Source: Chelativorans salis | GTDB lineage: Bacteria; Pseudomonadota; Alphaproteobacteria; Rhizobiales; Rhizobiaceae | Assembly (NCBI RefSeq): GCF_025336525.1 | Contig: NZ_JAOCZP010000015.1 | Span: 1-64,000, forward strand | Length of the DNA: 64,000 nt | Direction: 5' to 3' | Shown: positions 1-64,000 of the stretch, in pieces | Numbering within the stretch: the first letter of the stretch is position 1 | Layout of the letters: every line of letters starts with the position of its first letter | Program-made: the position numbers and the translations under genes | Notes under the pieces: generated by a model | The model's database searches: none | What the model was told of the DNA's origin: nothing | What the model saw: only the letters and a program-made list of their open reading frames with translations

Positions 1-261
1 GAAGTAGATCTTGGCACCGCCGAGATGCTCTGTCAGCCGCTCAGCGAAATAGAGCGGCGAGGGACGGCCAGTATAGTGCGTGCCGAGATGTTCCAGCTCG
101 GCCGCAAACGCCGGATCCTTCTTCGACGCCTCCCAGTGTGCCTCCAGGTCAAGGATCAGTGGCATCAGCGTTTCGGCAACGAAACGACCGCCGAAAATGC
201 CGAACATGCCCTGCTCGTCGGGTCCGGTGCGGAAGGAGTTTGGTTCAGCCGGCTTGTTCAT
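1..261 (-). CDS. trpB: Tryptophan synthase beta subunit, N-terminal part (cut by window edge)
   Basis: This is the first 87 codons of the PLP-dependent beta subunit of tryptophan synthase, which condenses indole with serine to tryptophan in the cytosol. The visible N-terminus has the family signature: a [13 protein letters not shown]-like segment near residues 20-32 and [13 protein letters not shown] around residues 64-76. The PLP lysine lies outside the window. The ATG at 261 overlaps the stop of trpF in an ATGA junction, so the pair is translationally coupled in the usual trpF-trpB order; trpA would follow off the left edge. Identification rests on recognisable conserved segments, not on a search. 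Confidence 0.93.
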
Positions 262-926
262 GCCGTCTCCTCTGGTCGCGCTCTTCCTGCGCCGCACGCG
301 GCGTGGAAGAAGGCGCGGATCAAATCCGGGTCTTTCTCGCCCGGCGCGCGCTCCACGCCCGACGAAACGTCGATGCCGCGCGGGCGGCAGAGCCGGAGGG
401 CTGCGCCGATATTTGCGGCATTCAGGCCACCCGAAAGCATGTAATCCACATCGCCGTCAAGAAAAGTCAGAAGCCGCCAGTCGAACGGGATGCCGTTGCC
501 GCCGGGAAGCTCCGCACCCACCGGTGGCTTGGCGTCGAGCAGGAAGCGGTCGGCGATGCCGCGATAGGCGCCGATACCTTCCAGATCCGCCGCCTCGCGC
601 ACCGACACCGCCTTCATCACCGGCAGGCCGTAGCGCGCCTTTAGCGCAGCCACCCGCTCGGGGCTTTCCTTACCATGCAGCTGCAGCATGTCCGGCTCCA
701 TGCCTTCGATGATGTGCGCCAGCGTCTCGTCGTCGGCATCCACCGACACCGCCACCGCCTTCGCCCGGCCACGCGCCGCCTGCCGCAGGCGTGTGGCCGC
801 CTTCACCGCCACGTTGCGCGGGCTCTTTTCGAAGAAGATGAAGCCCAGATGGCTCGCCCCGCCGTCAAGCGCGGCGGCCACCGCCTCCTCGGTCTTCAGG
901 CCGCAGATTTTGATGTCGAGTTCCAT
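258..926 (-). CDS. trpF: Phosphoribosylanthranilate isomerase
   Basis: A 222-residue single-domain (beta/alpha)8 barrel enzyme that isomerises N-(5-phosphoribosyl)anthranilate in tryptophan biosynthesis. KICGLK near the N-terminus carries the catalytic general base Cys8, and LLDAKPP carries the general acid Asp131. [11 protein letters not shown] and LSGGLN are the usual substrate and phosphate-binding strands. Length is normal for the family. It overlaps the trpB start by four bases (ATGA), which implies coupled translation. No attenuator-like leader peptide is obvious upstream. Confidence 0.95.
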
Positions 927-969
927 GAGGCTGGAAGTGGCATGAAATGGCGGTAGAGTCGAGGGTGGA

Positions 970-1060
970 GCGAATAGTGAGTGGTAGTGGTCTCCCTGGG
1001 GGTGCCGCGGGTCATTTCCTGCCTCTCCGATACGATTTCCCGCTATTCACTACTCACTAA
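970..1060. repeat. Short heptad-type inverted repeat pair
   Basis: Two related arms face each other. The left arm at 970-990 (GCGAATAGTGAGTGGTAGTG) reads as three 7-base units. The right arm at 1041-1058 (CGCTATTCACTACTCACT) is an approximate reverse complement built from CTATTCA/CTACTCA units. About 50 bases lie between them. The right arm runs into the 3' end of the metallopeptidase gene and supplies its last codons and stop. The arms do not form a perfect stem, so this is a degenerate repeat rather than a terminator. Confidence 0.45.
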
Positions 1061-1811
1061 AACTTATTGCCTGCAGCGCCATCCCGTTCCTTTTCAGCCA
1101 CGCCTTGCAGCGCTCCGTATCCGGGCACAGCTCCTTGCACAGCTTCCAGAAGCGAGAGCCGTGGTTCATCTCCTTCAGATGGGCTACCTCGTGCGCCACC
1201 AGATAGTCGATGACCCCCGGCGGAGCCATCATGATACGCCAGGAAAAGGAGAGTGTGCCGTCGGACGTGCAGGAGCCCCAGCGGCTGGTCGTGTCGCGGT
1301 AGCGGATCGCCCTGGCACGCCGGCCGACCCTTTCGGTGTGCCTGGCGACCAGCATCTCGATGTCTCTCCGCGCCTCCCGTTTCAGGAAGTCCGCCAGCCG
1401 ACGCGGCAGGTGCCTGCGGTCGCCTTTCACCACCAGCGCCGGCTGGCCGTCGATCGTCGTCACGTCGACCGTACCGCGCCGGCTTGGCTCGTGCACGATC
1501 AGATGCGGCACGCCGCGCAGCGGGATCTTTATGCCTGGCCGCACCAGGGGCCGATCGGGCAGCTTCTTCAGCCGCTCCTCCAGCCAGCCCTCGTGGCGCG
1601 CCAGGAAGCGCTCCACCTCGCGAAGCGAAAGGCCGGGCGGGATGGTAACGCGTAGGCCCGCGCCGCCTGGCGCTATCCGCAAGGTCAGGCGCCGCGCGCG
1701 GGCGTTTTCAACGATCTTCAGGAGCAGTTCGCGGCCGGCCACCCGATGAATCTGTTCCACGGGCGGTGCTGTCACCTTCAATGGGGCTCTTTTGAACGGG
1801 CGGGGCAGCAT
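1050..1811 (-). CDS. YgjP/DUF45-type zinc metallopeptidase
   Basis: A 253-residue protein of the YgjP-like (M48-related, DUF45) metallopeptidase family. The C-terminal half has the HExxH zinc motif HEVAH at about residues 207-211, followed by LKEMNHGSRFW, the family-typical stretch with a third histidine ligand. RWGSCTSDGTLSFSW, roughly 30 residues earlier, is the other conserved block. No signal peptide or membrane segment is visible, so it is probably cytosolic. The physiological substrate of this family is poorly known. The ATG at 1811 has no clear Shine-Dalgarno, so the start is uncertain. The last codons fall inside a repeat arm. Confidence 0.85.
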   Translation of the reverse strand: MLPRPFKRAPLKVTAPPVEQIHRVAGRELLLKIVENARARRLTLRIAPGGAGLRVTIPPGLSLREVERFLARHEGWLEERLKKLPDRPLVRPGIKIPLRGVPHLIVHEPSRRGTVDVTTIDGQPALVVKGDRRHLPRRLADFLKREARRDIEMLVARHTERVGRRARAIRYRDTTSRWGSCTSDGTLSFSWRIMMAPPGVIDYLVAHEVAHLKEMNHGSRFWKLCKELCPDTERCKAWLKRNGMALQAISFSE

Positions 1812-1870
1812 TCGAACAGAATAGATGATTCGGGACGGCAGAAGAGTCGTAAAAAGGAGAGAAGTTCAGG

Positions 1871-1901
1871 GAAACAGAAAACGGCGCCCGGAGGGGCGCC
1901 G
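1871..1901 (-). terminator. Rho-independent terminator of the DUF2852 gene
   Basis: Read on the minus strand, an 8-bp GC stem (CGGCGCCC at 1894-1901 pairing with GGGCGCCG at 1882-1889) with a 4-base loop is followed by TTTTCTGTTT at 1872-1881. It sits just downstream of the DUF2852 stop codon. Confidence 0.8.
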
Positions 1902-1936
1902 CCTGTAGGGGCAGGGAAAAGTGTTTCGAAGGCTGG

Positions 1937-2356
1937 TCAGTCTTCGTCCTTTGCCTTGCGCTTGCTCGAATTACGGCCAGGCTTACGCTCGTTCATGAAG
2001 CGGTCGAACTCTTCCTGATCCTTGGCACGGCGCAGTTCGCGCACATACTCATCGAACTCCTCGCGCATGGCGTCGAGCTTGCGGCGCTCCTCGGCTAGGC
2101 GCTCCAGCTCCTTCTCGCGCCAGTCGTCGAAGGCGATATTTCCCGTGCGGGCGTGGGCGCGGGAGGCGCGGCGGCAGTTGGCAAACATGCCGTCGGTGGC
2201 GCGATTCACGTCGCGCTTGAATTCGCCAAGCCTGTCGCCCCAAAGAATGTAGGCGAGCATGGCGAGACCGAGCGGCCAGAACACCATGAAGCCGATCACC
2301 ATCAGGGCGATCGTCGCCGGCGTCCAAGCCGGGCGTAGCAGTGCAGAGTTGGTCAT
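1937..2356 (-). CDS. DUF2852 family membrane protein
   Basis: A 139-residue protein with one hydrophobic segment near residues 15-38 (IALMVIGFMVFWPLGLAMLA) followed by a strongly charged, helix-rich tail (about residues 75-139) that looks coiled-coil: EKELERLAEERRKLDAMREE. This is the DUF2852 architecture common in Rhizobiales. Function is unknown. It is expected to be a single-pass inner-membrane protein with the coiled tail in the cytoplasm, although topology cannot be proved here. It is followed by a strong terminator and is separated from the next gene upstream by about 140 bases, so it is probably monocistronic. Confidence 0.82.
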   Translation of the reverse strand: MTNSALLRPAWTPATIALMVIGFMVFWPLGLAMLAYILWGDRLGEFKRDVNRATDGMFANCRRASRAHARTGNIAFDDWREKELERLAEERRKLDAMREEFDEYVRELRRAKDQEEFDRFMNERKPGRNSSKRKAKDED

Positions 2357-2496
2357 GTCACCTGTTCCTCATCGGTTGCAGTCAGGCGCGGCCGCACAGA
2401 TGGAAATGGGGAAAGCTAGGACCGGTTTCAAGGCATAGTTCAAAACGGTAACGGTTATCAGGGGAGGGTGCCGCGCCCTGGAGGAGCGGCCCACCG

Positions 2497-3270
2497 CTAT
2501 CTAGCCCGCTCTACCAGCGACGCCGCAACACGCAGGATCAGGTCGATATCCTGCGGCCGCGACAGGCGATGATCGCCGTCGCGGACGAGCGACAGGGTGA
2601 CGTCGTCGGCCGGCAGGTGCTCGACTAGCCGCATGGCGTGGCTGTAGGGCACGTCGGGGTCAGCCATGCCCTGCAGGATGTGCACGGGGCAGTGGGTGTC
2701 GATGATGCCTTCAAGCACACGGTTCCTACGCCCGTCTTCGAACAGCGCCCTGGTGTAGACATTCGGCTCCGGCGAATATTCGGAGGGTTCCTCGATATGG
2801 CCCTGGGTTTCCAGCGCCTGCCGCTGCGCGGCCGTCAACTCCGGCTCCATCAGCTCTGTCGTGAAATCCGGTGCCGGCGCCAGGAGCAGAAGCCCGCCGA
2901 CACGCCCGTCTTCACCCGCCTTCTGCAACTCCTGCACCATCCGGAGTGCGATCCAGGCGCCCATGGAGGAGCCGACCAGGATTTGCGGACCTTCCGTGAA
3001 ACGGCGGACGACGGCGAGGCTCTCAGTGAGCCATCGGGAGATAGTGCCGTCGGTAAAAGCGCCGCCCGATTCGCCGTGACCGGAGTAGTCGTGCCTGGTG
3101 GCGGCGAGGCCCTTTTCGCCCGCCCAGGCGTCCAGGGCTTCGGCCTTGGTGCCCTTCATGTCCGAACGGTAGCCGCCGAGCCATACGAGGCCCGGCACGC
3201 GACCCGGCCGGTGGCGCACGGCGATCTCGGTACCGTCGACTTCTATGCGGGTCGGTTCGCTCTGGTTCAT
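2497..3270 (-). CDS. Alpha/beta hydrolase
   Basis: A 257-residue alpha/beta-hydrolase-fold protein, similar in outline to the serine hydrolases related to ABHD10. The nucleophile elbow is GSSMG (in ILVGSSMGAWIAL), the acid is likely the Asp in GMADPDVP and the catalytic His is in DGDHRLS. GGYRSDMKGTKAEALDAWA near the N-terminus forms the oxyanion region. An in-frame extension reaches 3327, but I chose the ATG at 3270 because AGGAGG stands about 6 bases upstream of it on the minus strand. There is no signal peptide. Substrate is unknown. Confidence 0.85.
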   Translation of the reverse strand: MNQSEPTRIEVDGTEIAVRHRPGRVPGLVWLGGYRSDMKGTKAEALDAWAGEKGLAATRHDYSGHGESGGAFTDGTISRWLTESLAVVRRFTEGPQILVGSSMGAWIALRMVQELQKAGEDGRVGGLLLLAPAPDFTTELMEPELTAAQRQALETQGHIEEPSEYSPEPNVYTRALFEDGRRNRVLEGIIDTHCPVHILQGMADPDVPYSHAMRLVEHLPADDVTLSLVRDGDHRLSRPQDIDLILRVAASLVERAR

Positions 3271-3383
3271 CCGCGTCCTCCTGTCGCAAGGTGTTCTGGC
3301 ACGGGCGCCGTTCCGGCGAAAGAGCATAGAGCAATCCGCCGTTCCGTCTCTCTTCCACGTGATTCTTTTGCTTGGTTATGCTA

Positions 3384-3413
3384 TTGACACATGGCTCGCC
3401 AAGCGCACATAGC
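3384..3413 (+). promoter_or_regulatory. Candidate infC promoter
   Basis: A consensus -35 TTGACA (3384-3389) is followed after 18 bases by CATAGC (3408-3413), a weak -10. Transcription would start near 3420 and give a leader of about 50 bases to the ATT start of infC. If correct, the ATG at 3391 lies inside the promoter and cannot be the translation start. Confidence 0.45.
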
Positions 3414-3471
3414 CATCGGCTCGACGCTACGGGCCAGACCGTTCCGTCAACGACTTGAGGAGACGAAGACC

Positions 3472-4008
3472 ATTCGCAGACCGTTCAAAGCGCCGCCTAC
3501 GGTGAAGGAGGGCCCCCGCGCCAATCGTGAAATCCGGGCTCCCCGGGTTCAGCTTATCGATGACGAAGGCAACAACCGGGGCATTGTCGCGACCGAGGAA
3601 GCCTTGCTGACGGCCGAAGAGGCCGGGCTTGACCTTGTCGAGGTATCGCCCAATGCCGATCCGCCCGTGTGCAAGATCACCGATCTCGGCAAGCTGAAAT
3701 ACCAGAGCCAGAAAAAGGCCGCGGAAGCCCGCAAGAAACAGAAGACCATCGAGATCAAAGAGATCAAGATGCGGCCCAACATCGACACTCATGACTATGA
3801 GACGAAGATGAAGGCCGTGCGCCGGTTCTTCGAGGAGGGCGACAAGGTGAAGCTGACTTTGCGCTTTCGCGGACGTGAAATGGCCCACCTTGAGCTTGGC
3901 ATGAAGCTATTGAATCGCGTGCGCGAGGAGGTAGAGCCGATCGCCAAGGTCGAGGCTGAGCCGAAGCTCGAGGGCCGCCAGATGATGATGGTGCTTGCCC
4001 CGAAATAG
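3472..4008 (+). CDS. infC: Translation initiation factor IF-3 with ATT start codon
   Basis: IF-3 binds the 30S subunit, prevents premature 50S joining and discriminates start codons. From the ATT at 3472 the protein is 178 residues, the usual IF-3 length. The N-terminal domain carries [15 protein letters not shown] and the C-terminal domain [15 protein letters not shown] and [14 protein letters not shown]; the end is [11 protein letters not shown]. In-frame ATG 3391 would add 27 non-family residues. The ATT is preceded by GAGGAG at 3457-3462 with 9-base spacing, and IF-3 genes classically use rare AUU for autoregulation. The start choice is inference supported by spacing and homology boundary. 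A membrane methyltransferase-like gene follows. Confidence 0.93.
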
Positions 4009-4082
4009 CCTAGATGCCGATTATGCCTTGCGCGGGTTGAAGCACATTGCTGCCGCGCAAGGCGAAAGGGCAAAATCATAAA

Positions 4083-4703
4083 ATGAGTGGTGAAACGGCA
4101 AAGGCGATGGCCGCCTATCAGGCCATGCGGCGCTATGTTTTGGCGTTCCTTATCGGCGTGATCTGCTTTCTGCTGATATTCAGCAGCTCGCTGCAGAGCG
4201 AAATGATGCACGAGTTGCTGGAAGCATATGGCCTCGCCCTGATCCTTGTCGGCATCGGCGGCCGGCTGTGGTCCACCCTCTATATAGGCGGGCGCAAGTC
4301 GGCGGAGGTGGTCTCCACCGGCCCCTATTCCGTCGTGCGCAACCCGCTCTACTTCTTCTCGACCCTTGCGGCGGCGGGGGTCGGGGCGCAGACTGGCAGC
4401 TTTGCGATAACGGCGCTTGCAGCCGCCTTCTGCATGATTGCCTTTTACGTCGTGGCCCTGCGCGAGGAGCGCCACCTGAAGGCCGTGCTCGGTGAGCCCT
4501 ATCGGGCCTATCTGGAAAGGGTGCCTCGCTTCTTTCCCGATCCGAGGCTTTTCAAGGATCGGGACGAGGTGACCTTTCGGCCGCGCATATTCAATCGAAC
4601 GCTGGTCGACGGACTTGCGTTTTTTGCCGCACTTCCGTTTTTCGAGCTGATCGAGCGCGGGCAGGAAATGGGGCTGATCTCCGTCCTTTTCCGGCTGTAC
4701 TGA
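4083..4703 (+). CDS. Isoprenylcysteine/phospholipid methyltransferase-like membrane protein
   Basis: A 206-residue polytopic membrane protein of the ICMT/PEMT superfamily of SAM-dependent membrane methyltransferases. Hydrophobic segments occur near residues 17-35, 43-60 and 85-130. The family core is visible: STGPYSVVRNPLYFFSTLA (the GPY..vRNP.Y SAM and substrate motif), then ALREERHLKAVLGEPYRAYLERVPRFFPD, with the Glu-rich ER.L and Y...V.R elements. A start at 4047 is possible, but 4083 gives a family-like N-terminus and has a GGG-containing weak Shine-Dalgarno. Substrate is unknown. It sits between infC and rpmI, an intrusion into the infC-rpmI-rplT order. A role in lipid or quinone-related methylation is only a guess. 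Confidence 0.78.
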   Translation: MSGETAKAMAAYQAMRRYVLAFLIGVICFLLIFSSSLQSEMMHELLEAYGLALILVGIGGRLWSTLYIGGRKSAEVVSTGPYSVVRNPLYFFSTLAAAGVGAQTGSFAITALAAAFCMIAFYVVALREERHLKAVLGEPYRAYLERVPRFFPDPRLFKDRDEVTFRPRIFNRTLVDGLAFFAALPFFELIERGQEMGLISVLFRLY

Positions 4704-4803
4704 CGGAATCCGCGCGGCTATTGCGTGAGCTGAAACTTGCTGATATGAGGCACGCCTCGTGCGAGCCGGCCGGCAGGGCATGCCGTGGCGGCTCTTAATG
4801 CTT

Positions 4804-4847
4804 CCGGACTCTTGGTCCGGGCAGAACTATAAGGGCGCATTCGCGCC
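4804..4847 (+). promoter_or_regulatory. Two-hairpin leader in front of rpmI
   Basis: Two back-to-back stems lie just ahead of the rpmI start at 4866: CCGGAC/GTCCGG (4804-4809 with 4815-4820, 5-base loop) and GGCGC/GCGCC (4834-4838 with 4843-4847, 4-base loop). Leaders of L35-L20 operons are often L20-controlled in other bacteria, but no specific L20-binding fold can be established here. Confidence 0.4.
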
Positions 4848-4865
4848 GATAATCGGAGAAGCAAA

Positions 4866-5066
4866 ATGCCCAAGATGAAGACTAAGTCTTCTGCCAAAAA
4901 GCGGTTCAAGGTAACCGCCACCGGCAAGGTAAAGGTTGCGGCCGCTGGCAAGCGCCACGGCATGATCAAGCGTTCCAACAAGTTCATCCGCGATGCGCGG
5001 GGCACGATGGTTCTTTCCGATCCCGATACGAAGATCGTGAAGAAGTTCATGCCCTACAGCTTCTGA
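4866..5066 (+). CDS. rpmI: 50S ribosomal protein L35
   Basis: A 66-residue basic protein of the large ribosomal subunit. The N-terminus [16 protein letters not shown] and the [19 protein letters not shown] core are diagnostic for L35. Length is normal. GGAGAAGCAAA provides a good Shine-Dalgarno before the ATG. It is followed 27 bases later by rplT in the conserved rpmI-rplT pair, with infC about 850 bases upstream, separated by an inserted membrane-protein gene. Confidence 0.97.
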
Positions 5067-5093
5067 GTGAACCGGTTTTAAGGAGATCATGTC

Positions 5094-5495
5094 ATGGCCC
5101 GCGTAAAAAGGGGCGTTACCGCCCACGCCAAGCACAAGAAGGTCTTGAAGTCCGCCAAGGGCTTCTACGGCCGCCGCAAGAACACCATCCGCACCGCCAA
5201 GCAGGCGGTCGAGAAGTCGCTGCAGTATGCCTATCGCGACCGCAAGAACCGCAAGCGCAATTTCCGCGCCCTGTGGGTGCAGCGCATCAACGCCGCCGCC
5301 CGCGAGCACGGCCTGACCTATGGCCGCTTCATCGATGGCCTCAACAAGGCCGGGATCGAGATCGACCGCAAGGTGCTGGCCGACATGGCCGTGCACGAGC
5401 CGCAGGCTTTCGCCGCGCTCGTTGCCAAGGCCAAGACGGCGCTTGAGTATCTCAAGAACACCACGCCGAACGCTTTTGAAAGCGCTGTCGCCTAA
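5094..5495 (+). CDS. rplT: 50S ribosomal protein L20
   Basis: A 133-residue L20, a 23S rRNA-binding protein needed early in 50S assembly and often the autorepressor of its operon. The N-terminus [20 protein letters not shown] and the segment [20 protein letters not shown] are the typical long basic helix. The globular part contains [31 protein letters not shown] upstream is a strong Shine-Dalgarno. The last residues are slightly extended compared with the E. coli protein, which is common in alphaproteobacteria. Two hairpins, the second a terminator, follow the stop. Confidence 0.97.
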
Positions 5496-5504
5496 GGTCA
5501 GCGC

Positions 5505-5566
5505 TTCCCGAAGCAGGAACGGATTTTTTCGGGAAACCCGCGCTGGCAGGCTGGCGCGGGTTTTTT
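5505..5566 (+). terminator. Tandem hairpins with terminator between rplT and pheS
   Basis: First stem: TTCCCGAA (5505-5512) pairs perfectly with TTCGGGAA (5528-5535) around a 15-base loop. Second stem: CCCGCGC (5537-5543) pairs with GCGCGGG (5554-5560), extended by AAA/TTT, and runs into TTTTTT (5561-5566), a standard rho-independent terminator. The stems share bases 5534-5535, so their outer pairs compete. It either ends the rpmI-rplT transcript or partly attenuates read-through into pheS. Confidence 0.8.
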
Positions 5567-5699
5567 CGTGAAGGCAAGGACGATGGAAGATAAGAACGCA
5601 AGCGACGATGCGCTTCCGACGCCCGGCAAAGTCCCGGATTCCGCCGCACGGGACGGCGCATCGCCGGCAATGGCCAAGACAGGAGTCGAAGGAAGGACG

Positions 5700-6785
5700 A
5701 TGAGCGATCTGGAGCAACTCGAACGAACGATCCTGAACGAGATCGCCGCGACCGGCGACGAGCAGGCACTCGAGAGCGTGCGTGTTTCGGCTCTCGGCAA
5801 GAAGGGATCGATTTCTGAGAAGCTGAAGACGCTCGGCGCCATGTCGCCGGAGGAGCGCCAGGTGATGGGGCCGGCCATCAACGGCCTGAAGAACCGAGTC
5901 GCCGAGGCGTTGACCGCCCGCCGCGCCGAGCTGCGCGATGCGGCGATCGCCGAGCGGCTGGAGCGCGAGAAGGTGGACGTGACGCTGCCCCTCTCCCGCC
6001 CGCCGGCAGAGCGCGGCCGCATCCACCCCATCACGCAGGTGGTCGACGAAATCACCGCCATCTTCGGCGATCTCGGTTTCGCCATCGCCGAGGGCCCGGA
6101 CATCGAGACGGACTACTACAATTTCACCGCGCTCAACTTCCCCGAAGGCCATCCGGCACGCGAGATGCACGATACCTTCTTCCTTGAGCCGGATGAGAAC
6201 GGCGAGCGCAAGCTGCTGCGCACGCACACCTCGCCTGTGCAGATCCGCACCATGGAGGCGCAAAAGCCGCCGATCCGCATTGTCATCCCCGGCAAGACCT
6301 ACCGGGCGGATTCGGACGCCACGCACACGCCGATGTTCCACCAGCTCGAAGGGCTGGTGATTGACCGTACGGCGAATGTCGCCAACATGAAGTGGGTTTT
6401 GACCGAGTTCTGCAAGGCCTATTTCGAGGTGCCGTCGCTCAATATGCGCTTCCGGCCGAGCTATTTCCCCTTCACGGAGCCGAGCCTGGAGGTCGACATC
6501 CAATGCGACCGCTCGAAGCCCGGCGAGGTGCGTTTCGGCGAGGGCAGCGACTGGATGGAGATCCTGGGCTGCGGCATGGTGCACCCGAACGTGCTGCGCT
6601 ATGGCGGGCTCGACCCGGACGAATACCAAGGCTTTGCCTGGGGCATGGGCATCGACCGCATCGCTATGCTGAAATACGGCATGCCGGACCTGCGCGCCTT
6701 CTTCGACGCCGACGTCCGCTGGCTCCAGCACTACGGCTTCCGCCCGCTCGACATGCCGACGCTGTTTGCGGGGTTGAGTTCATGA
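5700..6785 (+). CDS. pheS: Phenylalanyl-tRNA synthetase alpha subunit
   Basis: The catalytic alpha chain of the alpha2beta2 class II synthetase that charges tRNA-Phe. From ATG 5700 it is 361 residues, the usual length, with an N-terminal coiled-coil ([16 protein letters not shown]). Conserved pieces include [19 protein letters not shown], the motif 2 region [15 protein letters not shown] and the motif 3 region [17 protein letters not shown]. An in-frame extension begins at 5568 right after the terminator, but it adds 44 low-complexity residues without family support; GGAAGG before 5700 fits better. The stop overlaps the start of the GFA-family gene (ATGA), so pheS and pheT are separated by one coupled gene. 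Confidence 0.95.
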
Positions 6786-7186
6786 CGGCACTTCATACAG
6801 GCGGCTGTCGTTGCGGTGCCGTCCGGTTCATGGCGGATGCCGAACCGATCCGGAGTTCCTATTGCCACTGCAGCGACTGCCGTAAGGCGACGGGCGCCCC
6901 TGTTACAGCTTTTGTGGGTTTTGAGCAGGATGCGGTCGTCTTCGAAGGCGAAGCACGCCGCAGCTTCCGCAACGGTCGAATGGAGCGGAGCTTCTGCGGA
7001 GTGTGCGGAAGTCCGCTGGACTATCGCGACGATGGACTGCCGGGGAATATTTACGTCTATCTAGGCGTGATGAACGAGCCCGAGCGCTTCGCGCCGACGC
7101 TGCACGCCTTTGAAAGCGAGCGCCTGTCCTTCCTGAAGGTGGATGATGAGCTGCCGCGGTTCGACCGCTTCAGCGTCGAGCGCTGA
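6782..7186 (+). CDS. GFA-family (CENP-V/GFA) zinc-binding protein
   Basis: A 134-residue protein of the glutathione-dependent formaldehyde-activating enzyme-like fold. The zinc cysteines are all present: GGCRCG (Cys9, Cys11), the cluster [13 protein letters not shown], and [10 protein letters not shown]. Family members are often annotated as GFA, but most have no proven formaldehyde role, and I do not assign one. The ATG at 6782 overlaps the pheS stop and the gene ends 25 bases before pheT, so it is embedded in the pheS-pheT transcript. No catalytic link to tRNA charging is known; the insertion may be incidental. Confidence 0.88.
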
Positions 7187-7211
7187 CAGTAATTCCTGAG
7201 GATCATTTGCG

Positions 7212-9617
7212 ATGAAGTTCACACTCTCCTGGCTCAAGGATCACCTCGAAACCGAGGCCACGCTTGGCGAGATCGTCGACACGCTCACCATGATCGGCCT
7301 CGAGGTCGAATCCGTCGACGATAAGTCTGCCCTGAAGCCGTTCGTTATCGCGAAGGTGCTGACGGCGGAAAAGCATCCTGATGCGGACAAGCTGAAGGTG
7401 CTGACGGTCGATGCCGGCGACGGCAAGCCCGTGCAGGTCGTGTGCGGCGCCCCCAACGCGCGCGCCGGGCTCATCGGCGCCTTCGCCGCACCCGGCACCT
7501 ACATCCCCGGCATCGACACCACGCTCTCAGTTGGCAAAATCCGCGGCGTGGAAAGTCACGGCATGATGTGCTCAGAGCGTGAGCTGCAGCTTTCCGACGA
7601 ACATACGGGCATCATCGATCTGGCCGAGGACGCTCCGGTGGGCACCTCCTTCGCCGAATGGGCGAAACTCGATGACCCAATCATCGAGATCGGGCTGACG
7701 CCGAACCGGCCGGACTGCACCGGCGTCTACGGCATCGCTCGCGATCTGGCCGCCGCGGGGCTGGGGCGCCTGAAGGACGGGACGGTCGAGCCGGTCTCCG
7801 GCAGCGGCGCCTGTCCGGTGGATGTGCGGATCGAGGCGCCGGATCTCTGTCACGGTTTCGCGCTGCGCGCCGTGCGCGGGGTCAGGAATGGTCCCTCGCC
7901 CAAATGGATGCAGCAACGGCTGATCGCCATCGGCCTGCGCCCGATCAATGCGCTGGTCGATATCACCAACTATGTCACCTTCGACCGTGGCCGCCCCTTG
8001 CACGTCTTCGACGCCGCCAAGGTGACAGGCGACCTGACCGTCCGCCGCGCCAAAGAGGACGAGACGGTGCTGGCGCTCGACGAGCGCGAATACCGGCTTT
8101 CGCCGGAGGTCTGCGTCATTGCCGACGAGAACAGCGTCGAATCGATCGCCGGCATTATGGGCGGCGAGCATTCCGGCTGCAGCGCGGAGACGACGGATGT
8201 GCTCATCGAATCGGCCCTGTGGGAGCCGACAAACATCGCCCGCACCGGCCGTGATCTCGGCATTATCACCGACGCGCGCTACCGCTTCGAGCGCGGGGTG
8301 GACCCTGAGTTCATGGTCGGCGGCATGGAACTGGCCACCCGACTCGTCCTGGAGATTTGCGGCGGCGAGGCCACTGAGGCGCGTGTTGTCGGTTATCAGG
8401 GGCACACGCCGAAAACGGTCTCCTTCCCGCCTGCCGAGGTGAAGCGGCTTACCGGGCTCGACGTGCCGCCCGAGGAAAGCCTCGCCATCCTCTCGCGCCT
8501 CGGCTTCGCACCGCAAGGCGCGGGCGAGACGGTGGAGGTCGCCGTCCCCTCCTGGCGGCCAGACGTCGATGGAAAGGCCGACCTTGTGGAAGAGGTGATG
8601 CGCATTCACGGCGTCAGCGAGATCGCACCCGGGCCGATGATCTCGCACGACGCCGTCAGCGGTCGCATACTCACCACCCTGCAGGTGCGCACGCGCCAGG
8701 CCAAGCGCGCACTTGCCGCGCGCGGCATGATGGAGGCCGTCACCTGGTCGTTCATCCCCGCCGATCATGCAAAGCTCTTCGGCGGCGGGCAAAGGGCATT
8801 AACGCTCGCCAACCCCATCGCCGCCGATATGTCGACCATGCGCCCGTCGCTTCTGCCCGGTCTGGTCACCGCCGCGCAACGCAACGCCGACCGCGGCTTC
8901 GCCGACGTGGCGCTGTTCGAGGTCTCGGGCGCCTATGAGGGCGACAGCCCGGAGGGCCAGCGCCGCGTGGCGGCCGGCATCCGCCGCGGCACTGCACGGC
9001 TGGAGGGCGAGGGCCGCCACTGGGCCGGCAACGCCGCGCCCGTCGGCGTCTTCGAGGCCAAGGCCGACGCGCTCGCCGTGCTCGAAACCGGCGGCGCTCC
9101 GGTGGACAAGCTGCAGATCGAGGCTGGCGGGCCGGACTGGTATCACCCCGGTCGTTCGGGCACGATCAAGCTAGGCCCGAAGATAGTGCTCGGCACCTTC
9201 GGCGAGTTCCACCCGAAGACGTTGGAGGCGCTGGATGTTTCCGGCCCGCTGTGCGGTTTCGAGGTCTTCATCGACGCGATCCCCGAGCCGAAGGCCAGGG
9301 CGACGCGCACGAAGCCGCGCCTCGACCTTTCGCCCTTCCAGGCGGTTAAGCGGGACTTCGCCTTCGTGGTCGACAGGGCCGTCGAGGCCGGCACGCTGAC
9401 CCGCGCCGCGGCAAGCGCCGACAAGAAGCTGATCTCGGACGTCAGCGTTTTCGACGTCTTTGCGGGCGCTGCTCTTGGGCCGGACAAGAAGTCCATCGCC
9501 ATCGAGGTGACGATCCAACCGGTGGAAAGAACGCTGACGGATGAGGATTTCGAGGCGGTCGCGGGAAGAATCGTGGAGAATGTCGGCAAGCAGACAGGCG
9601 GCGTGTTGAGAAGCTGA
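7212..9617 (+). CDS. pheT: Phenylalanyl-tRNA synthetase beta subunit
   Basis: The 801-residue beta chain of PheRS, which carries tRNA binding and editing functions. Domain order is standard: a tRNA-binding OB fold near residues 40-150 ([16 protein letters not shown]), the B3/B4 editing region ([18 protein letters not shown]), a B5 region, a degenerate class II core ([13 protein letters not shown]) and a C-terminal ferredoxin-like anticodon-binding domain ([20 protein letters not shown]). Length is normal. GAGGATC precedes the ATG. It follows the GFA gene by 25 bases in the same transcript as pheS. Confidence 0.96.
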
Positions 9618-9640
9618 GCGAATGGGGAGGAGGGGCGCCG

Positions 9641-10243
9641 ATGGATCACTTGAGATACGCCGGCGCTTCTTCCAAGGCGCAGCGAGCGGCCTTCCTCGAC
9701 ATCGTCTGGCGCGACCCGCTGGTGCGCGAGGCGCTCCAGCGCGCGCGCAACCTCGATCTGCCGCACTGGTGGATCGTCTCGGGCACGCTCTACAACACGA
9801 TCTGGAACAACCTCACCCGTCGCCCGAGTGGCTACGGCATCAAGGACATCGACTTTTTCTACTTCGACGACAGCGATCTCTCCTGGGGGGCGGAGGATGT
9901 CATCATCCGGCGGGGCGAGGAAGTCTTCGCGGGACTTCCCAAGCCCGTAGAGATCCGCAACCAGGCGCGCGTCCATCTATGGTACGAGCAACGCTTCGGC
10001 AGGAAATGCCCACCGCTTTCCTCGTGTCGCGATTCGATCGCCCGTTTCGCCACCCGCACCCATGCCGTCGGCGTGCGCCTTGAACATGGCGGTGGACTTG
10101 AGCTGTGTGCCCCTTACGGTCTCGAAGACATCTTCGCATTCCGCGTCGTGCCGAACCGCATCGTCGATAATCGTGCCATCCATGAGACCAAGGCCGCCCG
10201 TGCCAAAGCGACTTGGCCGGAGCTGACCGTGATACCGTGGTGA
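9641..10243 (+). CDS. Nucleotidyltransferase family protein (DUF925 type)
   Basis: A 200-residue protein resembling the small bacterial nucleotidyltransferase-like family PF06042 (formerly DUF925). The likely active-site strand is GIKDIDFFYFDDSDLSW, giving the paired acidic residues of a pol-beta-like fold, preceded by the helix-capping WIVSGTLYNTIWN. The C-terminal half includes GLEDIFAFRVVPNR, typical of this family. No substrate is known. It starts 23 bases after pheT and may be read through from that operon. There is no toxin or antitoxin partner next to it. Confidence 0.8.
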   Translation: MDHLRYAGASSKAQRAAFLDIVWRDPLVREALQRARNLDLPHWWIVSGTLYNTIWNNLTRRPSGYGIKDIDFFYFDDSDLSWGAEDVIIRRGEEVFAGLPKPVEIRNQARVHLWYEQRFGRKCPPLSSCRDSIARFATRTHAVGVRLEHGGGLELCAPYGLEDIFAFRVVPNRIVDNRAIHETKAARAKATWPELTVIPW

Positions 10244-10358
10244 AGTTCCGTACCCCCTCAGCACGAAGGGTGCCCGCAACGGCTTTGCCGGCTGCTTTGC
10301 CAGCCGAACATGACGACCGCAACGCGCCGCGTTAATCTGCTGGCATAAGCCACGTCTC

Positions 10359-10710
10359 ATGTTTCGCAACAGGAGAGACGGCTACCGCCTTGTCGCGATC
10401 GCTTTTCATTGGATGGCCCGGATCGTCGGCCAGATCGGCCTCGGCCTCCTCATGCTTCGGGTGGCCGACCAGCGCCTCGCCAGTCCGCCGCACCGGCGAG
10501 GACATGGCGACCATCGAAGGCAACCTCACGGCTCGCGGCCGGATCTTCCAAGAGACGTTTCACGTCAGGCTTGCGAGGCGGCGCAACAAGGGAGCCTGCG
10601 CTTTCATGTCCGCGGCAAGGTCTTCCGCTCCCGCTATGGCATGGATGTCGGGACGCCGCCCTTCTCCAACGTCGTACTTCGATATGGACCTCGCCTCCGT
10701 GCGCCGATAG
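10359..10710 (+). pseudogene. Decayed cytochrome b561/YceI-type gene remnant
   Basis: The 495 bases between the nucleotidyltransferase and the Gfo/Idh gene hold no intact gene but show pieces of one. In one frame, [19 protein letters not shown] (from about 10380) resembles the first heme-binding helix of cytochrome b561. In another frame, [12 protein letters not shown] (about 10504) resembles the YceI ITGDLTLNG strand. Back in the first frame, [19 protein letters not shown] (about 10595) resembles the following YceI strands. Fused b561-YceI proteins exist in rhizobia, and here most of the middle is missing and frames shift. Homology is by eye, so this is moderate confidence. Confidence 0.45.
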
Positions 10711-10738
10711 TCTCGCCGCGCTTGTTTCAGGAGGTGTC

Positions 10739-11725
10739 ATGTTCCGTTGGGGTATTCTGTCGACGGCCAAGATCGGCCGCGAGTTCGTCATTCCGCAGCT
10801 TCTGGACGCGGAGAACGGAGTGGTCACCGCCATCGCCAGCCGCGACGAGGCGCGGGCGAAAGCCGTTGCCGAGCGCTTCGGCATCCCGCATGCTTTTTCC
10901 TCCTACGAAGCGCTGCTCGCCTCGCCGGAGGTGGACGGCGTCTACATTCCGCTCCCCACCTCGCAGCATGTGGAATGGGCGGTGAAGGCGGCGGACGCCG
11001 GCAAGCACGTGCTGGTGGAAAAGCCGCTGGCGCTCAACGCCGACGATATCCGTCAGGTGATCGAGGCGCGCGACCGCAACCGAGTGCTCGTCTGCGAGGC
11101 CTTCATGGTCACGTACCATCCGCAATGGCACAAGGCGCGGGAATTGATCGCCGAGGGTGCCATCGGCCGCCTGCGCCATGTGCAGGGTGCCTTCACCTAT
11201 CACAATGTCGACCCCGGCAACATGCGCAACCGGCCGGAGCTCGGCGGCGGCGGCCTGCCCGACATCGGCGTCTATCCGACCGTCGCCACGCGCTTCGTCA
11301 CCGGCTGCGAGCCGGAGCGCCTTCAGGCGGTCGTCGAGCGCGACGCCAAATTCGGCACGGATACCTATGCCAGCGTCAAGGCGGACTGCGGTGGCTTCGA
11401 GATGAGCTTCTACGTGTCCACGCAGATGGCGGCGCGGCAGGTGATGGTGTTTCACGGCGACAAGGGCTTCATCGAGGTGGAGACGCCGTTCAATTCGCGC
11501 GTCTACGGCGACGACCGCGTCATCCTGCACAGCGCCGACCACGGAACCTCGACCGTCTACCGCTACGGCGACATCCGCCAGTACCGCCGCCAGGCGGAAG
11601 CCTTCGCCCGTGCGGCCGGTGGCGAGGACGCGTCGGTCTTCACGCTGGAGGAGTCGGTGAAGAATCAGAAGGTGATTGACGCCATCTACCGCGCAGCTGC
11701 CCATGACGGCTGGGAACAGGTCTAG
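10739..11725 (+). CDS. Gfo/Idh/MocA family oxidoreductase
   Basis: A 328-residue NAD(P)-dependent sugar or inositol-type dehydrogenase. The N-terminal Rossmann half begins [20 protein letters not shown] and includes the family motif [10 protein letters not shown] at about residues 97-106 (EKP lysine). The C-terminal alpha/beta domain has [12 protein letters not shown], where Asp and the following Tyr lie near the active site. AGGAGG stands 4 bases before the ATG at 10739. It lies directly after the b561/YceI remnant and ahead of the dnaK promoter, so it is likely its own unit. Substrate cannot be deduced. Confidence 0.9.
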
Positions 11726-11787
11726 CAACCCGCTTCAGGATCGGCCGTTTCCTGCCGCTATCTTGTGCCGGATCAGGCACATGCCGC

Positions 11788-11817
11788 CTTGCGTGATAAA
11801 AATGCTGTTCTTATATA
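11788..11817 (+). promoter_or_regulatory. RpoH-type heat-shock promoter of dnaK
   Basis: CTTG at 11788-11791 is followed after 18 bases by CTTATATA at 11810-11817, which resembles the alphaproteobacterial sigma-32 pattern (CTTG, 17-18 bases, C-rich/T-A-T -10). Transcription would begin near 11824, giving a leader of roughly 115 bases before dnaK. No CIRCE inverted repeat is visible here. Confidence 0.6.
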
Positions 11818-11939
11818 CGCGGCGAAGTCGCGGCTTGTGCGTCTCACCGACCGAAGCATCGCGGCATTTCGGTATGAACAGGGGCTGTTGCCTGGAACGC
11901 CTGAATGGGTCCTGACAGTCTGCTAAGCGGAGAGAATAG

Positions 11940-13853
<1,914 letters not shown>

Positions 13854-13875
13854 CCGGCGTTTGCGGAATAACAGG

Positions 13876-13913
13876 AAGGCCCGGGCGTCGTTGCCCGGGC
13901 CTTCTTCTTTTCG
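13876..13913 (+). terminator. Rho-independent terminator after dnaK
   Basis: A perfect 11-bp stem, AAGGCCCGGGC (13876-13886) with GCCCGGGCCTT (13893-13903), 6-base loop, followed by CTTCTTTTC. It separates dnaK from dnaJ, so dnaJ either has its own promoter or relies on read-through. Confidence 0.88.
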
Positions 13914-14043
13914 GGACTGTCAGCGGCTGACGGCTTTCAAAATCCCGCAGACTATGGCATTCGCACTGCGGAACACCTAAATAGCGGGCACCGGCCGGGG
14001 ACAGTGGTGCCGGGTCCAGAAGAACATGCGGGATCTTTAATTC

Positions 14044-15168
14044 ATGAAGGCAGATTTTTACGAGACGCTCAGCGTGTCGAGAAACGCCGACGAGAAGGAA
14101 CTAAAGAGCGCATTCCGCAAGCTCGCCATGAAGTATCACCCGGACCGCAACCCAGGCGATACCGAGGCGGAGCAGAAGTTCAAGGAAATCAACCTCGCCT
14201 ACGAGACGCTGCGCGACCCGCAGAAGCGCGCAGCCTACGACCGCTTCGGCCACGCCGCCTTCGAGAATGGCGGCATGGGCGGGCGCGGCGCCGGCTTTGG
14301 CGGTAGCGGCTTCGCCGATATTTTCGAGGACATTTTCGGGGACATCATGGGCGGCGGGCGCCGTCGCTCCGGCGGCCGCGACCGGGGCGCGGACCTTCGC
14401 TACAACATGGAAATCACGCTCGAGGAGGGCTATACCGGCAAGACGGCGCAGATCCACGTGCCCACGTCGGTGAGCTGCGATGAATGCTCCGGCTCGGGCG
14501 CCAAGCCCGGCTCCTCCCCGGCACAGTGTTCCATGTGCCACGGCGCCGGCCGCGTGCGCGCCGCGCAGGGCTTCTTTTCGATCGAGCGCACCTGCCCGCA
14601 GTGCCAGGGCCGCGGCGAGATCATCAAGGATCCCTGCACGAAATGCTCCGGGCAAGGGCGCGTCGTCGAGGAGCGCTCGCTTTCCGTCAACATCCCGGCC
14701 GGCATCGAGGACGGCACGCGCATTCGCCTCGCCGGCGAGGGCGAGGCCGGACTGCGCGGCGGCCCGGCGGGCGATCTCTACATCTTCCTGTCCGTCAAGC
14801 CGCACGAGTTCTTCCAGCGCGACGGCGCCGATCTCTATTGCAAGGTCCCCATCTCCATGACGACCGCCGCCCTCGGCGGCTCTTTCGAGGTCGCCACCCT
14901 CGACGGCACCCAGACCCGCGTGAAAGTGCCCGAGGGCACGCAGAATGGCCGCCAGTTCCGCATGCGCGGCAAGGGCATGCCAATTCTCAGGCAACCGCAG
15001 GTGGGCGATCTTTATATCCAGGTGGCGGTGGAGACACCGCAGAACCTGACGCGCAAACAGCGTGAACTGTTAGAAGAGTTCGAGAAAATCTCCTCCAGCG
15101 AGAACAGCCCGCAGTCGACGGGCTTCTTTGCTCGCATGAAAGATTTCCTAGAGTCTTTCGGCGACTAG
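14044..15168 (+). CDS. dnaJ: Chaperone protein DnaJ (Hsp40)
   Basis: A 374-residue type I J-protein that delivers clients to DnaK and stimulates its ATPase. The J domain holds the HPD motif in [12 protein letters not shown] Gly/Phe-rich linker (about residues 75-115, [19 protein letters not shown]) follows. All four CxxCxGxG zinc repeats are intact: [24 protein letters not shown] and CTKCSGQG. The C-terminal substrate domain contains [14 protein letters not shown]. No strong Shine-Dalgarno is visible before the ATG, so translation may be weak or the start approximate. A terminator lies between it and dnaK. Confidence 0.97.
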
Positions 15169-15330
15169 GCCTGTTCAGGAACAATGCTATAAGAATGGTA
15201 TTGATGGTATAACCGGCATGAAAAAGGCCCCTCAGGGCCCGATTGCCCGTCTTCCTGCCGGCGAACCCGATCCGGTGCCAAGGGCGGGAAGTGTGGGCGA
15301 GCAACCCTGGCCTGTGGGGGAGTGAGTGAA

Positions 15331-15939
15331 ATGGGAAAAAATTTACATCTGGGTAAGGCGCTCGCTGAACGGTTCGATGAAGAGCTGCGCTTCTTCCGCG
15401 GCTGGATAGACAAGCCGAAGGCGGTCGGCTCCATCGTTCCGACAAGCGGTGTGACCGCCCGCCGCATGGCCTCGATCGTGCGTCCCGAGCGGGACGACAT
15501 GGTGTTGGAGCTGGGCCCCGGCACTGGCGTCATCACCCGCGCAATCCTCGAGTGCGGCATAAAGCCGGAGAACCTCGTTTCCATCGAGTATTCGAGTGAT
15601 TTCGTCAGGCGGCTGCGGGACGATTTCCCGGGCGTGAATATCGTCCATGGCAGCGCTTTCGAGCTCGACGCGGTGCTCGCTCCCTGGACGGACCGCACCT
15701 TCGACAGCGTAATCTCCGCCATTCCGCTGCTCAACTTCCCGATGCCGGAGCGCATTGCTCTGATCGAGCAGATCCTGGACCTGCTGCCGGTTGGGCGGCC
15801 CGTCGTGCAGATAACCTATGGTGCGCTTTCGCCGGTGCCCGCGGGCCGCGGCAGCTATTCCGTCGAGCGTTTCGACTTCGTCATGCGCAACATTCCGCCG
15901 GCGCATCTGTGGATCTACCGCCGCGCCGCACAGGCGTGA
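15331..15939 (+). CDS. pmtA: Phosphatidylethanolamine N-methyltransferase, rhizobial PmtA type
   Basis: A 202-residue SAM-dependent enzyme that converts phosphatidylethanolamine stepwise to phosphatidylcholine at the inner membrane, important for rhizobial envelopes. It has the PmtA layout: FDEELRFFRGWIDKPKAVGS, then PTSGVTARRMAS, SAM motif I LELGPGTGVITRAIL, and IEYSSDFVRRLRDDFP, ending with RNIPPAHLWIYRR. Those match the soluble rhizobial enzyme rather than the membrane PEMT. A GTG at 15322 is in frame, but the ATG at 15331 lies 8 bases behind GGGGGAG and is preferred. It stands just downstream of dnaJ, as in several Rhizobiales. Confidence 0.9.
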   Translation: MGKNLHLGKALAERFDEELRFFRGWIDKPKAVGSIVPTSGVTARRMASIVRPERDDMVLELGPGTGVITRAILECGIKPENLVSIEYSSDFVRRLRDDFPGVNIVHGSAFELDAVLAPWTDRTFDSVISAIPLLNFPMPERIALIEQILDLLPVGRPVVQITYGALSPVPAGRGSYSVERFDFVMRNIPPAHLWIYRRAAQA

Positions 15940-16034
15940 ACGGCCGTTCATTTATCGTTCCGCGCACTGATCGCTGCCGGCTGTTGCACCACGGCATCGA
16001 TGGCTTTTAGAAGGGCGGCAATCTGGAGAGGCTC

Positions 16035-16628
16035 ATGACGGTGCGAATCCTGGTTTTCGCCGGCTCGATCCGCAGCGGCGCCTTCAGCGGCAAGACCGCC
16101 GACGCGGCCGTGAAGGAGCTGGCGCTGCAGGGTGCCGAAGTCACGCGCATCTCGCTCGCTGACTACCCCCTGCCCATCCTCAACCAGGACCTGGAGCAGG
16201 AGAGGGGTGTGCCGGAAAACGCCGTGAAGCTGGCGCAAATGATCGCCGCCCACGACGGTCTCCTGATCGCCACGCCAGAATACAACTCCTCCCTGCCGCC
16301 TTTGTTGAAGAACACCATCGATTGGATCAGTCGCGTCAAAGCAGACGCCAAAGGTCGCTCCCTTCGCGCCTTCAGCGGAAAGCCGGTAGGGCTCTGCTCC
16401 TCCTCGAGCGGCGCCTATGCCGGCGCGCGTGCCATCATCCACCTGCGCGGCGTGCTCGTGCACTGCCAGGCGGAGGTGGTCACACCGCAATGCTCCGTGG
16501 CGCGCGGTGCGGAGGCCTTCGATGAGAGTGGCGATTTCGTGGAGGAGCGACTGCAGAAGGCGATGGCCAAGGTCTGCCGCACGCTGATCGAGCGCTCACG
16601 CATGCTGTCGACGCGGGTGGAGGCGTGA
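16035..16628 (+). CDS. NADPH-dependent FMN reductase family protein
   Basis: A 197-residue flavodoxin-fold oxidoreductase of the NAD(P)H:FMN/azoreductase type. The FMN phosphate loop is FAGSIRSGAFSGKTA at residues 7-21, and the isoalloxazine-contacting segment is TPEYNSSLPPLLKNTIDWIS, highly typical of the family. Length is normal. GGAGAGGCTC gives a Shine-Dalgarno. Its stop overlaps the GTG start of the next gene, starting a run of tightly packed genes that ends with pyrF. The electron acceptor is unknown. Confidence 0.9.
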   Translation: MTVRILVFAGSIRSGAFSGKTADAAVKELALQGAEVTRISLADYPLPILNQDLEQERGVPENAVKLAQMIAAHDGLLIATPEYNSSLPPLLKNTIDWISRVKADAKGRSLRAFSGKPVGLCSSSSGAYAGARAIIHLRGVLVHCQAEVVTPQCSVARGAEAFDESGDFVEERLQKAMAKVCRTLIERSRMLSTRVEA

Positions 16629-17218
16629 AGGCCTTCTATCTCACGCACCCGCAGGTCGAGATAGAACCGGAGCGCCCCGTTCCCGAATGGCGCCTTTCCG
16701 ACGGGGGGAGGCAACGGGTCGACGCCATGCTCGGGAAGACATGGTTGCGGTCCGTCGGGTGCATCGTCTCCAGCGCAGAGTTGAAGGCCGTCGAGACGGC
16801 GGCGTTGATCGCAGCTTACCTGCGTGTCGCGGTCGAGATCGATCCGGAGATGGGAGAGAACGACCGCTCGGCGACGGGCTTTCTGCAGCCCGACGAATTC
16901 GAGGCCGCCGCCGACCGGTTCTTTGCCGAACCGGATAAAAGCTGGCAAGGCTGGGAAAGGGCGGTGGACGCTGCCGATCGCATCGAAACCGCAGTGCGCC
17001 GCGTGCTGGATCGTCCGCAGCCCGTGCCCACGCTCCTGGTCGGGCATGGCGGTGTCGGCACCTTACTCAAATGCCGGATTGGCGGCCGCCCCATTTCCAG
17101 ACGGGAAGATCAGCCCGCGGGAGGCGGAAACCTCTTCGCCTTCGGGATTGCCAGCTTCGAACTCTTATGCGACTGGACGCCGATGGAAACATTCGAGGGG
17201 GTGGACCATGCCGGCTGA
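16625..17218 (+). CDS. Histidine-phosphatase-fold protein lacking the RHG arginine
   Basis: A 197-residue protein of the phosphoglycerate-mutase-like histidine phosphatase superfamily. The usual LVRHGE at the N-terminus reads [12 protein letters not shown], so the catalytic His (His8) is kept but the preceding Arg is Thr and the Gly is Pro. The second half is classical: [11 protein letters not shown] and [12 protein letters not shown] with the second His. This divergent form recurs in rhizobia. Catalysis may be weak or altered. The GTG start at 16625 overlaps the stop upstream, and its 3' end overlaps the pyrF start by 11 bases. Function is not assignable. Confidence 0.75.
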
Positions 17219-17909
17219 CGAGATGCGCGACCGCCTGATCGTCGGGCTAGACGTGCCCACGCTCGCCGAGGCCGAGAAGGCGGTGGCCGAACTGGGCGAC
17301 ACCGTGGGCTTCTACAAGATCGGCTATCAGCTCGCCTTCGCCGGTGGTTTAGGCTTTGCGCAGGAGCTAGTGCAGTCGGGCAAGAAGGTCTTCCTCGACA
17401 TGAAGCTGCTCGACATCGACAATACCGTCGCCAAAGGCGTCGAGAATATCGCCCGCATGGGCGTCACCATGCTGACGTTGCACGCTTACCCCAAGGCCAT
17501 GCGCGCTGCCGTTGCCGCGGCCGAAGGCTCCGGCCTGTGCCTGCTTGGCGTCACAGTGCTCACTTCCATGGACGAGCAAGACCTGATCGACGCCGGCTAT
17601 GAATACGACCCACACACGCTGGTGCTACGCCGCGCCGAGCAGGTGCGTGACGCCGGCATGGGCGGCGTCGTCTGCTCGGCGGCCGAAGCCGAAGCCGTTC
17701 GCGCCATCGTCGGGCCGGATCTGGCGGTCGTCACGCCGGGTATACGCCCCGCGGGTGCTGCCCTTGGCGACCAGAAGCGCGTGATGACGCCCGCCGGCGC
17801 CATCCGCGCCGGCGCCAGCCATCTGGTCGTCGCCCGCCCCGTGGTTGCCGCAGCCGACCGCAGGGCCGCCGCCGAAACGATCCTGGCGGAAATGCTCACT
17901 GCCGCCTGA
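17208..17909 (+). CDS. pyrF: Orotidine 5'-phosphate decarboxylase
   Basis: A 233-residue TIM-barrel enzyme that makes UMP from OMP, the last step of de novo pyrimidine synthesis. The catalytic charged array is in [14 protein letters not shown] (Lys and paired Asp), the entry strand is [16 protein letters not shown], and the phosphate grip is [10 protein letters not shown] followed by [10 protein letters not shown]. Length is normal. The ATG at 17208 lies inside the 3' end of the phosphatase-like gene, so translation is likely coupled. DUF1330 follows after 27 bases. Confidence 0.96.
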
Positions 17910-17936
17910 AGACTGACAACCGAGGGGAGGGGAAAA

Positions 17937-18230
17937 ATGCCCAAGGCCTATTGGATTGCCCACGTGGATGTGCGCGACCCGGAGCGCTACAAGGACTATG
18001 TGGCGACGGCAAAGCCCGCCTTCGAGCGCTTCGGCGCCCGGTTTCTGGCGCGCGGCGGAGCCTATGAAGCCATGGAAGGCAAGGGGCGCGGGCGCAATGT
18101 GGTGATCGAGTTCCCGTCCATGCAGGCGGCCACGGACTGCTATAATTCCCCCGATTACCAGGCCGCCAAGGCCATCCGCCAAGAGGTGGCCGACGCCGAA
18201 ATGATCATCGTCGAAGGCTATGAGGGCTGA
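17937..18230 (+). CDS. DUF1330 domain protein
   Basis: A 97-residue small alpha/beta protein of the DUF1330 (dimeric ferredoxin-like barrel) family. It begins PKAYWIAHVDVRDPERYKDY and contains RFLARGGAYEAMEGKGRGRNVV followed by EFPSMQAATDCYNSPDYQAA, the family's conserved core. The biochemical role is unknown; the fold is shared with ABM-type monooxygenases. A GGGGAGGGG Shine-Dalgarno precedes the ATG. It sits between pyrF and a GNAT gene in one apparent transcript. Confidence 0.9.
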   Translation: MPKAYWIAHVDVRDPERYKDYVATAKPAFERFGARFLARGGAYEAMEGKGRGRNVVIEFPSMQAATDCYNSPDYQAAKAIRQEVADAEMIIVEGYEG

Positions 18231-18242
18231 ACCGCGCGCACG

Positions 18243-18782
18243 ATGACGGAACATGGACTGCCGGCAGGCTACGCCATCCGCGCCTACCGCTCGGACGATG
18301 CAGCCGTGCTGGCAGGAGTGGACGTCCGCGCTTCCGCACTTTTTGCAGCGTTCGGGTATCCCTCGCTGGCTGACAATCCGCGGATGACACCGGCGGAATT
18401 CGACGCCTTTGCTGGAAAGAATGAGACCCTGGTCGCCGTTCATCATGGTGGCGAGGCGGTGGGCTATGCGGTTCTCCATCCACTCGCCGGTTTCCTGCAT
18501 TTGCGGGAGCTCGCCGTCGATCCCGACCATGGGCGCCGCGGCATCGGCACGGCGTTGCTTAATGCTGCGATCGACAGAAGCCGCGAGGAAGGCCACGAAG
18601 GTGTTTCGCTGACGACCTTTCGCGACCTTCCCTTCAATGAGCGTTTCTATGCCGGAGAGGGCTTCGTTGAATGCGCCCTTAATGCCGCTCCCGCCCCCCT
18701 CGCCAGGCAATTTCTGACGGAAGTGCCACCGGGAATCGCAGCCGAAAGGCGGCTTTTGATGCTGCGACGCAACATCCCCTGA
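18243..18782 (+). CDS. GNAT family N-acetyltransferase
   Basis: A 179-residue acetyltransferase of the GNAT superfamily. Motif A for acetyl-CoA pyrophosphate binding is LAVDPDHGRRGIGTALLNAA (R/Q-x-x-G-x-G/A within it), and motif B is FRDLPFNERFYAGEGFVE. The acceptor substrate is unknown. It lies 12 bases after DUF1330 and so belongs to the same run of genes. The next gene, phaZ, is separated by about 170 bases with regulatory sequence. Confidence 0.88.
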   Translation: MTEHGLPAGYAIRAYRSDDAAVLAGVDVRASALFAAFGYPSLADNPRMTPAEFDAFAGKNETLVAVHHGGEAVGYAVLHPLAGFLHLRELAVDPDHGRRGIGTALLNAAIDRSREEGHEGVSLTTFRDLPFNERFYAGEGFVECALNAAPAPLARQFLTEVPPGIAAERRLLMLRRNIP

Positions 18783-18846
18783 CTTGAAAGCGGCCTGGGG
18801 AGTGCATAAGTTTCAGTAAGTTAACTAGGATAGCAGTTGCCTCTAT

Positions 18847-18858
18847 TGCAATGCACCA
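18847..18858 (+). promoter_or_regulatory. PhaR-type operator upstream of phaZ
   Basis: TGCAATGCACCA matches, at all 12 positions, the pattern TGCRNYGCASMA that I recall as a PhaR-binding motif from rhizobial work. It lies 98 bases before the PHB depolymerase start, the expected place for control by the polyhydroxybutyrate-sensing repressor PhaR. phaR itself is not in the window. Confidence 0.55.
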
Positions 18859-18956
18859 AACCTGCGTTAGTTTGAACCGTCGTCCATTGCCGCAGCGCAA
18901 GCCGCTTTGCCGGACACGCGACCGGCAATAAGGGTCCCGCGTCGGAAAGGTCTCTC

Positions 18957-20222
18957 TTGTATTACCAGCTTTACGAATTCAACCACGCGGCCCTGCAACC
19001 AGCACGGGCTTATGCCCAAGCAGTACGGCTCCTCTACGCCAATCCTTTCAATCCAGCCGCAAGCACACCCTGGGGCCGCACCATCGCCGCGGCCGCAGAG
19101 ATGTTCGAGCGCACCACCCGCCGCTACGGCAAGCCGGAATTCGGCATCGAATCGACCGTGGTGGACGGCAAGACGGTCGCCGTCTCCGAGCAGGTGGTCT
19201 GGTCGCGGCCCTTTTGCCGGCTGATCCGCTTCGTGCGTGACCTGCCGGCCGGCCGCGAGCCGGATGCCAGGCTCCTGATGGTGGCGCCCATGTCCGGCCA
19301 TTACGCAACGCTGCTGCGCGGCACGGTGGAAGCGATGCTGCCGCACGCCGATGTCTATGTCACCGACTGGACGGACGCGCGCATGGTGCCCCTGTCGGAC
19401 GGCCGTTTCGACCTCGACGACTACGTCGACTATCTCATCGAGATGTTCCGCGTGCTCGGGCCCGGCGCCCATGTCATGGGCGTGTGCCAGCCTTCCGTGC
19501 CGGTGCTTGCGGCGGTGGCGCTGATGGAGGCGCGCGGCGACAGAAACCTGCCGGCCACCATGACGCTGATGGGCGGGCCCATCGACACGCGACGCAATCC
19601 CACCGCCGTCAACCAACTGGCCGAGGAGCGCGGTATCGATTGGTTCCGCGACAACGTTATCATGCAGGTGCCGTGGCCGAACCCGGGCTTCCTGCGCCAT
19701 GTCTATCCGGGCTTCCTGCAACTCTCCGGCTTCATGAGCATGAATCTCGACCGGCACATCACGGCCCACAAGGAATTCTTCATGCACCTTGTGGATGGCG
19801 ATGGTGATTCGGCGGAAATGCACCGCGACTTCTACGACGAATATCTGGCAGTTATGGATCTGACGGCGGAGTTCTACCTGCAGACCGTCGACACCGTCTT
19901 CATCCGCCATTCGCTGCCGAAGGGCGAGATGACGCATCGTGGCGAGCCGGTGGACCCCGCCGCCATACGCTCGGTCGCGCTTTTGACGGTCGAGGGCGAG
20001 AACGACGATATTTCCGGCGTCGGACAGACCGAGGCCGCGCAGGACCTCTGCGTCAATATCCCCAACACTATGCGTAGCCACTACCTGCAACCCGTAGTCG
20101 GCCATTACGGCGTCTTCAATGGGTCGCGGTTCAGGGCCGAGATCGCCCCGCGCATCATCGATTTCATCGATGCCCACAGCACTTCCGCCGCAAAGGCGAA
20201 ACGGGCGAACGGCGCACGCTGA
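18957..20222 (+). CDS. phaZ: Intracellular polyhydroxyalkanoate (PHB) depolymerase, TTG start
   Basis: A 421-residue intracellular depolymerase that releases 3-hydroxybutyrate units from native PHB granules, allowing carbon reserve use. The start MYYQLYEFNHAALQPARAYA and the block ERTTRRYGKPEFGIE are diagnostic. The nucleophile sits in GVCQPSVPVLAAV, where Cys replaces the Ser of a lipase box, as in the Ralstonia-type intracellular enzymes. The C-terminal region includes TVEGENDDISGVGQTEAA and ending GHYGVFNGSRF with the catalytic Asp and His regions. No ATG fits; TTG at 18957 has GGAAAGG 6 bases upstream. A PhaR-type motif lies in front. Confidence 0.93.
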   Translation: MYYQLYEFNHAALQPARAYAQAVRLLYANPFNPAASTPWGRTIAAAAEMFERTTRRYGKPEFGIESTVVDGKTVAVSEQVVWSRPFCRLIRFVRDLPAGREPDARLLMVAPMSGHYATLLRGTVEAMLPHADVYVTDWTDARMVPLSDGRFDLDDYVDYLIEMFRVLGPGAHVMGVCQPSVPVLAAVALMEARGDRNLPATMTLMGGPIDTRRNPTAVNQLAEERGIDWFRDNVIMQVPWPNPGFLRHVYPGFLQLSGFMSMNLDRHITAHKEFFMHLVDGDGDSAEMHRDFYDEYLAVMDLTAEFYLQTVDTVFIRHSLPKGEMTHRGEPVDPAAIRSVALLTVEGENDDISGVGQTEAAQDLCVNIPNTMRSHYLQPVVGHYGVFNGSRFRAEIAPRIIDFIDAHSTSAAKAKRANGAR

Positions 20223-20300
20223 CAGCCTGTACCCTTGCCGAAGCCGCGCGGGGGCCGACAGCCGATGTAAACCATAAGGTGCACTTCCCCGATTTTATAA

Positions 20301-20339
20301 TTGACAGCACCCGCTCCTAGCCTCTTAACTCTTCATTAA
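20301..20339 (+). promoter_or_regulatory. Promoter with overlapping CtrA-type box
   Basis: TTGACA (20301-20306), 17 bases, then CTTAAC (20324-20329) forms a sigma-70-like promoter. A perfect TTAA-N7-TTAA element (TTAA 20325-20328, CTCTTCA, TTAA 20336-20339) covers the -10 and start region. This is the consensus spacing for the cell-cycle regulator CtrA. The gene start follows at 20363. Confidence 0.55.
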
Positions 20340-20362
20340 GAAAATACCGGGGAGCGCCAAAA

Positions 20363-20977
20363 ATGGCAGCTAGGCGGGCGGGCATCAGCACCGCAATAGG
20401 GATTTGTATGGCTTTGAGTGGGCTCGGCACCGGGGTGGCGGCAGCGTCCGGTTCGATGGTGACGGGTGAGGCAACATCCCAGCCCGTCGGTCATTACGAG
20501 TTCTGCAAGAAGAGGCCGCGCGAGTGCGCCATCCGGCTGCGTGACAACGGGCCGGTCCGCATGACCGGAGCACTGCAACGGAAGATTTCCAGCATCAATC
20601 TCGCGGTCAACAGGTCCGTGAAGGCGATGAATGACCGCGACATCTACGGCAGGGAGGAAGTCTGGACTTATCCGGACAAGGGTATCGGCGACTGTGAAGA
20701 CTATGTGCTGGAGAAACGCCGGCGGCTACAGCGAGCAGGTGTGCCTCTATCCAACCTCCTAATTACCGTCGTGCGCAAGCGCGACGGCGAGGGCCATGCG
20801 GTGCTGACCGTGCGGACGGATCAGGGTGACTTCATCCTCGACAATCTCAAGGACGAGGTGAAGTTGTGGAGCCATACGGGCTATCGGTATCTCAAGCGTC
20901 AGGCGAATGACCACACCGGCCGCTGGGTGAGCCTGCGCTCGGGGAACAACCTGCTTGTCGGCGCCGTCGGCAAATAG
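20363..20977 (+). CDS. Periplasmic transglutaminase-like cysteine peptidase (BTLCP/LapG family)
   Basis: A 204-residue protein with an N-terminal signal peptide (hydrophobic about residues 10-28, AAA-like cleavage zone) and a bacterial transglutaminase-like cysteine proteinase domain (PF06035). The catalytic triad is visible: Cys111 in GIGDCEDY, His145 in GEGHAVL, Asp160 in FILDN. The best-known member, LapG, cleaves a surface adhesin under c-di-GMP control through LapD; no lapD or adhesin is next to this gene, so that role is inference. GGGGAGC precedes the ATG. A promoter with a CtrA-type box lies upstream. Confidence 0.88.
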   Translation: MAARRAGISTAIGICMALSGLGTGVAAASGSMVTGEATSQPVGHYEFCKKRPRECAIRLRDNGPVRMTGALQRKISSINLAVNRSVKAMNDRDIYGREEVWTYPDKGIGDCEDYVLEKRRRLQRAGVPLSNLLITVVRKRDGEGHAVLTVRTDQGDFILDNLKDEVKLWSHTGYRYLKRQANDHTGRWVSLRSGNNLLVGAVGK

Positions 20978-21040
20978 CGTCACGCGCCTAGTCGGAACCG
21001 CCACTTTTCATCCGCGCGGGCATACAGTGCCGCGCCCTCT

Positions 21041-21162
21041 CCGATGGTCGAACTGGAAGTTGCGCAGCCGCTCTATGCTGGACCGGCTGGTGCCGAAATC
21101 GTCGAGCGAGACGCGGATGTCCTTTCGCCTGAGGTCATCGACCTCAGATTCAGCTAACCCCA
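21041..21162 (-). pseudogene. EAL-domain gene fragment
   Basis: On the minus strand this stretch encodes a piece of an EAL phosphodiesterase: DDLRRKDIRVSLDDFGTSRS followed by SIERLRNFQFD. It includes the double-Asp metal motif DDFGT but none of the rest of the domain, and is closed by stops on both sides. By hand alignment 78 of 93 bases match the intact GGDEF-EAL gene at about 25.0-25.1 kb, so it looks like a remnant of a paralogue or partial duplication. It lies just downstream of yifB. Confidence 0.75.
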
Positions 21163-21189
21163 CCGCAGAGGTGAGTTATCGCGCCATGC

Positions 21190-22722
21190 TCACGCCGCCT
21201 GCGCCAGGCGCTCGCCGGCAACGCGGTAGGAGATGGCCTCGGCAAGATGGATGCGGCCGACTTGCCGCGCTCCGTCGAGATCGGCCAGTGTGCGCGCGAC
21301 CTTGAGCACCCGGTGATAGGCGCGGGCCGACAGACCCATTTTCTCGCTCGCATCCCGGAGCAGCGAGAGGCCGGCAGCATCAGGCGCGGCGATGTCTTCG
21401 ACCAGGGCGGGTGAGCAGCGCGCATTTGTCGTCCATCCGGGCAGGCCGAGATGGGCAAAACGCTCCCGCTGGATTTCGCGGGCGCGGGCGACGCGTGCAG
21501 CGACGGTTGCGCTGTCCTCCGCCTTGCCGGGTTGGATGAGGTCGCCGGCCGAGACGGCCGGCACGTCGACGCGCAGGTCGATGCGGTCGAGCAGCGGGCC
21601 GGATATGCGCGCCTGATACTCCGTCTGACAACGCGGGCCACGCGCGCACCGGTGCCCTGGCCCGCCCGCCATTCCGCAACGGCAGGGATTCATCGCCGCG
21701 ACGAGCTGGATCTGTGCCGGATAGCTCACCCGGTGGTTGGCCCGCGCGATGACGCATGCGCCGCTTTCCAGCGGCTGCCGCAGCGAGTCGAGCACCTGCG
21801 CTGTGAACTCCGGCAGTTCATCGAGGAAGAGCACGCCGTGATGGGCCAGCGACACCTCACCCGGCCGCGCACGCAGACCCCCACCGACCATCGCCGCCAT
21901 GGACGCCGAATGGTGCGGCGCGCGGAAGGGGCGCCGGTCGGACAGGCGCCCGTCGGCAAGCTCACCGGCGATGGAGGCGACCATGGAGACCTCCAGAAGC
22001 TCCTTCGGCGACAGCGGCGGCAGGATGGACGGCAAACGCTGCGCCAGCATCGACTTGCCGGCACCCGGCGGGCCGACCATCAGGAGATTGTGGCCGCCGG
22101 CCGCCGCGACCTCCAACGCCCGCTTGGCACTCTCCTGACCCTTGATGTCGGACAAGTCGGGCAACACGCCGGGCGATGGCCCCAGAGCCGGCTCCGGCCG
22201 GCTCATCACCTGCGTGCCGCGGAAATGATTGGCCAGCGCGATCAGGCTGCGCGGCGCCAGAATATCGACATCCGTGCCTGCCCACGCGGCCTCCGGTCCG
22301 CAGTCATGCGGGCAGATGAGGCCCTTGCCCATGGCATTGGCGCCGATCGCCGCTGGCAGCACGCCGGCCACCCGCGCCACCGTGCCGTCGAGCGCCAGTT
22401 CGCCGAGCACCACATAGTCGGAAAGCGCATCCGCCGGCACGGCGCCGAGCGCGGCCATCAAGCCGAGAGCTATCGGCAGGTCGTAATGGCTGCCCTCCTT
22501 GGGAAGATCGGCAGGCGCGAGATTGATCGTCACCCGCTTGGGCGGCATGGAGAGGCCCGAGGCGTGGAGCGCCGCCTGCACCCGCTCGCGGCTCTCCGCC
22601 ACCGCCTTGTCGCCCAGCCCGACAATCTGCATGCCCATCTTGCCGGGCGCAACCATCACCTGCACGTCGACGGGAACAGCCTCGATCCCCTCGAACGCAA
22701 TCGTACGCACACGCGAAACCAT
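21190..22722 (-). CDS. YifB/ComM-family magnesium-chelatase-like AAA+ ATPase
   Basis: A 510-residue AAA+ protein of the YifB/ComM family. ComM is a helicase-like motor that helps branch migration during natural transformation, while most YifB proteins are uncharacterised. The N-terminal Lon-protease-like domain (about residues 20-145) contains TINLAPADLPKEGSHYDLPI. The AAA domain shows Walker A GPPGAGKSMLAQRLP and Walker B LFLDELPEF, plus RLSDRRPFRAPHHSAS and a zinc-finger-like cysteine group MNPCRCG...CARGPRCQ. The C-terminal domain ends RIHLAEAISYRVAGE. Length is normal. Confidence 0.93.
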   Translation of the reverse strand: MVSRVRTIAFEGIEAVPVDVQVMVAPGKMGMQIVGLGDKAVAESRERVQAALHASGLSMPPKRVTINLAPADLPKEGSHYDLPIALGLMAALGAVPADALSDYVVLGELALDGTVARVAGVLPAAIGANAMGKGLICPHDCGPEAAWAGTDVDILAPRSLIALANHFRGTQVMSRPEPALGPSPGVLPDLSDIKGQESAKRALEVAAAGGHNLLMVGPPGAGKSMLAQRLPSILPPLSPKELLEVSMVASIAGELADGRLSDRRPFRAPHHSASMAAMVGGGLRARPGEVSLAHHGVLFLDELPEFTAQVLDSLRQPLESGACVIARANHRVSYPAQIQLVAAMNPCRCGMAGGPGHRCARGPRCQTEYQARISGPLLDRIDLRVDVPAVSAGDLIQPGKAEDSATVAARVARAREIQRERFAHLGLPGWTTNARCSPALVEDIAAPDAAGLSLLRDASEKMGLSARAYHRVLKVARTLADLDGARQVGRIHLAEAISYRVAGERLAQAA

Positions 22723-22881
22723 GCAACCTCCCCCGCCCTGTGGCGCCCCTATGCCCCGGTCGAATGATCAGTTGCCTTACTCAAGCATGGATTGCAGGTC
22801 GGATCAAGAACATTACGCGAACAAACAAAGCGTCCTGGTTGCAGGCGGGTAGCGGGCGGTTGCAGCGGCAGAACGCGGGAC

Positions 22882-23820
22882 CTATCGCCGCGCCTCCACA
22901 GCGTCCCAGAAAAGGGCGGCGACGTCGGCGCCGCCGAACCTCTGCACTTCGCGCACGCCGGTCGGCGAGGTGACATTGATCTCGGTAAGCAACCCGCCGA
23001 TCACGTCGATGCCCACCAGCACGAAGCCGCGCTCGCGTAAGGCCGGCCCGATGCGCGCGCAGATCTCGCGCTCGCGCTCGGTGATCTCGGTCGGCTCGGC
23101 ACGGCCGCCCACATGCATGTTGGAGCGCGAATCGTGCGCGGCCGGCACCCGGTTGATGGCGCCCACGGGCTCGCCCTCAATCAGGATGATGCGCTTGTCG
23201 CCGCCGCGCACCTCCTTCAGATAGCGCTGCACGATGAACGGTTCGCGGAAGGTCTGGGTGAACAACTCGAGCAGCGAGGCGAGATTGCGGTCGGCCTCCA
23301 GCAGGTGGAAGATACCGGCGCCGCCATTGCCGTAGAGCGGCTTGACGATGATGTCGCCATGCTCGGCGCGGAAGGCGTCCACCTCCGCCGGGTCGCGGGT
23401 GATCAGTGTGTCCGGCATCAGGTCGGCGAACTCGGTGACGAAGATTTTTTCCGGGCTGTTGCGCACCCAGGCGGGATCGTTGACGACCAGCGTCTTCGGG
23501 TGGATGCGCTCGAGGAAATGCGTGGTGGTGATGTAGTGCATGTCGAAGGGCGGGTCCTGGCGCAAAAGCACCACATCCATCTCGGCAAGGTCCGTGCGCA
23601 GCGGCTCGCCCAGGCTGAAATGGTTGCCCACCTCGTCGCGCACCGTCATCGCTTCCACCTTGGCGAAAACCTTCTCGCCGAGTTGCGAAAGCCGGTTGGG
23701 CGTGTAATGCCAAAGCTTGTGCCCGCGCCGCTGCGCCTCCAGCGCCAGAGCGAAGGTGGTATCGCCGGCGATCGAGACGGTGGAGATGTGATCCATCTGG
23801 AAAGCGACGCTGAGCGGCAT
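22882..23820 (-). CDS. gshB: Glutathione synthase
   Basis: A 312-residue ATP-grasp ligase that joins gamma-glutamylcysteine with glycine to make glutathione. The N-terminal substrate domain has [20 protein letters not shown] and [16 protein letters not shown]. The ATP-grasp portion includes [16 protein letters not shown] and [16 protein letters not shown], and the C-terminal magnesium-binding strand is [13 protein letters not shown]. All are hallmark gshB motifs and the length is typical. It is transcribed toward yifB with about 160 bases between, and diverges from the GGDEF-EAL gene. Confidence 0.96.
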
Positions 23821-24012
23821 GTGCGGAATCTCCGTTAGGGGCTGCTGTCGGCGGCAGATGACGGCGCAGGCGGCACCCTGTCAAGCATTGCCTGCCGGCG
23901 TCGGAGGATGGCGCCGGGGAAGCCGAACTCCGAATTGTTATAGCATGATACGTTTCTTAAAGAATTTCGCATGCATGCTCCCTCAAAACACGCTCTGAAA
24001 TAGGAAAAAAGC

Positions 24013-25362
24013 ATGCCGTCCGCTCTGTCTATCGGACAAGCAACGAGGGAATACGGAGAGGATCTCGTCCTCACCGACCCGTTGACGGGGCTCGGCAACA
24101 CGCACCGCTTCTACGACAAGGTGAACCGGCTCATCGCCGAGCGCGCGGACGACCCGGCGCCGTTCGCCATCGGCGTCCTCGATCTCGACGGTTTTAAGCC
24201 AATCAATGATCTGTTCGGCCGCGCCGCCGGCGACGAAATCCTGCATCAGGTGGCCATGCGCCTGCGCGCGGCGATGGACGAGCATTCCACCGTCACCCGC
24301 ATCGGCGCCGACGAGTTCGCCTTCCTTTGTCCAATGGTCTTCAGCGAGGACACGATTGCCGAAAAGGCCCGGATGCTGATCGAGATCCTCTCGGCACCCT
24401 ACGACGTCGGCCACCGCACGGCACGCCTTTCGGCATCGGCCGGCTGCTCGCTTTTCTATTCGGAGGAGGACACGACCGACCTCCTCCTCAGTAAGGCGGA
24501 GACGGCCCTTTACCAGGCGAAGCGCTCAGGCCGCGGCATCGTGGTGGTCTACACGCGCGAGATGGAAGAAGCAGCCAAGCGCCTCACACGCATCGAGCAG
24601 GCCCTGCGCCGCGCCGTGGCGGCGGGCGAGGTGGAACCGCACTTCCAGCCCATCATCGACCTCACCACCAGGCGGACCGTCGGTTTCGAGACGCTGGCGC
24701 GCTGGACCGACCGCGATCTCGGCGTCGTCTCGCCGGCGACCTTTATCCCCATCGCCGAGGAGCGCGGCATCATCGGCCAGCTTTCGCAATTGGTACTGCG
24801 CAAGGCGGTGGAGGCGGCGCGCGACTGGCCGGAAGACCTGTTCCTGTCGTTCAACCTGTCGCCCTCGCAGTTGGTCGATCACAACACCGGCCTGCAGATC
24901 CTGGCGATCCTGGAGCGGACGGGCTTCAACCCCCGCCGCCTGGAGATTGAGATCACCGAAACCGGTCTGATGAGCGATCCGGCGTCGGCCGAGAAGATCG
25001 TCAACGATCTCAGGCGAATGGGCATCCGCGTCTCGCTTGACGATTTCGGCACCGGTCAGTCGAGTCTGGGGCGGCTGCGCGACTTCCAGTTCGACAAATT
25101 GAAGATCGACCGCGCTTTCGTCTCATCGATCCTTACCGACCGCCCGTCGGAGCACATCATCCGTGCTATCCTGGCCATGTGCCAGGGCCTCGGCATGGAC
25201 GTGGTGGCGGAAGGCATCGAGGAGGAAGCGCAGGCGGAGCGGCTGGTGGAGTTCGGCTGCGCGGGCGGCCAGGGCTATCTCTTCGGCAAGCCGTGCGACG
25301 CGGACGAGACGCGGGCCCTCCTGCGCGGCACCGGCGAAAATCGGCGCCGGGCCGCAGGCTGA
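24013..25362 (+). CDS. GGDEF-EAL protein, probable c-di-GMP phosphodiesterase
   Basis: A 449-residue soluble two-domain protein. The GGDEF domain (about residues 20-175) has TDPLTGLGNTHRFYDK, but its signature reads RIGADEF, so the second Gly is Ala and cyclase activity is doubtful. The EAL domain (about 190-440) keeps a full catalytic set: FETLARW (Glu; EAL reads ETL), NLSPSQL, EITETGLM, DDFGTGQSSL, KIDRAF, AEGIEEE and GQGYLFGKP. Degradation of c-di-GMP is therefore the likely activity, perhaps tuned by GTP at the degenerate GGDEF. There is no membrane segment or sensor domain. It ends 15 bases from the convergent pckA. Confidence 0.9.
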   Translation: MPSALSIGQATREYGEDLVLTDPLTGLGNTHRFYDKVNRLIAERADDPAPFAIGVLDLDGFKPINDLFGRAAGDEILHQVAMRLRAAMDEHSTVTRIGADEFAFLCPMVFSEDTIAEKARMLIEILSAPYDVGHRTARLSASAGCSLFYSEEDTTDLLLSKAETALYQAKRSGRGIVVVYTREMEEAAKRLTRIEQALRRAVAAGEVEPHFQPIIDLTTRRTVGFETLARWTDRDLGVVSPATFIPIAEERGIIGQLSQLVLRKAVEAARDWPEDLFLSFNLSPSQLVDHNTGLQILAILERTGFNPRRLEIEITETGLMSDPASAEKIVNDLRRMGIRVSLDDFGTGQSSLGRLRDFQFDKLKIDRAFVSSILTDRPSEHIIRAILAMCQGLGMDVVAEGIEEEAQAERLVEFGCAGGQGYLFGKPCDADETRALLRGTGENRRRAAG

Positions 25363-25377
25363 GATCCGCCGGCAGAC

Positions 25378-26988
25378 CTATTCGGCCGCCTGCCGGGCGA
25401 GCGGAGAGGCGTTCAACACATCCGCATCGACATGGGGTTCGAATTTCTCAAAGTTGTCGATGAACATGCCGACCAGGCGCCTGGCCTGGTCGTCATAGGC
25501 CGCCTTGTCGCTCCAGGTGGTGCGCGGGTCTAGGATGGCGCTGTCTACGCCTGGCACGGCCACCGGAACGGCAAAGCCGAAGGTCGCATCGGTGCGGAAC
25601 TCAGCCTCGCCGAGCGAGCCGTCGAGTGCCGCGGCAAGCAGTGTCCGCGTGACCTGGATGGGCATGCGCTTGCCCGTACCGTAGGCGCCGCCCGTCCAGC
25701 CGGTGTTCACCAGCCAGCAGTCGACGCCGTGCTCGGCGATCAGGTCGCGCAGGAGGTTGCCATAGGCCGAAGGATGGCGCGGCATGAACGGTGCTCCGAA
25801 GCAGGTGGAGAACGTGGCCTCCGGCTCCTTCACGCCTTTTTCCGTGCCCGCCACCTTGGCCGTGTAGCCGGACAGGAAGTGATACATCGCCTGCGCCGGC
25901 GTCAGCCGCGCAATCGGCGGCATGACGCCGAAGGCATCGGCCGTCAGCATGATGACGTTCTTCGGCTGTCCGGCGCGCCCCGTGCCGCTCGCGTTGGGGA
26001 TGAAGTGCAGCGGATAGGCGGCGCGCGCGTTCTCTGTCAGGCTGTCGTCGTCGAAGTCCGGCACGCGGGCCTCGTCAAGCACGACATTCTCCAGCACCGT
26101 GCCGAAGCGCCTTGTGGTGGAAAAGATTTCCGGCTCGGCCTCTGCCGACAGGCGGATCGTCTTGGCGTAGCACCCGCCCTCGAAGTTGAAGATGCCCTCT
26201 CGCCCCCAGCCGTGCTCGTCGTCGCCGATCAAGGTGCGCGCTGAATCGGCTGAAAGGGTGGTCTTGCCCGTGCCGGACAGGCCGAAGAAGACGGCGACAT
26301 CGCCTTCCGGCCCCATATTGGCCGAGCAGTGCATCGGCATGACGCCGCGCGGCGGCAGGATGTGATTGAGGGCGGTGAAGACCGACTTCTTCATCTCACC
26401 GGCGTAGGAAGTGCCGCCGATGAGAACGATCATGCGGCTGAGGTCCATGGCGATGACGGTTTCGCCACGGCAGCCGTGCCGGGCGGGGTCGGCGTGGAAG
26501 GAAGGAAGATCAATCACCGTCATCTTCGGCACGAAGCGCGAGAGCGCATCATGTGCCGGGCGGATGAGCAGGTTGCGGATGAACAGCGAATGCCAGGCAT
26601 ATTCGGTGACGACGCGCGTCGGCAGCGCGTTCTCGGGGTCCGCGCCGCCAACCAGATCCTGCACGAAGAGGTCGCAGCCGTCTGCGTGCCGCCGGAAATC
26701 CTCGTGGAGCGTTTCGAACTGCGCGCGCGAGATGGCGCCGTTGTTGTCCCACCAGACGGCATCTTCCGTGTCGGCATCGCGGACGATGAACTTGTCCTTC
26801 GGAGAGCGGCCCGTGTGCTGACCGGTCTTGGCCACGAGTGCGCCATGGGCCGAAAGCCTGGCTTCGCCGCGGCGGATTGCTTCCTCGTAGAGACGTGCCT
26901 CGGGAAGGTTGTAATGGACGGTGCCTGTCGTCTTCAGGCTGCTGGTTTCGATCCCGCTCGCGGGATTGCGGTGGCCGGTTTCGTGCAT
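25378..26988 (-). CDS. pckA: Phosphoenolpyruvate carboxykinase (ATP)
   Basis: A 536-residue gluconeogenic enzyme that converts oxaloacetate and ATP to phosphoenolpyruvate. The kinase-1a P-loop is [20 protein letters not shown], the metal and substrate segments are [14 protein letters not shown] and [21 protein letters not shown], and the adenine region includes [16 protein letters not shown]. Length is normal for the ATP-dependent enzyme. In rhizobia pckA is adjacent to and divergent from chvI and is under ChvI influence, and the same arrangement is present here. The shared intergenic region carries inverted repeats. Confidence 0.97.
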
Positions 26989-27339
26989 GTTTCGCTACCA
27001 AATCTGTTTTGATCGAAGGGCCGGCCAGCAAAACGGGGCGGAGAGCCCTTGTCAGCAGCCACGGATCGTCAGAAACAGAAAAATTCAGCAATATCAAATC
27101 ATTAATCGATTTAAGCATTTTTAGAACGAGTTAAATCGGTTATATGTTCCTTGAACTCCGGCAGAGAGCCCCCAGCTTTCGCCGAAGCCCTGCGGCGGCG
27201 GCGCGTGAAACCGTCGCACGGCAGGCGCGTAAAGTGACTCCGCCCGGAGAATGTGCCACATTTTGTACCCAATTTGTCCTGCAACTGCGCGCGGATGCAG
27301 CTGGAAGGGACACATTGCATGATGAGGGAGCCGCAGGAC
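26989..27339. promoter_or_regulatory. Divergent pckA/chvI control region
   Basis: A 351-base gene-free stretch, AT-rich in its middle compared with the rest of the window. It contains CGATTTAA (27107-27114) and TTAAATCG (27131-27138) as an 8-bp inverted repeat with a 16-base gap; the left copy is itself embedded in a near-palindrome TTAATCGATTTAA (27102-27114). These are plausible operator sites for ChvI or another regulator, but I cannot match them to a known motif. A clear -35/-10 pair is not evident on either strand. Confidence 0.4.
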
Positions 27340-28041
27340 ATGGCAACGATCGCGCTCGTTGATGACGACCGCAACATTCTCACGTCCGTCTCGATCGCGC
27401 TGGAATCGGAGGGCTACCGCGTCGAGACCTACACGGATGGCGCCTCGGCGCTGGAAGGTCTGAGCGCGCGTCCGCCGTCGCTCGCCATCCTCGACATCAA
27501 GATGCCGCGCATGGATGGCATGGAGCTTCTGCGCCGCCTACGCCAGAAGAGCGATGTGCCGGTGATCTTCCTGACCTCGAAGGACGACGAGATCGATGAG
27601 TTGTTCGGCCTCAAGATGGGCGCCGACGATTTCGTCCGAAAACCCTTCTCGCAGCGGCTCCTGGTCGAGCGGGTGCGGGCGGTGCTGCGCCGGGCGAGCG
27701 CCCGCGAGGCCGCCGCCAAAGCGCCCGACAAGCAGAGCCGCTCGCTGGAGCGCGGCCATCTCGTCATGGACCAGGAGCGCCACACCTGCACCTGGAAAGG
27801 CGAGCCGGTGACGCTGACGGTAACCGAGTTCCTCATCCTGCATTCGCTGGCGCAGCGTCCAGGTGTTGTAAAAAGCCGTGACGCGCTGATGGATTCGGCC
27901 TATGACGAGCAGGTCTATGTGGACGACCGAACCATCGACAGCCACATCAAGCGGCTGCGCAAGAAGTTCAAGTCGGTCGACGGCGAGTTTGACATGATCG
28001 AGACGCTCTACGGCGTCGGCTACCGCTTCCGCGAGGCGTGA
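27340..28041 (+). CDS. chvI: Response regulator ChvI (OmpR family)
   Basis: A 233-residue OmpR/PhoB-type regulator of the ChvG-ChvI (BvrSR) acid and envelope stress system needed for host interaction in rhizobia and Brucella. The receiver has the acidic pocket LVDDDRN, phosphoacceptor Asp52 in [11 protein letters not shown], Thr in FLTSKDDE and Lys in RKPFSQR. The winged helix ends [15 protein letters not shown] chose ATG 27340 because it places the Asp at position 52, as in known ChvI, and has GAGGGAG 9 bases before it. Earlier in-frame starts at 27319/27322 are possible. chvG follows. Confidence 0.96.
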
Positions 28042-28058
28042 CGGGCGACAATTACTGA

Positions 28059-29837
28059 ATGGCCATAGAGGCAGAAAACAGGAGAACCGGCGCAACGCAG
28101 GGCAGGGTGGAACGGACAACTCCCTGGCTGCTGGGTCGGCTCGCGGTGCCGGTCCGCCGCATGCTGGGCCACTACATGTTCTCCAGCCTCACGCGACGTA
28201 TTCTCATCCTCAATTTCGGTGCCATGACGGTGCTCGTCATCGGCATTTTGTACATCAACCAGTTCCGCGACGCGCTCATCGACGCCCAGATCGAGAGCCT
28301 CAGAACCCAGGGCGGCATCATCGCCGGCGCCATCGCCGCGTCCGCCACGGTGGAGACGGATTCGATCCTAATCGATCCGGAGAAGCTTCTGGAGCTTCAG
28401 GCAGGCGAAAGCATGTCGCCGCGGCCCGACCGATTTGAGAGCCTTGATTTCCCGATCAACCCGGAACTCGTCGCGCCGCTTCTCCCGCGGCTGATATCGC
28501 CCGACAAGACCCGCGCGCGTATCTACGACCGTGATGCCAACCTGCTGCTCGATTCGCGCCATCTTTATTCGCGCGGCCAGATCCTGCGCTACGACCTGCC
28601 GGCGATGGACGAGGAGGAGGAAGGCCTTCTCGACTGGTTCCAGAAGCGTCTTGCAGCGATCTTCCAGGACGGCGATCTGCCTCTCGACCGCGAGCAGCCT
28701 GGCGGCAGCGGTGTCGCCTACGAGGAGGTGATGGCTGCCTTGACGGGCGGAGAGCCGAAAGCGTTCGTGCGCCGTAGCGAGACGGGTGAGCGTATCATTT
28801 CGGTGGCGGTGCCCATTCAGCGCTTCCGTGCCGTCGTCGGCGTTCTCCAGCTTTCGACCCAGGGAGATGTCGATCGCATCATCGCCGAGGAGCGGCTGGC
28901 GATCCTGCGCGTCTTCGGCGTCGCCGCTCTCGTGACGGCGGTGCTGTCGCTGCTCTTGGCCTCCACCATCGCCAATCCACTGCGCCGCCTTTCCGCCGCC
29001 GCCATCCGCGTGCGCCGGGGTGTCCGCAACCGCGAGGAAATACCGGATTTCTCGCACCGCCAGGACGAGATCGGCAATCTTTCGGTAGCGCTGCGCGACA
29101 TGACCAAGGCACTTTACGCCCGCCTCGACGCCATCGAGAGCTTCGCCGCCGATGTGGCGCACGAGCTCAAGAACCCGCTCACCTCGCTCGGCAGTGCCGT
29201 GGAGACGCTGCCGCTGGCCAAGGACCAGAACTCGCGTGACCGGCTGATGGAGATCATCCAGCACGACGTGCGCCGGCTCGACCGGCTGATCACCGATATC
29301 TCCGATGCGTCGCGCTTGGATGCGGAGATGGTGCGCGAAGACGCCGAGCCGGTCGATCTCCAGCGCTTCGTCGGCGATCTCGTTGCCGGCATCCGCGATG
29401 CCGGCGGCCGGCAAAAGCCTGTGAACCTCCAGTTCAAGGTCGAAGGCAAGCCGGGCCAGCGCTTTGTCGTGCCGGGCCATGATCTGCGTCTTGGCCAGGT
29501 CATCACCAACCTGATCGAGAACGCGCGGTCCTTCGTGCCCGAGGAGGAGGGGCGCATCACGCTTACGCTGTCGCGCAGCGGCCGCCGCATCGTGTTGACC
29601 GTGGACGACAACGGCCCCGGCATCCGCGCCGACGACATCGAGCGCATCTTCGATCGCTTCTATACGGATCGTCCTTCGAGCGAGGCCTTCGGACAGAATT
29701 CCGGTCTCGGCCTGTCCATCAGCCGTCAGATCATCGAGGCCCACGGCGGCACGCTAAGCGCCGAGAACATCCCCGGCACCAAGCCCGGCGAGATACGCGG
29801 CGCCCGCTTCGTCATTACGCTGCCGGCCGAGAGCTGA
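28059..29837 (+). CDS. chvG: Sensor histidine kinase ChvG
   Basis: A 592-residue membrane kinase that phosphorylates ChvI. Residues about 47-68 form the first membrane segment (LILNFGAMTVLVIGILYI), followed by a periplasmic domain of about 220 residues that in relatives is inhibited by the repressor ExoR. A second membrane segment lies near residue 285-305, then HAMP. The H-box is FAADVAHELKNPLTSLGS with His368, and the ATPase has the N-box VITNLIENARSFVP, DDNGPGI and GLGLSISRQIIEAHGG. It is 17 bases downstream of chvI and 3 bases from hprK, implying one operon. Confidence 0.96.
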   Translation: MAIEAENRRTGATQGRVERTTPWLLGRLAVPVRRMLGHYMFSSLTRRILILNFGAMTVLVIGILYINQFRDALIDAQIESLRTQGGIIAGAIAASATVETDSILIDPEKLLELQAGESMSPRPDRFESLDFPINPELVAPLLPRLISPDKTRARIYDRDANLLLDSRHLYSRGQILRYDLPAMDEEEEGLLDWFQKRLAAIFQDGDLPLDREQPGGSGVAYEEVMAALTGGEPKAFVRRSETGERIISVAVPIQRFRAVVGVLQLSTQGDVDRIIAEERLAILRVFGVAALVTAVLSLLLASTIANPLRRLSAAAIRVRRGVRNREEIPDFSHRQDEIGNLSVALRDMTKALYARLDAIESFAADVAHELKNPLTSLGSAVETLPLAKDQNSRDRLMEIIQHDVRRLDRLITDISDASRLDAEMVREDAEPVDLQRFVGDLVAGIRDAGGRQKPVNLQFKVEGKPGQRFVVPGHDLRLGQVITNLIENARSFVPEEEGRITLTLSRSGRRIVLTVDDNGPGIRADDIERIFDRFYTDRPSSEAFGQNSGLGLSISRQIIEAHGGTLSAENIPGTKPGEIRGARFVITLPAES

Positions 29838-29840
29838 CCA

Positions 29841-30287
29841 ATGGCTCCGGCCAACCGCCACGGCAGCCTGGTTATCGCCGGCGAAAGCGGCGTCCTCGTC
29901 ACCGGCCCATCCGGCTCCGGAAAGACCAGGCTGGCGTTGGCGCTCATGGCCCATTGTGCCGCCCATGGGCGCTTCTCCAGGCTGGTCGCGGATGATCAGG
30001 TGTTTCTCTCCGTCGCGGCAGGGCGTGTGATTGGCCATGCGCCGGAGACGATCGGCGGTTTGGTGGAGGCGCGCGGTTTCGGCCCCGCCCGCACGGCGCA
30101 CGAGCCACGCGCGGTCATCGATCTGGTGGTGCAGCTGGTGGCGGCCAAGGAAGCCCCGCGCGTTCATGGGGAAGAACAGGTGTCACTCCAAGGCATCGTG
30201 CTGCCATGCCTGGAGCTTGCCGAGCGCGATGTCGAAGGTGCTGTTTTCGCTATCGCGGCGCGCCTTTCCTTGTCACCGTTCGGCTGA
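29841..30287 (+). CDS. hprK: HPr kinase/phosphorylase, short alphaproteobacterial form
   Basis: A 148-residue version of HprK that contains only the catalytic half. The P-loop GPSGSGKTRLALAL (Lys28) is near the N-terminus, and RLVADDQVFL follows with the acidic residues. The HPrK signature ETIGGLVEARGFGPA appears in shortened form. The N-terminal domain of Firmicute HprK is absent, as is normal in Rhizobiales. It would phosphorylate HPr on serine (Ser57 of the HPr below) and tie PTS state to ChvG/ChvI. It starts 3 bases after chvG. Confidence 0.92.
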   Translation: MAPANRHGSLVIAGESGVLVTGPSGSGKTRLALALMAHCAAHGRFSRLVADDQVFLSVAAGRVIGHAPETIGGLVEARGFGPARTAHEPRAVIDLVVQLVAAKEAPRVHGEEQVSLQGIVLPCLELAERDVEGAVFAIAARLSLSPFG

Positions 30288-30335
30288 GAACGTGCTGTCA
30301 GCGTCAAAAATCCTTCAAATCGTGGCAGTTTTGGG

Positions 30336-30362
30336 CTTGTCAACGCTTTGTGCGTTGACAAG
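30336..30362 (+). repeat. Perfect 11-bp inverted repeat between hprK and EIIA gene
   Basis: CTTGTCAACGC (30336-30346) and GCGTTGACAAG (30352-30362) flank a 5-base loop. No T-run follows, so it is not a standard terminator. It sits in the 269-base gap between hprK and the EIIA gene, where a new promoter would be expected; the right arm contains TTGACA but I find no good -10 at the right distance. It could be an operator or an RNA hairpin. Confidence 0.6.
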
Positions 30363-30556
30363 ATAGCGCTCGTATCGTGAGGCAGTCGGGCAACGGAAAC
30401 CCGGTCGACCATTAACCGCTGGGATGATAGCGGACATTGCGCATCGGGTAAGCCATTTGGACGGAGTGACAGTGTGACAGCCTCGAAGCGTGCAAACAGG
30501 GGGCGGACCGCCCGGCGCAATGACGCGGCGCGGTGCCGATATAAGGCGGGGGCCCG

Positions 30557-30958
30557 ATGATCGGCATCGTCCTTGTCACGCATGGCCGGCTTGCGGAGGA
30601 GTTCCGCCATGCGGTTGAACATGTCGTCGGCCCTCAGGAAAATCTCGAAACCGTCTCCATCGGCGCCGAGGACGACATGGAGCAGCGCCGCCGTGATATC
30701 GTCGACGCCGTGAGCCGCGCCGACACTGGCGCCGGCGTCATCATCCTCACCGACATGTTCGGCGGTACGCCATCGAACCTCGCTATCTCGGTCATGGATG
30801 CCGGCCGCGTCGAGGTCGTCGCGGGCATGAACCTGCCGATGCTCATCAAGCTGTCCAGCGTGCGCGCCGGCAATGACATGGCACTGGCGCTCGAGGAAGC
30901 GCAGACGGCCGGTCGCAAATACATCAACGTGGCGAGCCAGGTGCTCAACGGCAAATGA
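30557..30958 (+). CDS. PTS system mannose-type EIIA component
   Basis: A 133-residue EIIA of the mannose family. The phosphorylated His9 is in IGIVLVTHGRLAEEF, and LTDMFGGTPSNLA is the conserved second motif. No EIIB, EIIC or EIID gene is nearby, so in alphaproteobacteria this protein acts in a regulatory phosphoryl chain with HPr and HprK instead of sugar uptake. GGCGGGGG serves as Shine-Dalgarno. Its stop overlaps the HPr start by four bases (ATGA), so the pair is coupled. Confidence 0.94.
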   Translation: MIGIVLVTHGRLAEEFRHAVEHVVGPQENLETVSIGAEDDMEQRRRDIVDAVSRADTGAGVIILTDMFGGTPSNLAISVMDAGRVEVVAGMNLPMLIKLSSVRAGNDMALALEEAQTAGRKYINVASQVLNGK

Positions 30959-31257
30959 GCATTGCACCGACCAAACCCACCGACGATGGCCTCACGCGCG
31001 ACTTCGCCATCGTCAATCAGCGGGGCCTGCACGCTCGCGCCTCGGCAAAGTTCGTCCAGCTTGTCGGCAGCTACGATGCCGAGGTGATCGTGGAGAAGGA
31101 TGGCATCGCCGTCGGCGGTACCTCGATCATGGGTTTGATGATGCTGGCTGCCACGCCGGGCTGCTGCATAAAAGTGAGCGCGCGCGGTCCCGAGGCGACC
31201 GCCGTCATGCATGCCTTGGGTGAATTGATCGCCAGCCGCTTCGGGGAGGGGAGCTAG
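30955..31257 (+). CDS. ptsH: Phosphocarrier protein HPr
   Basis: A 100-residue HPr-family protein with a ten-residue N-terminal extension. The EI-dependent site is His26 in [16 protein letters not shown]. The regulatory serine is Ser57 in [16 protein letters not shown], the target of HprK. It is the relay between EI-Ntr and EIIA proteins; EIIA-Ntr (ptsN) is at 52 kb in this window, while the enzyme I gene is not here. A 7-bp hairpin starts at the base after its stop. Confidence 0.95.
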
Positions 31258-31275
31258 GTCACACCATTGTGTGAC
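31258..31275 (+). repeat. 7-bp hairpin between ptsH and ahcY
   Basis: GTCACAC (31258-31264) pairs with GTGTGAC (31269-31275) around CATT, beginning directly after the ptsH stop codon. There is no T-tract, so it may be an operator-like palindrome or RNA-stabilising stem. The rest of the 142-base gap is AT-rich and could hold an ahcY promoter, but no clear one was found. Confidence 0.5.
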
Positions 31276-31399
31276 ATGCACACATATAGATTTCTTTATA
31301 TACCATTGTCGCCCGCCGCACGATCTGTTAATCAGGTCCGAAACCTGCGTCCGTTGTTTTCCGCGGCGTGAAGATCGTTTCAAGCTGGAGCTGAAGCCT

Positions 31400-32797
31400 A
31401 TGGCAGCCACCGATTATATCGTTGCCGATATCTCCCTTGCCCCGTGGGGTCGCAAGGAGATCGAGATCGCCGAGACAGAAATGCCCGGCCTGATGGCCTG
31501 CCGCGAGGAATTCGGCGACAAGCAGCCGCTGAAAGGCGCCCGCATCACCGGCTCGCTCCACATGACCATCCAGACGGCGGTCCTCATCGAGACGCTGAAG
31601 GCGCTGGGGGCTGAGGTCCGCTGGGCCTCCTGCAACATCTTCTCTACACAGGACCATGCGGCTGCCGCCATCGCCGAGTCCGGCACGCCGGTCTTTGCCG
31701 TCAAGGGCGAGACGCTGGAGGACTACTGGACCTATACCGACCGCATCTTCCAGTGGCCGGACGGCGAGCCTTCCAACATGATCCTCGATGATGGCGGCGA
31801 CGCCACCATGTACATCCTTCTCGGCGCCCGCGCCGAGGCCGGAGAGGACGTCTTGTCCAATCCAGGCAACGAGGAGGAGGAAATCCTCTTCGCGCAGATC
31901 AAGAAGCGGATGGCAGAACCCCCCGGCTTCTTCACACGCCAGCGGGACGCCATTCGCGGTGTAACGGAGGAGACGACCACCGGCGTCAACCGGCTCTACC
32001 AGTTGCAGAAGAAGGGGCTCCTGCCCTTCCCAGCCATCAACGTGAACGATTCCGTCACCAAGTCGAAATTCGACAACAAGTACGGCTGCAAGGAATCGCT
32101 GGTCGACGGCATCCGCCGCGCCACCGACGTGATGATGGCCGGCAAGGTGGCCGTCGTCTGCGGCTATGGCGACGTCGGCAAGGGTTGCGCCCAGTCGCTG
32201 ATCGGTGCCGGCGCCCGCGTCAAGGTCACGGAGGCCGACCCCATCTGTGCCCTGCAGGCGGCGATGGACGGCTTCGAGGTGGTGACGCTGGAGGAGGCCA
32301 TTCCCACCGCCGACATCATCATCACAGCCACCGGCAACAAGGATGTCATCTCTCTGGACCAGATGCGCCAGATGAAAGATATGACGATCCTCGGCAACAT
32401 CGGCCATTTCGACAACGAGATTCAGGTCTCCGCCCTCCGCAACTTCAAATGGACCAACATTAAACCGCAGGTCGACATGATCGAGTTTCCCGACGGGAAG
32501 CGCATTATCCTGCTGTCGGAAGGCCGTCTGCTCAACCTCGGCAACGCCACCGGCCATCCCAGCTTCGTCATGTCTGCCTCCTTCACCAATCAGGTGCTGG
32601 CGCAGATCGAGCTGTGGGTGCGGCCAGGCCAGTACGAGAACCAGGTTTATGTGCTGCCCAAGCATCTGGATGAGAAGGTGGCGCGCCTGCATCTCGGCAA
32701 GCTGGGCGCCAAACTGACCGAGCTTTCACCCGAGCAGGCCGCCTATATCGGTGTCAGTCCCCAAGGTCCTTTCAAGCCAGACCACTACAGATACTGA
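31400..32797 (+). CDS. ahcY: S-adenosylhomocysteine hydrolase
   Basis: A 465-residue NAD-dependent enzyme that splits S-adenosylhomocysteine into adenosine and homocysteine and so removes the product inhibitor of methyltransferases. The start is [21 protein letters not shown], substrate-domain pieces include [21 protein letters not shown], the NAD fold is [16 protein letters not shown], and the conserved C-terminus ends FKPDHYRY. Length is standard for alphas. A farther in-frame start at 31271 was rejected because ATG 31400 opens the family N-terminus with GGAG upstream. A strong terminator follows. Confidence 0.97.
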
Positions 32798-32827
32798 TCG
32801 TTTCTAAGAATAACACAATATATTGCG

Positions 32828-32863
32828 TGCCGGGCTCTGGACTCAGAGCCCGGCATTATTTTT
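32828..32863 (+). terminator. Rho-independent terminator after ahcY
   Basis: A perfect stem, GCCGGGCTCTG (32829-32839) with CAGAGCCCGGC (32844-32854), extended by a T-A pair, with a 4-base loop and a following ATTATTTTT. It separates ahcY from divL. Confidence 0.9.
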
Positions 32864-32990
32864 GTCGCCCTTCCTTCTTCACCCGGATTCGCTCACCGGG
32901 TACAGTGCACTGATTCGAGGGGCGCCGATGTGTCTGCGTTCGGCGCGGATCGGTCGGTCTTGAAGATCATGCGGCGGAGAGGAACAAGGC

Positions 32991-35522
32991 ATGCCGGGGC
33001 AGGACCCGCTTTGCGGCGGGGCTTCTGGGCCTCTGGCCCGTAGGAAAGGATGTGGCTGCGGGATGGGGCTGTTCGCACGCGTGTCGCTGCCGGTTCTTGC
33101 CTATACGGCAATGACGGGGAGCGGAGCAGCGGCGGAGCAGACGATCAATCTGCCGTTGGGCAGCATGTCGGTCGACACGCTCCAGGTCATCCAGCTTTCC
33201 ATCTTTGCCGGCGTTATGGGGGCGGCGCTTCTCTCGGCCATCTGGCTTATTCGCCAGCGCGCCCGCATCTCCGCCGAGAATGCCGAGCTCAGGACACGGG
33301 TCGGCGAGCTTTCCGGTGCGCTGTCGCGCTCCGAAGCCCTTCTCAACCTGAAGGATCAGCGGGTCGTCGTCTGGCCGGGGGATGGTGGCCGCCCCTCCGT
33401 CGCCGGGGAATTGCCGGGCGAAACCGGCGCCCCGCGCGAGCGCAGCACGTTTCTCGCCTTCGGCCGCTGGCTCATGCCGAAATCAGCCTCCGCGCTCGAC
33501 CGCGCTGCGGAGGCCCTGCGTGAAAAGGGGACCGGTTTCGATCTCGTGGCCGAGACTCGCGCCGGCGTGCTTATCGAAGTGCAGGGACGCAAGTCCGCCC
33601 TCCACGCAGTCATCCGTTTCTCCTCGCTCTCCGCGGCGCAGGCCGAGCACGCCAGGCTGAAGCTCAAGCACGAGCGCCTGCACGCCGACCACGAGAACAT
33701 TCTCGGCCTTGTCAACGCGCTCAACATGCCCTTCTGGCTGCGCGACGAGGCGGGAAAGTTGAAGTGGGTCAACGCCGCCTATGCGCGGTCGGTCGAGGCC
33801 GAGGGAGCGGATGCGGCGGTGCGCGAGGGACACGAGCTCTTGCCGACACCGGCCCGCGCGACGCTCATTCAGCACCACCAGCAGGAGCCGGTGTTCAGAG
33901 AGGCACTCTCCACCGTGGTCGGCGGCGACCGGCGCCTGTTCATGGTCACCGACGTCGCCGGCCGCAACGGCAGTGCCGGCCTTGCCCTCGACACCAGCGA
34001 GCTTGACGGGCTGCGCCGCGAATACGAGAGCACTGTGCAGAGCCACGCCGACACGCTGGACCAACTCACCACGGCGGTCGCCATTTTCGACGCCGAGCAG
34101 AAGCTGAAGTTCCACAACCAGGCTTTCCAGAAATTGTGGGGCCTCGATGCCGCCTTCCTCGACGGCGGGCCGGAGAACGCGCTCCTGCTCGATCGCCTGC
34201 GCAGCGAAGGCAAGCTGGCCGAGCAGCCGGAATGGCGGCGCTGGAAGGAGCAGCTTCTTTCGGCCTATCGGGCAGTGGAACCGCAAGAGCACTGGTGGCA
34301 TCTGCCCGACGGCCGCACGATCCGCGTCATTGCCAATCCGCAGCCTAAGGGTGGCGTCACCTGGGTGTTCGAGAACCTGACGGAAAAGATCGACCTGGAA
34401 AGCCGCTACAACGCCGCCGTCCAGGTGCAGAGCGAGACGCTGGACAATCTGGCCGAAGGGGTTGCGGTCTTCGGGGCGGACGGCCGTCTGCGCCTGTCGA
34501 ACCCTGCCTTCCGCACCCTTTGGGGCATCCCTAAGGAATTGATAGAAAGCGACACCCATATCTCGGTTCTCAAGGCGGCCTGCGATGCGGTGGCCAGGCA
34601 GAGCCCGTGGGATACCTTCGTCGCCGCGGCGACCGGCTTCGACGACGAGCGGCGCGACAGCAATGGTCGCATCGAGCTGACCACCGGCACCATCCTCCAC
34701 TATGCCATCGTCCATCTGCCCAACGGCCAGGTGATGATGACCTTCGTCGACGTGACCGACAGTGTGAACGTTGAGCGTGCGCTGAAGGAGAAGAACGAGG
34801 CGCTGGAAAAGGCTGACAAGCTGAAGAACGATTTCGTGCAGCACGTTTCCTACGAGCTGCGTTCGCCGCTTACCAATATCATCGGCTTCACCGAACTCCT
34901 GGCTCTGGAGACGACAGGACCGCTCAGTCAGCGCCAGCGTGAATATGTCGACCATATCGGGTCGTCGTCATCGCTGCTTCTCACCGTCGTCAACGACATC
35001 CTCGATCTCGCCACGGTAGACGCCGGTATCATGGAGCTGGAGATCGGCGAGGTGGAAATCCGCCCGACCGTGAAGGCGGCTGCGGATCTCGTTGCCGAGC
35101 GCCTGCGCGAGCACGACATCACCCTGAATGTGGACGTGGACGAGGCACCGATCGCCTTCCACGCCGACGAGAACCGCATCCGCCAGATTCTCTACAACCT
35201 GTTGAGCAACGCCGCGAACTACGCGCCCGAGAAGGGCAAGATCACCTTGACCGCGCGGCAGAGCGGCAATGGCGTGGAATTCCGCGTCCATGATGACGGC
35301 CCGGGCATATCGCCGGAGGTGCTCGCCACCATCTTCCGGCGCTTCGAGCCGAGCAGCAAGGGCGGGCGCCGGCGCGGCGCCGGCCTCGGGCTCTCCATCG
35401 TCAAGAGCTTCGTCGAGCTGCATGGCGGCGAGGTAGAGATCGATACCGGCAAGGGCCGCGGCACGGCGGTCATCTGCCGTTTTCCCCGGGCGCCTTCAGG
35501 CGTGCGCGCCGCGGCGGAATAA
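32991..35522 (+). CDS. divL: DivL-type PAS sensor kinase homologue with Tyr in place of the phospho-His
   Basis: An 843-residue membrane protein. N-terminal hydrophobic segments occur near residues 27-48 and 62-88, followed by several PAS-like repeats (about residues 240-590, including LWGLDAAFLDGG and LWGIPKELIE). The H-box reads FVQHVSYELRSPLTNIIGF: where kinases have SHELRTP, residue 621 is Tyr. That substitution defines DivL, a non-canonical kinase that controls CckA and hence CtrA in the cell cycle. The ATPase is intact: NLLSNAANYAPEKG, DDGPGIS, GAGLGLSIVKSFVELHGG. GAGAGGAAC precedes ATG 32991; ATG 33063 is an alternative. Confidence 0.88.
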   Translation: MPGQDPLCGGASGPLARRKGCGCGMGLFARVSLPVLAYTAMTGSGAAAEQTINLPLGSMSVDTLQVIQLSIFAGVMGAALLSAIWLIRQRARISAENAELRTRVGELSGALSRSEALLNLKDQRVVVWPGDGGRPSVAGELPGETGAPRERSTFLAFGRWLMPKSASALDRAAEALREKGTGFDLVAETRAGVLIEVQGRKSALHAVIRFSSLSAAQAEHARLKLKHERLHADHENILGLVNALNMPFWLRDEAGKLKWVNAAYARSVEAEGADAAVREGHELLPTPARATLIQHHQQEPVFREALSTVVGGDRRLFMVTDVAGRNGSAGLALDTSELDGLRREYESTVQSHADTLDQLTTAVAIFDAEQKLKFHNQAFQKLWGLDAAFLDGGPENALLLDRLRSEGKLAEQPEWRRWKEQLLSAYRAVEPQEHWWHLPDGRTIRVIANPQPKGGVTWVFENLTEKIDLESRYNAAVQVQSETLDNLAEGVAVFGADGRLRLSNPAFRTLWGIPKELIESDTHISVLKAACDAVARQSPWDTFVAAATGFDDERRDSNGRIELTTGTILHYAIVHLPNGQVMMTFVDVTDSVNVERALKEKNEALEKADKLKNDFVQHVSYELRSPLTNIIGFTELLALETTGPLSQRQREYVDHIGSSSSLLLTVVNDILDLATVDAGIMELEIGEVEIRPTVKAAADLVAERLREHDITLNVDVDEAPIAFHADENRIRQILYNLLSNAANYAPEKGKITLTARQSGNGVEFRVHDDGPGISPEVLATIFRRFEPSSKGGRRRGAGLGLSIVKSFVELHGGEVEIDTGKGRGTAVICRFPRAPSGVRAAAE

Positions 35523-35531
35523 ACGGCCTTT

Positions 35532-37040
35532 ATGACGGCGCCCAAGCCCCTCGCACGTTTTCTGCCGGACGAGCAGGCGACAAACCGTCTGGGCGAAGAT
35601 CTGGCGATCGCTCTCAGGCCCGGCGATGTGGTGGCCCTTCACGGCGACCTCGGCACGGGCAAGACAACGCTCGCCCGCGCCATCATCCGCGCGCTTGCCG
35701 ACGATCCCACCCTCGACGTGCCGAGCCCCACTTTCACACTCGCGCAAACCTATGCCCTGCGCATCCCCGCCCATCATTTCGACCTCTACCGCCTCTCCGG
35801 CGCAGAGGAGCTGGAGGAATTGGGGCTAGCCGAGGCCATCGTAGAGGGCATAGCATTTGTGGAATGGCCCGAGCGCGCGCTCGACGCCTTCAAGACCGCC
35901 ATCCGTGTCACGCTGCGCGAGCGCGGCGAGGGGCGTGAGGTCGAGATCGCCGCGCCCGACGAAGCCCACGCGCGCATCGCCCGCTCCTTGGCAATACGGG
36001 AATTCCTCGATGCCTCCGGCCATGCCGGCGCGAAGCGGACCTTCCTGCTTGGCGACGCCTCCGTGCGCGCCTACGAGACGATCACCACCACGCACGGAGA
36101 GCGGCTCATCCTCATGGATGCGCCTGAGCGGCACGACGAGCCGATCGTCCACGACGGCCTGCCCTATAGCCGCATCGCCCGTCTCGCCCAGTCGGTGGCG
36201 GCCTTTGTCGGTGTAGCGAAGGGCCTGCGCGCCGCCGGCTTCGCCGCGCCGCACATCCACGCGCTGGACCTCGATCGAGGCCTGCTCCTGATCGAGCATC
36301 TGGGCGAAGAACATTTCGTCGCCACCGGCGGCGCGCCGATCCCCGAGCGGTATCTGGCGGCCGCCCGTCTGCTTGCGGCGCTGCACGAGCGCACGTGGCC
36401 CGACCATTTCCCGGTGGCCGAGGGTATCGACTACTCTCCGCCGCCCTACGACCGCGCCGCGCTCGGCATCGAGACCGAGCTTCTGCTCGACTGGTATCTG
36501 CCTCATGTGAAGGGGCGTGCGGCGAACCAGGCGGAGCGGCAGGTCTTCGGCCGTCTATGGGCGGCGCTGTTTGCGCGTCTCGAGGCGAGCGAGCAAAGCC
36601 TGGTGCTGCGTGACTTTCACTCGCCCAACATCATCTGGCGTGAGGAGGAGAGGGGCTTGGCGCGTCTCGGCCTCGTCGACGTGCAAGACGCCGTCTTCGG
36701 CCCCGGCGCCTATGACCTCGCCTCGCTCGCGCTCGATGCGCGGGCGGACATCCCCGAGGCACTGGAGCGCGCGGTGGTGGATGCTTATTGCGACGCCCGC
36801 CGCGCCCCAAGCTTCGACCGCACCGCCTTCGAGGAGGCCTACGCCATCACCGCCGCGCAGCGGAACACAAAGCTGCTCGGCATCTTCGTGCGGCTTGCCC
36901 GGCGCGACGGCAAGCCCGGCTATCTGCACCACCTGCCGCGCATTCGCGCCTATCTAAGAAGGGTACTCGCCCATCCCGCGCTGGAAGAGCTGCGGGCCTT
37001 CTACGGCGAGCACGGTTTTCTGGAGGACGAGGCGGGATGA
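35532..37040 (+). CDS. tsaE: TsaE ATPase fused to aminoglycoside-phosphotransferase-like domain
   Basis: A 502-residue two-domain fusion. Residues about 1-145 are TsaE, the ATPase of the complex that makes threonylcarbamoyl-adenosine (t6A37) in tRNA; its P-loop is HGDLGTGKTTLARAII, followed by VPSPTFTLAQTY and HFDLYRL. Residues about 170-490 are an APH/choline-kinase-like domain with the catalytic loop VLRDFHSPNIIW and the metal motif LVDVQDAVFGPGAYDLAS. In other bacteria the kinase is separate and related to the AmgK cell-wall sugar kinase, which is a suggestion only. The fusion is common in Rhizobiales. The stop overlaps the next start. Confidence 0.92.
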   Translation: MTAPKPLARFLPDEQATNRLGEDLAIALRPGDVVALHGDLGTGKTTLARAIIRALADDPTLDVPSPTFTLAQTYALRIPAHHFDLYRLSGAEELEELGLAEAIVEGIAFVEWPERALDAFKTAIRVTLRERGEGREVEIAAPDEAHARIARSLAIREFLDASGHAGAKRTFLLGDASVRAYETITTTHGERLILMDAPERHDEPIVHDGLPYSRIARLAQSVAAFVGVAKGLRAAGFAAPHIHALDLDRGLLLIEHLGEEHFVATGGAPIPERYLAAARLLAALHERTWPDHFPVAEGIDYSPPPYDRAALGIETELLLDWYLPHVKGRAANQAERQVFGRLWAALFARLEASEQSLVLRDFHSPNIIWREEERGLARLGLVDVQDAVFGPGAYDLASLALDARADIPEALERAVVDAYCDARRAPSFDRTAFEEAYAITAAQRNTKLLGIFVRLARRDGKPGYLHHLPRIRAYLRRVLAHPALEELRAFYGEHGFLEDEAG

Positions 37041-37936
37041 GTGCACGCGTCTTCATCTTCGGCGCCGGCTATTCGGCACAAGCCTTCGCGGGGGAAATCG
37101 CCGGTGAGGTGGGTTTCATCGGCGGGACCACGCGCAGCGAGGAGAAAGCCGGCACACTTATCGGAAAGGGCATCCAGCCCTTCGTCTATACTGGTGACGG
37201 TCTGAGCGAAGACATTCTCGAAGCCTTGCGCGCGACGACCCACCTCCTCGTCTCCATCGCTCCGGGCGCAAGTGGTGACCCGGTTCTCACCGACCTGCAG
37301 GCAGCAGGCAGCAAGGTCATGCCGACGCTTCAGTGGGCAGCCTACCTCTCCACCGTCGGCGTCTACGGCGATCACGATGGCGCCTGGGTGGATGAGGAAA
37401 GCCAATGCCGGCCAACCTCGCGGCGGTCCAAGTGGCGTCTCGATGCAGAAAGGGCATGGGCAGCTTTCTCGCAGGAGACAAAGACACCGGTCGCCATCCT
37501 GCGGCTTTCCGGCATCCACGGCCCCGGCCGCAACGCTTTCGTCAACTTCGCCGCCGGCACCGCCCGGCGCATCGTCAAGCCCGGCCAGGTGTTCAACCGC
37601 GTCCATGTGGCTGACATCGCCGGGGCCCTGCGCCACCTGATGCACGAGCGCGCCGACGGCATCTACAACGTCACCGACGACTTGCCCGCCCCGCCGCAGG
37701 ACGTCGTTGCCTACGCTGCGCGGCTGATGGGCGTCGAGCCGCCGCCGGAAATCGCCTTCGAGGACGCGGATATGAGCCCGATGGCCCGCTCTTTTTACGG
37801 GGAGTGCAAGCGAGCCTCGAACCGGAAACTGAAGGAAAAAGGCTACCGTCTGCGCTACCCGAACTACCGCAAGGCGCTGGAAGCGATGTGGCGGGCGAAA
37901 GCCTGGAAGGGCGAATCTGCCGCAAATATGCTATGA
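37037..37936 (+). CDS. NAD-dependent epimerase/dehydratase-like SDR
   Basis: A 299-residue extended-SDR-like protein. The dinucleotide loop is VFIFGAGYSAQAFA, a GxGxxA variant near the N-terminus. YLSTVGVYGDHDGAWVDEES carries the position of the usual Tyr. ILRLSGIHGPGRNAF and RVHVADIAGALRHLM are typical of this group, which resembles YeeZ-type proteins. Substrate is unknown. It overlaps tsaE by an ATGA, so it is probably coupled to it. mepA follows after 35 bases. Confidence 0.85.
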   Translation: MSARVFIFGAGYSAQAFAGEIAGEVGFIGGTTRSEEKAGTLIGKGIQPFVYTGDGLSEDILEALRATTHLLVSIAPGASGDPVLTDLQAAGSKVMPTLQWAAYLSTVGVYGDHDGAWVDEESQCRPTSRRSKWRLDAERAWAAFSQETKTPVAILRLSGIHGPGRNAFVNFAAGTARRIVKPGQVFNRVHVADIAGALRHLMHERADGIYNVTDDLPAPPQDVVAYAARLMGVEPPPEIAFEDADMSPMARSFYGECKRASNRKLKEKGYRLRYPNYRKALEAMWRAKAWKGESAANML

Positions 37937-37971
37937 TTCGTGGCCAACCTGATTGCATCAGGAGGGGATTG

Positions 37972-39009
37972 ATGCGGCAATCTTACCTTATCCGGCTCGC
38001 CGGTGCTTGTCTGGCGCTGGCGATGACGACGATGGTTCCGGCCAAGGCCGAACCGTTGGCGAAGGAGCTTTTCGGCGCCAGGAAGCTGCCGGCGGCCGCC
38101 GCGCCGGCCGCTTACGGCTTCTACTCAAAGGGCTGTCTTGCCGGCGGCATCGCCATTGCCCCCGACGGTGCCCACTGGCAGGCCATGCGCCTTTCCCGCA
38201 ACCGGCGCTGGGGCCATCCTGACCTCATCCGCCTGATCGAGCGCCTGTCGCGCGAGGCCGCGCAGGACGGCTGGCCGGGGCTCCTGGTGGGCGACATCTC
38301 GCAGCCGCGCGGCGGGCCGATGCTCTCCGGCCACGCTTCGCACCAGATCGGCCTCGATGCCGACATCTGGTTCACGCCCATGCCGAACAAGCGCATGAGC
38401 GTTGCCGAGCGCGAGCAGGTCAGCGCAGTCTCCATGCTCAAGGGCAACACGCTCTACGTCGACGACCGCAAATGGACGCGGGCGCACGAGGCAGTGCTGA
38501 GAAGGGCGGCGAAATATCCGGAGGTCGAGCGCATTCTCGTGCATCCGGGCATCAAGAAAAAGCTGTGTGACACGGTTCGGGGCGACCGTTCGTGGCTGCA
38601 CAAGATCCGCCCCTTCTGGGGCCATCACTATCATTTCCACGTGCGCATCGCCTGCCCCAAGGGCTCTACGGGTTGCAAACCGCAGGACCCCACGCCCAGA
38701 AGCGAGGGCTGCGACGACAGCCTCGCCTGGTGGTTCACCGAGGAGCCATGGCGGCCGTCCGAAGGACCTGAGAAGCCGAAGGCTCGCGACGTCATGACCA
38801 TGGCAGCCTTGCCCAACGCCTGCCGCGCGGTGCTCGAAGCGCCGGCGCCGCCGTCCGAGGCGGCGGTGACGCTGGCCGGACCGGAGGGACTGCCGGCGCA
38901 AGCCACACGGAGCGCTCCGGCCCTTGCCGGCGCCGCCGACCCGGCCTCGCTGCTCCTTTCGCTGCAGCCGGCCGACATCCCCCTGCCTTCGCCGCGGCCT
39001 TACCGCTGA
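37972..39009 (+). CDS. mepA: Penicillin-insensitive murein endopeptidase
   Basis: A 345-residue periplasmic LAS-family metallopeptidase that cuts D-Ala-meso-DAP cross-links in peptidoglycan. The signal peptide covers about residues 1-27 (LAGACLALAMTTMVPAKA). The zinc motif is GHASHQIGLDADIWF, and the second ligand set is FWGHHYHFHVRIACP. Cysteines in CLAGG, CDTV, CPKGSTGC and CDDS likely form disulfides. The Pro/Ala-rich C-terminal tail (about residues 275-345) extends beyond the E. coli protein. AGGAGGGG precedes the ATG at 37972. Confidence 0.95.
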   Translation: MRQSYLIRLAGACLALAMTTMVPAKAEPLAKELFGARKLPAAAAPAAYGFYSKGCLAGGIAIAPDGAHWQAMRLSRNRRWGHPDLIRLIERLSREAAQDGWPGLLVGDISQPRGGPMLSGHASHQIGLDADIWFTPMPNKRMSVAEREQVSAVSMLKGNTLYVDDRKWTRAHEAVLRRAAKYPEVERILVHPGIKKKLCDTVRGDRSWLHKIRPFWGHHYHFHVRIACPKGSTGCKPQDPTPRSEGCDDSLAWWFTEEPWRPSEGPEKPKARDVMTMAALPNACRAVLEAPAPPSEAAVTLAGPEGLPAQATRSAPALAGAADPASLLLSLQPADIPLPSPRPYR

Positions 39010-39026
39010 TCTCCCTAAATGCCGGA

Positions 39027-39048
39027 AGGCGGCTTTTCATGGCCGCCT
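39027..39048 (+). repeat. Hairpin downstream of mepA
   Basis: AGGCGGC (39027-39033) pairs with GCCGCCT (39042-39048) around an 8-base T-rich loop. There is no downstream T-run. It probably marks the end of the mepA transcript or stabilises it. Confidence 0.45.
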
Positions 39049-39089
39049 CGCTCGCTTATAGAGCTTCAACCGATTAGATTCCCGGCTTG

Positions 39090-39497
39090 GTGAGAGACTT
39101 GAACCGGCGACGCGTCGCGCTCATTGCGCACGACCAGAAGAAAGACGACATGGTGGCATTCGCCCGCGATCATCGGGCCTATCTGGCCGCCTGCGAACTC
39201 GTCGCCACTGGCACCACCGGCGGGCGCGTCGCCAAGGCCTGTCCGGATCTGAAGATCAGGCGCCTGAAGAGCGGGCCGCTGGGTGGCGACCAGCAGATCG
39301 GCGCATTGATCGCCGAGCGCGGCGTCGACCTGGTAATATTCTTCGTCGACCCGCTGACACCGATGCCGCACGATGTCGACGTCAAGGCGCTCACGCGGCT
39401 GGCGATCGTGTATGATATTCCCATGGCGCTCAATCGCGCCACCGCGGAGGCCATTTTGGAACAGGAAGGCGCGGGCACGCCCGCACCAGGAAGATAG
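39090..39497 (+). CDS. mgsA: Methylglyoxal synthase
   Basis: A roughly 135-residue enzyme that converts dihydroxyacetone phosphate to methylglyoxal and phosphate, a bypass of lower glycolysis. Family blocks: [47 protein letters not shown] and [20 protein letters not shown]. The catalytic Asp residues are in GGDQQIG and FFVDPL. There is no ATG; the frame offers TTG 39087, GTG 39090 or TTG 39099, none with a strong Shine-Dalgarno, so the start is uncertain by a few codons. It is followed 12 bases later by glk. Confidence 0.92.
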
Positions 39498-39509
39498 CCA
39501 GTAGAAACG

Positions 39510-40535
39510 ATGCCTTATTCAAGCGATTCCGACAGGGTGCTCGACTTCCCCATTCTCATCGGCGACATCGGCGGAACCAATGCCCGTTTCGCCATCGTCG
39601 TCGACTCCTATGCCGAACCGAAGGAATTCCCCGTCGTGCAGACGGCCGATTATGCCACGTTGGACGAGGCGATCCAGAGCGCCATTCTCGACCAGACCCA
39701 TCTCCTGCCGCGCTCGGCCGTGCTGGCCGTGGCCGGCCCGGTGGACGGCGACGAGATCGACCTCACGAATTGCGATTGGGTGGTGCGGCCGCGCCAGATG
39801 ATGGAGACCATGGGCTTCGGCGATGTCGTCGTGCTCAACGATTTCGAGGCGCAGGCGCTGGCTGTTGTGGCGCTTGGCGAAGAGCATCTGGAAAAGATCG
39901 GCGGCGGCGAGGCCGAGACGGCCGGCAGCCGTGTCGTGCTGGGGCCGGGCACAGGCCTTGGCGTGGCTGGGCTCGTGCACGGGCACCGCACCTGGATACC
40001 CGTTCCCGGCGAGGGCGGGCACGTCGACCTTGGCCCGCGCACGGCCCGAGACCACGAAATCTTCCCGCATCTGGAGGCCATCAAGGGGCGCATATCCGCA
40101 GAGCAGATTTTGTGCGGGCGCGGGCTGGTCAATCTCTACCGCGCCATCGCCGCCGCGGACAGCAGGGAGGCGCGCTTCTCAACGCCGGCCGAGATCACCA
40201 GCGCTGCACTCGACCACAGCGATAACCTGGCGGTCGAGGCGCTCGATCTTTTCGTCACCTATCTTGGCCGTCTCGCCGGCGACCTCGGCCTTATCTTCAT
40301 GAGCCGCGGCGGCGTCTTTCTGACCGGAGGCATCGCCCAAAAGATCGTGCCGGCGCTGAAGAACGGCACATTCCGCACCGCCTTCGAGGACAAGGCGCCG
40401 CACAGCCAGCTCCTGGCCGCCATGCCGGTCTATGTCATCACCCACCCAATGGCCGCACTCACGGGCCTTGCGGCCTACGCGCGCACGCCGGCACGCTTCG
40501 GGGTGGAAACGGCGGGGCGGCGCTGGAAAGCGTGA
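39510..40535 (+). CDS. glk: Glucokinase
   Basis: A 341-residue ATP-dependent glucokinase of the proteobacterial Glk family that traps glucose as glucose 6-phosphate. The phosphate-1 loop is [15 protein letters not shown], the sugar-binding region contains [10 protein letters not shown] and [12 protein letters not shown], the phosphate-2 loop is [14 protein letters not shown], and the active-site region has [11 protein letters not shown]. Length is slightly above the E. coli enzyme. It lies just after mgsA, a sensible pairing for control of glycolytic flux. Confidence 0.96.
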
Positions 40536-40653
40536 CGAGCTATCACGTCCATTTTCCGCCCTATTGCAATTGCATGTGCGGCTCCGATGAGGCATAGGCT
40601 GCAACAACCGGAGGGGCCGCAACGCGGCTGCGAAATGAGCAACGGAGGCCCCC

Positions 40654-42510
40654 TTGTTCGGCAAGCAACAATGGAAAGCGCGTGAACCGAGCGATTTGAT
40701 CGCGATCATCCGCCGTGTTTTCCGCGAGAATGGCCGAGAGTATGTCCCGACCTATGGCATGGCCATAGCGTGCATGTTGGTGATCTCCGCCACCACTACT
40801 TTTAGCGCCTACCTGTTGAAACCCATTGTCGATGACGGGTTTGTTGAGGGGGAGTGGTCGACGCTCTACTGGTACTGCGCGATCCTTGTCGCCGTCTACA
40901 TCATCCGCGGTTTTGCGATGTACGGGCAAACGGTGTTGCTCGCCAAGATCGGCAATAATGTTGTCGCCCGCTATCAGCGCCGCCTTTTCGATCATCTGAT
41001 GCGACTCGACATCGGCTATTTCACCGCGAGCCGGTCGGGCCAGCTTACAGCGCAGATAGCTCAGAACGTCACAGGCATTCGCAATCTGCTCAACACGACG
41101 GTTGCTGCCACCGCCCGCCAGATTCCCACGCTCGTAGGCCTGGGCGGGATGATGGTGTTCATGGACCCGGTGCTGTCGCTTGCCGTTTTCATCATCGGCC
41201 CGCCGATGATCTACGCGATCAATTATCTGACCAGACGTGTGCGCGGACTTGCGCGCGAGGCAGTGGAGATCAATTCGCGGTACCTCGGCGCTATGCAGGA
41301 ATCCATTCAGGGAATAGCCATCGTCAAAGCCTTCACGATGGAGGATGCGCTATCCGGCAAAATGTCGGGGCTCATCGGCCGTGCCGAGAACCGCTCTAAC
41401 AAGATAGCCCGCGTGTCGGAGCGGATGACGCCGATAACCGAGATTCTCGTCGGCGTTTCCGTCGCGGCCGTTCTCGTCTATGCAGGCTGGCGCGCGTCAA
41501 CTCAGGGAGTTCCGCCCGGTTCCGTCATCGCCTTCATCGGGGCGATGCTCTTCGCTTATGAGCCGGTGCGCAAGCTTGCGCGCGTGCCGGTGGATTTGGA
41601 GCGGGCGCTCGTCAATGCCCGCATGATATATGACATCCTCGATGCCGAGCCGCAGCAGGGCGACGCGCCGGTCGCGGAAGCGCTTCAGGTCAAGGAGGGC
41701 AACGTCCTCTTTGACCGGGTGAGCTTCGCCTACGCCGAGCACATGCCCGTGCTCCACGGTGTGACCTTAGAGGCGAAGGCCGGCAGGACGACCGCCATCG
41801 TCGGCCCCTCCGGTGCCGGCAAGTCGACGCTCTTCGCGCTCCTGCAGCGCTTCCACGACCTCGACGACGGAAAGATCACTATCGACGTGCAGGACATTTC
41901 GCTGGTCACGAAGCACTCGCTGCGCTCCGCCATCGCCTACGTCTCGCAGCACCCCTATCTCTTCGAGGGGACGATCCGCGACAACATCCGCTACGGCCGG
42001 CCCGACGCCACCGACGCCGAGATCGACGAAGCGGCAAGGCTCGCCAACGCGGAAGAATTCATCCTGCGGCAACCCCAGGGCTACGAGACCTTGGTGGGGG
42101 AAAGCGGCGCCACCCTTTCGGGCGGCCAGCGGCAGCGCCTGTCGATCGCCCGCGCCATCGTCCGCAACGCGCCTATCCTGCTCCTCGACGAGGCCACCTC
42201 GGCGCTCGACAACGAATCGGAGGCCAAGGTGCAGCAGGCGCTCGACCGGGTGATGAAGACGCGCACCACGCTGGTGATCGCGCACCGGCTCTCCACGGTC
42301 ATCAACGCCGACCAGATCATTGTTCTGGAAGAGGGGCGGCTGGTGGAGCAGGGTACGCACCGCACCCTGGTCCGAAAGCCGCACGGCATCTATGCCCGCT
42401 TCTACCGCATGCAGACCGAAAAGACCGATGACCTTCTCGAAGCGGCGCCGGTTGACAGCGGTGGGGCGAAAAGGGCACCTCGAACGAAGGAGACGGAGGA
42501 GCGACGCTGA
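40654..42510 (+). CDS. MsbA-like ABC exporter (fused permease and ATPase), TTG start
   Basis: A 618-residue half-transporter. The membrane domain (about residues 25-320) has six predicted helices, and the ATPase (about 355-590) has Walker [18 protein letters not shown]-loop [20 protein letters not shown], signature [15 protein letters not shown] and Walker [17 protein letters not shown] with H-loop VIAHRLSTV. The layout is that of MsbA/lipid A or drug exporters; the substrate is unknown. No ATG fits; TTG 40654 is preceded by GGAGG with a 5-base gap. Its stop overlaps the dapB start (TGATG). Confidence 0.93.
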
Positions 42511-43322
42511 TGGGTGACATGGGTCTGGTGGTGGTGGGTGCCGGTGGCCGCATGGGCCAAACGCTAATCCGCGCCGTGCACACGATGGAGGGCGCCCGCC
42601 TCGTGGGTGCTGTCGAGCGCCCCGGCTCTCCGCATCTCGGCAAGGACGCCGGCGAGCTTGCCGGCATCGGCATCGTCAATGTCGAGATCGGCGACGATCC
42701 GCTGGCCGCCTTCGCCAAGGCCGACGGCGTGCTCGACTTCACGACGCCGCGGGCGACGGTGGAGTTTGCCGGCTATGCGGCGCAGGCGCGCATCGTCCAC
42801 GTCGTCGGCACCACCGGGCTTTCGGACGAGGACGAAGCGGCGGTCGCAGCGGCAGCCCGCCACGCCACCATCGTCAAGTCCGGCAATATGAGCCTCGGCG
42901 TCAACCTGCTCTCGGTGCTGGTGCGTCAGGCGGCAAAGGCCTTGGACGCCGCCGATTTCGATATTGAGATTCTGGAGATGCACCACCGCCACAAGGTGGA
43001 CGCGCCATCGGGCACGGCACTACTTCTGGGAGCGGCGGCAGCCGAAGGCCGGGACGAAAACCTCGCCGAGAAGAGCATCCGCGTGCGCGACGGCCACACC
43101 GGCGCGCGCGAGGCCGGCACGATCGGCTTCGCAACGCTGCGCGGCGGCTCTGTGGTGGGCGAGCACTCCGTCATCCTCGCCGGCACTGGGGAGCGCATCG
43201 TGCTCTCCCATCACGCCGAGGATCGCACTATCTTCGCACGTGGCGCCGTGAAAGCGGCCCTGTGGGCGCGCGAGAAGAAGCCGGGGCTTTACTCCATGCT
43301 CGATGTCCTGGGTCTCGCCTGA
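42510..43322 (+). CDS. dapB: 4-Hydroxy-tetrahydrodipicolinate reductase
   Basis: A 270-residue NAD(P)H enzyme of the lysine/diaminopimelate pathway, needed for peptidoglycan cross-links. The cofactor loop is [16 protein letters not shown], and the catalytic and substrate segment is [19 protein letters not shown], with His-His and Lys, followed by [19 protein letters not shown]. Length is typical. The ATG overlaps the ABC exporter stop. gpmA follows after 40 bases. Confidence 0.97.
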
Positions 43323-43362
43323 TCCACGCCTTTATCCTTCCACGCACTGCAAGGGAGCTACA

Positions 43363-43983
43363 ATGTCCGGAATCCTCGTCCTCGTCCGACACGGCCAGAG
43401 CGAATGGAACCTGAAAAACCTGTTCACCGGCTGGCGCGATCCCGGCCTTTCGGAGAAAGGCCACGAGGAAGCGAAGGATGCCGGCCGCAGGATCAAGGCG
43501 CACGGGCTCAAGCCCGATATCGCCTTCACCTCGGTGCTGTCGCGGGCACAGGTGACGAACGACCACATCCTCGCCGAGCTCGGCCAGGAGGGGCTTGAGA
43601 CCATCTGCGACCAGGCGCTGAACGAGCGCGACTACGGCGACCTCTCCGGCCTCAACAAGGACGACGCGCGCAATAGATGGGGCGAGGAGCAGGTGCATAT
43701 CTGGCGCCGCTCCTACGACGTGCAGCCGCCCGGCGGCGAAAGCCTGAGGGACACCGGCGCCCGTGTGTGGCCTTACTATCTGCACGACATTCAGCCTCAT
43801 GTTCTGCGCGGCGAAACAGTCCTGGTGAGCGCCCACGGCAACTCACTGCGCGCGCTCGTCATGGCACTCGACGGGCTGACCGGCGAGGAGGTCGTCAAGA
43901 TGGAGATCGCCACCGGCGTTCCCATCGTCTACCGCCTCAACGCCGATTCCACCGTCGCCTCAAAGGAAATTCTGGAAGATTGA
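43363..43983 (+). CDS. gpmA: 2,3-Bisphosphoglycerate-dependent phosphoglycerate mutase
   Basis: A 206-residue glycolytic mutase that interconverts 3- and 2-phosphoglycerate. The phospho-His motif is [37 protein letters not shown] carries the acid, and [17 protein letters not shown] contains the second His. It is shorter than E. coli GpmA (about 250), which is the usual alphaproteobacterial form. AAGGGAGC precedes ATG 43363; a longer in-frame start at 43303 is rejected because it adds no family sequence. Confidence 0.95.
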
Positions 43984-44024
43984 GCACAGGCGGCCGACAG
44001 TCGGAGAAAATCACAGAATCCGCG

Positions 44025-44053
44025 TTGACACACAAAGCGCCGCCGCTTACATC
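44025..44053 (+). promoter_or_regulatory. tRNA-Leu promoter
   Basis: A perfect -35 TTGACA (44025-44030) followed after 17 bases by TACATC (44048-44053) ends 13 bases before the tRNA 5' end, the expected arrangement for a tRNA gene with a short leader. Confidence 0.55.
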
Positions 44054-44066
44054 GGCAGCGCACCTA

Positions 44067-44151
44067 GCCCAGGTGGCGGAATTGGTAGACGCGCACGGTT
44101 CAGGTCCGTGTGCCGCGAGGCGTGGAGGTTCGAGTCCTCTCCTGGGCACCA
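44067..44151 (+). tRNA. tRNA-Leu, anticodon CAG, CCA encoded
   Basis: Acceptor stem GCCCAGG (44067-44073) pairs with CCTGGGC (44141-44147), followed by discriminator A and encoded CCA (44149-44151). The D-arm carries GGTAGACGC, typical of class II tRNA-Leu. The anticodon stem-loop is CACGG TTCAGGT CCGTG with CAG at 44101-44103, which reads CUG codons. A long variable arm (TGCCGCGAGGCGT region) and the T-arm GGAGGTTCGAGTCCTCT complete the class II fold. CUG is the commonest Leu codon in such GC-rich genomes. Confidence 0.97.
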
Positions 44152-44261
44152 CGCTTCGCCCTTCGGGCTACGCGTGGCGCAGCCATGCGTCGGCCGTTAG
44201 AGCGAAGCAGTGTCCGGCGTAGCTGGAGCAAAGCGGAAGCGAAGACGGACCGAACACGCAC
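44152..44261 (+). repeat. Hairpin-rich spacer between tRNA-Leu and mini GIY-YIG gene
   Basis: The 110 bases behind the tRNA hold several small stems: GCCC-TTC-GGGC (44158-44168), GCTTCGC (44153-44159) facing GCGAAGC (44202-44208), and GTCCG (44212-44216) facing CGGAC (44246-44250). Similar GC-rich palindromic spacers occur in front of GIY-YIG genes next to alphaproteobacterial tRNAs, as far as I recall. Confidence 0.4.
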
Positions 44262-44450
44262 ATGTGGTGCGTCTACATAGTCCGCAGCGTAACCTCGCCA
44301 GAACAAGAATATACCGGCGCAACTGCTAATCTGAAGCAGCGTTTATGGTATTGCGCTTTCTCTGACAAAGTTGTGGCGCTTGAACTTGGAAAAGATCTCA
44401 AGTCGCATTCAGGTCGGGCATTTGCCAACAAAAGGCTGATAAAGGAATAA
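44262..44450 (+). CDS. Shortened GIY-YIG nuclease-like ORF (probably inactive)
   Basis: A 62-residue ORF that matches both ends of the GIY-YIG (UPF0213) family but lacks its middle. The N-terminal part MWCVYIVRS with EYTGATANLKQRL matches the family's YVYILRS and YIGxTxDLKRRL. It then jumps to YCAFSDKVVALELGKDLKSH and SGRAFANKRL, which matches the C-terminal part. About 20 residues that normally follow RL, including the histidine, are missing, and the metal-binding Glu of FEKYLKSGSG is Gly. It is likely non-catalytic or a decaying gene. It sits 110 bases after tRNA-Leu. Confidence 0.6.
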   Translation: MWCVYIVRSVTSPEQEYTGATANLKQRLWYCAFSDKVVALELGKDLKSHSGRAFANKRLIKE

Positions 44451-44640
44451 ACCTGATCACCACCATCTCGAGCCTGCCAATATAACTTTCCTCTCCTTCT
44501 CACTGCCGCATTATACACCTCCCGAGTCACGGCGAGACAAAACGTGACCGGCGCACGCGCGCCGAATGCTTCCCCAGTCGCTTCCTTGCCCGATTCCGTC
44601 CCTAGTCCGGTCCGGTAGCAGCACAGCATTGGGGACATCA

Positions 44641-45000
44641 ATGAGAAGCTTTCCCGGCCGAGACGGCGCGCTTGCGCTTGCCGCCGCGGCACCTTTCGCC
44701 TTGCTCCCGGCCGCGGCTCATGCGCAATGCGGCAGTGCGTCCTGGTACGCGCTGACGTCGAAGACCGCTTCCGGCGAGCGCATGAATCCGGCAGCTATGA
44801 CCGCCGCCCACCGCAAGTTGCCTTTCGGCACGAAGGTCAAGGTGGTGAATCAGAACAACGGCAAGGCCGTCACTGTACGCATCAACGACCGCGGGCCGTT
44901 CGTGGGTGGGCGCATCCTGGATCTGTCGAAGGCCGCCGCCGGCAAACTCGGCTTCATCAGCGCCGGGCACACGCAGGTCTGCCTGGAGGCGGCGAAGTAA
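44641..45000 (+). CDS. RlpA-like double-psi beta-barrel secreted protein
   Basis: A 119-residue secreted protein. A signal peptide covers about residues 1-28 ([19 protein letters not shown]). The mature part is an RlpA-like double-psi barrel: [60 protein letters not shown], with the Asp in NDRGPF that is catalytic in lytic transglycosylases of this type. There is no SPOR domain and no clear lipobox, so it is a minimal version. A longer start at 44566 is in frame, but ATG 44641 gives the signal peptide. Confidence 0.87.
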
Positions 45001-45003
45001 GGT

Positions 45004-45882
45004 TTACAAAAGCACCGGCGGGTCGAGCCGGCCGTTGACCGCCAGGTCGAGCACGAAGGTCTTGCCGGCTTGCGGATCGGCCTTGCGCGCTGCCTCGTCC
45101 ATGTCCTCGAAAGCCGAGGTGACGGCGAGGCGGTCGGCATTGCGGCCGATGAAGACCGGGCATGTGACCTGCCGCGCCGGCAGCTGGATCGAGCGGATAA
45201 GCTCGCCGCGTGCCGTCCAGGCGTCGAGCCGCCCGGCGCCCCAGCGCGCGTTCCACAACGTGCCGTCGGCATCCATCACCGAGCCGTCGATGCCGCCCGG
45301 CATCTCGTTGCCTTCCACCGTCAGCACCGGGTCGTCCACGGGTAGGCCGGTCTCTGGGTCGCAGGCGACGCGGTAGAGCCGGTTCTCGCGGGTATCGGCG
45401 AAATAGCCGATGGCGCCGTCGGGGGAGAAGCAGATCGAATTGGGGATCGTGATATGCGAGAAAAGCCGCCGCACCTCGCCCTTGAAGAACCAGTATATAG
45501 CGCCGGTCTGTTCCTGCCCGCTCTTGCCCATGGTGCCGAACCACAGCGCGCCGGCAGGGTGCGGACGGGCATCGTTGGAGCGCGTGTCCGGACGGTCCGC
45601 CTCCACCTCGGCCAGCATCTCCAGCGCCCCGGATGCCCTGTCGCGAAGCTGCAGGCCAGTCTCCGTCACCAGAAGCTGGCGCGCCTCGTCGACGCGTGCC
45701 AGCGCGCTCGCCATCACCGGCAGGTCGTGCACCTGTTCTTTCCCGCCCGAGAGCGGCAGTTCGAGAAGCTTGCGTTCGAGGATGTCGAACCAGAAGAGCG
45801 TGTCGGTATGGGCGTCATAGGCCGGCCCCTCCCCGAGTCGGCAGGCAGTGTCCGAAAGAACCGAAACCGCGGCGTCGCTCAT
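45004..45882 (-). CDS. SMP-30/gluconolactonase family lactonase
   Basis: A 292-residue six-bladed beta-propeller lactonase of the SMP-30/LRE family, which opens sugar lactones such as glucono-, galactono- or arabinonolactone. The entry Glu is in CRLGEGPAYDAHTDTLFWFD, NSICFSPDGAIGYFAD provides the metal Asn, and MPGGIDGSVMDADGTLWNA the metal Asp. The start at 45882 has AGGAGTGCT upstream. It overlaps the stop of the SDR gene upstream (ATGA), so the two likely form a sugar dehydrogenase plus lactonase pair. Sugar specificity is unknown. Confidence 0.9.
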   Translation of the reverse strand: MSDAAVSVLSDTACRLGEGPAYDAHTDTLFWFDILERKLLELPLSGGKEQVHDLPVMASALARVDEARQLLVTETGLQLRDRASGALEMLAEVEADRPDTRSNDARPHPAGALWFGTMGKSGQEQTGAIYWFFKGEVRRLFSHITIPNSICFSPDGAIGYFADTRENRLYRVACDPETGLPVDDPVLTVEGNEMPGGIDGSVMDADGTLWNARWGAGRLDAWTARGELIRSIQLPARQVTCPVFIGRNADRLAVTSAFEDMDEAARKADPQAGKTFVLDLAVNGRLDPPVLL

Positions 45883-46646
45883 AGCACTCCTCCATCGACG
45901 ATAAGGGTCTGCGCGGTGACGGCGCGCGAAAGTCCTGAAGAGAGGAAGAGGCATGGTCCCACCATGTCCTCCGGCTGCAGGGTATCCTTCAGGCATTGCC
46001 GCGCGATGTGGCGCTGAAGTCCTTCCTCCGTCACCCACAACTCCTTTTGCCGCCCCGTGATAACCCAGCCAGGCGCAATCGCATTGACGCGGATGCCATG
46101 CGGGCCGAGCGCGCCGGCAAGTCCCTTGGTGAGGCCGACGATGCCGCCCTTGGCGGCCGAATAAGCCGGCATCTCACCCTGGTTGATCATATAGGAGATA
46201 GAGGTGAAGTTGACGATGGCGCCGCCGCCGGCCGCCTTCATGCCCGGCACCACCGCCTGCACGGCGAAGAATTGCGGGCGCAGGTTGATCGCCTGGTTGT
46301 TGTCCCAGTAATCGGGCGTGACCTCTTCCACCTCGTGACGGTCGTCCCAGGCAGCATTGTTGACGAGGACCGTGACCGGCCCATGCGCGTCGGCCGCCTC
46401 GGCGACCGCCTTGCGCAGCGCTTCGATGTCGCGCAGGTCGGCGTGGAGGAAAAGCGGTCTGCGTCCCAGGTCCTTGTCCAGCCGGTCGCAAAGCGCGCGG
46501 CTGTCCTTCTCGGCGATATCGATGAACGCCACCCGCGCACCCTGGCGCAGGAAGCCTTCCGTGAGTGCGGCGCCGATGCCCGAGCCGCCGCCGGTGATCA
46601 GCACCGAGGCGTTTTCGAGATCGGGAAATCGTTCTGTCGGCATCAT
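45879..46646 (-). CDS. SDR family sugar dehydrogenase-like oxidoreductase
   Basis: A roughly 255-residue classical short-chain dehydrogenase. The cofactor motif is SVLITGGGSGIGAALTEGF, Asp in HADLRD points to NAD use, NNAAWDD is the NNAG equivalent, and the catalytic set is Ser in FTSISYMINQ with YSAAKGG (Tyr-x-x-x-Lys). The tail AVTAQTLIVDGGVL is typical. It overlaps the lactonase gene by 4 bases, suggesting oxidation of an aldose to a lactone followed by hydrolysis. ATG at 46646 or 46643 are both possible. Confidence 0.9.
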   Translation of the reverse strand: MMPTERFPDLENASVLITGGGSGIGAALTEGFLRQGARVAFIDIAEKDSRALCDRLDKDLGRRPLFLHADLRDIEALRKAVAEAADAHGPVTVLVNNAAWDDRHEVEEVTPDYWDNNQAINLRPQFFAVQAVVPGMKAAGGGAIVNFTSISYMINQGEMPAYSAAKGGIVGLTKGLAGALGPHGIRVNAIAPGWVITGRQKELWVTEEGLQRHIARQCLKDTLQPEDMVGPCLFLSSGLSRAVTAQTLIVDGGVL

Positions 46647-46710
46647 GGATGAAGCGGCCCCTTTGGTTAGCGCCAGCTTAGCCGCACAGTACGCCCCGGC
46701 CAACTCCAAC

Positions 46711-46733
46711 GGCCATTCTTATACCGAATGGCC
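46711..46733. repeat. 8-bp inverted repeat between grpE and SDR gene
   Basis: GGCCATTC (46711-46718) and GAATGGCC (46726-46733) with a 7-base loop lie just downstream of the grpE stop on the minus strand. There is no T-run, so it is a weak terminator candidate. Confidence 0.4.
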
Positions 46734-46739
46734 TCCGCC

Positions 46740-47417
46740 TCAGGACGCGGAATCCTGCGGACCAGTGCCGGCCTCGCTGGCTTCCTTCGCGTCTGCGGTC
46801 GTCTCGCTGCCCTTGGGTCCCCCTTTGGCGACGCCGACCATGGCCGGCCTCAGCACGCGCTCGCCGATGACGTAGCCCGTCTGCACCACCTGGACGACCG
46901 TATTGGCCGGCACCTCCGGATTCTGCACCTCGAACATAGCCTGGTGGAAATGCGGATCGAACTTCTCGCCGTTGGGCTCGATGCGCTTGACCCCGTGGCG
47001 CTCCAGCGCCGAGAGCATGGCGCGCTCGGTCATCTCGACGCCTTCGACCAGCGCCTTGAGGCCGGGCTCGGCCTTTTCGCGCGCCTCCGCCGGCACGGCT
47101 TCCAGCGCTCGCTGGAGATTGTCCGACACGGTGAGCATGTCGCGCGCGAAATTGGCGATGCCGAAGCTGCGTGCCTCGGCCACGTCGCGCTGGGTGCGCT
47201 TGCGCAGATTGTCCATCTCGGCGGCCAGCCGCAGCGCGCGTTCCTTCAATTCCTCGTTCTCCTCGGCCAGGCGCACCAGCACATCCGCTTCGGACACTCC
47301 CGCATCGTTGTTCTCGCCTTCGGCTGGCTCTTCACGGGCTGTTTCGGCCTCGCTTGCCTGGTCCCTGGGCTTGGCGTTTTCCGGTGCGTTGTTGTCGTCT
47401 TTTGGATGCATATTCAT
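46740..47417 (-). CDS. grpE: GrpE nucleotide exchange factor
   Basis: A 225-residue co-chaperone that releases ADP from DnaK. The N-terminal acidic, disordered stretch precedes the long helix ([30 protein letters not shown]). The conserved core continues [17 protein letters not shown] and [20 protein letters not shown], ending [20 protein letters not shown]. The chosen start at 47417 has GGACAGG upstream. It is separated from dnaK/dnaJ by more than 30 kb but close to hrcA, a common rhizobial layout. Confidence 0.96.
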
Positions 47418-47496
47418 TGCCTGTCCGTCTCTTTCTCGGAAATCGGGCCGGATATCGAGCTTTGGAGCCGCAAAATCAAGGGGGAACGGTTTCCGT

Positions 47497-47793
47497 TCAG
47501 CCAGGAAGGCCGGTGCCGCCGACAGGAAGCGTCCGGACATGCGAATCGAAACCGGCGATCAGCGGGCGTGCCTTGCCGATCGCCTCCTGCACTTCAGGCA
47601 GCAAGAGCGACGCCTGGTGGCTTTCTTCGCCGTCCCAGACTTCCGTGATCCAGATCGCATCCTCGTCGGTCTCGTCCCGGGCGATCACATAGCTGAGACA
47701 ACCGGGTATTTCGGCACTCGAGGCCAGAAGGATGTCGATAAGCGCGTCCCGCTTTCCGGGCTGCGAGCGCATTTTGCCGATCAGACCGAACAT
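47497..47793 (-). CDS. ABM-domain putative quinol monooxygenase
   Basis: A 98-residue dimeric alpha/beta-barrel (ABM) protein. It contains [20 protein letters not shown] and [19 protein letters not shown] followed by [14 protein letters not shown], the standard strand-helix blocks of antibiotic-biosynthesis-monooxygenase-type proteins. Members include quinol oxygenases, but this one has no assigned substrate. GGGAGGG lies immediately before the tandem ATGs at 47796/47793, and the second gives better spacing. It is located between hrcA and grpE on the same strand, likely in one transcript. Confidence 0.85.
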
Positions 47794-47812
47794 CATCCCT
47801 CCCGTACTATCT

Positions 47813-48883
47813 CTACCGCAGCATCCGCCCGACGAGCTGCGCCGTATAGTCCACCATCGGCACGATGCGGGCATAGTTGAGTCGTGTCGGGCCGATGATG
47901 CCGAGCGCGCCGATTATGCGCGACTCCTGGTCATGGTAAGGCGCCACCACCAGCGAAGAGCCGGAGAGCGAGAAAAGCTTGTTCTCGGAGCCGATGAAAA
48001 TACGCACGCCCGGGCCTTCCTCGGCGAGCTCCAGAAGCTGAATCAGCCCTTCCTTGGTCTCCAGGTCCTGGAAGAGGTGGCGCAGAAGCTCGATGTCGGC
48101 CTGGGCCGTCACGTTTTCCAGAAGGTTCGCGCGGCCGCGCACGATGAGCCTGGCCGGCACGTCGCTGTCCTGCCCGGCCCACACGGCCAGCCCCTGCTCG
48201 ACCAGCGACTGGGACAGCGTATCGAGCGCGGCGCGTGTCTCCTCCTTCAGCCGCTCCATCTCGGCCCGCGCCTCGGCCAGCGTCCGGCCACGGATGTGGG
48301 CGTTCAGGAAGTTGGAGGCCTCGGTGAGTTGCGAGGCGGTCACGCCCGGCGGCAGGTCGATGACGCGGTTTTCCACGTCGCCGTTCTGCGAGACGAGCAC
48401 GGCAAGCGCCTTGCGCGGTTCGAGCTGGATGAACTCGATATGCTTCAGCGGCGTCTCGGCCTTGGCCGCCAGCACCAGCCCGGCGCCGCGCGACAGGCCG
48501 GAGAGCATCTGGCTCGCCTCGGTCAGCATATGCTCCAGCGACTGGCTCTTGCCCGCTGTCCTTACCTGCGCCTCGATGACCTTTCGCTCATCTTCCGAAA
48601 GGTCGCCGATCTCCATGAAAGCGTCGACGAAGAAACGCAGGCCTTGCTGGGTGGGCAGCCGCCCGGCGGAGACGTGCGGGGCGTAGATGAGGCCGAGATG
48701 CTCCAGGTCGCTCATCACGTTGCGCACGGTGGCCGGGGAGAGCTGACTGGGCAAAAGGCGCGAAAGATTGCGCGAGCCCAGGGGCTCGCCCTCGCGCAGA
48801 TAGGATTCGACGATAAGGCGGAAGATGTCGCGCGAGCGCGCATCGAGCGTTTGCAGTGTTTGGTCCACGACAGGCTTGGTCAT
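47813..48883 (-). CDS. hrcA: Heat-inducible transcription repressor HrcA
   Basis: A 356-residue repressor that binds CIRCE elements in front of chaperone operons, its activity being set by GroEL. The N-terminal winged helix is [20 protein letters not shown] followed by [20 protein letters not shown], and [20 protein letters not shown] is characteristic. The C-terminal part includes [20 protein letters not shown] and [22 protein letters not shown] lies about 10 bases before the ATG. No CIRCE is visible in this window, so its main targets (groESL) lie elsewhere. A weak TTGTGT/TATATT promoter is at 48933-48906 on the minus strand. Confidence 0.96.
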
Positions 48884-48905
48884 GCGTCGTCTGCCTCCTT
48901 GCCGG

Positions 48906-48933
48906 AATATAAGGGGACGGGAGGGGAACACAA
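48906..48933 (-). promoter_or_regulatory. Weak sigma-70-like promoter of hrcA
   Basis: On the minus strand TTGTGT (48933-48928) is followed after 16 bases by TATATT (48911-48906). The leader to the hrcA ATG at 48883 would be about 15 bases, enough for the Shine-Dalgarno at about 48893. Confidence 0.3.
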
Positions 48934-49039
48934 TGCTTCTTGAAGGAGCCTCGACACGGTTTTCCTTTGCGTCCGCCGGCCTCAAAAGCTACAAGCCGCG
49001 CACGATCTGAACCCAGAAAACAGCCAGAGACGGGACACC

Positions 49040-49756
49040 ATGCGACCATCGAAACGGCAACCGGAAGAAATGCGCGCCGTCAGCTTCGAGCGCGGCATCT
49101 CCAAGCACGCCGAAGGCTCCTGCCTCGTCAAGTTCGGCGATACGCAGGTTCTGTGCACGGCGAGTCTGGAGGAGAAGGTGCCGTCCTGGCTGCGCAACTC
49201 CGGCAAGGGCTGGGTGACCGCCGAATACGGTATGCTGCCGCGTTCCACGGGCGACCGCATGCGCCGCGAGGCGTCCTCGGGCAAGCAAGGCGGGCGCACG
49301 CTGGAGATCCAGCGCCTCATCGGCCGCAGCCTGCGCTCGGTGGTCGACCTGAAGGCGCTGGGCGAGATGCAGATTACCGTGGACTGCGACGTGCTGCAGG
49401 CCGACGGCGGCACGCGCACGGCGGCGATCACCGGCGGCTTCGTGGCGCTGCATGACTGCCTTTCCTGGATGCAGGCGCGGCACATGATTTCCGTCGAGCG
49501 GGTGCTGAAGGACCACGTGGCCGCCATCTCCTGCGGCATCTACGAGGACACGCCGGTGCTCGATCTAGACTATGCCGAGGATTCGGCGGCCGCGACGGAC
49601 GCCAATTTCGTCATGACGGGCAAGTGCGGCATCGTCGAGGTTCAGGGCACGGCGGAAGGCGAACCTTTTTCCGAAGAGCAATTCCAGGCGCTGCTGGCGC
49701 TCGCCAAGACGGGCATAGCGCGGCTGGTGGAGTTGCAGAAGATGGCAGTTTCCTGA
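49040..49756 (+). CDS. rph: Ribonuclease PH
   Basis: A 238-residue phosphorolytic 3'-5' exoribonuclease that trims tRNA precursors. Conserved blocks: [67 protein letters not shown] and [20 protein letters not shown]. Length is standard. It diverges from hrcA with about 155 bases between. A VOC-family gene, rdgB and hemW follow closely, so rph likely leads a four-gene transcript. Confidence 0.97.
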
Positions 49757-49767
49757 GGGCATTTGCC

Positions 49768-50181
49768 ATGCAACCAGCGGCCATACTCGAAGCAGCACTC
49801 TATGTGAGCGACCTCAAGGAGGCCGAGCGCTTCTATGGAGAGGTGCTGGGCCTGGGGCGCATCGCCAAGGCCGAAGGGCGGCACGTCTTTTTCCGTTGCG
49901 GCAACGCCGTGGTGCTTCTGTTCAATCCCGACGCCACCGAGGTGCCACCGGCGCCCGATGCGCGGCTGCCGGTGCCGCCGCACGGCGCCCGCGGCGAGGG
50001 GCACCTCTGCTTCGCCGCCAGCGCCGAGGAGATCGAGGCGTGGAAAACACATCTCGATGCCGCGGGCATCGCCATCGAGGCGGATTTCGAGTGGCCGAAC
50101 GGGGGGCGGTCGATCTATTTTCGTGACCCGTTCGGTAATTCGCTGGAGTTCGCCGAACCGCGCATTTGGGGGTTTTCTTGA
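49768..50181 (+). CDS. VOC (glyoxalase/bleomycin resistance) family protein
   Basis: A 137-residue protein of the vicinal-oxygen-chelate superfamily. Paired beta-alpha-beta-beta-beta units are visible: [20 protein letters not shown] with a Phe-rich second half, and ending [19 protein letters not shown] with the metal Glu. The equivalent N-terminal His is not obvious. The reaction is unknown. It is 11 bases after rph, and its stop overlaps the TTG start of rdgB. Confidence 0.88.
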
Positions 50182-50825
50182 GGAACATCGAAGACAGGCA
50201 ATTCGTCCTCGCCAGCCATAACAAGGGAAAATTGAACGAGTTCGCAGGCCTTCTGGAGCCGTTTGGATATCGTGTGCGCTCGGCCGCCGAGCTCGGCCTG
50301 CCGGAGCCGGAGGAGACGGGAACGGCCTTCGAGGAGAACGCCTATATCAAGGCCTATGCGGCGGCCAGGGCGACCGGCCTGCCCGCCCTTTCCGACGATT
50401 CGGGCATGTGCGCCGACGCGCTCGACGGGGTTCCCGGCGTCTACACCGCCGACTGGGCGACCCTGCCGGATGGTGGCCGCGACTTTCGCATCGCCATGGA
50501 CAAGGTCGAGAAGCTCCTGCGTGAGAAGGGCGCCGTCACGCCGGATCAGCGGCGCGCGCGCTTCGTCGCCGTGCTGTGCCTGTGTTTTCCCGATGGCGAG
50601 GCGGAATATTATCGCGGCGAGGTGGAAGGCCATCTGGTGTGGCCGCCGCGCGGAGAGCTCGGCTTCGGCTACGATCCCGTCTTCCAGCCGGACGGTTTTG
50701 AGACCACCTTCGGCGAGATGACGGCGGAGGAGAAGCACGGCTGGAAGCCCGGCGACGCGCATGCGCTATCGCACCGGGCGCGTGCCTTTCAGAAGTTCGC
50801 GCAAGCGCGTCTGGGTGTCTCATGA
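50178..50825 (+). CDS. rdgB: Non-canonical purine NTP pyrophosphatase (RdgB/HAM1), TTG start
   Basis: A 215-residue house-cleaning enzyme that hydrolyses dITP, ITP and XTP to monophosphates. The N-terminal signature [54 protein letters not shown] and [16 protein letters not shown] are diagnostic; the C-terminus has [13 protein letters not shown] 50178 overlaps the stop of the VOC gene (TTGA) and follows GGGGG by 5 bases. The other upstream choice, TTG 50166, adds only 4 residues. It overlaps hemW at the 3' end. Confidence 0.94.
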
Positions 50826-51973
50826 ACGAAGGTCCAGGCTTTGGGGTCTATGTGCATTGGCCCTTCTGCGCGGCCAAATGCCCCTATTGCGACTTCAACA
50901 GCCATGTGCGCCATCAGCCGGTGGACCAGGCGCGCTTCGCCGACGCCTTCGCGCGCGAGCTAGCGACGATGCGCCAGCGCACCGGCCAGCGTGCGGTCTC
51001 CAGTATTTTCCTGGGCGGCGGTACCCCGTCGCTGATGGAGCCCAAGACTGTCGGCACCATTCTCGACAGGATCGCCGCCGAATGGACCGTCGCGCCCGAT
51101 GTCGAGATCACACTTGAAGCCAACCCCTCTTCCGTGGAGGCGGAGCGCTTCCGCGGCTACCGCGAGGCGGGCGTCAACCGCGTTTCGCTCGGCGTGCAGG
51201 CGCTGAACGACAGGGACTTGCGCTTTCTCGGGCGGCTGCACACAGCCGACGATGCCCTTCATGCAATCCGGCTCGCCCGCGAGACCTTCCCGCGCCTTTC
51301 CTTCGACCTGATCTACGCCCGGCCGGGGCAGACGGTGGAGGCCTGGACGGCGGAGCTGGAAGAGGCAATCGGCCACGCCGCAGACCACCTGTCACTCTAC
51401 CAGTTGACCATCGAGGAAGGCACGCCCTTCTTCTCCCTGCACAAGGCAGGCAAGCTTCCCGTCCCTGACGCGGACAGAGCGGCCGACCTTTACGAGGCGA
51501 CACAGGAGGTGACGGCGGCGCGGGGCTTGCCGGCCTACGAGATATCCAATCACGCAAAGCCGGGTGCGGAAAGCCGGCACAACCTCATCTACTGGCGTTA
51601 CGGCGAGTATGTCGGCGTGGGGCCGGGCGCCCATGGACGCTTCATTGAGGGGAGACGGCGTGTCGTCACCTTCACGGAGAGGGTGCCGGAGGCCTGGCTA
51701 AAACTTGCAGAGGCGAAGGGGACGGGCGTCTGCGGCGGTGAGACGCTGACGCGCGAGGAAGAAGCAGACGAGTTCCTCCTGATGGGGTTGCGGCTCGCAG
51801 AAGGCATCGATCTCCAGCGCTATGAAGAGCTTTCGGGCCGTGCATTGGCGCCGGAGAGGGTGACGATCCTGCGCGAGGAAGGCTTGGTGACGCCGCTCGG
51901 CAATTCCCGCCTGCGCGCCACGCCGGCCGGCATGGTGGTGCTCGACGCACTGGTGGCCGATCTGGCCCGGTAG
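50822..51973 (+). CDS. hemW: HemW-family radical SAM heme chaperone
   Basis: A 383-residue radical SAM protein related to HemN. The iron-sulfur motif is [10 protein letters not shown] (CxxxCxxC, followed by D-F), with VYVHWPFC ahead. Other blocks are [49 protein letters not shown] and the C-terminal [15 protein letters not shown]. The extra Cys and Tyr of true HemN are not all present, so heme binding or insertion, not coproporphyrinogen oxidation, is the likely role. The start overlaps the rdgB stop. Confidence 0.93.
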
Positions 51974-51994
51974 CTACAGTAGATTTTCCCGCCC

Positions 51995-52459
51995 TTAAGC
52001 CGCGTTCGAAGCCGGCGCCTCTGCGAGGAACGTGTGAATAGCCGCGGCGTCCTTGGTGCCACGGATTTTTGCGGTCGTCTCCACGTCGCGCAGGACGCGT
52101 GCAATCCGCGACAGCGCCTTCAGGTGGTCGGCGCCGGCCCCTTCCGGCGCCAGAAGCAGGAACACCAGATCGACCGGCAGGTCGTCCAGCGCGTCGAAAT
52201 CCACCGGGCTCTCCAGCCTGGCGAACACGCCGGTGATTTCCTTGATGCCCGGCAGCTTGCCGTGCGGGATGGCGATGCCGTTGCCCACGCCGGTGGAGCC
52301 TAGCCGCTCGCGCTGCAAAATGGTGTCGAAGATCTCGCGCTCCGCAAGACCGGTCACCGCGGCCGCCTTTTCGGCGAGGAGCTGCAAGACCTGCTTCTTG
52401 GAATTCGCCTTCAAGGCCGGCATAACCGCCGAAACCTCGATCAGATCGCTGAGATCCAT
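51995..52459 (-). CDS. ptsN: EIIA-Ntr component of the nitrogen PTS
   Basis: A 154-residue PTS IIA protein of the regulatory nitrogen branch. The phospho-His is His66 in GVGNGIAIPHGKLPGIKEI, followed by FARLESPVDFDALDDLPVDL and VFLLLAPEGAGADHLKALS. The ATG at 52459 is preferred over 52468 because AGAGG is 9 bases upstream, and it puts the His at 66. It receives phosphate from HPr and affects potassium and carbon-nitrogen control. It follows hpf in the conserved rpoN-hpf-ptsN order and is convergent with hemW. Confidence 0.95.
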   Translation of the reverse strand: MDLSDLIEVSAVMPALKANSKKQVLQLLAEKAAAVTGLAEREIFDTILQRERLGSTGVGNGIAIPHGKLPGIKEITGVFARLESPVDFDALDDLPVDLVFLLLAPEGAGADHLKALSRIARVLRDVETTAKIRGTKDAAAIHTFLAEAPASNAA

Positions 52460-52513
52460 TTTTTGCATCCTCTGCTTCGCTCACGCGCCTTCGGCCGATG
52501 GCCGTCGGAATGG

Positions 52514-53092
52514 CTAAGCGCTCGAGACCGCCGAAGGGTCGATCCAGCCGATATTGCCGTCCGCCCGGCGATAGACGATATTCACTTCGTTGCTTCCCGC
52601 ATTGCGGAAAACGAAGACGGGGCTGTCCTTCATATCGAGCTCGACAACGGCCGAAGCGACGGTCATGGATTTAAGTGGCAGCCGCGATTCGGCCACCACT
52701 GTGGGCGCATAGTCCTCGGGCAGTTCGTCCTCGTCCTCGCCGACCGCCGCTACCACGCGGTAGGCCATGTCGGCTGCGCCGTTGCCGCTCTGGGCTGTGC
52801 TGTGGGATTTTAACTTGCGCTTATAGCGGCGCAGCCTCTTTTCGATGCGCTCGGCCGCGCCGTCAAACGCAAGTTGCGGATCCTTCGCCTCGCCCGTGGC
52901 CTGCAGCACAGTGCCGGTGTCGAGATGGATGGTGCAGTCGGCCGAGAAGCCAGCACCCGATTTCTCGATGGTCACGCGGCCCGAGAAACCGCCGTCGAAA
53001 TATTTATCCACCGCCTCGCCAATCCGCTCGTCGATACGGCTGTGAAAGGCGTCGCCGATGTCCATGTTTTTGCCGGAAATACGGAGGCTCAT
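52514..53092 (-). CDS. hpf: Ribosome hibernation promoting factor, long form
   Basis: A 192-residue long HPF/RaiA that binds the 30S subunit and pairs ribosomes as 100S dimers in stationary phase. The N-terminal domain is SLRISGKNMDIGDAFHSRID and DGAAERIEKRLRRYKRKLKS. After a linker of about 30 residues the C-terminal dimerisation domain appears: LKSMTVASAVVELDMKDSPV and NEVNIVYRRADGNIGWIDP. It normally follows rpoN directly, but here about 2.6 kb separates them. Confidence 0.95.
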   Translation of the reverse strand: MSLRISGKNMDIGDAFHSRIDERIGEAVDKYFDGGFSGRVTIEKSGAGFSADCTIHLDTGTVLQATGEAKDPQLAFDGAAERIEKRLRRYKRKLKSHSTAQSGNGAADMAYRVVAAVGEDEDELPEDYAPTVVAESRLPLKSMTVASAVVELDMKDSPVFVFRNAGSNEVNIVYRRADGNIGWIDPSAVSSA

Positions 53093-53319
53093 GTGAGAAG
53101 GGACCTTCCCCTGGTCAGAATTCCAACGATCGAGAGTTTATACCTGTGGCCTGCGCATACAAGGTTTCGCGACGGTAAAGTGTAACCCACGCGACCGCGC
53201 CCCGTCGTTTTTCAGCCGCCAGAGGGGAGGAACTCGCTTCCATCGCCCCGCTATCTCATGCGGGCGGGCTTCTAGTGACTTCGCCGGACCTTGTCAATTG
53301 ATGGGGATGCCTGGGCATC

Positions 53320-53991
53320 TCAGGCGCTCAGCGGCCAGGACAACCTGCCGTCGGCTTCCGCAATCTCTGCGACAACCCGCGCGACACTCGGTCGCTGGCC
53401 AACACGCCGATACCAGTCCGCAAGCGCGGGAAAACCATCGAGACGCGGCCCGTTGGTCCGGACCGCATAATGCACGGTCGTGAAGATGCCGATATCCGCC
53501 GCGGTAAAGGCGCCGCAGAAATAGTTTCGGCCCCCAAGCTGCTCCGCCAGCCGCCTATAGTGACCGAGAATGCCCTTCTCGCCCCGCTGCCCCTCCTCCT
53601 GTCGCGCCTTCTGGTGTTCCGCGTCGGCCAACGGGGGTTCCGTCCGGTAAAGCAGCCGCCGCACGTCGGCAAACAGGATTTCGTCGGCATCCAGTTCGAT
53701 CAGCCGGCAGCGCGCCTTTTCCTTCGGCTCTGCGGGATAAAGCGGCGGCTCGGGGTACGCATCCTCGAGATATTCGAGAATGACGGTCGAATCGAAGATT
53801 GTCAGATCCCCGTCGACGAGCACCGGCACCTGCCCCTTGGGGTTCGCGGCGAGGACCTCCGGACGCTTCGGCCGATAGCCCTCCGTCTGCGTAAACGCCA
53901 CCTCCACACGCTCGAACTCGACACCCTTCTCATAAAGCGCAATTTCGACCTTGCGCGAAAAGAGGCTGAGAGGCCCCGAATAAAGCCGCAT
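53320..53991 (-). CDS. Glutathione S-transferase family protein
   Basis: A 223-residue two-domain GST-like protein. The N-terminal thioredoxin-like half has MRLYSGPLSLFSRKVEIALY with Ser near residue 8-11 as the likely active-site residue, ANPKGQVPVLVDGD and FDSTVILEYLED (the cis-Pro and glutathione gamma-Glu contact). The C-terminal helical half has FCGAFTAADIGIFTTV. Substrate is unknown. It is the first gene of the segment inserted between rpoN and hpf, transcribed toward hpf and divergent from the small ORF at 54027. Confidence 0.88.
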   Translation of the reverse strand: MRLYSGPLSLFSRKVEIALYEKGVEFERVEVAFTQTEGYRPKRPEVLAANPKGQVPVLVDGDLTIFDSTVILEYLEDAYPEPPLYPAEPKEKARCRLIELDADEILFADVRRLLYRTEPPLADAEHQKARQEEGQRGEKGILGHYRRLAEQLGGRNYFCGAFTAADIGIFTTVHYAVRTNGPRLDGFPALADWYRRVGQRPSVARVVAEIAEADGRLSWPLSA

Positions 53992-54026
53992 GCGTTTCTC
54001 CCGGAATGGTTCTAGGAGAGAACATT

Positions 54027-54263
54027 ATGGGAACATCTGATGCGAGGCAACGCGTTTTTGTAGATAAAGCTGCCGCCCCACTTCGGATGCTACCGCCGGT
54101 CCCTTTGATGCCGGCAGCGCACCATTTGCCTACATTCGATGCGCATCTCCATTGCGGCGGTGGCTGCATCGGGTTGCTACCGCTTTCGGGGAACTGCGCA
54201 TCTCATCTTGAGCTAGGCGTTGGCGACGAAGGGATGCGTGTACTTCCGCTGAGGTTTTCGTGA
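54027..54263 (+). CDS. Small Cys-containing hypothetical ORF
   Basis: A 78-residue ORF with AGGAGAG 6 bases before the ATG, a better Shine-Dalgarno than many real genes here. I do not recognise it. The protein has a Pro/Leu-rich middle (LRMLPPVPLMP) and a Cys/Gly patch HLHCGGGCIGLLPLSGNC (Cys-x4-Cys-x9-Cys). By hand count its GC3 is about 54%, well below the roughly 80-90% I see in neighbours, so it is either horizontally acquired or a non-coding ORF by chance. It precedes a SAM methyltransferase by 120 bases. A peptide-maturation pair is conceivable but unsupported. Confidence 0.35.
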   Translation: MGTSDARQRVFVDKAAAPLRMLPPVPLMPAAHHLPTFDAHLHCGGGCIGLLPLSGNCASHLELGVGDEGMRVLPLRFS

Positions 54264-54383
54264 AATAGAGCCATGAAACGCTGGCGTTGGGCTTGTGGCG
54301 CGGCATCGGGATCGCCATAGCCCCGCACCTCCGGTTTCACCGCGTTTTGTCGCGACGAGAACAATGCGCCGGAGGGAGTCCCA

Positions 54384-55610
54384 ATGCCGCTGCCTATGCT
54401 CCGATGGTCCGCCGCGGAGAGCCGACAGACGGCCGAGCTTGGCGAGGCCATCAAATCAGCCTTGCTCAAGCAGCCGCAGTCGCCGGTTGCGACGATGATC
54501 GAAGGCAATATCGTACCGCGCGGCCAAGTCGAGCCAGCACTGCCTGCCGCCGTCATCGAAACGATGAAATTGTTCAAGCTGATCGAGCACGAGGGAGACC
54601 AGTTAGCGCCACGATTCCAGGGGAGGATGATCGGCCCGCATCTGGTCTTCTCGGACCTGCGCCAGTCCATGCGCGTTGTCCGCGCCTCGCAAGACCAAAA
54701 CACCTATGTCGACCCGATGTGGGAGGGACCGGTCATGTCCAACCTCCTCATCCGCGGCGAGGCCGGCGACGGTCTCGACATGGGTTGCGGGTGCGGCATC
54801 ATAGCGCTCGCCATGTCCTCCTACTGCCGGCGCGTAACAGCCCTCGATATCAATCCCCGTGCTCTTATGCTTGCGCGTTTCAACGTCGCTCTGAACGGCG
54901 TCGAGAATGTCGAGGTTCTCGAATCGGATCTGTTCTCGGCCGTGCCGAACGCCGTCTTTGATCGAGTCGTTTTCAATGCGCCGGTCGGCATGGAGTTGCT
55001 CCCGCGGAACGCCCTCGAATCCGGCGAACAGATCCTGTTGCGGTTCTTTCACGAGCTCAGCGCCCATCTGAGTCCCGACGGCGTCGTACAGATGAACCTT
55101 TGCGTGAAGGACTGGAGCAGGGCGAGTTTCTTCACGAACTTGCGGCTTTGGTTGGGAGAGAATGCCGACGAATATCAAGGTCTGTTTCTTGAGCTTTGGC
55201 GCGTGGAACGTGGCCTGAAGTTCCAGGTCCGGCGGCTCCTTTCGCCCTTTGTCTTCAACGGAAATCGCGGAAAGTTGCTCGCAATAAAACGAGGCCAACT
55301 TTTTCTGCAACGCAACAACCGGCCGGGCTTCCGGGACTTTGCAACGCGATACAATGAATGGGCTCCTGTGATGGGGCCGGAATTCGGCGAATACTTCATA
55401 CGATGGGCCATGGATTCGGAAGCGCTAACAGCAGGCCCATCCGTCGCCTTGCCAGCGACCGCCATTGAACGGGTCGACGAGGAAAGGTGGCCGCAGGCAG
55501 GCGGTCTCTTCAAAGCCTTCCTTGAAGAAGCACGTGGAGGCGAGCCATTTGCGCCGACCTTCCGACGACCAAGCCAAAACCAGTCTACACAGGCGGATTT
55601 CATGCCGTAG
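54384..55610 (+). CDS. SAM-dependent methyltransferase with N-terminal wHTH-like domain
   Basis: A 408-residue protein. Residues about 20-95 look like a small winged-helix-type domain (IETMKLFKLIEHEGDQLAPR). A class I SAM fold follows: motif I GLDMGCGCGIIALAMSS at about residues 131-147, VTALDINPRALMLARFNVAL and FDRVVFNAPVGMELL, where NAPV takes the NPPY position of amino- and glutamine-methyltransferases. The C-terminal 170 residues are unfamiliar. The outline resembles DUF7059-type methyltransferases of actinobacteria. GGAGGGAG precedes the ATG. Codon use is less GC-biased than neighbours, suggesting acquisition. Substrate is unknown. Confidence 0.72.
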   Translation: MPLPMLRWSAAESRQTAELGEAIKSALLKQPQSPVATMIEGNIVPRGQVEPALPAAVIETMKLFKLIEHEGDQLAPRFQGRMIGPHLVFSDLRQSMRVVRASQDQNTYVDPMWEGPVMSNLLIRGEAGDGLDMGCGCGIIALAMSSYCRRVTALDINPRALMLARFNVALNGVENVEVLESDLFSAVPNAVFDRVVFNAPVGMELLPRNALESGEQILLRFFHELSAHLSPDGVVQMNLCVKDWSRASFFTNLRLWLGENADEYQGLFLELWRVERGLKFQVRRLLSPFVFNGNRGKLLAIKRGQLFLQRNNRPGFRDFATRYNEWAPVMGPEFGEYFIRWAMDSEALTAGPSVALPATAIERVDEERWPQAGGLFKAFLEEARGGEPFAPTFRRPSQNQSTQADFMP

Positions 55611-55693
55611 CGAGCAAAAGCAATACAGTGGTTAGTCCTGCGGCTGTCCGCTTGCGAGCTGCCCAATCGACCCGCAAGGGCCGGTTTGGCTCA

Positions 55694-57166
55694 TCACGCC
55701 CCGATCCCCGCCAGCGCCTTCTTCTCCCGCCGCCGCTGCACCGATGAAGGAATATTCATCCCCTCCCGATACTTCGCCACCGTCCTGCGGGCCACGTCGA
55801 TGCCGTCCTCGTGCAGAATGTCCATGATGGCATCGTCGGAAAGCACGTTCCCGGCGTCCTCCGCCTCTATCAGCCGGCGGATGCGCTCGCGCACCGCTTC
55901 GGCCGAGTGCGCCTCGCCCCCATCGGCGGCAGCAAGCGCGGCGGTAAAGAAATAGCGCAGTTCGAACAGGCCGCGCGGCGTCATCATGTATTTGTTGGCG
56001 GCCACGCGGCTCACCGTCGATTCGTGCATGCCGATGGCCTCGGCCACCGTACGCAGTTTCAGGGGCCGCAGATGCCGCACCCCGTGCAACAGGAAGGCAT
56101 CCTGTTGGCGCACGATCTCGCTTGCCACCTTCAGGATGGTCTTAGCTCGCTGGTCGAGACTTCGCGCCAGCCAGTTGGCGCTTTGCAGGCAATCGGTGAG
56201 GAAGGCCTTGTCCTCCTTCCCGGCGCGCGCCGAGACAGTGGCGAAATAGGTCTGGTCGACCAGCACCCGCGGCAGCGCATCCTGGTTCAGCTCCACCGCC
56301 CAGCCGCCGTCGGCCGCCGGTCGCACGGTCACGTCCGGCACCACCGGGTCCGCCGGCTCTGTCGTGAATGCGGTACCTGGCTTCGGGTCGAGCGCACGGA
56401 TTTCTCCGAGCATCTCGATGAGGTCCTCCTCATCCACGCCGCACAGCTGCTTCAGCGCATGGAAGTCGCGCTTGGCAAGCAGATCCAGATTGGCGACCAG
56501 GACTTCCATCGCCGGATCCAGCCGATTGCGCGCCTTGAGCTGCAGCGCCAGGCACTCGGCAAGGCTGCGGGCGAAAAGACCCGCGGGATCGAAGGTCTGG
56601 CAGGTCAGCAGAACACGCTCCAGAAGCTCAAGGTCCGCACCGGTGCGGGTGGCAATCTCGCCCATGTCCGCCGTCAGGTAGCCCGCCTCGTCCAACCCCT
56701 CGGCCAGTTCCAGCGCGAGGAGCAGCTCCGCCGGCGCTTCAAAGGAAAAGGCGATTTGCTCGCGCACGTGCTCGCGCAACGTCACCGGTGCGGCCGCCAC
56801 CGCCTCCAGGTTCCAGTCACCACCGCTGGCGAGCCCGTTGCCGCTGGCAGAGCGCCACTGGGCTGAAAGGTCTGGGCCGATTGTTTCGCGCGTGCCGGGA
56901 TCGTCGGGAAACACGTTCTCCAGCGAGCTGTCCAGCCGCTCGGCCATGGCTTCGGCCGTGTTCGGCGCGGCCGCGTCCTCCCGCGCCGGCGTCTCCGACC
57001 CCTCTCCATCCTCGCGCGCGAGCAGAGGATTGCGCTCGATCTCACCGGCGATGAATTGCTCCAGCTCGACATGCGTCAACTGCAGCAGCCGGATCGACTG
57101 CAGCAGTTGCGGTGTCATCACCAGCGACTGGCTCTGCCGTAGATTCAAACTGGGCGAAAGGGCCAT
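55694..57166 (-). CDS. rpoN: RNA polymerase sigma-54 factor
   Basis: A 490-residue sigma-54. The N-terminal activator-contact region is SLNLRQSQSLVMTPQLLQSI followed by RLLQLTHVELEQFIAGEIER. The core-binding part is in the middle, and the DNA-binding C-terminus includes the HTH GMHESTVSRVAANKYM and the RpoN box ARRTVAKYREGMNIPSS. These permit nitrogen, flagellar or other enhancer-dependent transcription. It lies downstream of lptB in the standard lptA-lptB-rpoN order, but hpf does not follow directly. Confidence 0.97.
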   Translation of the reverse strand: MALSPSLNLRQSQSLVMTPQLLQSIRLLQLTHVELEQFIAGEIERNPLLAREDGEGSETPAREDAAAPNTAEAMAERLDSSLENVFPDDPGTRETIGPDLSAQWRSASGNGLASGGDWNLEAVAAAPVTLREHVREQIAFSFEAPAELLLALELAEGLDEAGYLTADMGEIATRTGADLELLERVLLTCQTFDPAGLFARSLAECLALQLKARNRLDPAMEVLVANLDLLAKRDFHALKQLCGVDEEDLIEMLGEIRALDPKPGTAFTTEPADPVVPDVTVRPAADGGWAVELNQDALPRVLVDQTYFATVSARAGKEDKAFLTDCLQSANWLARSLDQRAKTILKVASEIVRQQDAFLLHGVRHLRPLKLRTVAEAIGMHESTVSRVAANKYMMTPRGLFELRYFFTAALAAADGGEAHSAEAVRERIRRLIEAEDAGNVLSDDAIMDILHEDGIDVARRTVAKYREGMNIPSSVQRRREKKALAGIGA

Positions 57167-57310
57167 TTTACTCTACCTGCCCGGTCTTCCGACAATCGCG
57201 GGCCCTTCCCGCAGCTGAATGCGATAAAACTGGCCCGGGATTTGCTTGTCAAGAAAAGACGGTGGCGCGCGATGCGGTAAATGCGCCCGCGGCGCCCCAT
57301 TTAGCAGGAT

Positions 57311-58114
57311 TCAAAAGGTAAAGCTCTCACCGAGATAGAGCCGCCGCACATCGGCATTGCCGACAATATCCTGCGGCCGCCCGTGGGTGAGCACCTGGCC
57401 GGCGTGGATGATATAGGCGCGGTCGATGAGCCCCAGAGTCTCGCGCACGTTATGGTCGGTGATAAGCACGCCGATGCCGCGTCCCGTCAGGTGCCGCACC
57501 AACTCCTGGATGTCGGTCACGGCGATGGGGTCGATGCCGGCGAAGGGTTCGTCAAGCAGCATGAAGTTCGGCTTGCTGGCCAGCGCCCGGGCGATTTCCA
57601 GCCGCCGCCGCTCGCCGCCCGAAAGGGAGACGGAGGGCGCCTTGCGCAGGTGGCTGATGCGGAACTCCTCGAGAAGCGCGTCCAGCGTCCTCTCGCGTTC
57701 CTTGCGGCTTTTCTCCACCACTTCCAGGATGGCACGGATGTTCTTCTCCACCGTCAGTCCGCGGAAGATCGAAGCCTCCTGCGGCAGATAGCCGATGCCC
57801 AGCCTTGCCCGCCGGTACATGGGCATGGAGGTCACGTCGTAACCGTCGATGTGGATGGTGCCCTGGTCGACCGGCACCAGCCCCGTCACCATGTAGAAGC
57901 AGGTGGTCTTGCCGGCACCGTTCGGCCCCAGAAGGCCTACGGCCTCGCCTGCGCGCACGCCCAGCGATACGCCGCTGACCACCTGCCGGTTCTTATAGGC
58001 CTTGGTCAGGCCGCGCGCGATCAGTGTGCCTTTGTAGCGCTCCAGGCCGCTATCCTGCTGCGGTTCAAGGGAAAGCTTGGCGCTTTGGCGCTTGGAAAGT
58101 GAGGAGGCAGCCAC
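57311..58114 (-). CDS. lptB: LPS export ABC transporter ATP-binding protein LptB
   Basis: A 267-residue ATPase that powers LPS extraction by LptFG. Walker A GLLGPNGAGKTTCFYMVTG, Q-loop IGYLPQEASIFRGLTVEKN, signature VSLSGGERRRLEIARAL and Walker B FMLLDEPFAGIDPIAV followed by ITDHNVRETLGL are all LptB hallmarks. It has about 25 extra N-terminal residues (SLSKRQSAKLSLEPQQ), so a shorter start is possible. It follows lptA by 7 bases and precedes rpoN by about 145 bases. Confidence 0.96.
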   Translation of the reverse strand: MAASSLSKRQSAKLSLEPQQDSGLERYKGTLIARGLTKAYKNRQVVSGVSLGVRAGEAVGLLGPNGAGKTTCFYMVTGLVPVDQGTIHIDGYDVTSMPMYRRARLGIGYLPQEASIFRGLTVEKNIRAILEVVEKSRKERERTLDALLEEFRISHLRKAPSVSLSGGERRRLEIARALASKPNFMLLDEPFAGIDPIAVTDIQELVRHLTGRGIGVLITDHNVRETLGLIDRAYIIHAGQVLTHGRPQDIVGNADVRRLYLGESFTF

Positions 58115-58121
58115 GAAATAC

Positions 58122-58676
58122 CTATTGCCGGTTCTGCGAGTCGGGAGTGAGCAGCATCCGCACGCGTCCGGTCGAGCCTTCTTCCTTGCAGCTTTCCAAC
58201 GTCGCCTGCCCCGTTGCCATCTGCACCGTCAGCTTGCAGCCGACGATGACGTTCTCTCCCTCCGACAGCACCACCTCCTTGCCCGAAAGCACCAGCACCT
58301 CGGTCTTCATGTCGAAGGTGCCGCGTTCGCCCGTCGCCACCTGGTTCTCGGATTTGACGTAGACCCCGCCTTCCACCTCCAACCGATCGATCTGCGCGCT
58401 GCCGGTGGTCGCCGAGCCGCCCTGGCGGTCGTAATAGACCGTCATCCGAGCCGACTTGAGGAGCGTGGGCCCCTGCACGACTGAGACGTTGCCGATAAAG
58501 ACTCCCTTGCTCTCGCTCTCGTCCACTTCGAAGCGGTCGCTTTCGATCTGGATCGGCTCGTCGCCGGAGAGCTTCAGCCCGGTAAGCTGGCCCTGCCTGT
58601 TGTCCTGCGCCAGGGCCGTGTTCGCCGCCGCGAGCGCCAGGCTCCCGGCCACAAGCAAATTGGAAATCCTATTCAT
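58122..58676 (-). CDS. lptA: LPS transport periplasmic protein LptA
   Basis: A 184-residue periplasmic beta-jellyroll protein of the Lpt bridge. A signal peptide covers residues 1-23 (LLVAGSLALAAANTALA). The OstA-type core has PIQIESDRFEVDESESKGVF, VSVVQGPTLLKSARMTVYY and DRLEVEGGVYVKSENQVATG. The ATG at 58676 gives a proper signal peptide; a longer in-frame start at 58730 is rejected. It overlaps the end of lptC by 8 bases and precedes lptB by 7 bases, so the three genes are one unit. Confidence 0.93.
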   Translation of the reverse strand: MNRISNLLVAGSLALAAANTALAQDNRQGQLTGLKLSGDEPIQIESDRFEVDESESKGVFIGNVSVVQGPTLLKSARMTVYYDRQGGSATTGSAQIDRLEVEGGVYVKSENQVATGERGTFDMKTEVLVLSGKEVVLSEGENVIVGCKLTVQMATGQATLESCKEEGSTGRVRMLLTPDSQNRQ

Positions 58677-59409
58677 TGCCGCTGCCCTCTCCGTCCCGTT
58701 CCTGTGCCGGCCGCATCGTCTCCGGATCAATCTCCACGCGCACGCGATTCTCGAATACCAGCTTCTTGCCGCCGTTCGAAGCGTGCAGCGAATCGGCGTT
58801 GATGCGCATCCCGTCCATCTCGATCTCCACCGGCTTGTCCGTGGTGAGATCGTTGGAGGCGATATCTATTTCTGCCGACTGCAGCCGTGCAACGAACCCG
58901 GAGGTCGTCCTGAACGTAATCTCTGTATCGAGCGTCAGGCGGTCGTTCGCGCGGTCGAACGTGCCACGCGCCGCGCTGATCGTCGCCTCGTCGTCGGCGT
59001 CGATCGGCAGCGTGGCCTTGATCTCTTCCATCTTGATAGGAGCGTCAGAGGTTCCGATCGCCTGCAGCGCCTTCGCAGCCGTCACCGTGTAGGGGCGGCG
59101 GTCGCTGGTAAAGCCGTCGAGCGTCGGGTTTTCGATCACGAGATTGCCGTCTTCGATCGCCGTGGAGCCGAGGCCGATCGTGCTTCCGCCGACCGAGGGG
59201 AAGAAAGAATAGCCCAGGAACAGCACCGACACCAACACCGCAACGACCGGAAGTGCGAACTTCAGCACCCGCACACGGCGCGAGTGGCGCGCGGCACTGG
59301 CGAAGACGTCCGCCCCGCGCTCCGCGCGCGCCACGACATCCGAATCCCGCGTATGCAGGCCGGCGCGCGCGCTGTCCGTATTGGCCCCCGCCTTGCGGGC
59401 GTTGTCCAT
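58669..59409 (-). CDS. lptC: LPS export protein LptC
   Basis: A 246-residue bitopic membrane protein that hands LPS from LptBFG to LptA. One membrane segment near residues 49-67 (VLKFALPVVAVLVSVLFLGY) is followed by a periplasmic jellyroll with NPTLDGFTSDRRPYTVTAAK and AEIDIASNDLTTDKPVEIEM. The ATG at 59409 has AGGAG upstream; an in-frame start at 59559 adds 50 residues without family support. The 3' end overlaps lptA. The membrane segment near the N-terminus and the flanking genes make the assignment firm. Confidence 0.92.
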   Translation of the reverse strand: MDNARKAGANTDSARAGLHTRDSDVVARAERGADVFASAARHSRRVRVLKFALPVVAVLVSVLFLGYSFFPSVGGSTIGLGSTAIEDGNLVIENPTLDGFTSDRRPYTVTAAKALQAIGTSDAPIKMEEIKATLPIDADDEATISAARGTFDRANDRLTLDTEITFRTTSGFVARLQSAEIDIASNDLTTDKPVEIEMDGMRINADSLHASNGGKKLVFENRVRVEIDPETMRPAQERDGEGSGNE

Positions 59410-59710
59410 CTGATCGCTCCTGACGGGAGAAAGGGGAGGCACCCTCATCTCGGCCGCGCGCTGCGTGACCGGCCGTGCCACGGCACCGTCCTTCGTCACG
59501 CGCTGCAGTCTCCACATAGGGTCCCTTGCCCGCTCGCCCACTACGGCGTTACACCGCAATATGGCTATTCTTGGGTTAACGTCAGGTACTTAACCCGCTG
59601 CTATGCAAGCTTAACCTTGATCGCGGGACGGTGAAACTATGTAGCTCATAAGCGCGGCTTCGTCTAAAAGGCAAGCCCAGAGACCCTCTCACCCATCCAG
59701 CGAGGCCCCT
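59410..59710. promoter_or_regulatory. Divergent lptC/sppA intergenic region with TTAAC repeats
   Basis: A 301-base gene-free stretch. GGGTTAA (59573-59579) and TTAACCC (59590-59596) form a 7-bp inverted repeat with a 10-base gap, and a further TTAACC lies at 59611-59616. TTAA cores therefore start at 59576, 59590 and 59611 (14 and 21 bases apart). These resemble CtrA half-sites but none has the N7 spacing. I find no convincing -35/-10 pair. Confidence 0.4.
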
Positions 59711-60682
59711 ATGTCCACCCGAGCCGACGATCTGATCGACCGCCGCCGCCTCCGGCGCAAGCTCACCTTCTGGCGCGTGATCGCCTTTCTGATCATCGCC
59801 CTGGCGCTTGCCGCCTCCGTACAATGGATGTTCGGCGAGCATATCGGCACGGCGACCGCCCACATCGCTCAGGTGCGCATCGAGGGCACCATCACCGAGG
59901 ACGACGAGCTTCTCGATCGGCTCGACCGCATCCGCGAGTCCACAACCGCGAAGGGGGTCATCCTCACCATCGATTCGCCCGGCGGCACGACCGCCGGCGG
60001 CGAGGCTATCTTCGAAGAGATTCGCCGCCTGGCCGAGGAGAAGCCGGTGGTCGCGCAGGTGGGCACCCTGGCCGCTTCCGCAGGATACATGATCGCCAGC
60101 GCGGCGGATCATATCGTCGTACGCCAGTCCTCCATCGTCGGCTCCATCGGCGTCATCGTGCAGATCCCCAATGTTACCGGGCTGATGGACAATGTCGGCG
60201 TCACGGTGGAAGAGGTGAAGTCGTCGCCGCTCAAGGCCGAGCCCTCGCCCTTCAACCAGACGACGGAGGAGGAGCGCGCGATGCTGCGTGCCATGGTGCT
60301 CGACAGCTACGACTGGTTCATCGGGCTCGTCACGGATCGTCGGCCGCTCTCGCGCAGCGAGGTGAAAGCGCTTGCCGACGGCTCGGTGTTCACTGGGCGC
60401 CAGGCACTCGAGCGCAAGCTGGTCGATGCGCTCGGCGGCGTGCGCGAGGCCAGGGAATGGCTTGTCGAAAGGGGTGTCGACGAGAATCTGAGCATCGTTG
60501 AGTGGAAGGCGGACTCTTCCGGCGGATCGCTGTTCCTGCCCGAGGTTACCGCCGCGTGGCTGGCCCGGGTGCTCGGCCTTCCGCACGAGCGTGGCATCTT
60601 GTCCTTCCTGGGTGCTGAACGCATCTTTCTTGACGGTCTGCTGTCGGTCTGGCAACCTGAAATGACCCACTTGCCGGATTGA
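59711..60682 (+). CDS. sppA: Signal peptide peptidase SppA (short type)
   Basis: A 323-residue membrane-bound serine/lysine protease that degrades leftover signal peptides. A membrane anchor lies near residues 20-40 ([18 protein letters not shown]). [18 protein letters not shown] is the oxyanion region, the nucleophile Ser is in [19 protein letters not shown], and the Lys base is in [37 protein letters not shown] is also conserved. It is the half-length (36 kDa) form. ihfB follows after about 55 bases. Confidence 0.95.
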
Positions 60683-60738
60683 TATTACAGCAAAAATTGC
60701 AACAATCCCCAGGCAATCAAAGCGGCGGAAACGAAATC

Positions 60739-61023
60739 ATGATCAAGTCTGAGCTCGTGCAGACCATCGCCAACCGCAACCCGCATCTGTTTCTGCGCGA
60801 CGTGGAAAACATCGTGAATGCGATCTTTGAGGAGATCACCGACGCCCTAGCGGAGGGCAACCGTGTCGAACTGCGCGGTTTTGGCGCCTTCTCGGTGAAA
60901 AACCGCCCTGCGCGCACGGGCCGCAACCCGCGCACCGGCGAATCGGTCTATGTCGAGGAGAAGTGGGTTCCCTTCTTCAAGACGGGCAAGGAACTGCGCG
61001 AGCGGCTGAACGCGGAAGAGTAG
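60739..61023 (+). CDS. ihfB: Integration host factor beta subunit
   Basis: A 94-residue nucleoid protein that pairs with IhfA and bends DNA. The start is [20 protein letters not shown], followed by [19 protein letters not shown] and the DNA-inserting arm [20 protein letters not shown] with RNPRTGESV. The ATG at 60739 is the family start; an upstream in-frame start at 60679 is not conserved. It sits between sppA and a LapA/DUF1049 protein, a standard arrangement in Rhizobiales. IHF is also the usual partner of sigma-54 promoters. Confidence 0.96.
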
Positions 61024-61067
61024 CTCCTTTCCCTGGTGCCCATTTCCATGAAAAGGCGGGAGTCCGT

Positions 61068-61385
61068 ATGTTCAATCGTATCGTGATCGTGCTGGTATTT
61101 GTGCCGCTGGCGATCATCCTCATCGCTCTCGCCGTGGCCAACCGCGCAAGCACCGCCTTCACGGTCGATCCCTTCAACCCCGGCAATCCTGGCCTGACGG
61201 TGGAAATGCCGCTGTTCGTCTATCTCTTTGCCGCGCTCCTTCTCGGCATGTTCATCGGCAGCATTGCCACATGGTTCCGCCAGGGCCGCTATCGCCGCAT
61301 AGCCCGAGAGCGGACGCAAGAGGTCGAGCAGTTGCGCACGGCCGAGCACCAGAAAAGCTCCGCCCTTGCCCCCACGGACGTCTGA
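61068..61385 (+). CDS. LapA/DUF1049 family membrane protein
   Basis: A 105-residue small membrane protein of the LapA (DUF1049) family, which in E. coli is part of LPS assembly regulation with LapB. Two hydrophobic segments, about residues 2-24 (IVIVLVFVPLAIILIALAV) and 44-65 (PLFVYLFAALLLGMFIGSI), flank a short periplasmic loop containing NRASTAFTVDPFNP. The charged C-terminus (RYRRIARERTQEVEQLR) is cytosolic coiled-coil. AGGCGGGAG precedes the ATG. It follows ihfB by about 45 bases and precedes the ornithine cyclodeaminase-like gene by 8. Confidence 0.87.
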   Translation: MFNRIVIVLVFVPLAIILIALAVANRASTAFTVDPFNPGNPGLTVEMPLFVYLFAALLLGMFIGSIATWFRQGRYRRIARERTQEVEQLRTAEHQKSSALAPTDV

Positions 61386-61393
61386 TACCTTTC

Positions 61394-62353
61394 ATGCTCA
61401 CAATCTCCGCCGCCGACGTCGATAAAAGCCTCACCTATGAAGGTCTCGTGGAAACGCTACGCGAAGCCTTCCGCGCCGGCGCCGTGCAGCCGGTTCGCCA
61501 CCATCATACCATCGAGCGCCCCCGAGGCAGCGACAGCACGCTGCTCCTCATGCCCGCCTGGAGCGATTTCGCTGCCGAGGAAGGCGACGGCCATATCGGC
61601 GTTAAGATCGCCGCCGTCTCGCCGGACAACAACGCCATCGGCAAACCCGCCGTCATGGGCGTCTATCTGCTGATGGACGGGAAGACGGGCGAGCCGCAGG
61701 CCCTTATAGACGGCCAGCGCCTCACTCTGTGGCGCACCGCCTGCGCCTCCGCCCTCGCCACCTCCTATCTCGCCCGCCCCGATGCCGAGCGCCTTCTCGT
61801 TGTCGGCGCCGGCGCGCTCGCCTCACACCTCGCCCGCGCCCATGCAAGCCAGCGGTCCATCCGCGAGGTGAGGATCTGGAACCGCACCCCCGCAAACGCC
61901 GAGAAGGTGGCCGAGACGCTGCGCGCCGAGGGAATGGACGCAAACGTTGTCGATGACCTCGACGTGGCCGTCGGCTGGGCGCACATCGTCACCTGCGCCA
62001 CGCTCTCCACCGTGCCGCTGGTTCGCGGTGCCGTGCTTTCGCCCGGCACACATGTTGATCTCGTCGGCGCCTTCTCGCCCACTATGCGCGAAAGCGACGA
62101 CGAGGCGCTTTACCGCGCCTCCGTTTATGTTGACACGCACGCCGGCGCTACCAAGGAAGCCGGCGACATCGTCCAGGGCATCAAGTCCGGCGCGCTGGCG
62201 CCCGCCGACATCAAAGCCGACCTCTTCGAGCTGACGCGCGGTGAAAAACCCGGCCGACAAAGCGACGACGAAATCACTCTCTTCAAGTCCGTCGGCGCCG
62301 CCATCGAGGACTTCGCCGCCGGCATCGCCGTCTACCGCGCCTTCAAGAGCTGA
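61394..62353 (+). CDS. Ornithine cyclodeaminase/mu-crystallin family protein
   Basis: A 319-residue NAD(P)-binding protein of the ornithine cyclodeaminase superfamily. The family includes ornithine cyclodeaminase, alanine dehydrogenase-like enzymes and pyrroline/piperideine-2-carboxylate reductase, so the reaction is not certain. Markers are HTIERPRGSDSTLLLMPAW, IGVKIAAVSPDNNAIGKPAV, the substrate Arg/Lys region RLTLWRTACASALATSYLA, and the Rossmann loop LLVVGAGALASHLARAHAS. GTHVDLVGAFSPTMRESDD is conserved. It follows the DUF1049 gene closely. A palindromic intergenic element follows it. Confidence 0.88.
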   Translation: MLTISAADVDKSLTYEGLVETLREAFRAGAVQPVRHHHTIERPRGSDSTLLLMPAWSDFAAEEGDGHIGVKIAAVSPDNNAIGKPAVMGVYLLMDGKTGEPQALIDGQRLTLWRTACASALATSYLARPDAERLLVVGAGALASHLARAHASQRSIREVRIWNRTPANAEKVAETLRAEGMDANVVDDLDVAVGWAHIVTCATLSTVPLVRGAVLSPGTHVDLVGAFSPTMRESDDEALYRASVYVDTHAGATKEAGDIVQGIKSGALAPADIKADLFELTRGEKPGRQSDDEITLFKSVGAAIEDFAAGIAVYRAFKS

Positions 62354-62446
62354 CGCCCCTCCTCCTCGAAGGGAGGGTGGACGGCCGCTCCCAGGCGAAT
62401 GGCGGGTGGGGTCGTCGTGGCAATGCCACGTCTGCCGACCACCCGC
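62354..62446. repeat. REP/BIME-like palindromic intergenic element
   Basis: Two hairpins in 93 bases. First, CCCTCC (62357-62362) pairs with GGAGGG (62372-62377). Second, GCGGGT (62402-62407) with ACCCGC (62441-62446), continued after a 2-base bulge by GGTCG (62410-62414) with CGACC (62436-62440), and capped by CGTGG/CCACG (62416-62420 with 62426-62430). This resembles the CCCTCC...GGGTGGGGTC intergenic repeats I recall from Rhizobiales genomes. Bases 62447-62512 carry no other structure. Confidence 0.5.
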
Positions 62447-62512
62447 TTATTGCGCCCCCCGAACCGCTATGGCAGAAGCGGCGCAGGCTTAATCCCTCAA
62501 GCTCCGGAGCCC

Positions 62513-63517
62513 TTGTTGAAGCCGTCGCGGGACAAGAACCGTCACCACCGCCAGCGCACCGAAAGCCGCGACAGGCAGCCCTCTGCCGTCGCGCGCACGC
62601 CCGGTCGCCGCGCCGGCCCGCTCCCCGACGAGCGCCTTCCGCTCATCCTGGAGGTGACGCCCGACGAGAACTACACGCTCCTCGATTCAGGCGCCGGCCG
62701 TAAGCTGGAGCAATATGGGCCCTACCGCATCGTCCGCCCCGAGGGGCAGGCGTTCTGGCAGCCGGCCTGGGATGAGGCAGAGTGGGAAAAGGCCGATGCC
62801 GTCTTCACCGGCGATGTGGACGAAGAGGGCATAGGCCGCTGGCGCTTTCCGAAAACGCCACTCGGCGAAACCTGGCCCATGCGCCATGACGGCATCGCCT
62901 ATCTCGGCCGCTTCACCTCCTTCCGCCATGTCGGCGTGTTCCCGGAGCAGGCCTCTCACTGGTCACACATGGCAGGGCTCATCGAGGAGGCGCGCCGCCC
63001 GGTCAAGGTGCTCAACCTCTTCGGCTACACCGGCCTTGCCTCGCTGGTCGCCGCCCGCGCCGGCGCCCAAGTCACCCATGTCGATGCCTCAAAGAAGGCC
63101 ATCGGCTGGGCGCGCGAGAACCAGGAGATGGCGGGGCTTTCCGATCGCCCGATCCGCTGGATCTGCGAGGACGCGATGAAGTTCGCCGAGCGCGAGGCAC
63201 GCCGCGGAAATGCGTACGACATAGTACTTCTCGACCCACCCGCCTATGGCCGTGGTCCCAAGGGGGAGGTCTGGCAGCTTTTCGAGCATCTGCCGGGCCT
63301 GGTGGAGACCTGCCGTGCGATCCTTTCGCAAAAGCCGCTTGCCGTGGTGCTCACGGCCTATTCCATCCGCGCCTCCTTCTTCGCCATCCACACATTGATG
63401 CGCGATTCCTTCGCCGGCATGGGCGGCCGTGTCGAATCGGGCGAACTGGTCATCCGCGAGAAATCGGCCGGCCGCGCGCTCTCCACCTCGCTCTTCTCGC
63501 GCTGGGTGGCCCGATGA
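62513..63517 (+). CDS. Class I SAM-dependent rRNA methyltransferase-like protein (RlmI-like)
   Basis: A roughly 334-residue methyltransferase. After a basic, low-complexity N-terminus the domain has ERLPLILEVTPDENYTLLDS and YGPYRIVRPEGQAFWQPAWD. The SAM fold is VLNLFGYTGLASLVAARAGA (motif I), THVDASKKAIGWARENQ and DIVLLDPPAYGRGPKGEVWQ with the DPPxYG motif of RlmI/RlmL-type 23S rRNA m5C enzymes. The target base is unknown. No ATG is well placed: TTG 62513 follows CGGAG, while ATG 62423 falls inside the palindromic element, so the start is uncertain. It overlaps the next gene (ATGA). Confidence 0.85.
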   Translation: MLKPSRDKNRHHRQRTESRDRQPSAVARTPGRRAGPLPDERLPLILEVTPDENYTLLDSGAGRKLEQYGPYRIVRPEGQAFWQPAWDEAEWEKADAVFTGDVDEEGIGRWRFPKTPLGETWPMRHDGIAYLGRFTSFRHVGVFPEQASHWSHMAGLIEEARRPVKVLNLFGYTGLASLVAARAGAQVTHVDASKKAIGWARENQEMAGLSDRPIRWICEDAMKFAEREARRGNAYDIVLLDPPAYGRGPKGEVWQLFEHLPGLVETCRAILSQKPLAVVLTAYSIRASFFAIHTLMRDSFAGMGGRVESGELVIREKSAGRALSTSLFSRWVAR

Positions 63518-64000
63518 CCGACAGGCAGAGCCGCGCTCCGGGCCAGGTAAAGGAGGTCACGAGCCTCTCAAATCCGCTGGTCAAGGACATCAAGGCGCTG
63601 GCCATGAAGAAGTACCGCGACCGCGAGCATGCCTTCATGGCCGAAGGCCTGAAGCTTGTCCTCGACGCGCTCGACGCCGGATGGACCATCCGCACCCTCG
63701 TCTACGCCAAGGCTGGCCGCGGCAACGCCGCCGTGGAAAAGGCGGCCGCCCGCACCGTGGCCGCCGGCGGCCTTGTGCTGGAGGTCTCGGAAAAGGTGCT
63801 TGCCGCCATCACCCGCCGCGACAACCCGCAGATGGTTGTCGGCGTCTTTCAGCAGCGCTACCGCCCGCTCGCCGACATCCGCCCGGCCGAGGGCGACGTC
63901 TGGGTAGCGCTCGACCGTGTGCGCGACCCGGGCAATCTCGGCACCATCGTCCGCACCGTCGACGCCGTGGGTGCGGCGGGCGTCATCCTCGTCGGCGAAT
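63514..64000 (+). CDS. TrmH/SpoU family RNA methyltransferase (cut by window edge)
   Basis: The first 162 codons of a SpoU-type RNA methyltransferase. The N-terminal substrate domain is LSNPLVKDIKALAMKKYRDR followed by HAFMAEGLKLVLDAL, with ITRRDNPQMVVGVFQQR closing it. The catalytic trefoil-knot domain begins VWVALDRVRDPGNLGTIVRT, which includes the motif I Arg and Asn. The remainder lies beyond 64000. It probably ribose-methylates rRNA or tRNA; the target is unknown. The ATG at 63514 overlaps the previous stop, so the two methyltransferases may be coupled. Confidence 0.93.
   Translation, partial: MTDRQSRAPGQVKEVTSLSNPLVKDIKALAMKKYRDREHAFMAEGLKLVLDALDAGWTIRTLVYAKAGRGNAAVEKAAARTVAAGGLVLEVSEKVLAAITRRDNPQMVVGVFQQRYRPLADIRPAEGDVWVALDRVRDPGNLGTIVRTVDAVGAAGVILVGE

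Follow-up and report, generated by a model that had tools for sequence, protein, structure and literature searches.

DivL has been described as a tyrosine-bearing pseudokinase that senses phosphorylated DivK (DivK~P). In Caulobacter crescentus it binds DivK~P and controls CckA without kinase activity, and the tyrosine is reported to be kept throughout alphaproteobacterial DivL except in Magnetospirillum, which has Ala (PMC4211667). Short DivL proteins without the kinase part occur in Rhodobacterales and in genomes without DivK (PMC9430884, PMC2877005). The Agrobacterium homologue is Atu0027 (PMC3577659). In Sinorhizobium meliloti, divL alleles suppress a cbrA mutant, and temperature-sensitive alleles suggest that the gene is essential (PMC11500502). 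In Brucella abortus, divL lies within a 16-gene bvrR/bvrS operon whose co-transcription was detected by RT-PCR and whose synteny is found in other alphaproteobacteria (PMC9491525). Moreover, divL belongs to the GcrA regulon of Caulobacter and Brevundimonas, the extended GcrA motif being YGAKTCK; a class-wide comparison with one species per order found divL likely to be under GcrA control in no more than a few of the 13 species, and does not state the status of the Rhizobiales representative (PMC7987155). GANTC sites upstream of cell-cycle genes have also been counted, in a study that drew no conclusion on methylation control (PMC2877005).

Here we analysed a stretch of 64,000 nucleotides from Chelativorans salis (the window), which carries divL at 32991..35522; this and all other features lie on the forward strand unless stated otherwise. 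The best overall explanation, to which we assign a probability of roughly 0.94, is that the gene encodes a DivL orthologue, which would be a membrane-anchored, DivK~P-docking pseudokinase controlling CckA and would possess its own GANTC promoter. The product, a pseudo-histidine kinase of 843 residues, was recognised from the open reading frame and its translation, Pfam, the PDB match and the tree. Most same-genus relatives align from residue 1, which backs the ATG at 32991 as the start; a second in-frame ATG at 33063 is the alternative. A preliminary description of the locus had placed Tyr621 within VSYELRSPLT, and both codon and position agree with it: the TAC codon at 34851..34853, read directly, puts Tyr621 at the phospho-acceptor position, inside the H-box equivalent VSYELRSPLT (residues 619-628, 34845..34874; sequence and alignment).

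The tyrosine is shared widely among relatives. It occupies the acceptor column in all 60 DivL-bearing genomes of a protein search over 61 genomes (our own and 60 relatives), including the closest relatives, two separate genomes with 93-94% identity (G001 and G003) that have Tyr at column 621, and it is found in 59/59 other orthologue loci examined. It is also present in 80/80 named loci, the best 80 of 582 matches of a contig search, a count that is biased and cannot test the residue because one of the two peptide patterns used in the scan begins with Tyr. That the codon is a sequencing error, CAC read as TAC at 34851, had been named beforehand as a point to check; its probability is practically nil, as nothing was found in its favour and Tyr stands at the same column in independent genomes, which refutes a misread. 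The paralogues of the same genome carry His in 17/17 cases, the local alignment covering the H-box in 17 of 19 loci, with L019 and L020 outside its coverage.

The AlphaFold model, computed from a 27-row alignment, has four PAS-like domains besides a long N-terminal helix and the DHp and CA domains (mean pLDDT 79.9); its pTM of 0.34 leaves the relative placement of the domains unsure. A probable single membrane helix at about residues 65-87 (33183..33251) was read by eye from the sequence and is covered by helix 63-118 of the model. PAS-like domain 1 (residues 123-212, 33357..33626) is recognised from the succession of strands and helices that the model shows, without a Pfam match, and PAS-like domain 2 (residues 248-334, 33732..33992) from the model together with a Pfam PAS match at 240-292 below the cut-off. 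PAS domain 3 (residues 362-462, 34074..34376) and PAS domain 4 (residues 490-587, 34458..34751) are seen both in the model and by Pfam, as PAS_7 at 356-468 and PAS_4 at 484-590, respectively. They are followed by the DHp domain (HisKA, residues 612-679, 34824..35027; PF00512, 63.2 bits) and the CA domain (HATPase_c, residues 726-834, 35166..35492; PF02518, 100.7 bits). The Pfam matches over cut-off comprise PAS_7 (in two stretches), PAS_8, PAS_4, HisKA and HATPase_c. The product has the layout of DivL, namely a membrane helix, here assigned by eye, several PAS domains, DHp and CA.

Tree, structure match, synteny and the presence of the pathway support the assignment of the product as a DivL orthologue, in line with the identity first proposed for it. 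Among solved structures, Caulobacter DivL (4Q20; 148.4 bits, 2e-42) is the best match, and the next PDB match is a different kinase (108.6 bits, 2.3e-30). The tree is a quick maximum-likelihood search on 100 kinase cores with the Tyr column left out, its rows including every third one of the 114 Tyr-bearing class-level sequences, 21 sequences from Rhizobiales and 13 of the 19 own paralogue loci. Here 87 DivL rows, the window protein among them, stand apart from the 13 ordinary kinases of the genome (SH-aLRT 99), so that the protein groups with DivL rather than with ordinary His kinases, the outcome that the preliminary description had asked a tree to decide. The window protein falls inside a Rhizobiales clade (support 98), which 4Q20 joins through nodes of 88-90, below the level at which branches are starred; of the tree's 97 inner branches, 47 are open. 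The highest score against the DivL profile among 18 other kinase loci of the genome is 258 bits, reached by the best own paralogue, L002, a longer protein. With 255 bits the fragment in 4Q20 does not exceed L002, so the profile score does not separate these two.

The NCBIfam names shown for the product are those of generic kinases, all below their cut-offs, and no DivL model occurs among the best 25 of 80 NCBIfam matches, which fits the earlier remark that the protein would easily be labelled a generic sensor kinase. These names, together with the intact CA boxes, are what an ordinary PAS sensor histidine kinase, unrelated to DivL, would display if it had lost its His recently. Such an origin is scarcely credible, and is refuted by the Tyr in all orthologues (60/60 in the protein-search set), the conserved synteny and the tree separating the product from the 13 ordinary kinases; the best PDB match being DivL also speaks against it.

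The DivL orthologue is generally encoded by a single gene. A match at 1e-70 or better is found in 60/61 genomes, spanning 46 genera and 25 families; the 1.1-Mb genome of the same family, G021, has no DivL match at 1e-70. The match is single in 59 of the 60 DivL-bearing genomes, and G020 has one gene in two pieces. Two divL homologues have been reported for many Rhizobiales (PMC8116508); apart from the split gene in G020, a second homologue was not found at 1e-70 in the 61 genomes. Among the best 80 of 582 matches, the highest identity to a named relative, 78-79%, is with Chelativorans and Nitratireductor luteus, which puts the organism close to these genera; the 80 loci come from Nitratireductor, Chelativorans, Mesorhizobium, the Brucella group, Rhizobium, Sinorhizobium and others.

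Over the whole class, the acceptor residue is less uniform. A DivL-profile match at 1e-80 is present in 156 of 289 genomes of a class sample (own included). The survey took in 149 loci among the matches listed, own excluded, five of which have no residue at the H-box column; the remaining 144 DivL-like proteins carry Tyr in 117 cases and another residue in 27. The latter comprise 7 His, 4 Thr, 3 Phe, 3 Gln, 2 Val and 2 Gly, with one case each of Cys, Ser, Arg, Lys, Leu and Glu, and Phe is found in two of the three same-order genomes of the class sample (all of family code f26). Tyr is therefore not universal in DivL-like proteins, and its description as the defining feature of DivL stands for nearly all cases and fails as a strict rule, given these 27/144 exceptions. 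The seven His-bearing proteins score 542-763 bits against the DivL profile. They all lie on the DivL side of the tree, where the His label requires five changes as drawn and the starred branches force only one, which leaves room for a single origin. Four of them (L218, and L277, L279 and L295 of one genus code) keep the seven checked letters of the ATP site. With these few proteins it could be tested cleanly whether active kinases exist among DivL proteins.

In the window protein the ATP site is complete: N740, D768/G770/G772 and G796/G798/G800 are all preserved, with hardly any variation among 27 aligned DivL, confirming that the N, G1 and G2 boxes are intact as first described. This conservation, and the retention of all seven checked ATP-site letters in 99/144 class-level rows, could be taken to mean that the product still uses ATP or phosphorylates on tyrosine, and an early Caulobacter report is said to have proposed tyrosine kinase activity of DivL. 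We regard continued ATP use as very improbable, because Caulobacter DivL has no autokinase activity and binds TNP-ATP only weakly (57 uM) (PMC4211667). As that protein likewise keeps the N, the D and the glycines, the boxes are not diagnostic of ATP use, and we rejected them as a sign of activity.

The partners of DivL are encoded in the same genome. CckA (NF046020, 1133.7 bits, cut-off 1000), ChpT (PF10090), CtrA (423.3 bits, cut-off 350), PleD (NF007135, 680.6 bits, cut-off 474) and GcrA (PF07750, 201.4 bits, over cut-off) are all present. A DivK-like single-domain regulator adjoins the PleD gene; the name DivK is based on its sequence and its position next to PleD, with no NCBIfam model reaching 1e-60 for it. 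PdhS-like and DivJ-like kinase matches also exist, all below cut-offs. Counted along the alignment, the DivK docking residues R553, T557 and A601 of Caulobacter DivL are kept as R624, T628 and A674. Three other contact positions differ in our own reading of the alignment (Y562 to F633, H579 to Y652 and D595 to N668), so that DivK docking may not be the same in detail.

The neighbourhood of divL agrees with the one initially described, which held ChvG/ChvI, HPr kinase and ahcY. It begins with pckA on the reverse strand (25378..26988; PF01293), followed by a chvI-type response regulator (listed open reading frame 27253..28041; Response_reg and Trans_reg_C), by sequence an OmpR-type response regulator, which we take to be chvI from its position. 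Then come the sensor kinase gene chvG (28059..29837; NF058527, 474.3 bits, below the cut-off of 740), a short HPr kinase gene, hprK (29841..30287; PF07475), a PTS EIIA of the mannose family (30557..30958; PF03610), HPr (30955..31257; PF00381) and ahcY (listed open reading frame 31271..32797, true start probably further in; TIGR00936). Downstream of divL, tsaE is fused to an AmgK-like sugar kinase domain (35532..37040), with TIGR00150 at residues 11-141 over cut-off and NF045698 at 156-494 below cut-off; 3' of tsaE stand a 382-aa open reading frame, whose epimerase match is below cut-off, and a murein endopeptidase gene.

This order is well conserved among the 80 named loci, which as the best-scoring of 582 are close relatives. 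The genes ahcY, divL and tsaE are together in 80/80, which answers the suggested synteny check with tsaE, and the full order from pckA (opposite) through chvI, chvG, hprK, EIIA, HPr, ahcY and divL to tsaE is found in 66/80, some of the incomplete orders being due to contig ends. chvI was detected in 75/80 and chvG in 76/80. In L120, a locus uncut by a contig end, the chv-PTS block is inverted, and in the flanks examined at L109 and L115, also uncut by contig ends, the scan did not find the chv genes.

The DNA between ahcY and divL carries two conserved elements. We compared it over 109 loci, made up of the window, 28 of the 29 loci L021-L049 (the other lacking ahcY) and the 80 named loci; these are related and some genomes are present twice (L024 and L080), so the counts are not independent. 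The first element is a terminator-like hairpin of 13 pairs with a T-rich tail, at 32827..32866. A hairpin was found in 86/109 loci by our own scan, run without a shuffle control, usually about 27 nt past the ahcY stop. Over 13 kb, a terminator scan returned 6 terminator-like sites where shuffles predict 8.0, no excess, so that only the length and the conservation of the ahcY-divL hairpin speak for a terminator.

The second element is a promoter-like block at 32877..32916, CTTC ... GATTC ... TACAGT ... GATTC, whose conservation suggests a promoter function. Its motif, CTTC ... GANTC ... TAnnnT ... GANTC, occurs in 89/109 loci and 0 times elsewhere in the same loci (3.78 million letters, both strands); as the motif was written after the loci had been inspected, 89/109 is not an independent test, and fairer controls come from dinucleotide shuffles and from the DNA upstream of six other genes. 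At least two GANTC sites lie within 180 nt after the ahcY stop in 98/109 loci, against 19% in dinucleotide shuffles, with a mean of 2.06 against 0.81. Upstream of the six other genes, at least two sites in 200 nt are seen in 1-6 of 70-80 loci. In the 200 nt before the divL match itself the figure is 39/80 loci, because the distance to the start of the match varies. Particularly, the downstream GANTC (CcrM) site, at 32912..32916 in the window, is embedded in the extended motif YGAKTCK; a site is present here in 105/109 loci, 100 of which fit the extended motif, against a baseline of 17% of GANTC sites on the strand read in the 80 named loci. The upstream site, at 32886..32890, is present in 97/109 loci and fits in 37 of these 97, the flanks in the window not fitting.

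Other scans of this region gave little. An E. coli-type promoter scan found nothing near divL or at the proposed promoter. The three Rfam matches all score far below their gathering thresholds, and none lies in the ahcY-divL gap. The hairpin loop contains a TTGAC that was considered as a -35 element; it was rejected, since by eye no suitably spaced -10 was found in the loci inspected. Among 30 more distant loci (L050-L079), searched up to 700 nt upstream, the full block was found in 4, which limits the promoter claim to close relatives; in these, divL probably has its own putative promoter of the GcrA/CcrM type.

The preliminary description had proposed that the neighbourhood physically links stress signalling with cell-cycle control. 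Conserved gene order and the co-transcription in Brucella favour this link, and the hairpin and the GANTC block, which separate ahcY from divL, weaken it; adjacency alone does not demonstrate a regulatory link. In its strongest form, divL and ChvG/ChvI would be co-regulated as one operon, with envelope stress setting the DivL level directly. This is unlikely, although the full order is conserved in 66/80 named loci and 16 genes are co-transcribed by RT-PCR in Brucella abortus (PMC9491525). The hairpin 3' of ahcY (86/109 loci) and the GANTC block (89/109) both oppose a single operon, as do the inverted chv block of L120 and the chv genes not found in the flanks examined at L109 and L115. Moreover, RT-PCR also picks up weak read-through. 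A stress/cell-cycle link through read-through is possible, as the Brucella RT-PCR suggests, and the conserved ahcY-divL DNA argues for separate, cell-cycle-type control of divL. We therefore hold it fairly probable that in Rhizobiaceae and close families the terminator insulates divL from the ChvG/ChvI-PTS-ahcY genes, that divL has its own promoter with two CcrM sites, and that fork passage and GcrA, not envelope stress, time DivL synthesis.

Taken with the work in Caulobacter and Sinorhizobium, from which we infer DivK~P sensing, CckA control and essentiality, the following mechanism is proposed. DivL would be a membrane-anchored pseudo-histidine kinase whose DHp domain forms the dimer and serves as docking site for the response regulator DivK~P; this domain could not autophosphorylate because Tyr621 replaces the histidine. 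Free DivL would favour the kinase state of CckA, leading to CtrA~P through ChpT, and binding of DivK~P to DivL would turn this support off. Conservation indicates that divL may be transcribed, at least partly, from its own GANTC-bearing, GcrA/CcrM-type promoter behind the post-ahcY terminator. The protein is one more DivL in a well-studied family, and the finding is ordinary in that both the Tyr pseudokinase (PMC4211667) and the neighbourhood (PMC9491525) are published. The fresh point is the apparent DNA-methylation-linked promoter of its own, in place of a gene riding on its stress-response neighbours, and we saw no description of a GANTC pair before rhizobial divL in the open literature searched. 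It provides a useful correction, as the gene order hints at a stress/cell-cycle link and the ahcY-divL DNA suggests that divL has cell-cycle-type control of its own. If true, GcrA control of divL would extend from Caulobacterales to Rhizobiales.

Compared with known systems, the window protein resembles Caulobacter crescentus DivL (4Q20) in the acceptor Tyr, the PAS-DHp-CA layout and the docking residues R, T and A, and differs from it in having F633, Y652 and N668 for Y562, H579 and D595. It is also like DivL of Sinorhizobium meliloti, a rhizobial DivL that works together with CckA and lies downstream of CbrA, the DivK kinase, and for which two PAS domains are predicted (PMC11500502), whereas four PAS-like folds appear in our model. 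The locus matches that of Brucella divL (BAW_12015) in its order of pckA (opposite), regulator pair, hprK, EIIA, HPr, ahcY, divL and tsaE; past tsaE, Brucella has a guanylyltransferase, addB, addA and trx, whereas the window has the 382-aa open reading frame and the murein endopeptidase gene (PMC9491525). Finally, the YGAKTCK in front of divL in the window is like that of GcrA/CcrM-dependent promoters, and whereas the class-wide comparison pointed to only a few species (PMC7987155), the motif stands at a fixed place in 100/109 loci, which belong to the same family by code or to the best-scoring named relatives.

The acceptor position of DivL carries residues other than Tyr in several loci of the class survey, in which DivL-profile matches were collected across alphaproteobacterial genomes. 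Phe occupies this position in two loci from the window's own order (L200 and L216, family code f26), which indicates that the acceptor Tyr is not strictly fixed, even inside the order. In seven further DivL-like proteins of the survey (L218, L277, L279, L293, L295, L315, and L317), the Tyr is replaced by His. The ATP-site residues checked are all intact in four of the seven. These His-bearing proteins are candidates for DivL forms that may have kept kinase activity.

In the protein search of 61 genomes, a DivL match at 1e-70 is present in 60 and absent from the reduced 1.1-Mb genome G021, a member of the window's family. The match in the 2.0-Mb genome G020 (G020:C37:108834-110906, locus L078) is split into two pieces, with the H-box present. 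In the window, TsaE and an AmgK-like N-acetylmuramate kinase domain are fused in a single ORF of 502 residues (35532-37040, + strand).

The region 3' of ahcY was compared among the divL loci of 80 named relatives (L080-L159, the best 80 of 582 matches). In 24 of the 80 loci, mostly from the Rhizobium group as judged by eye, the first 48 nt past ahcY include a word that resembles a DnaA box and differs from TTATNCACA at one position, compared with 0.5% of random windows. Within the terminator-like ahcY-divL hairpin, the stem is variable and the word TTGAC is kept, being found in 56 of 62 strict terminators at that place and in 7 of 90 terminators elsewhere in these loci. The window's hairpin (32827-32856) carries TGGAC instead.
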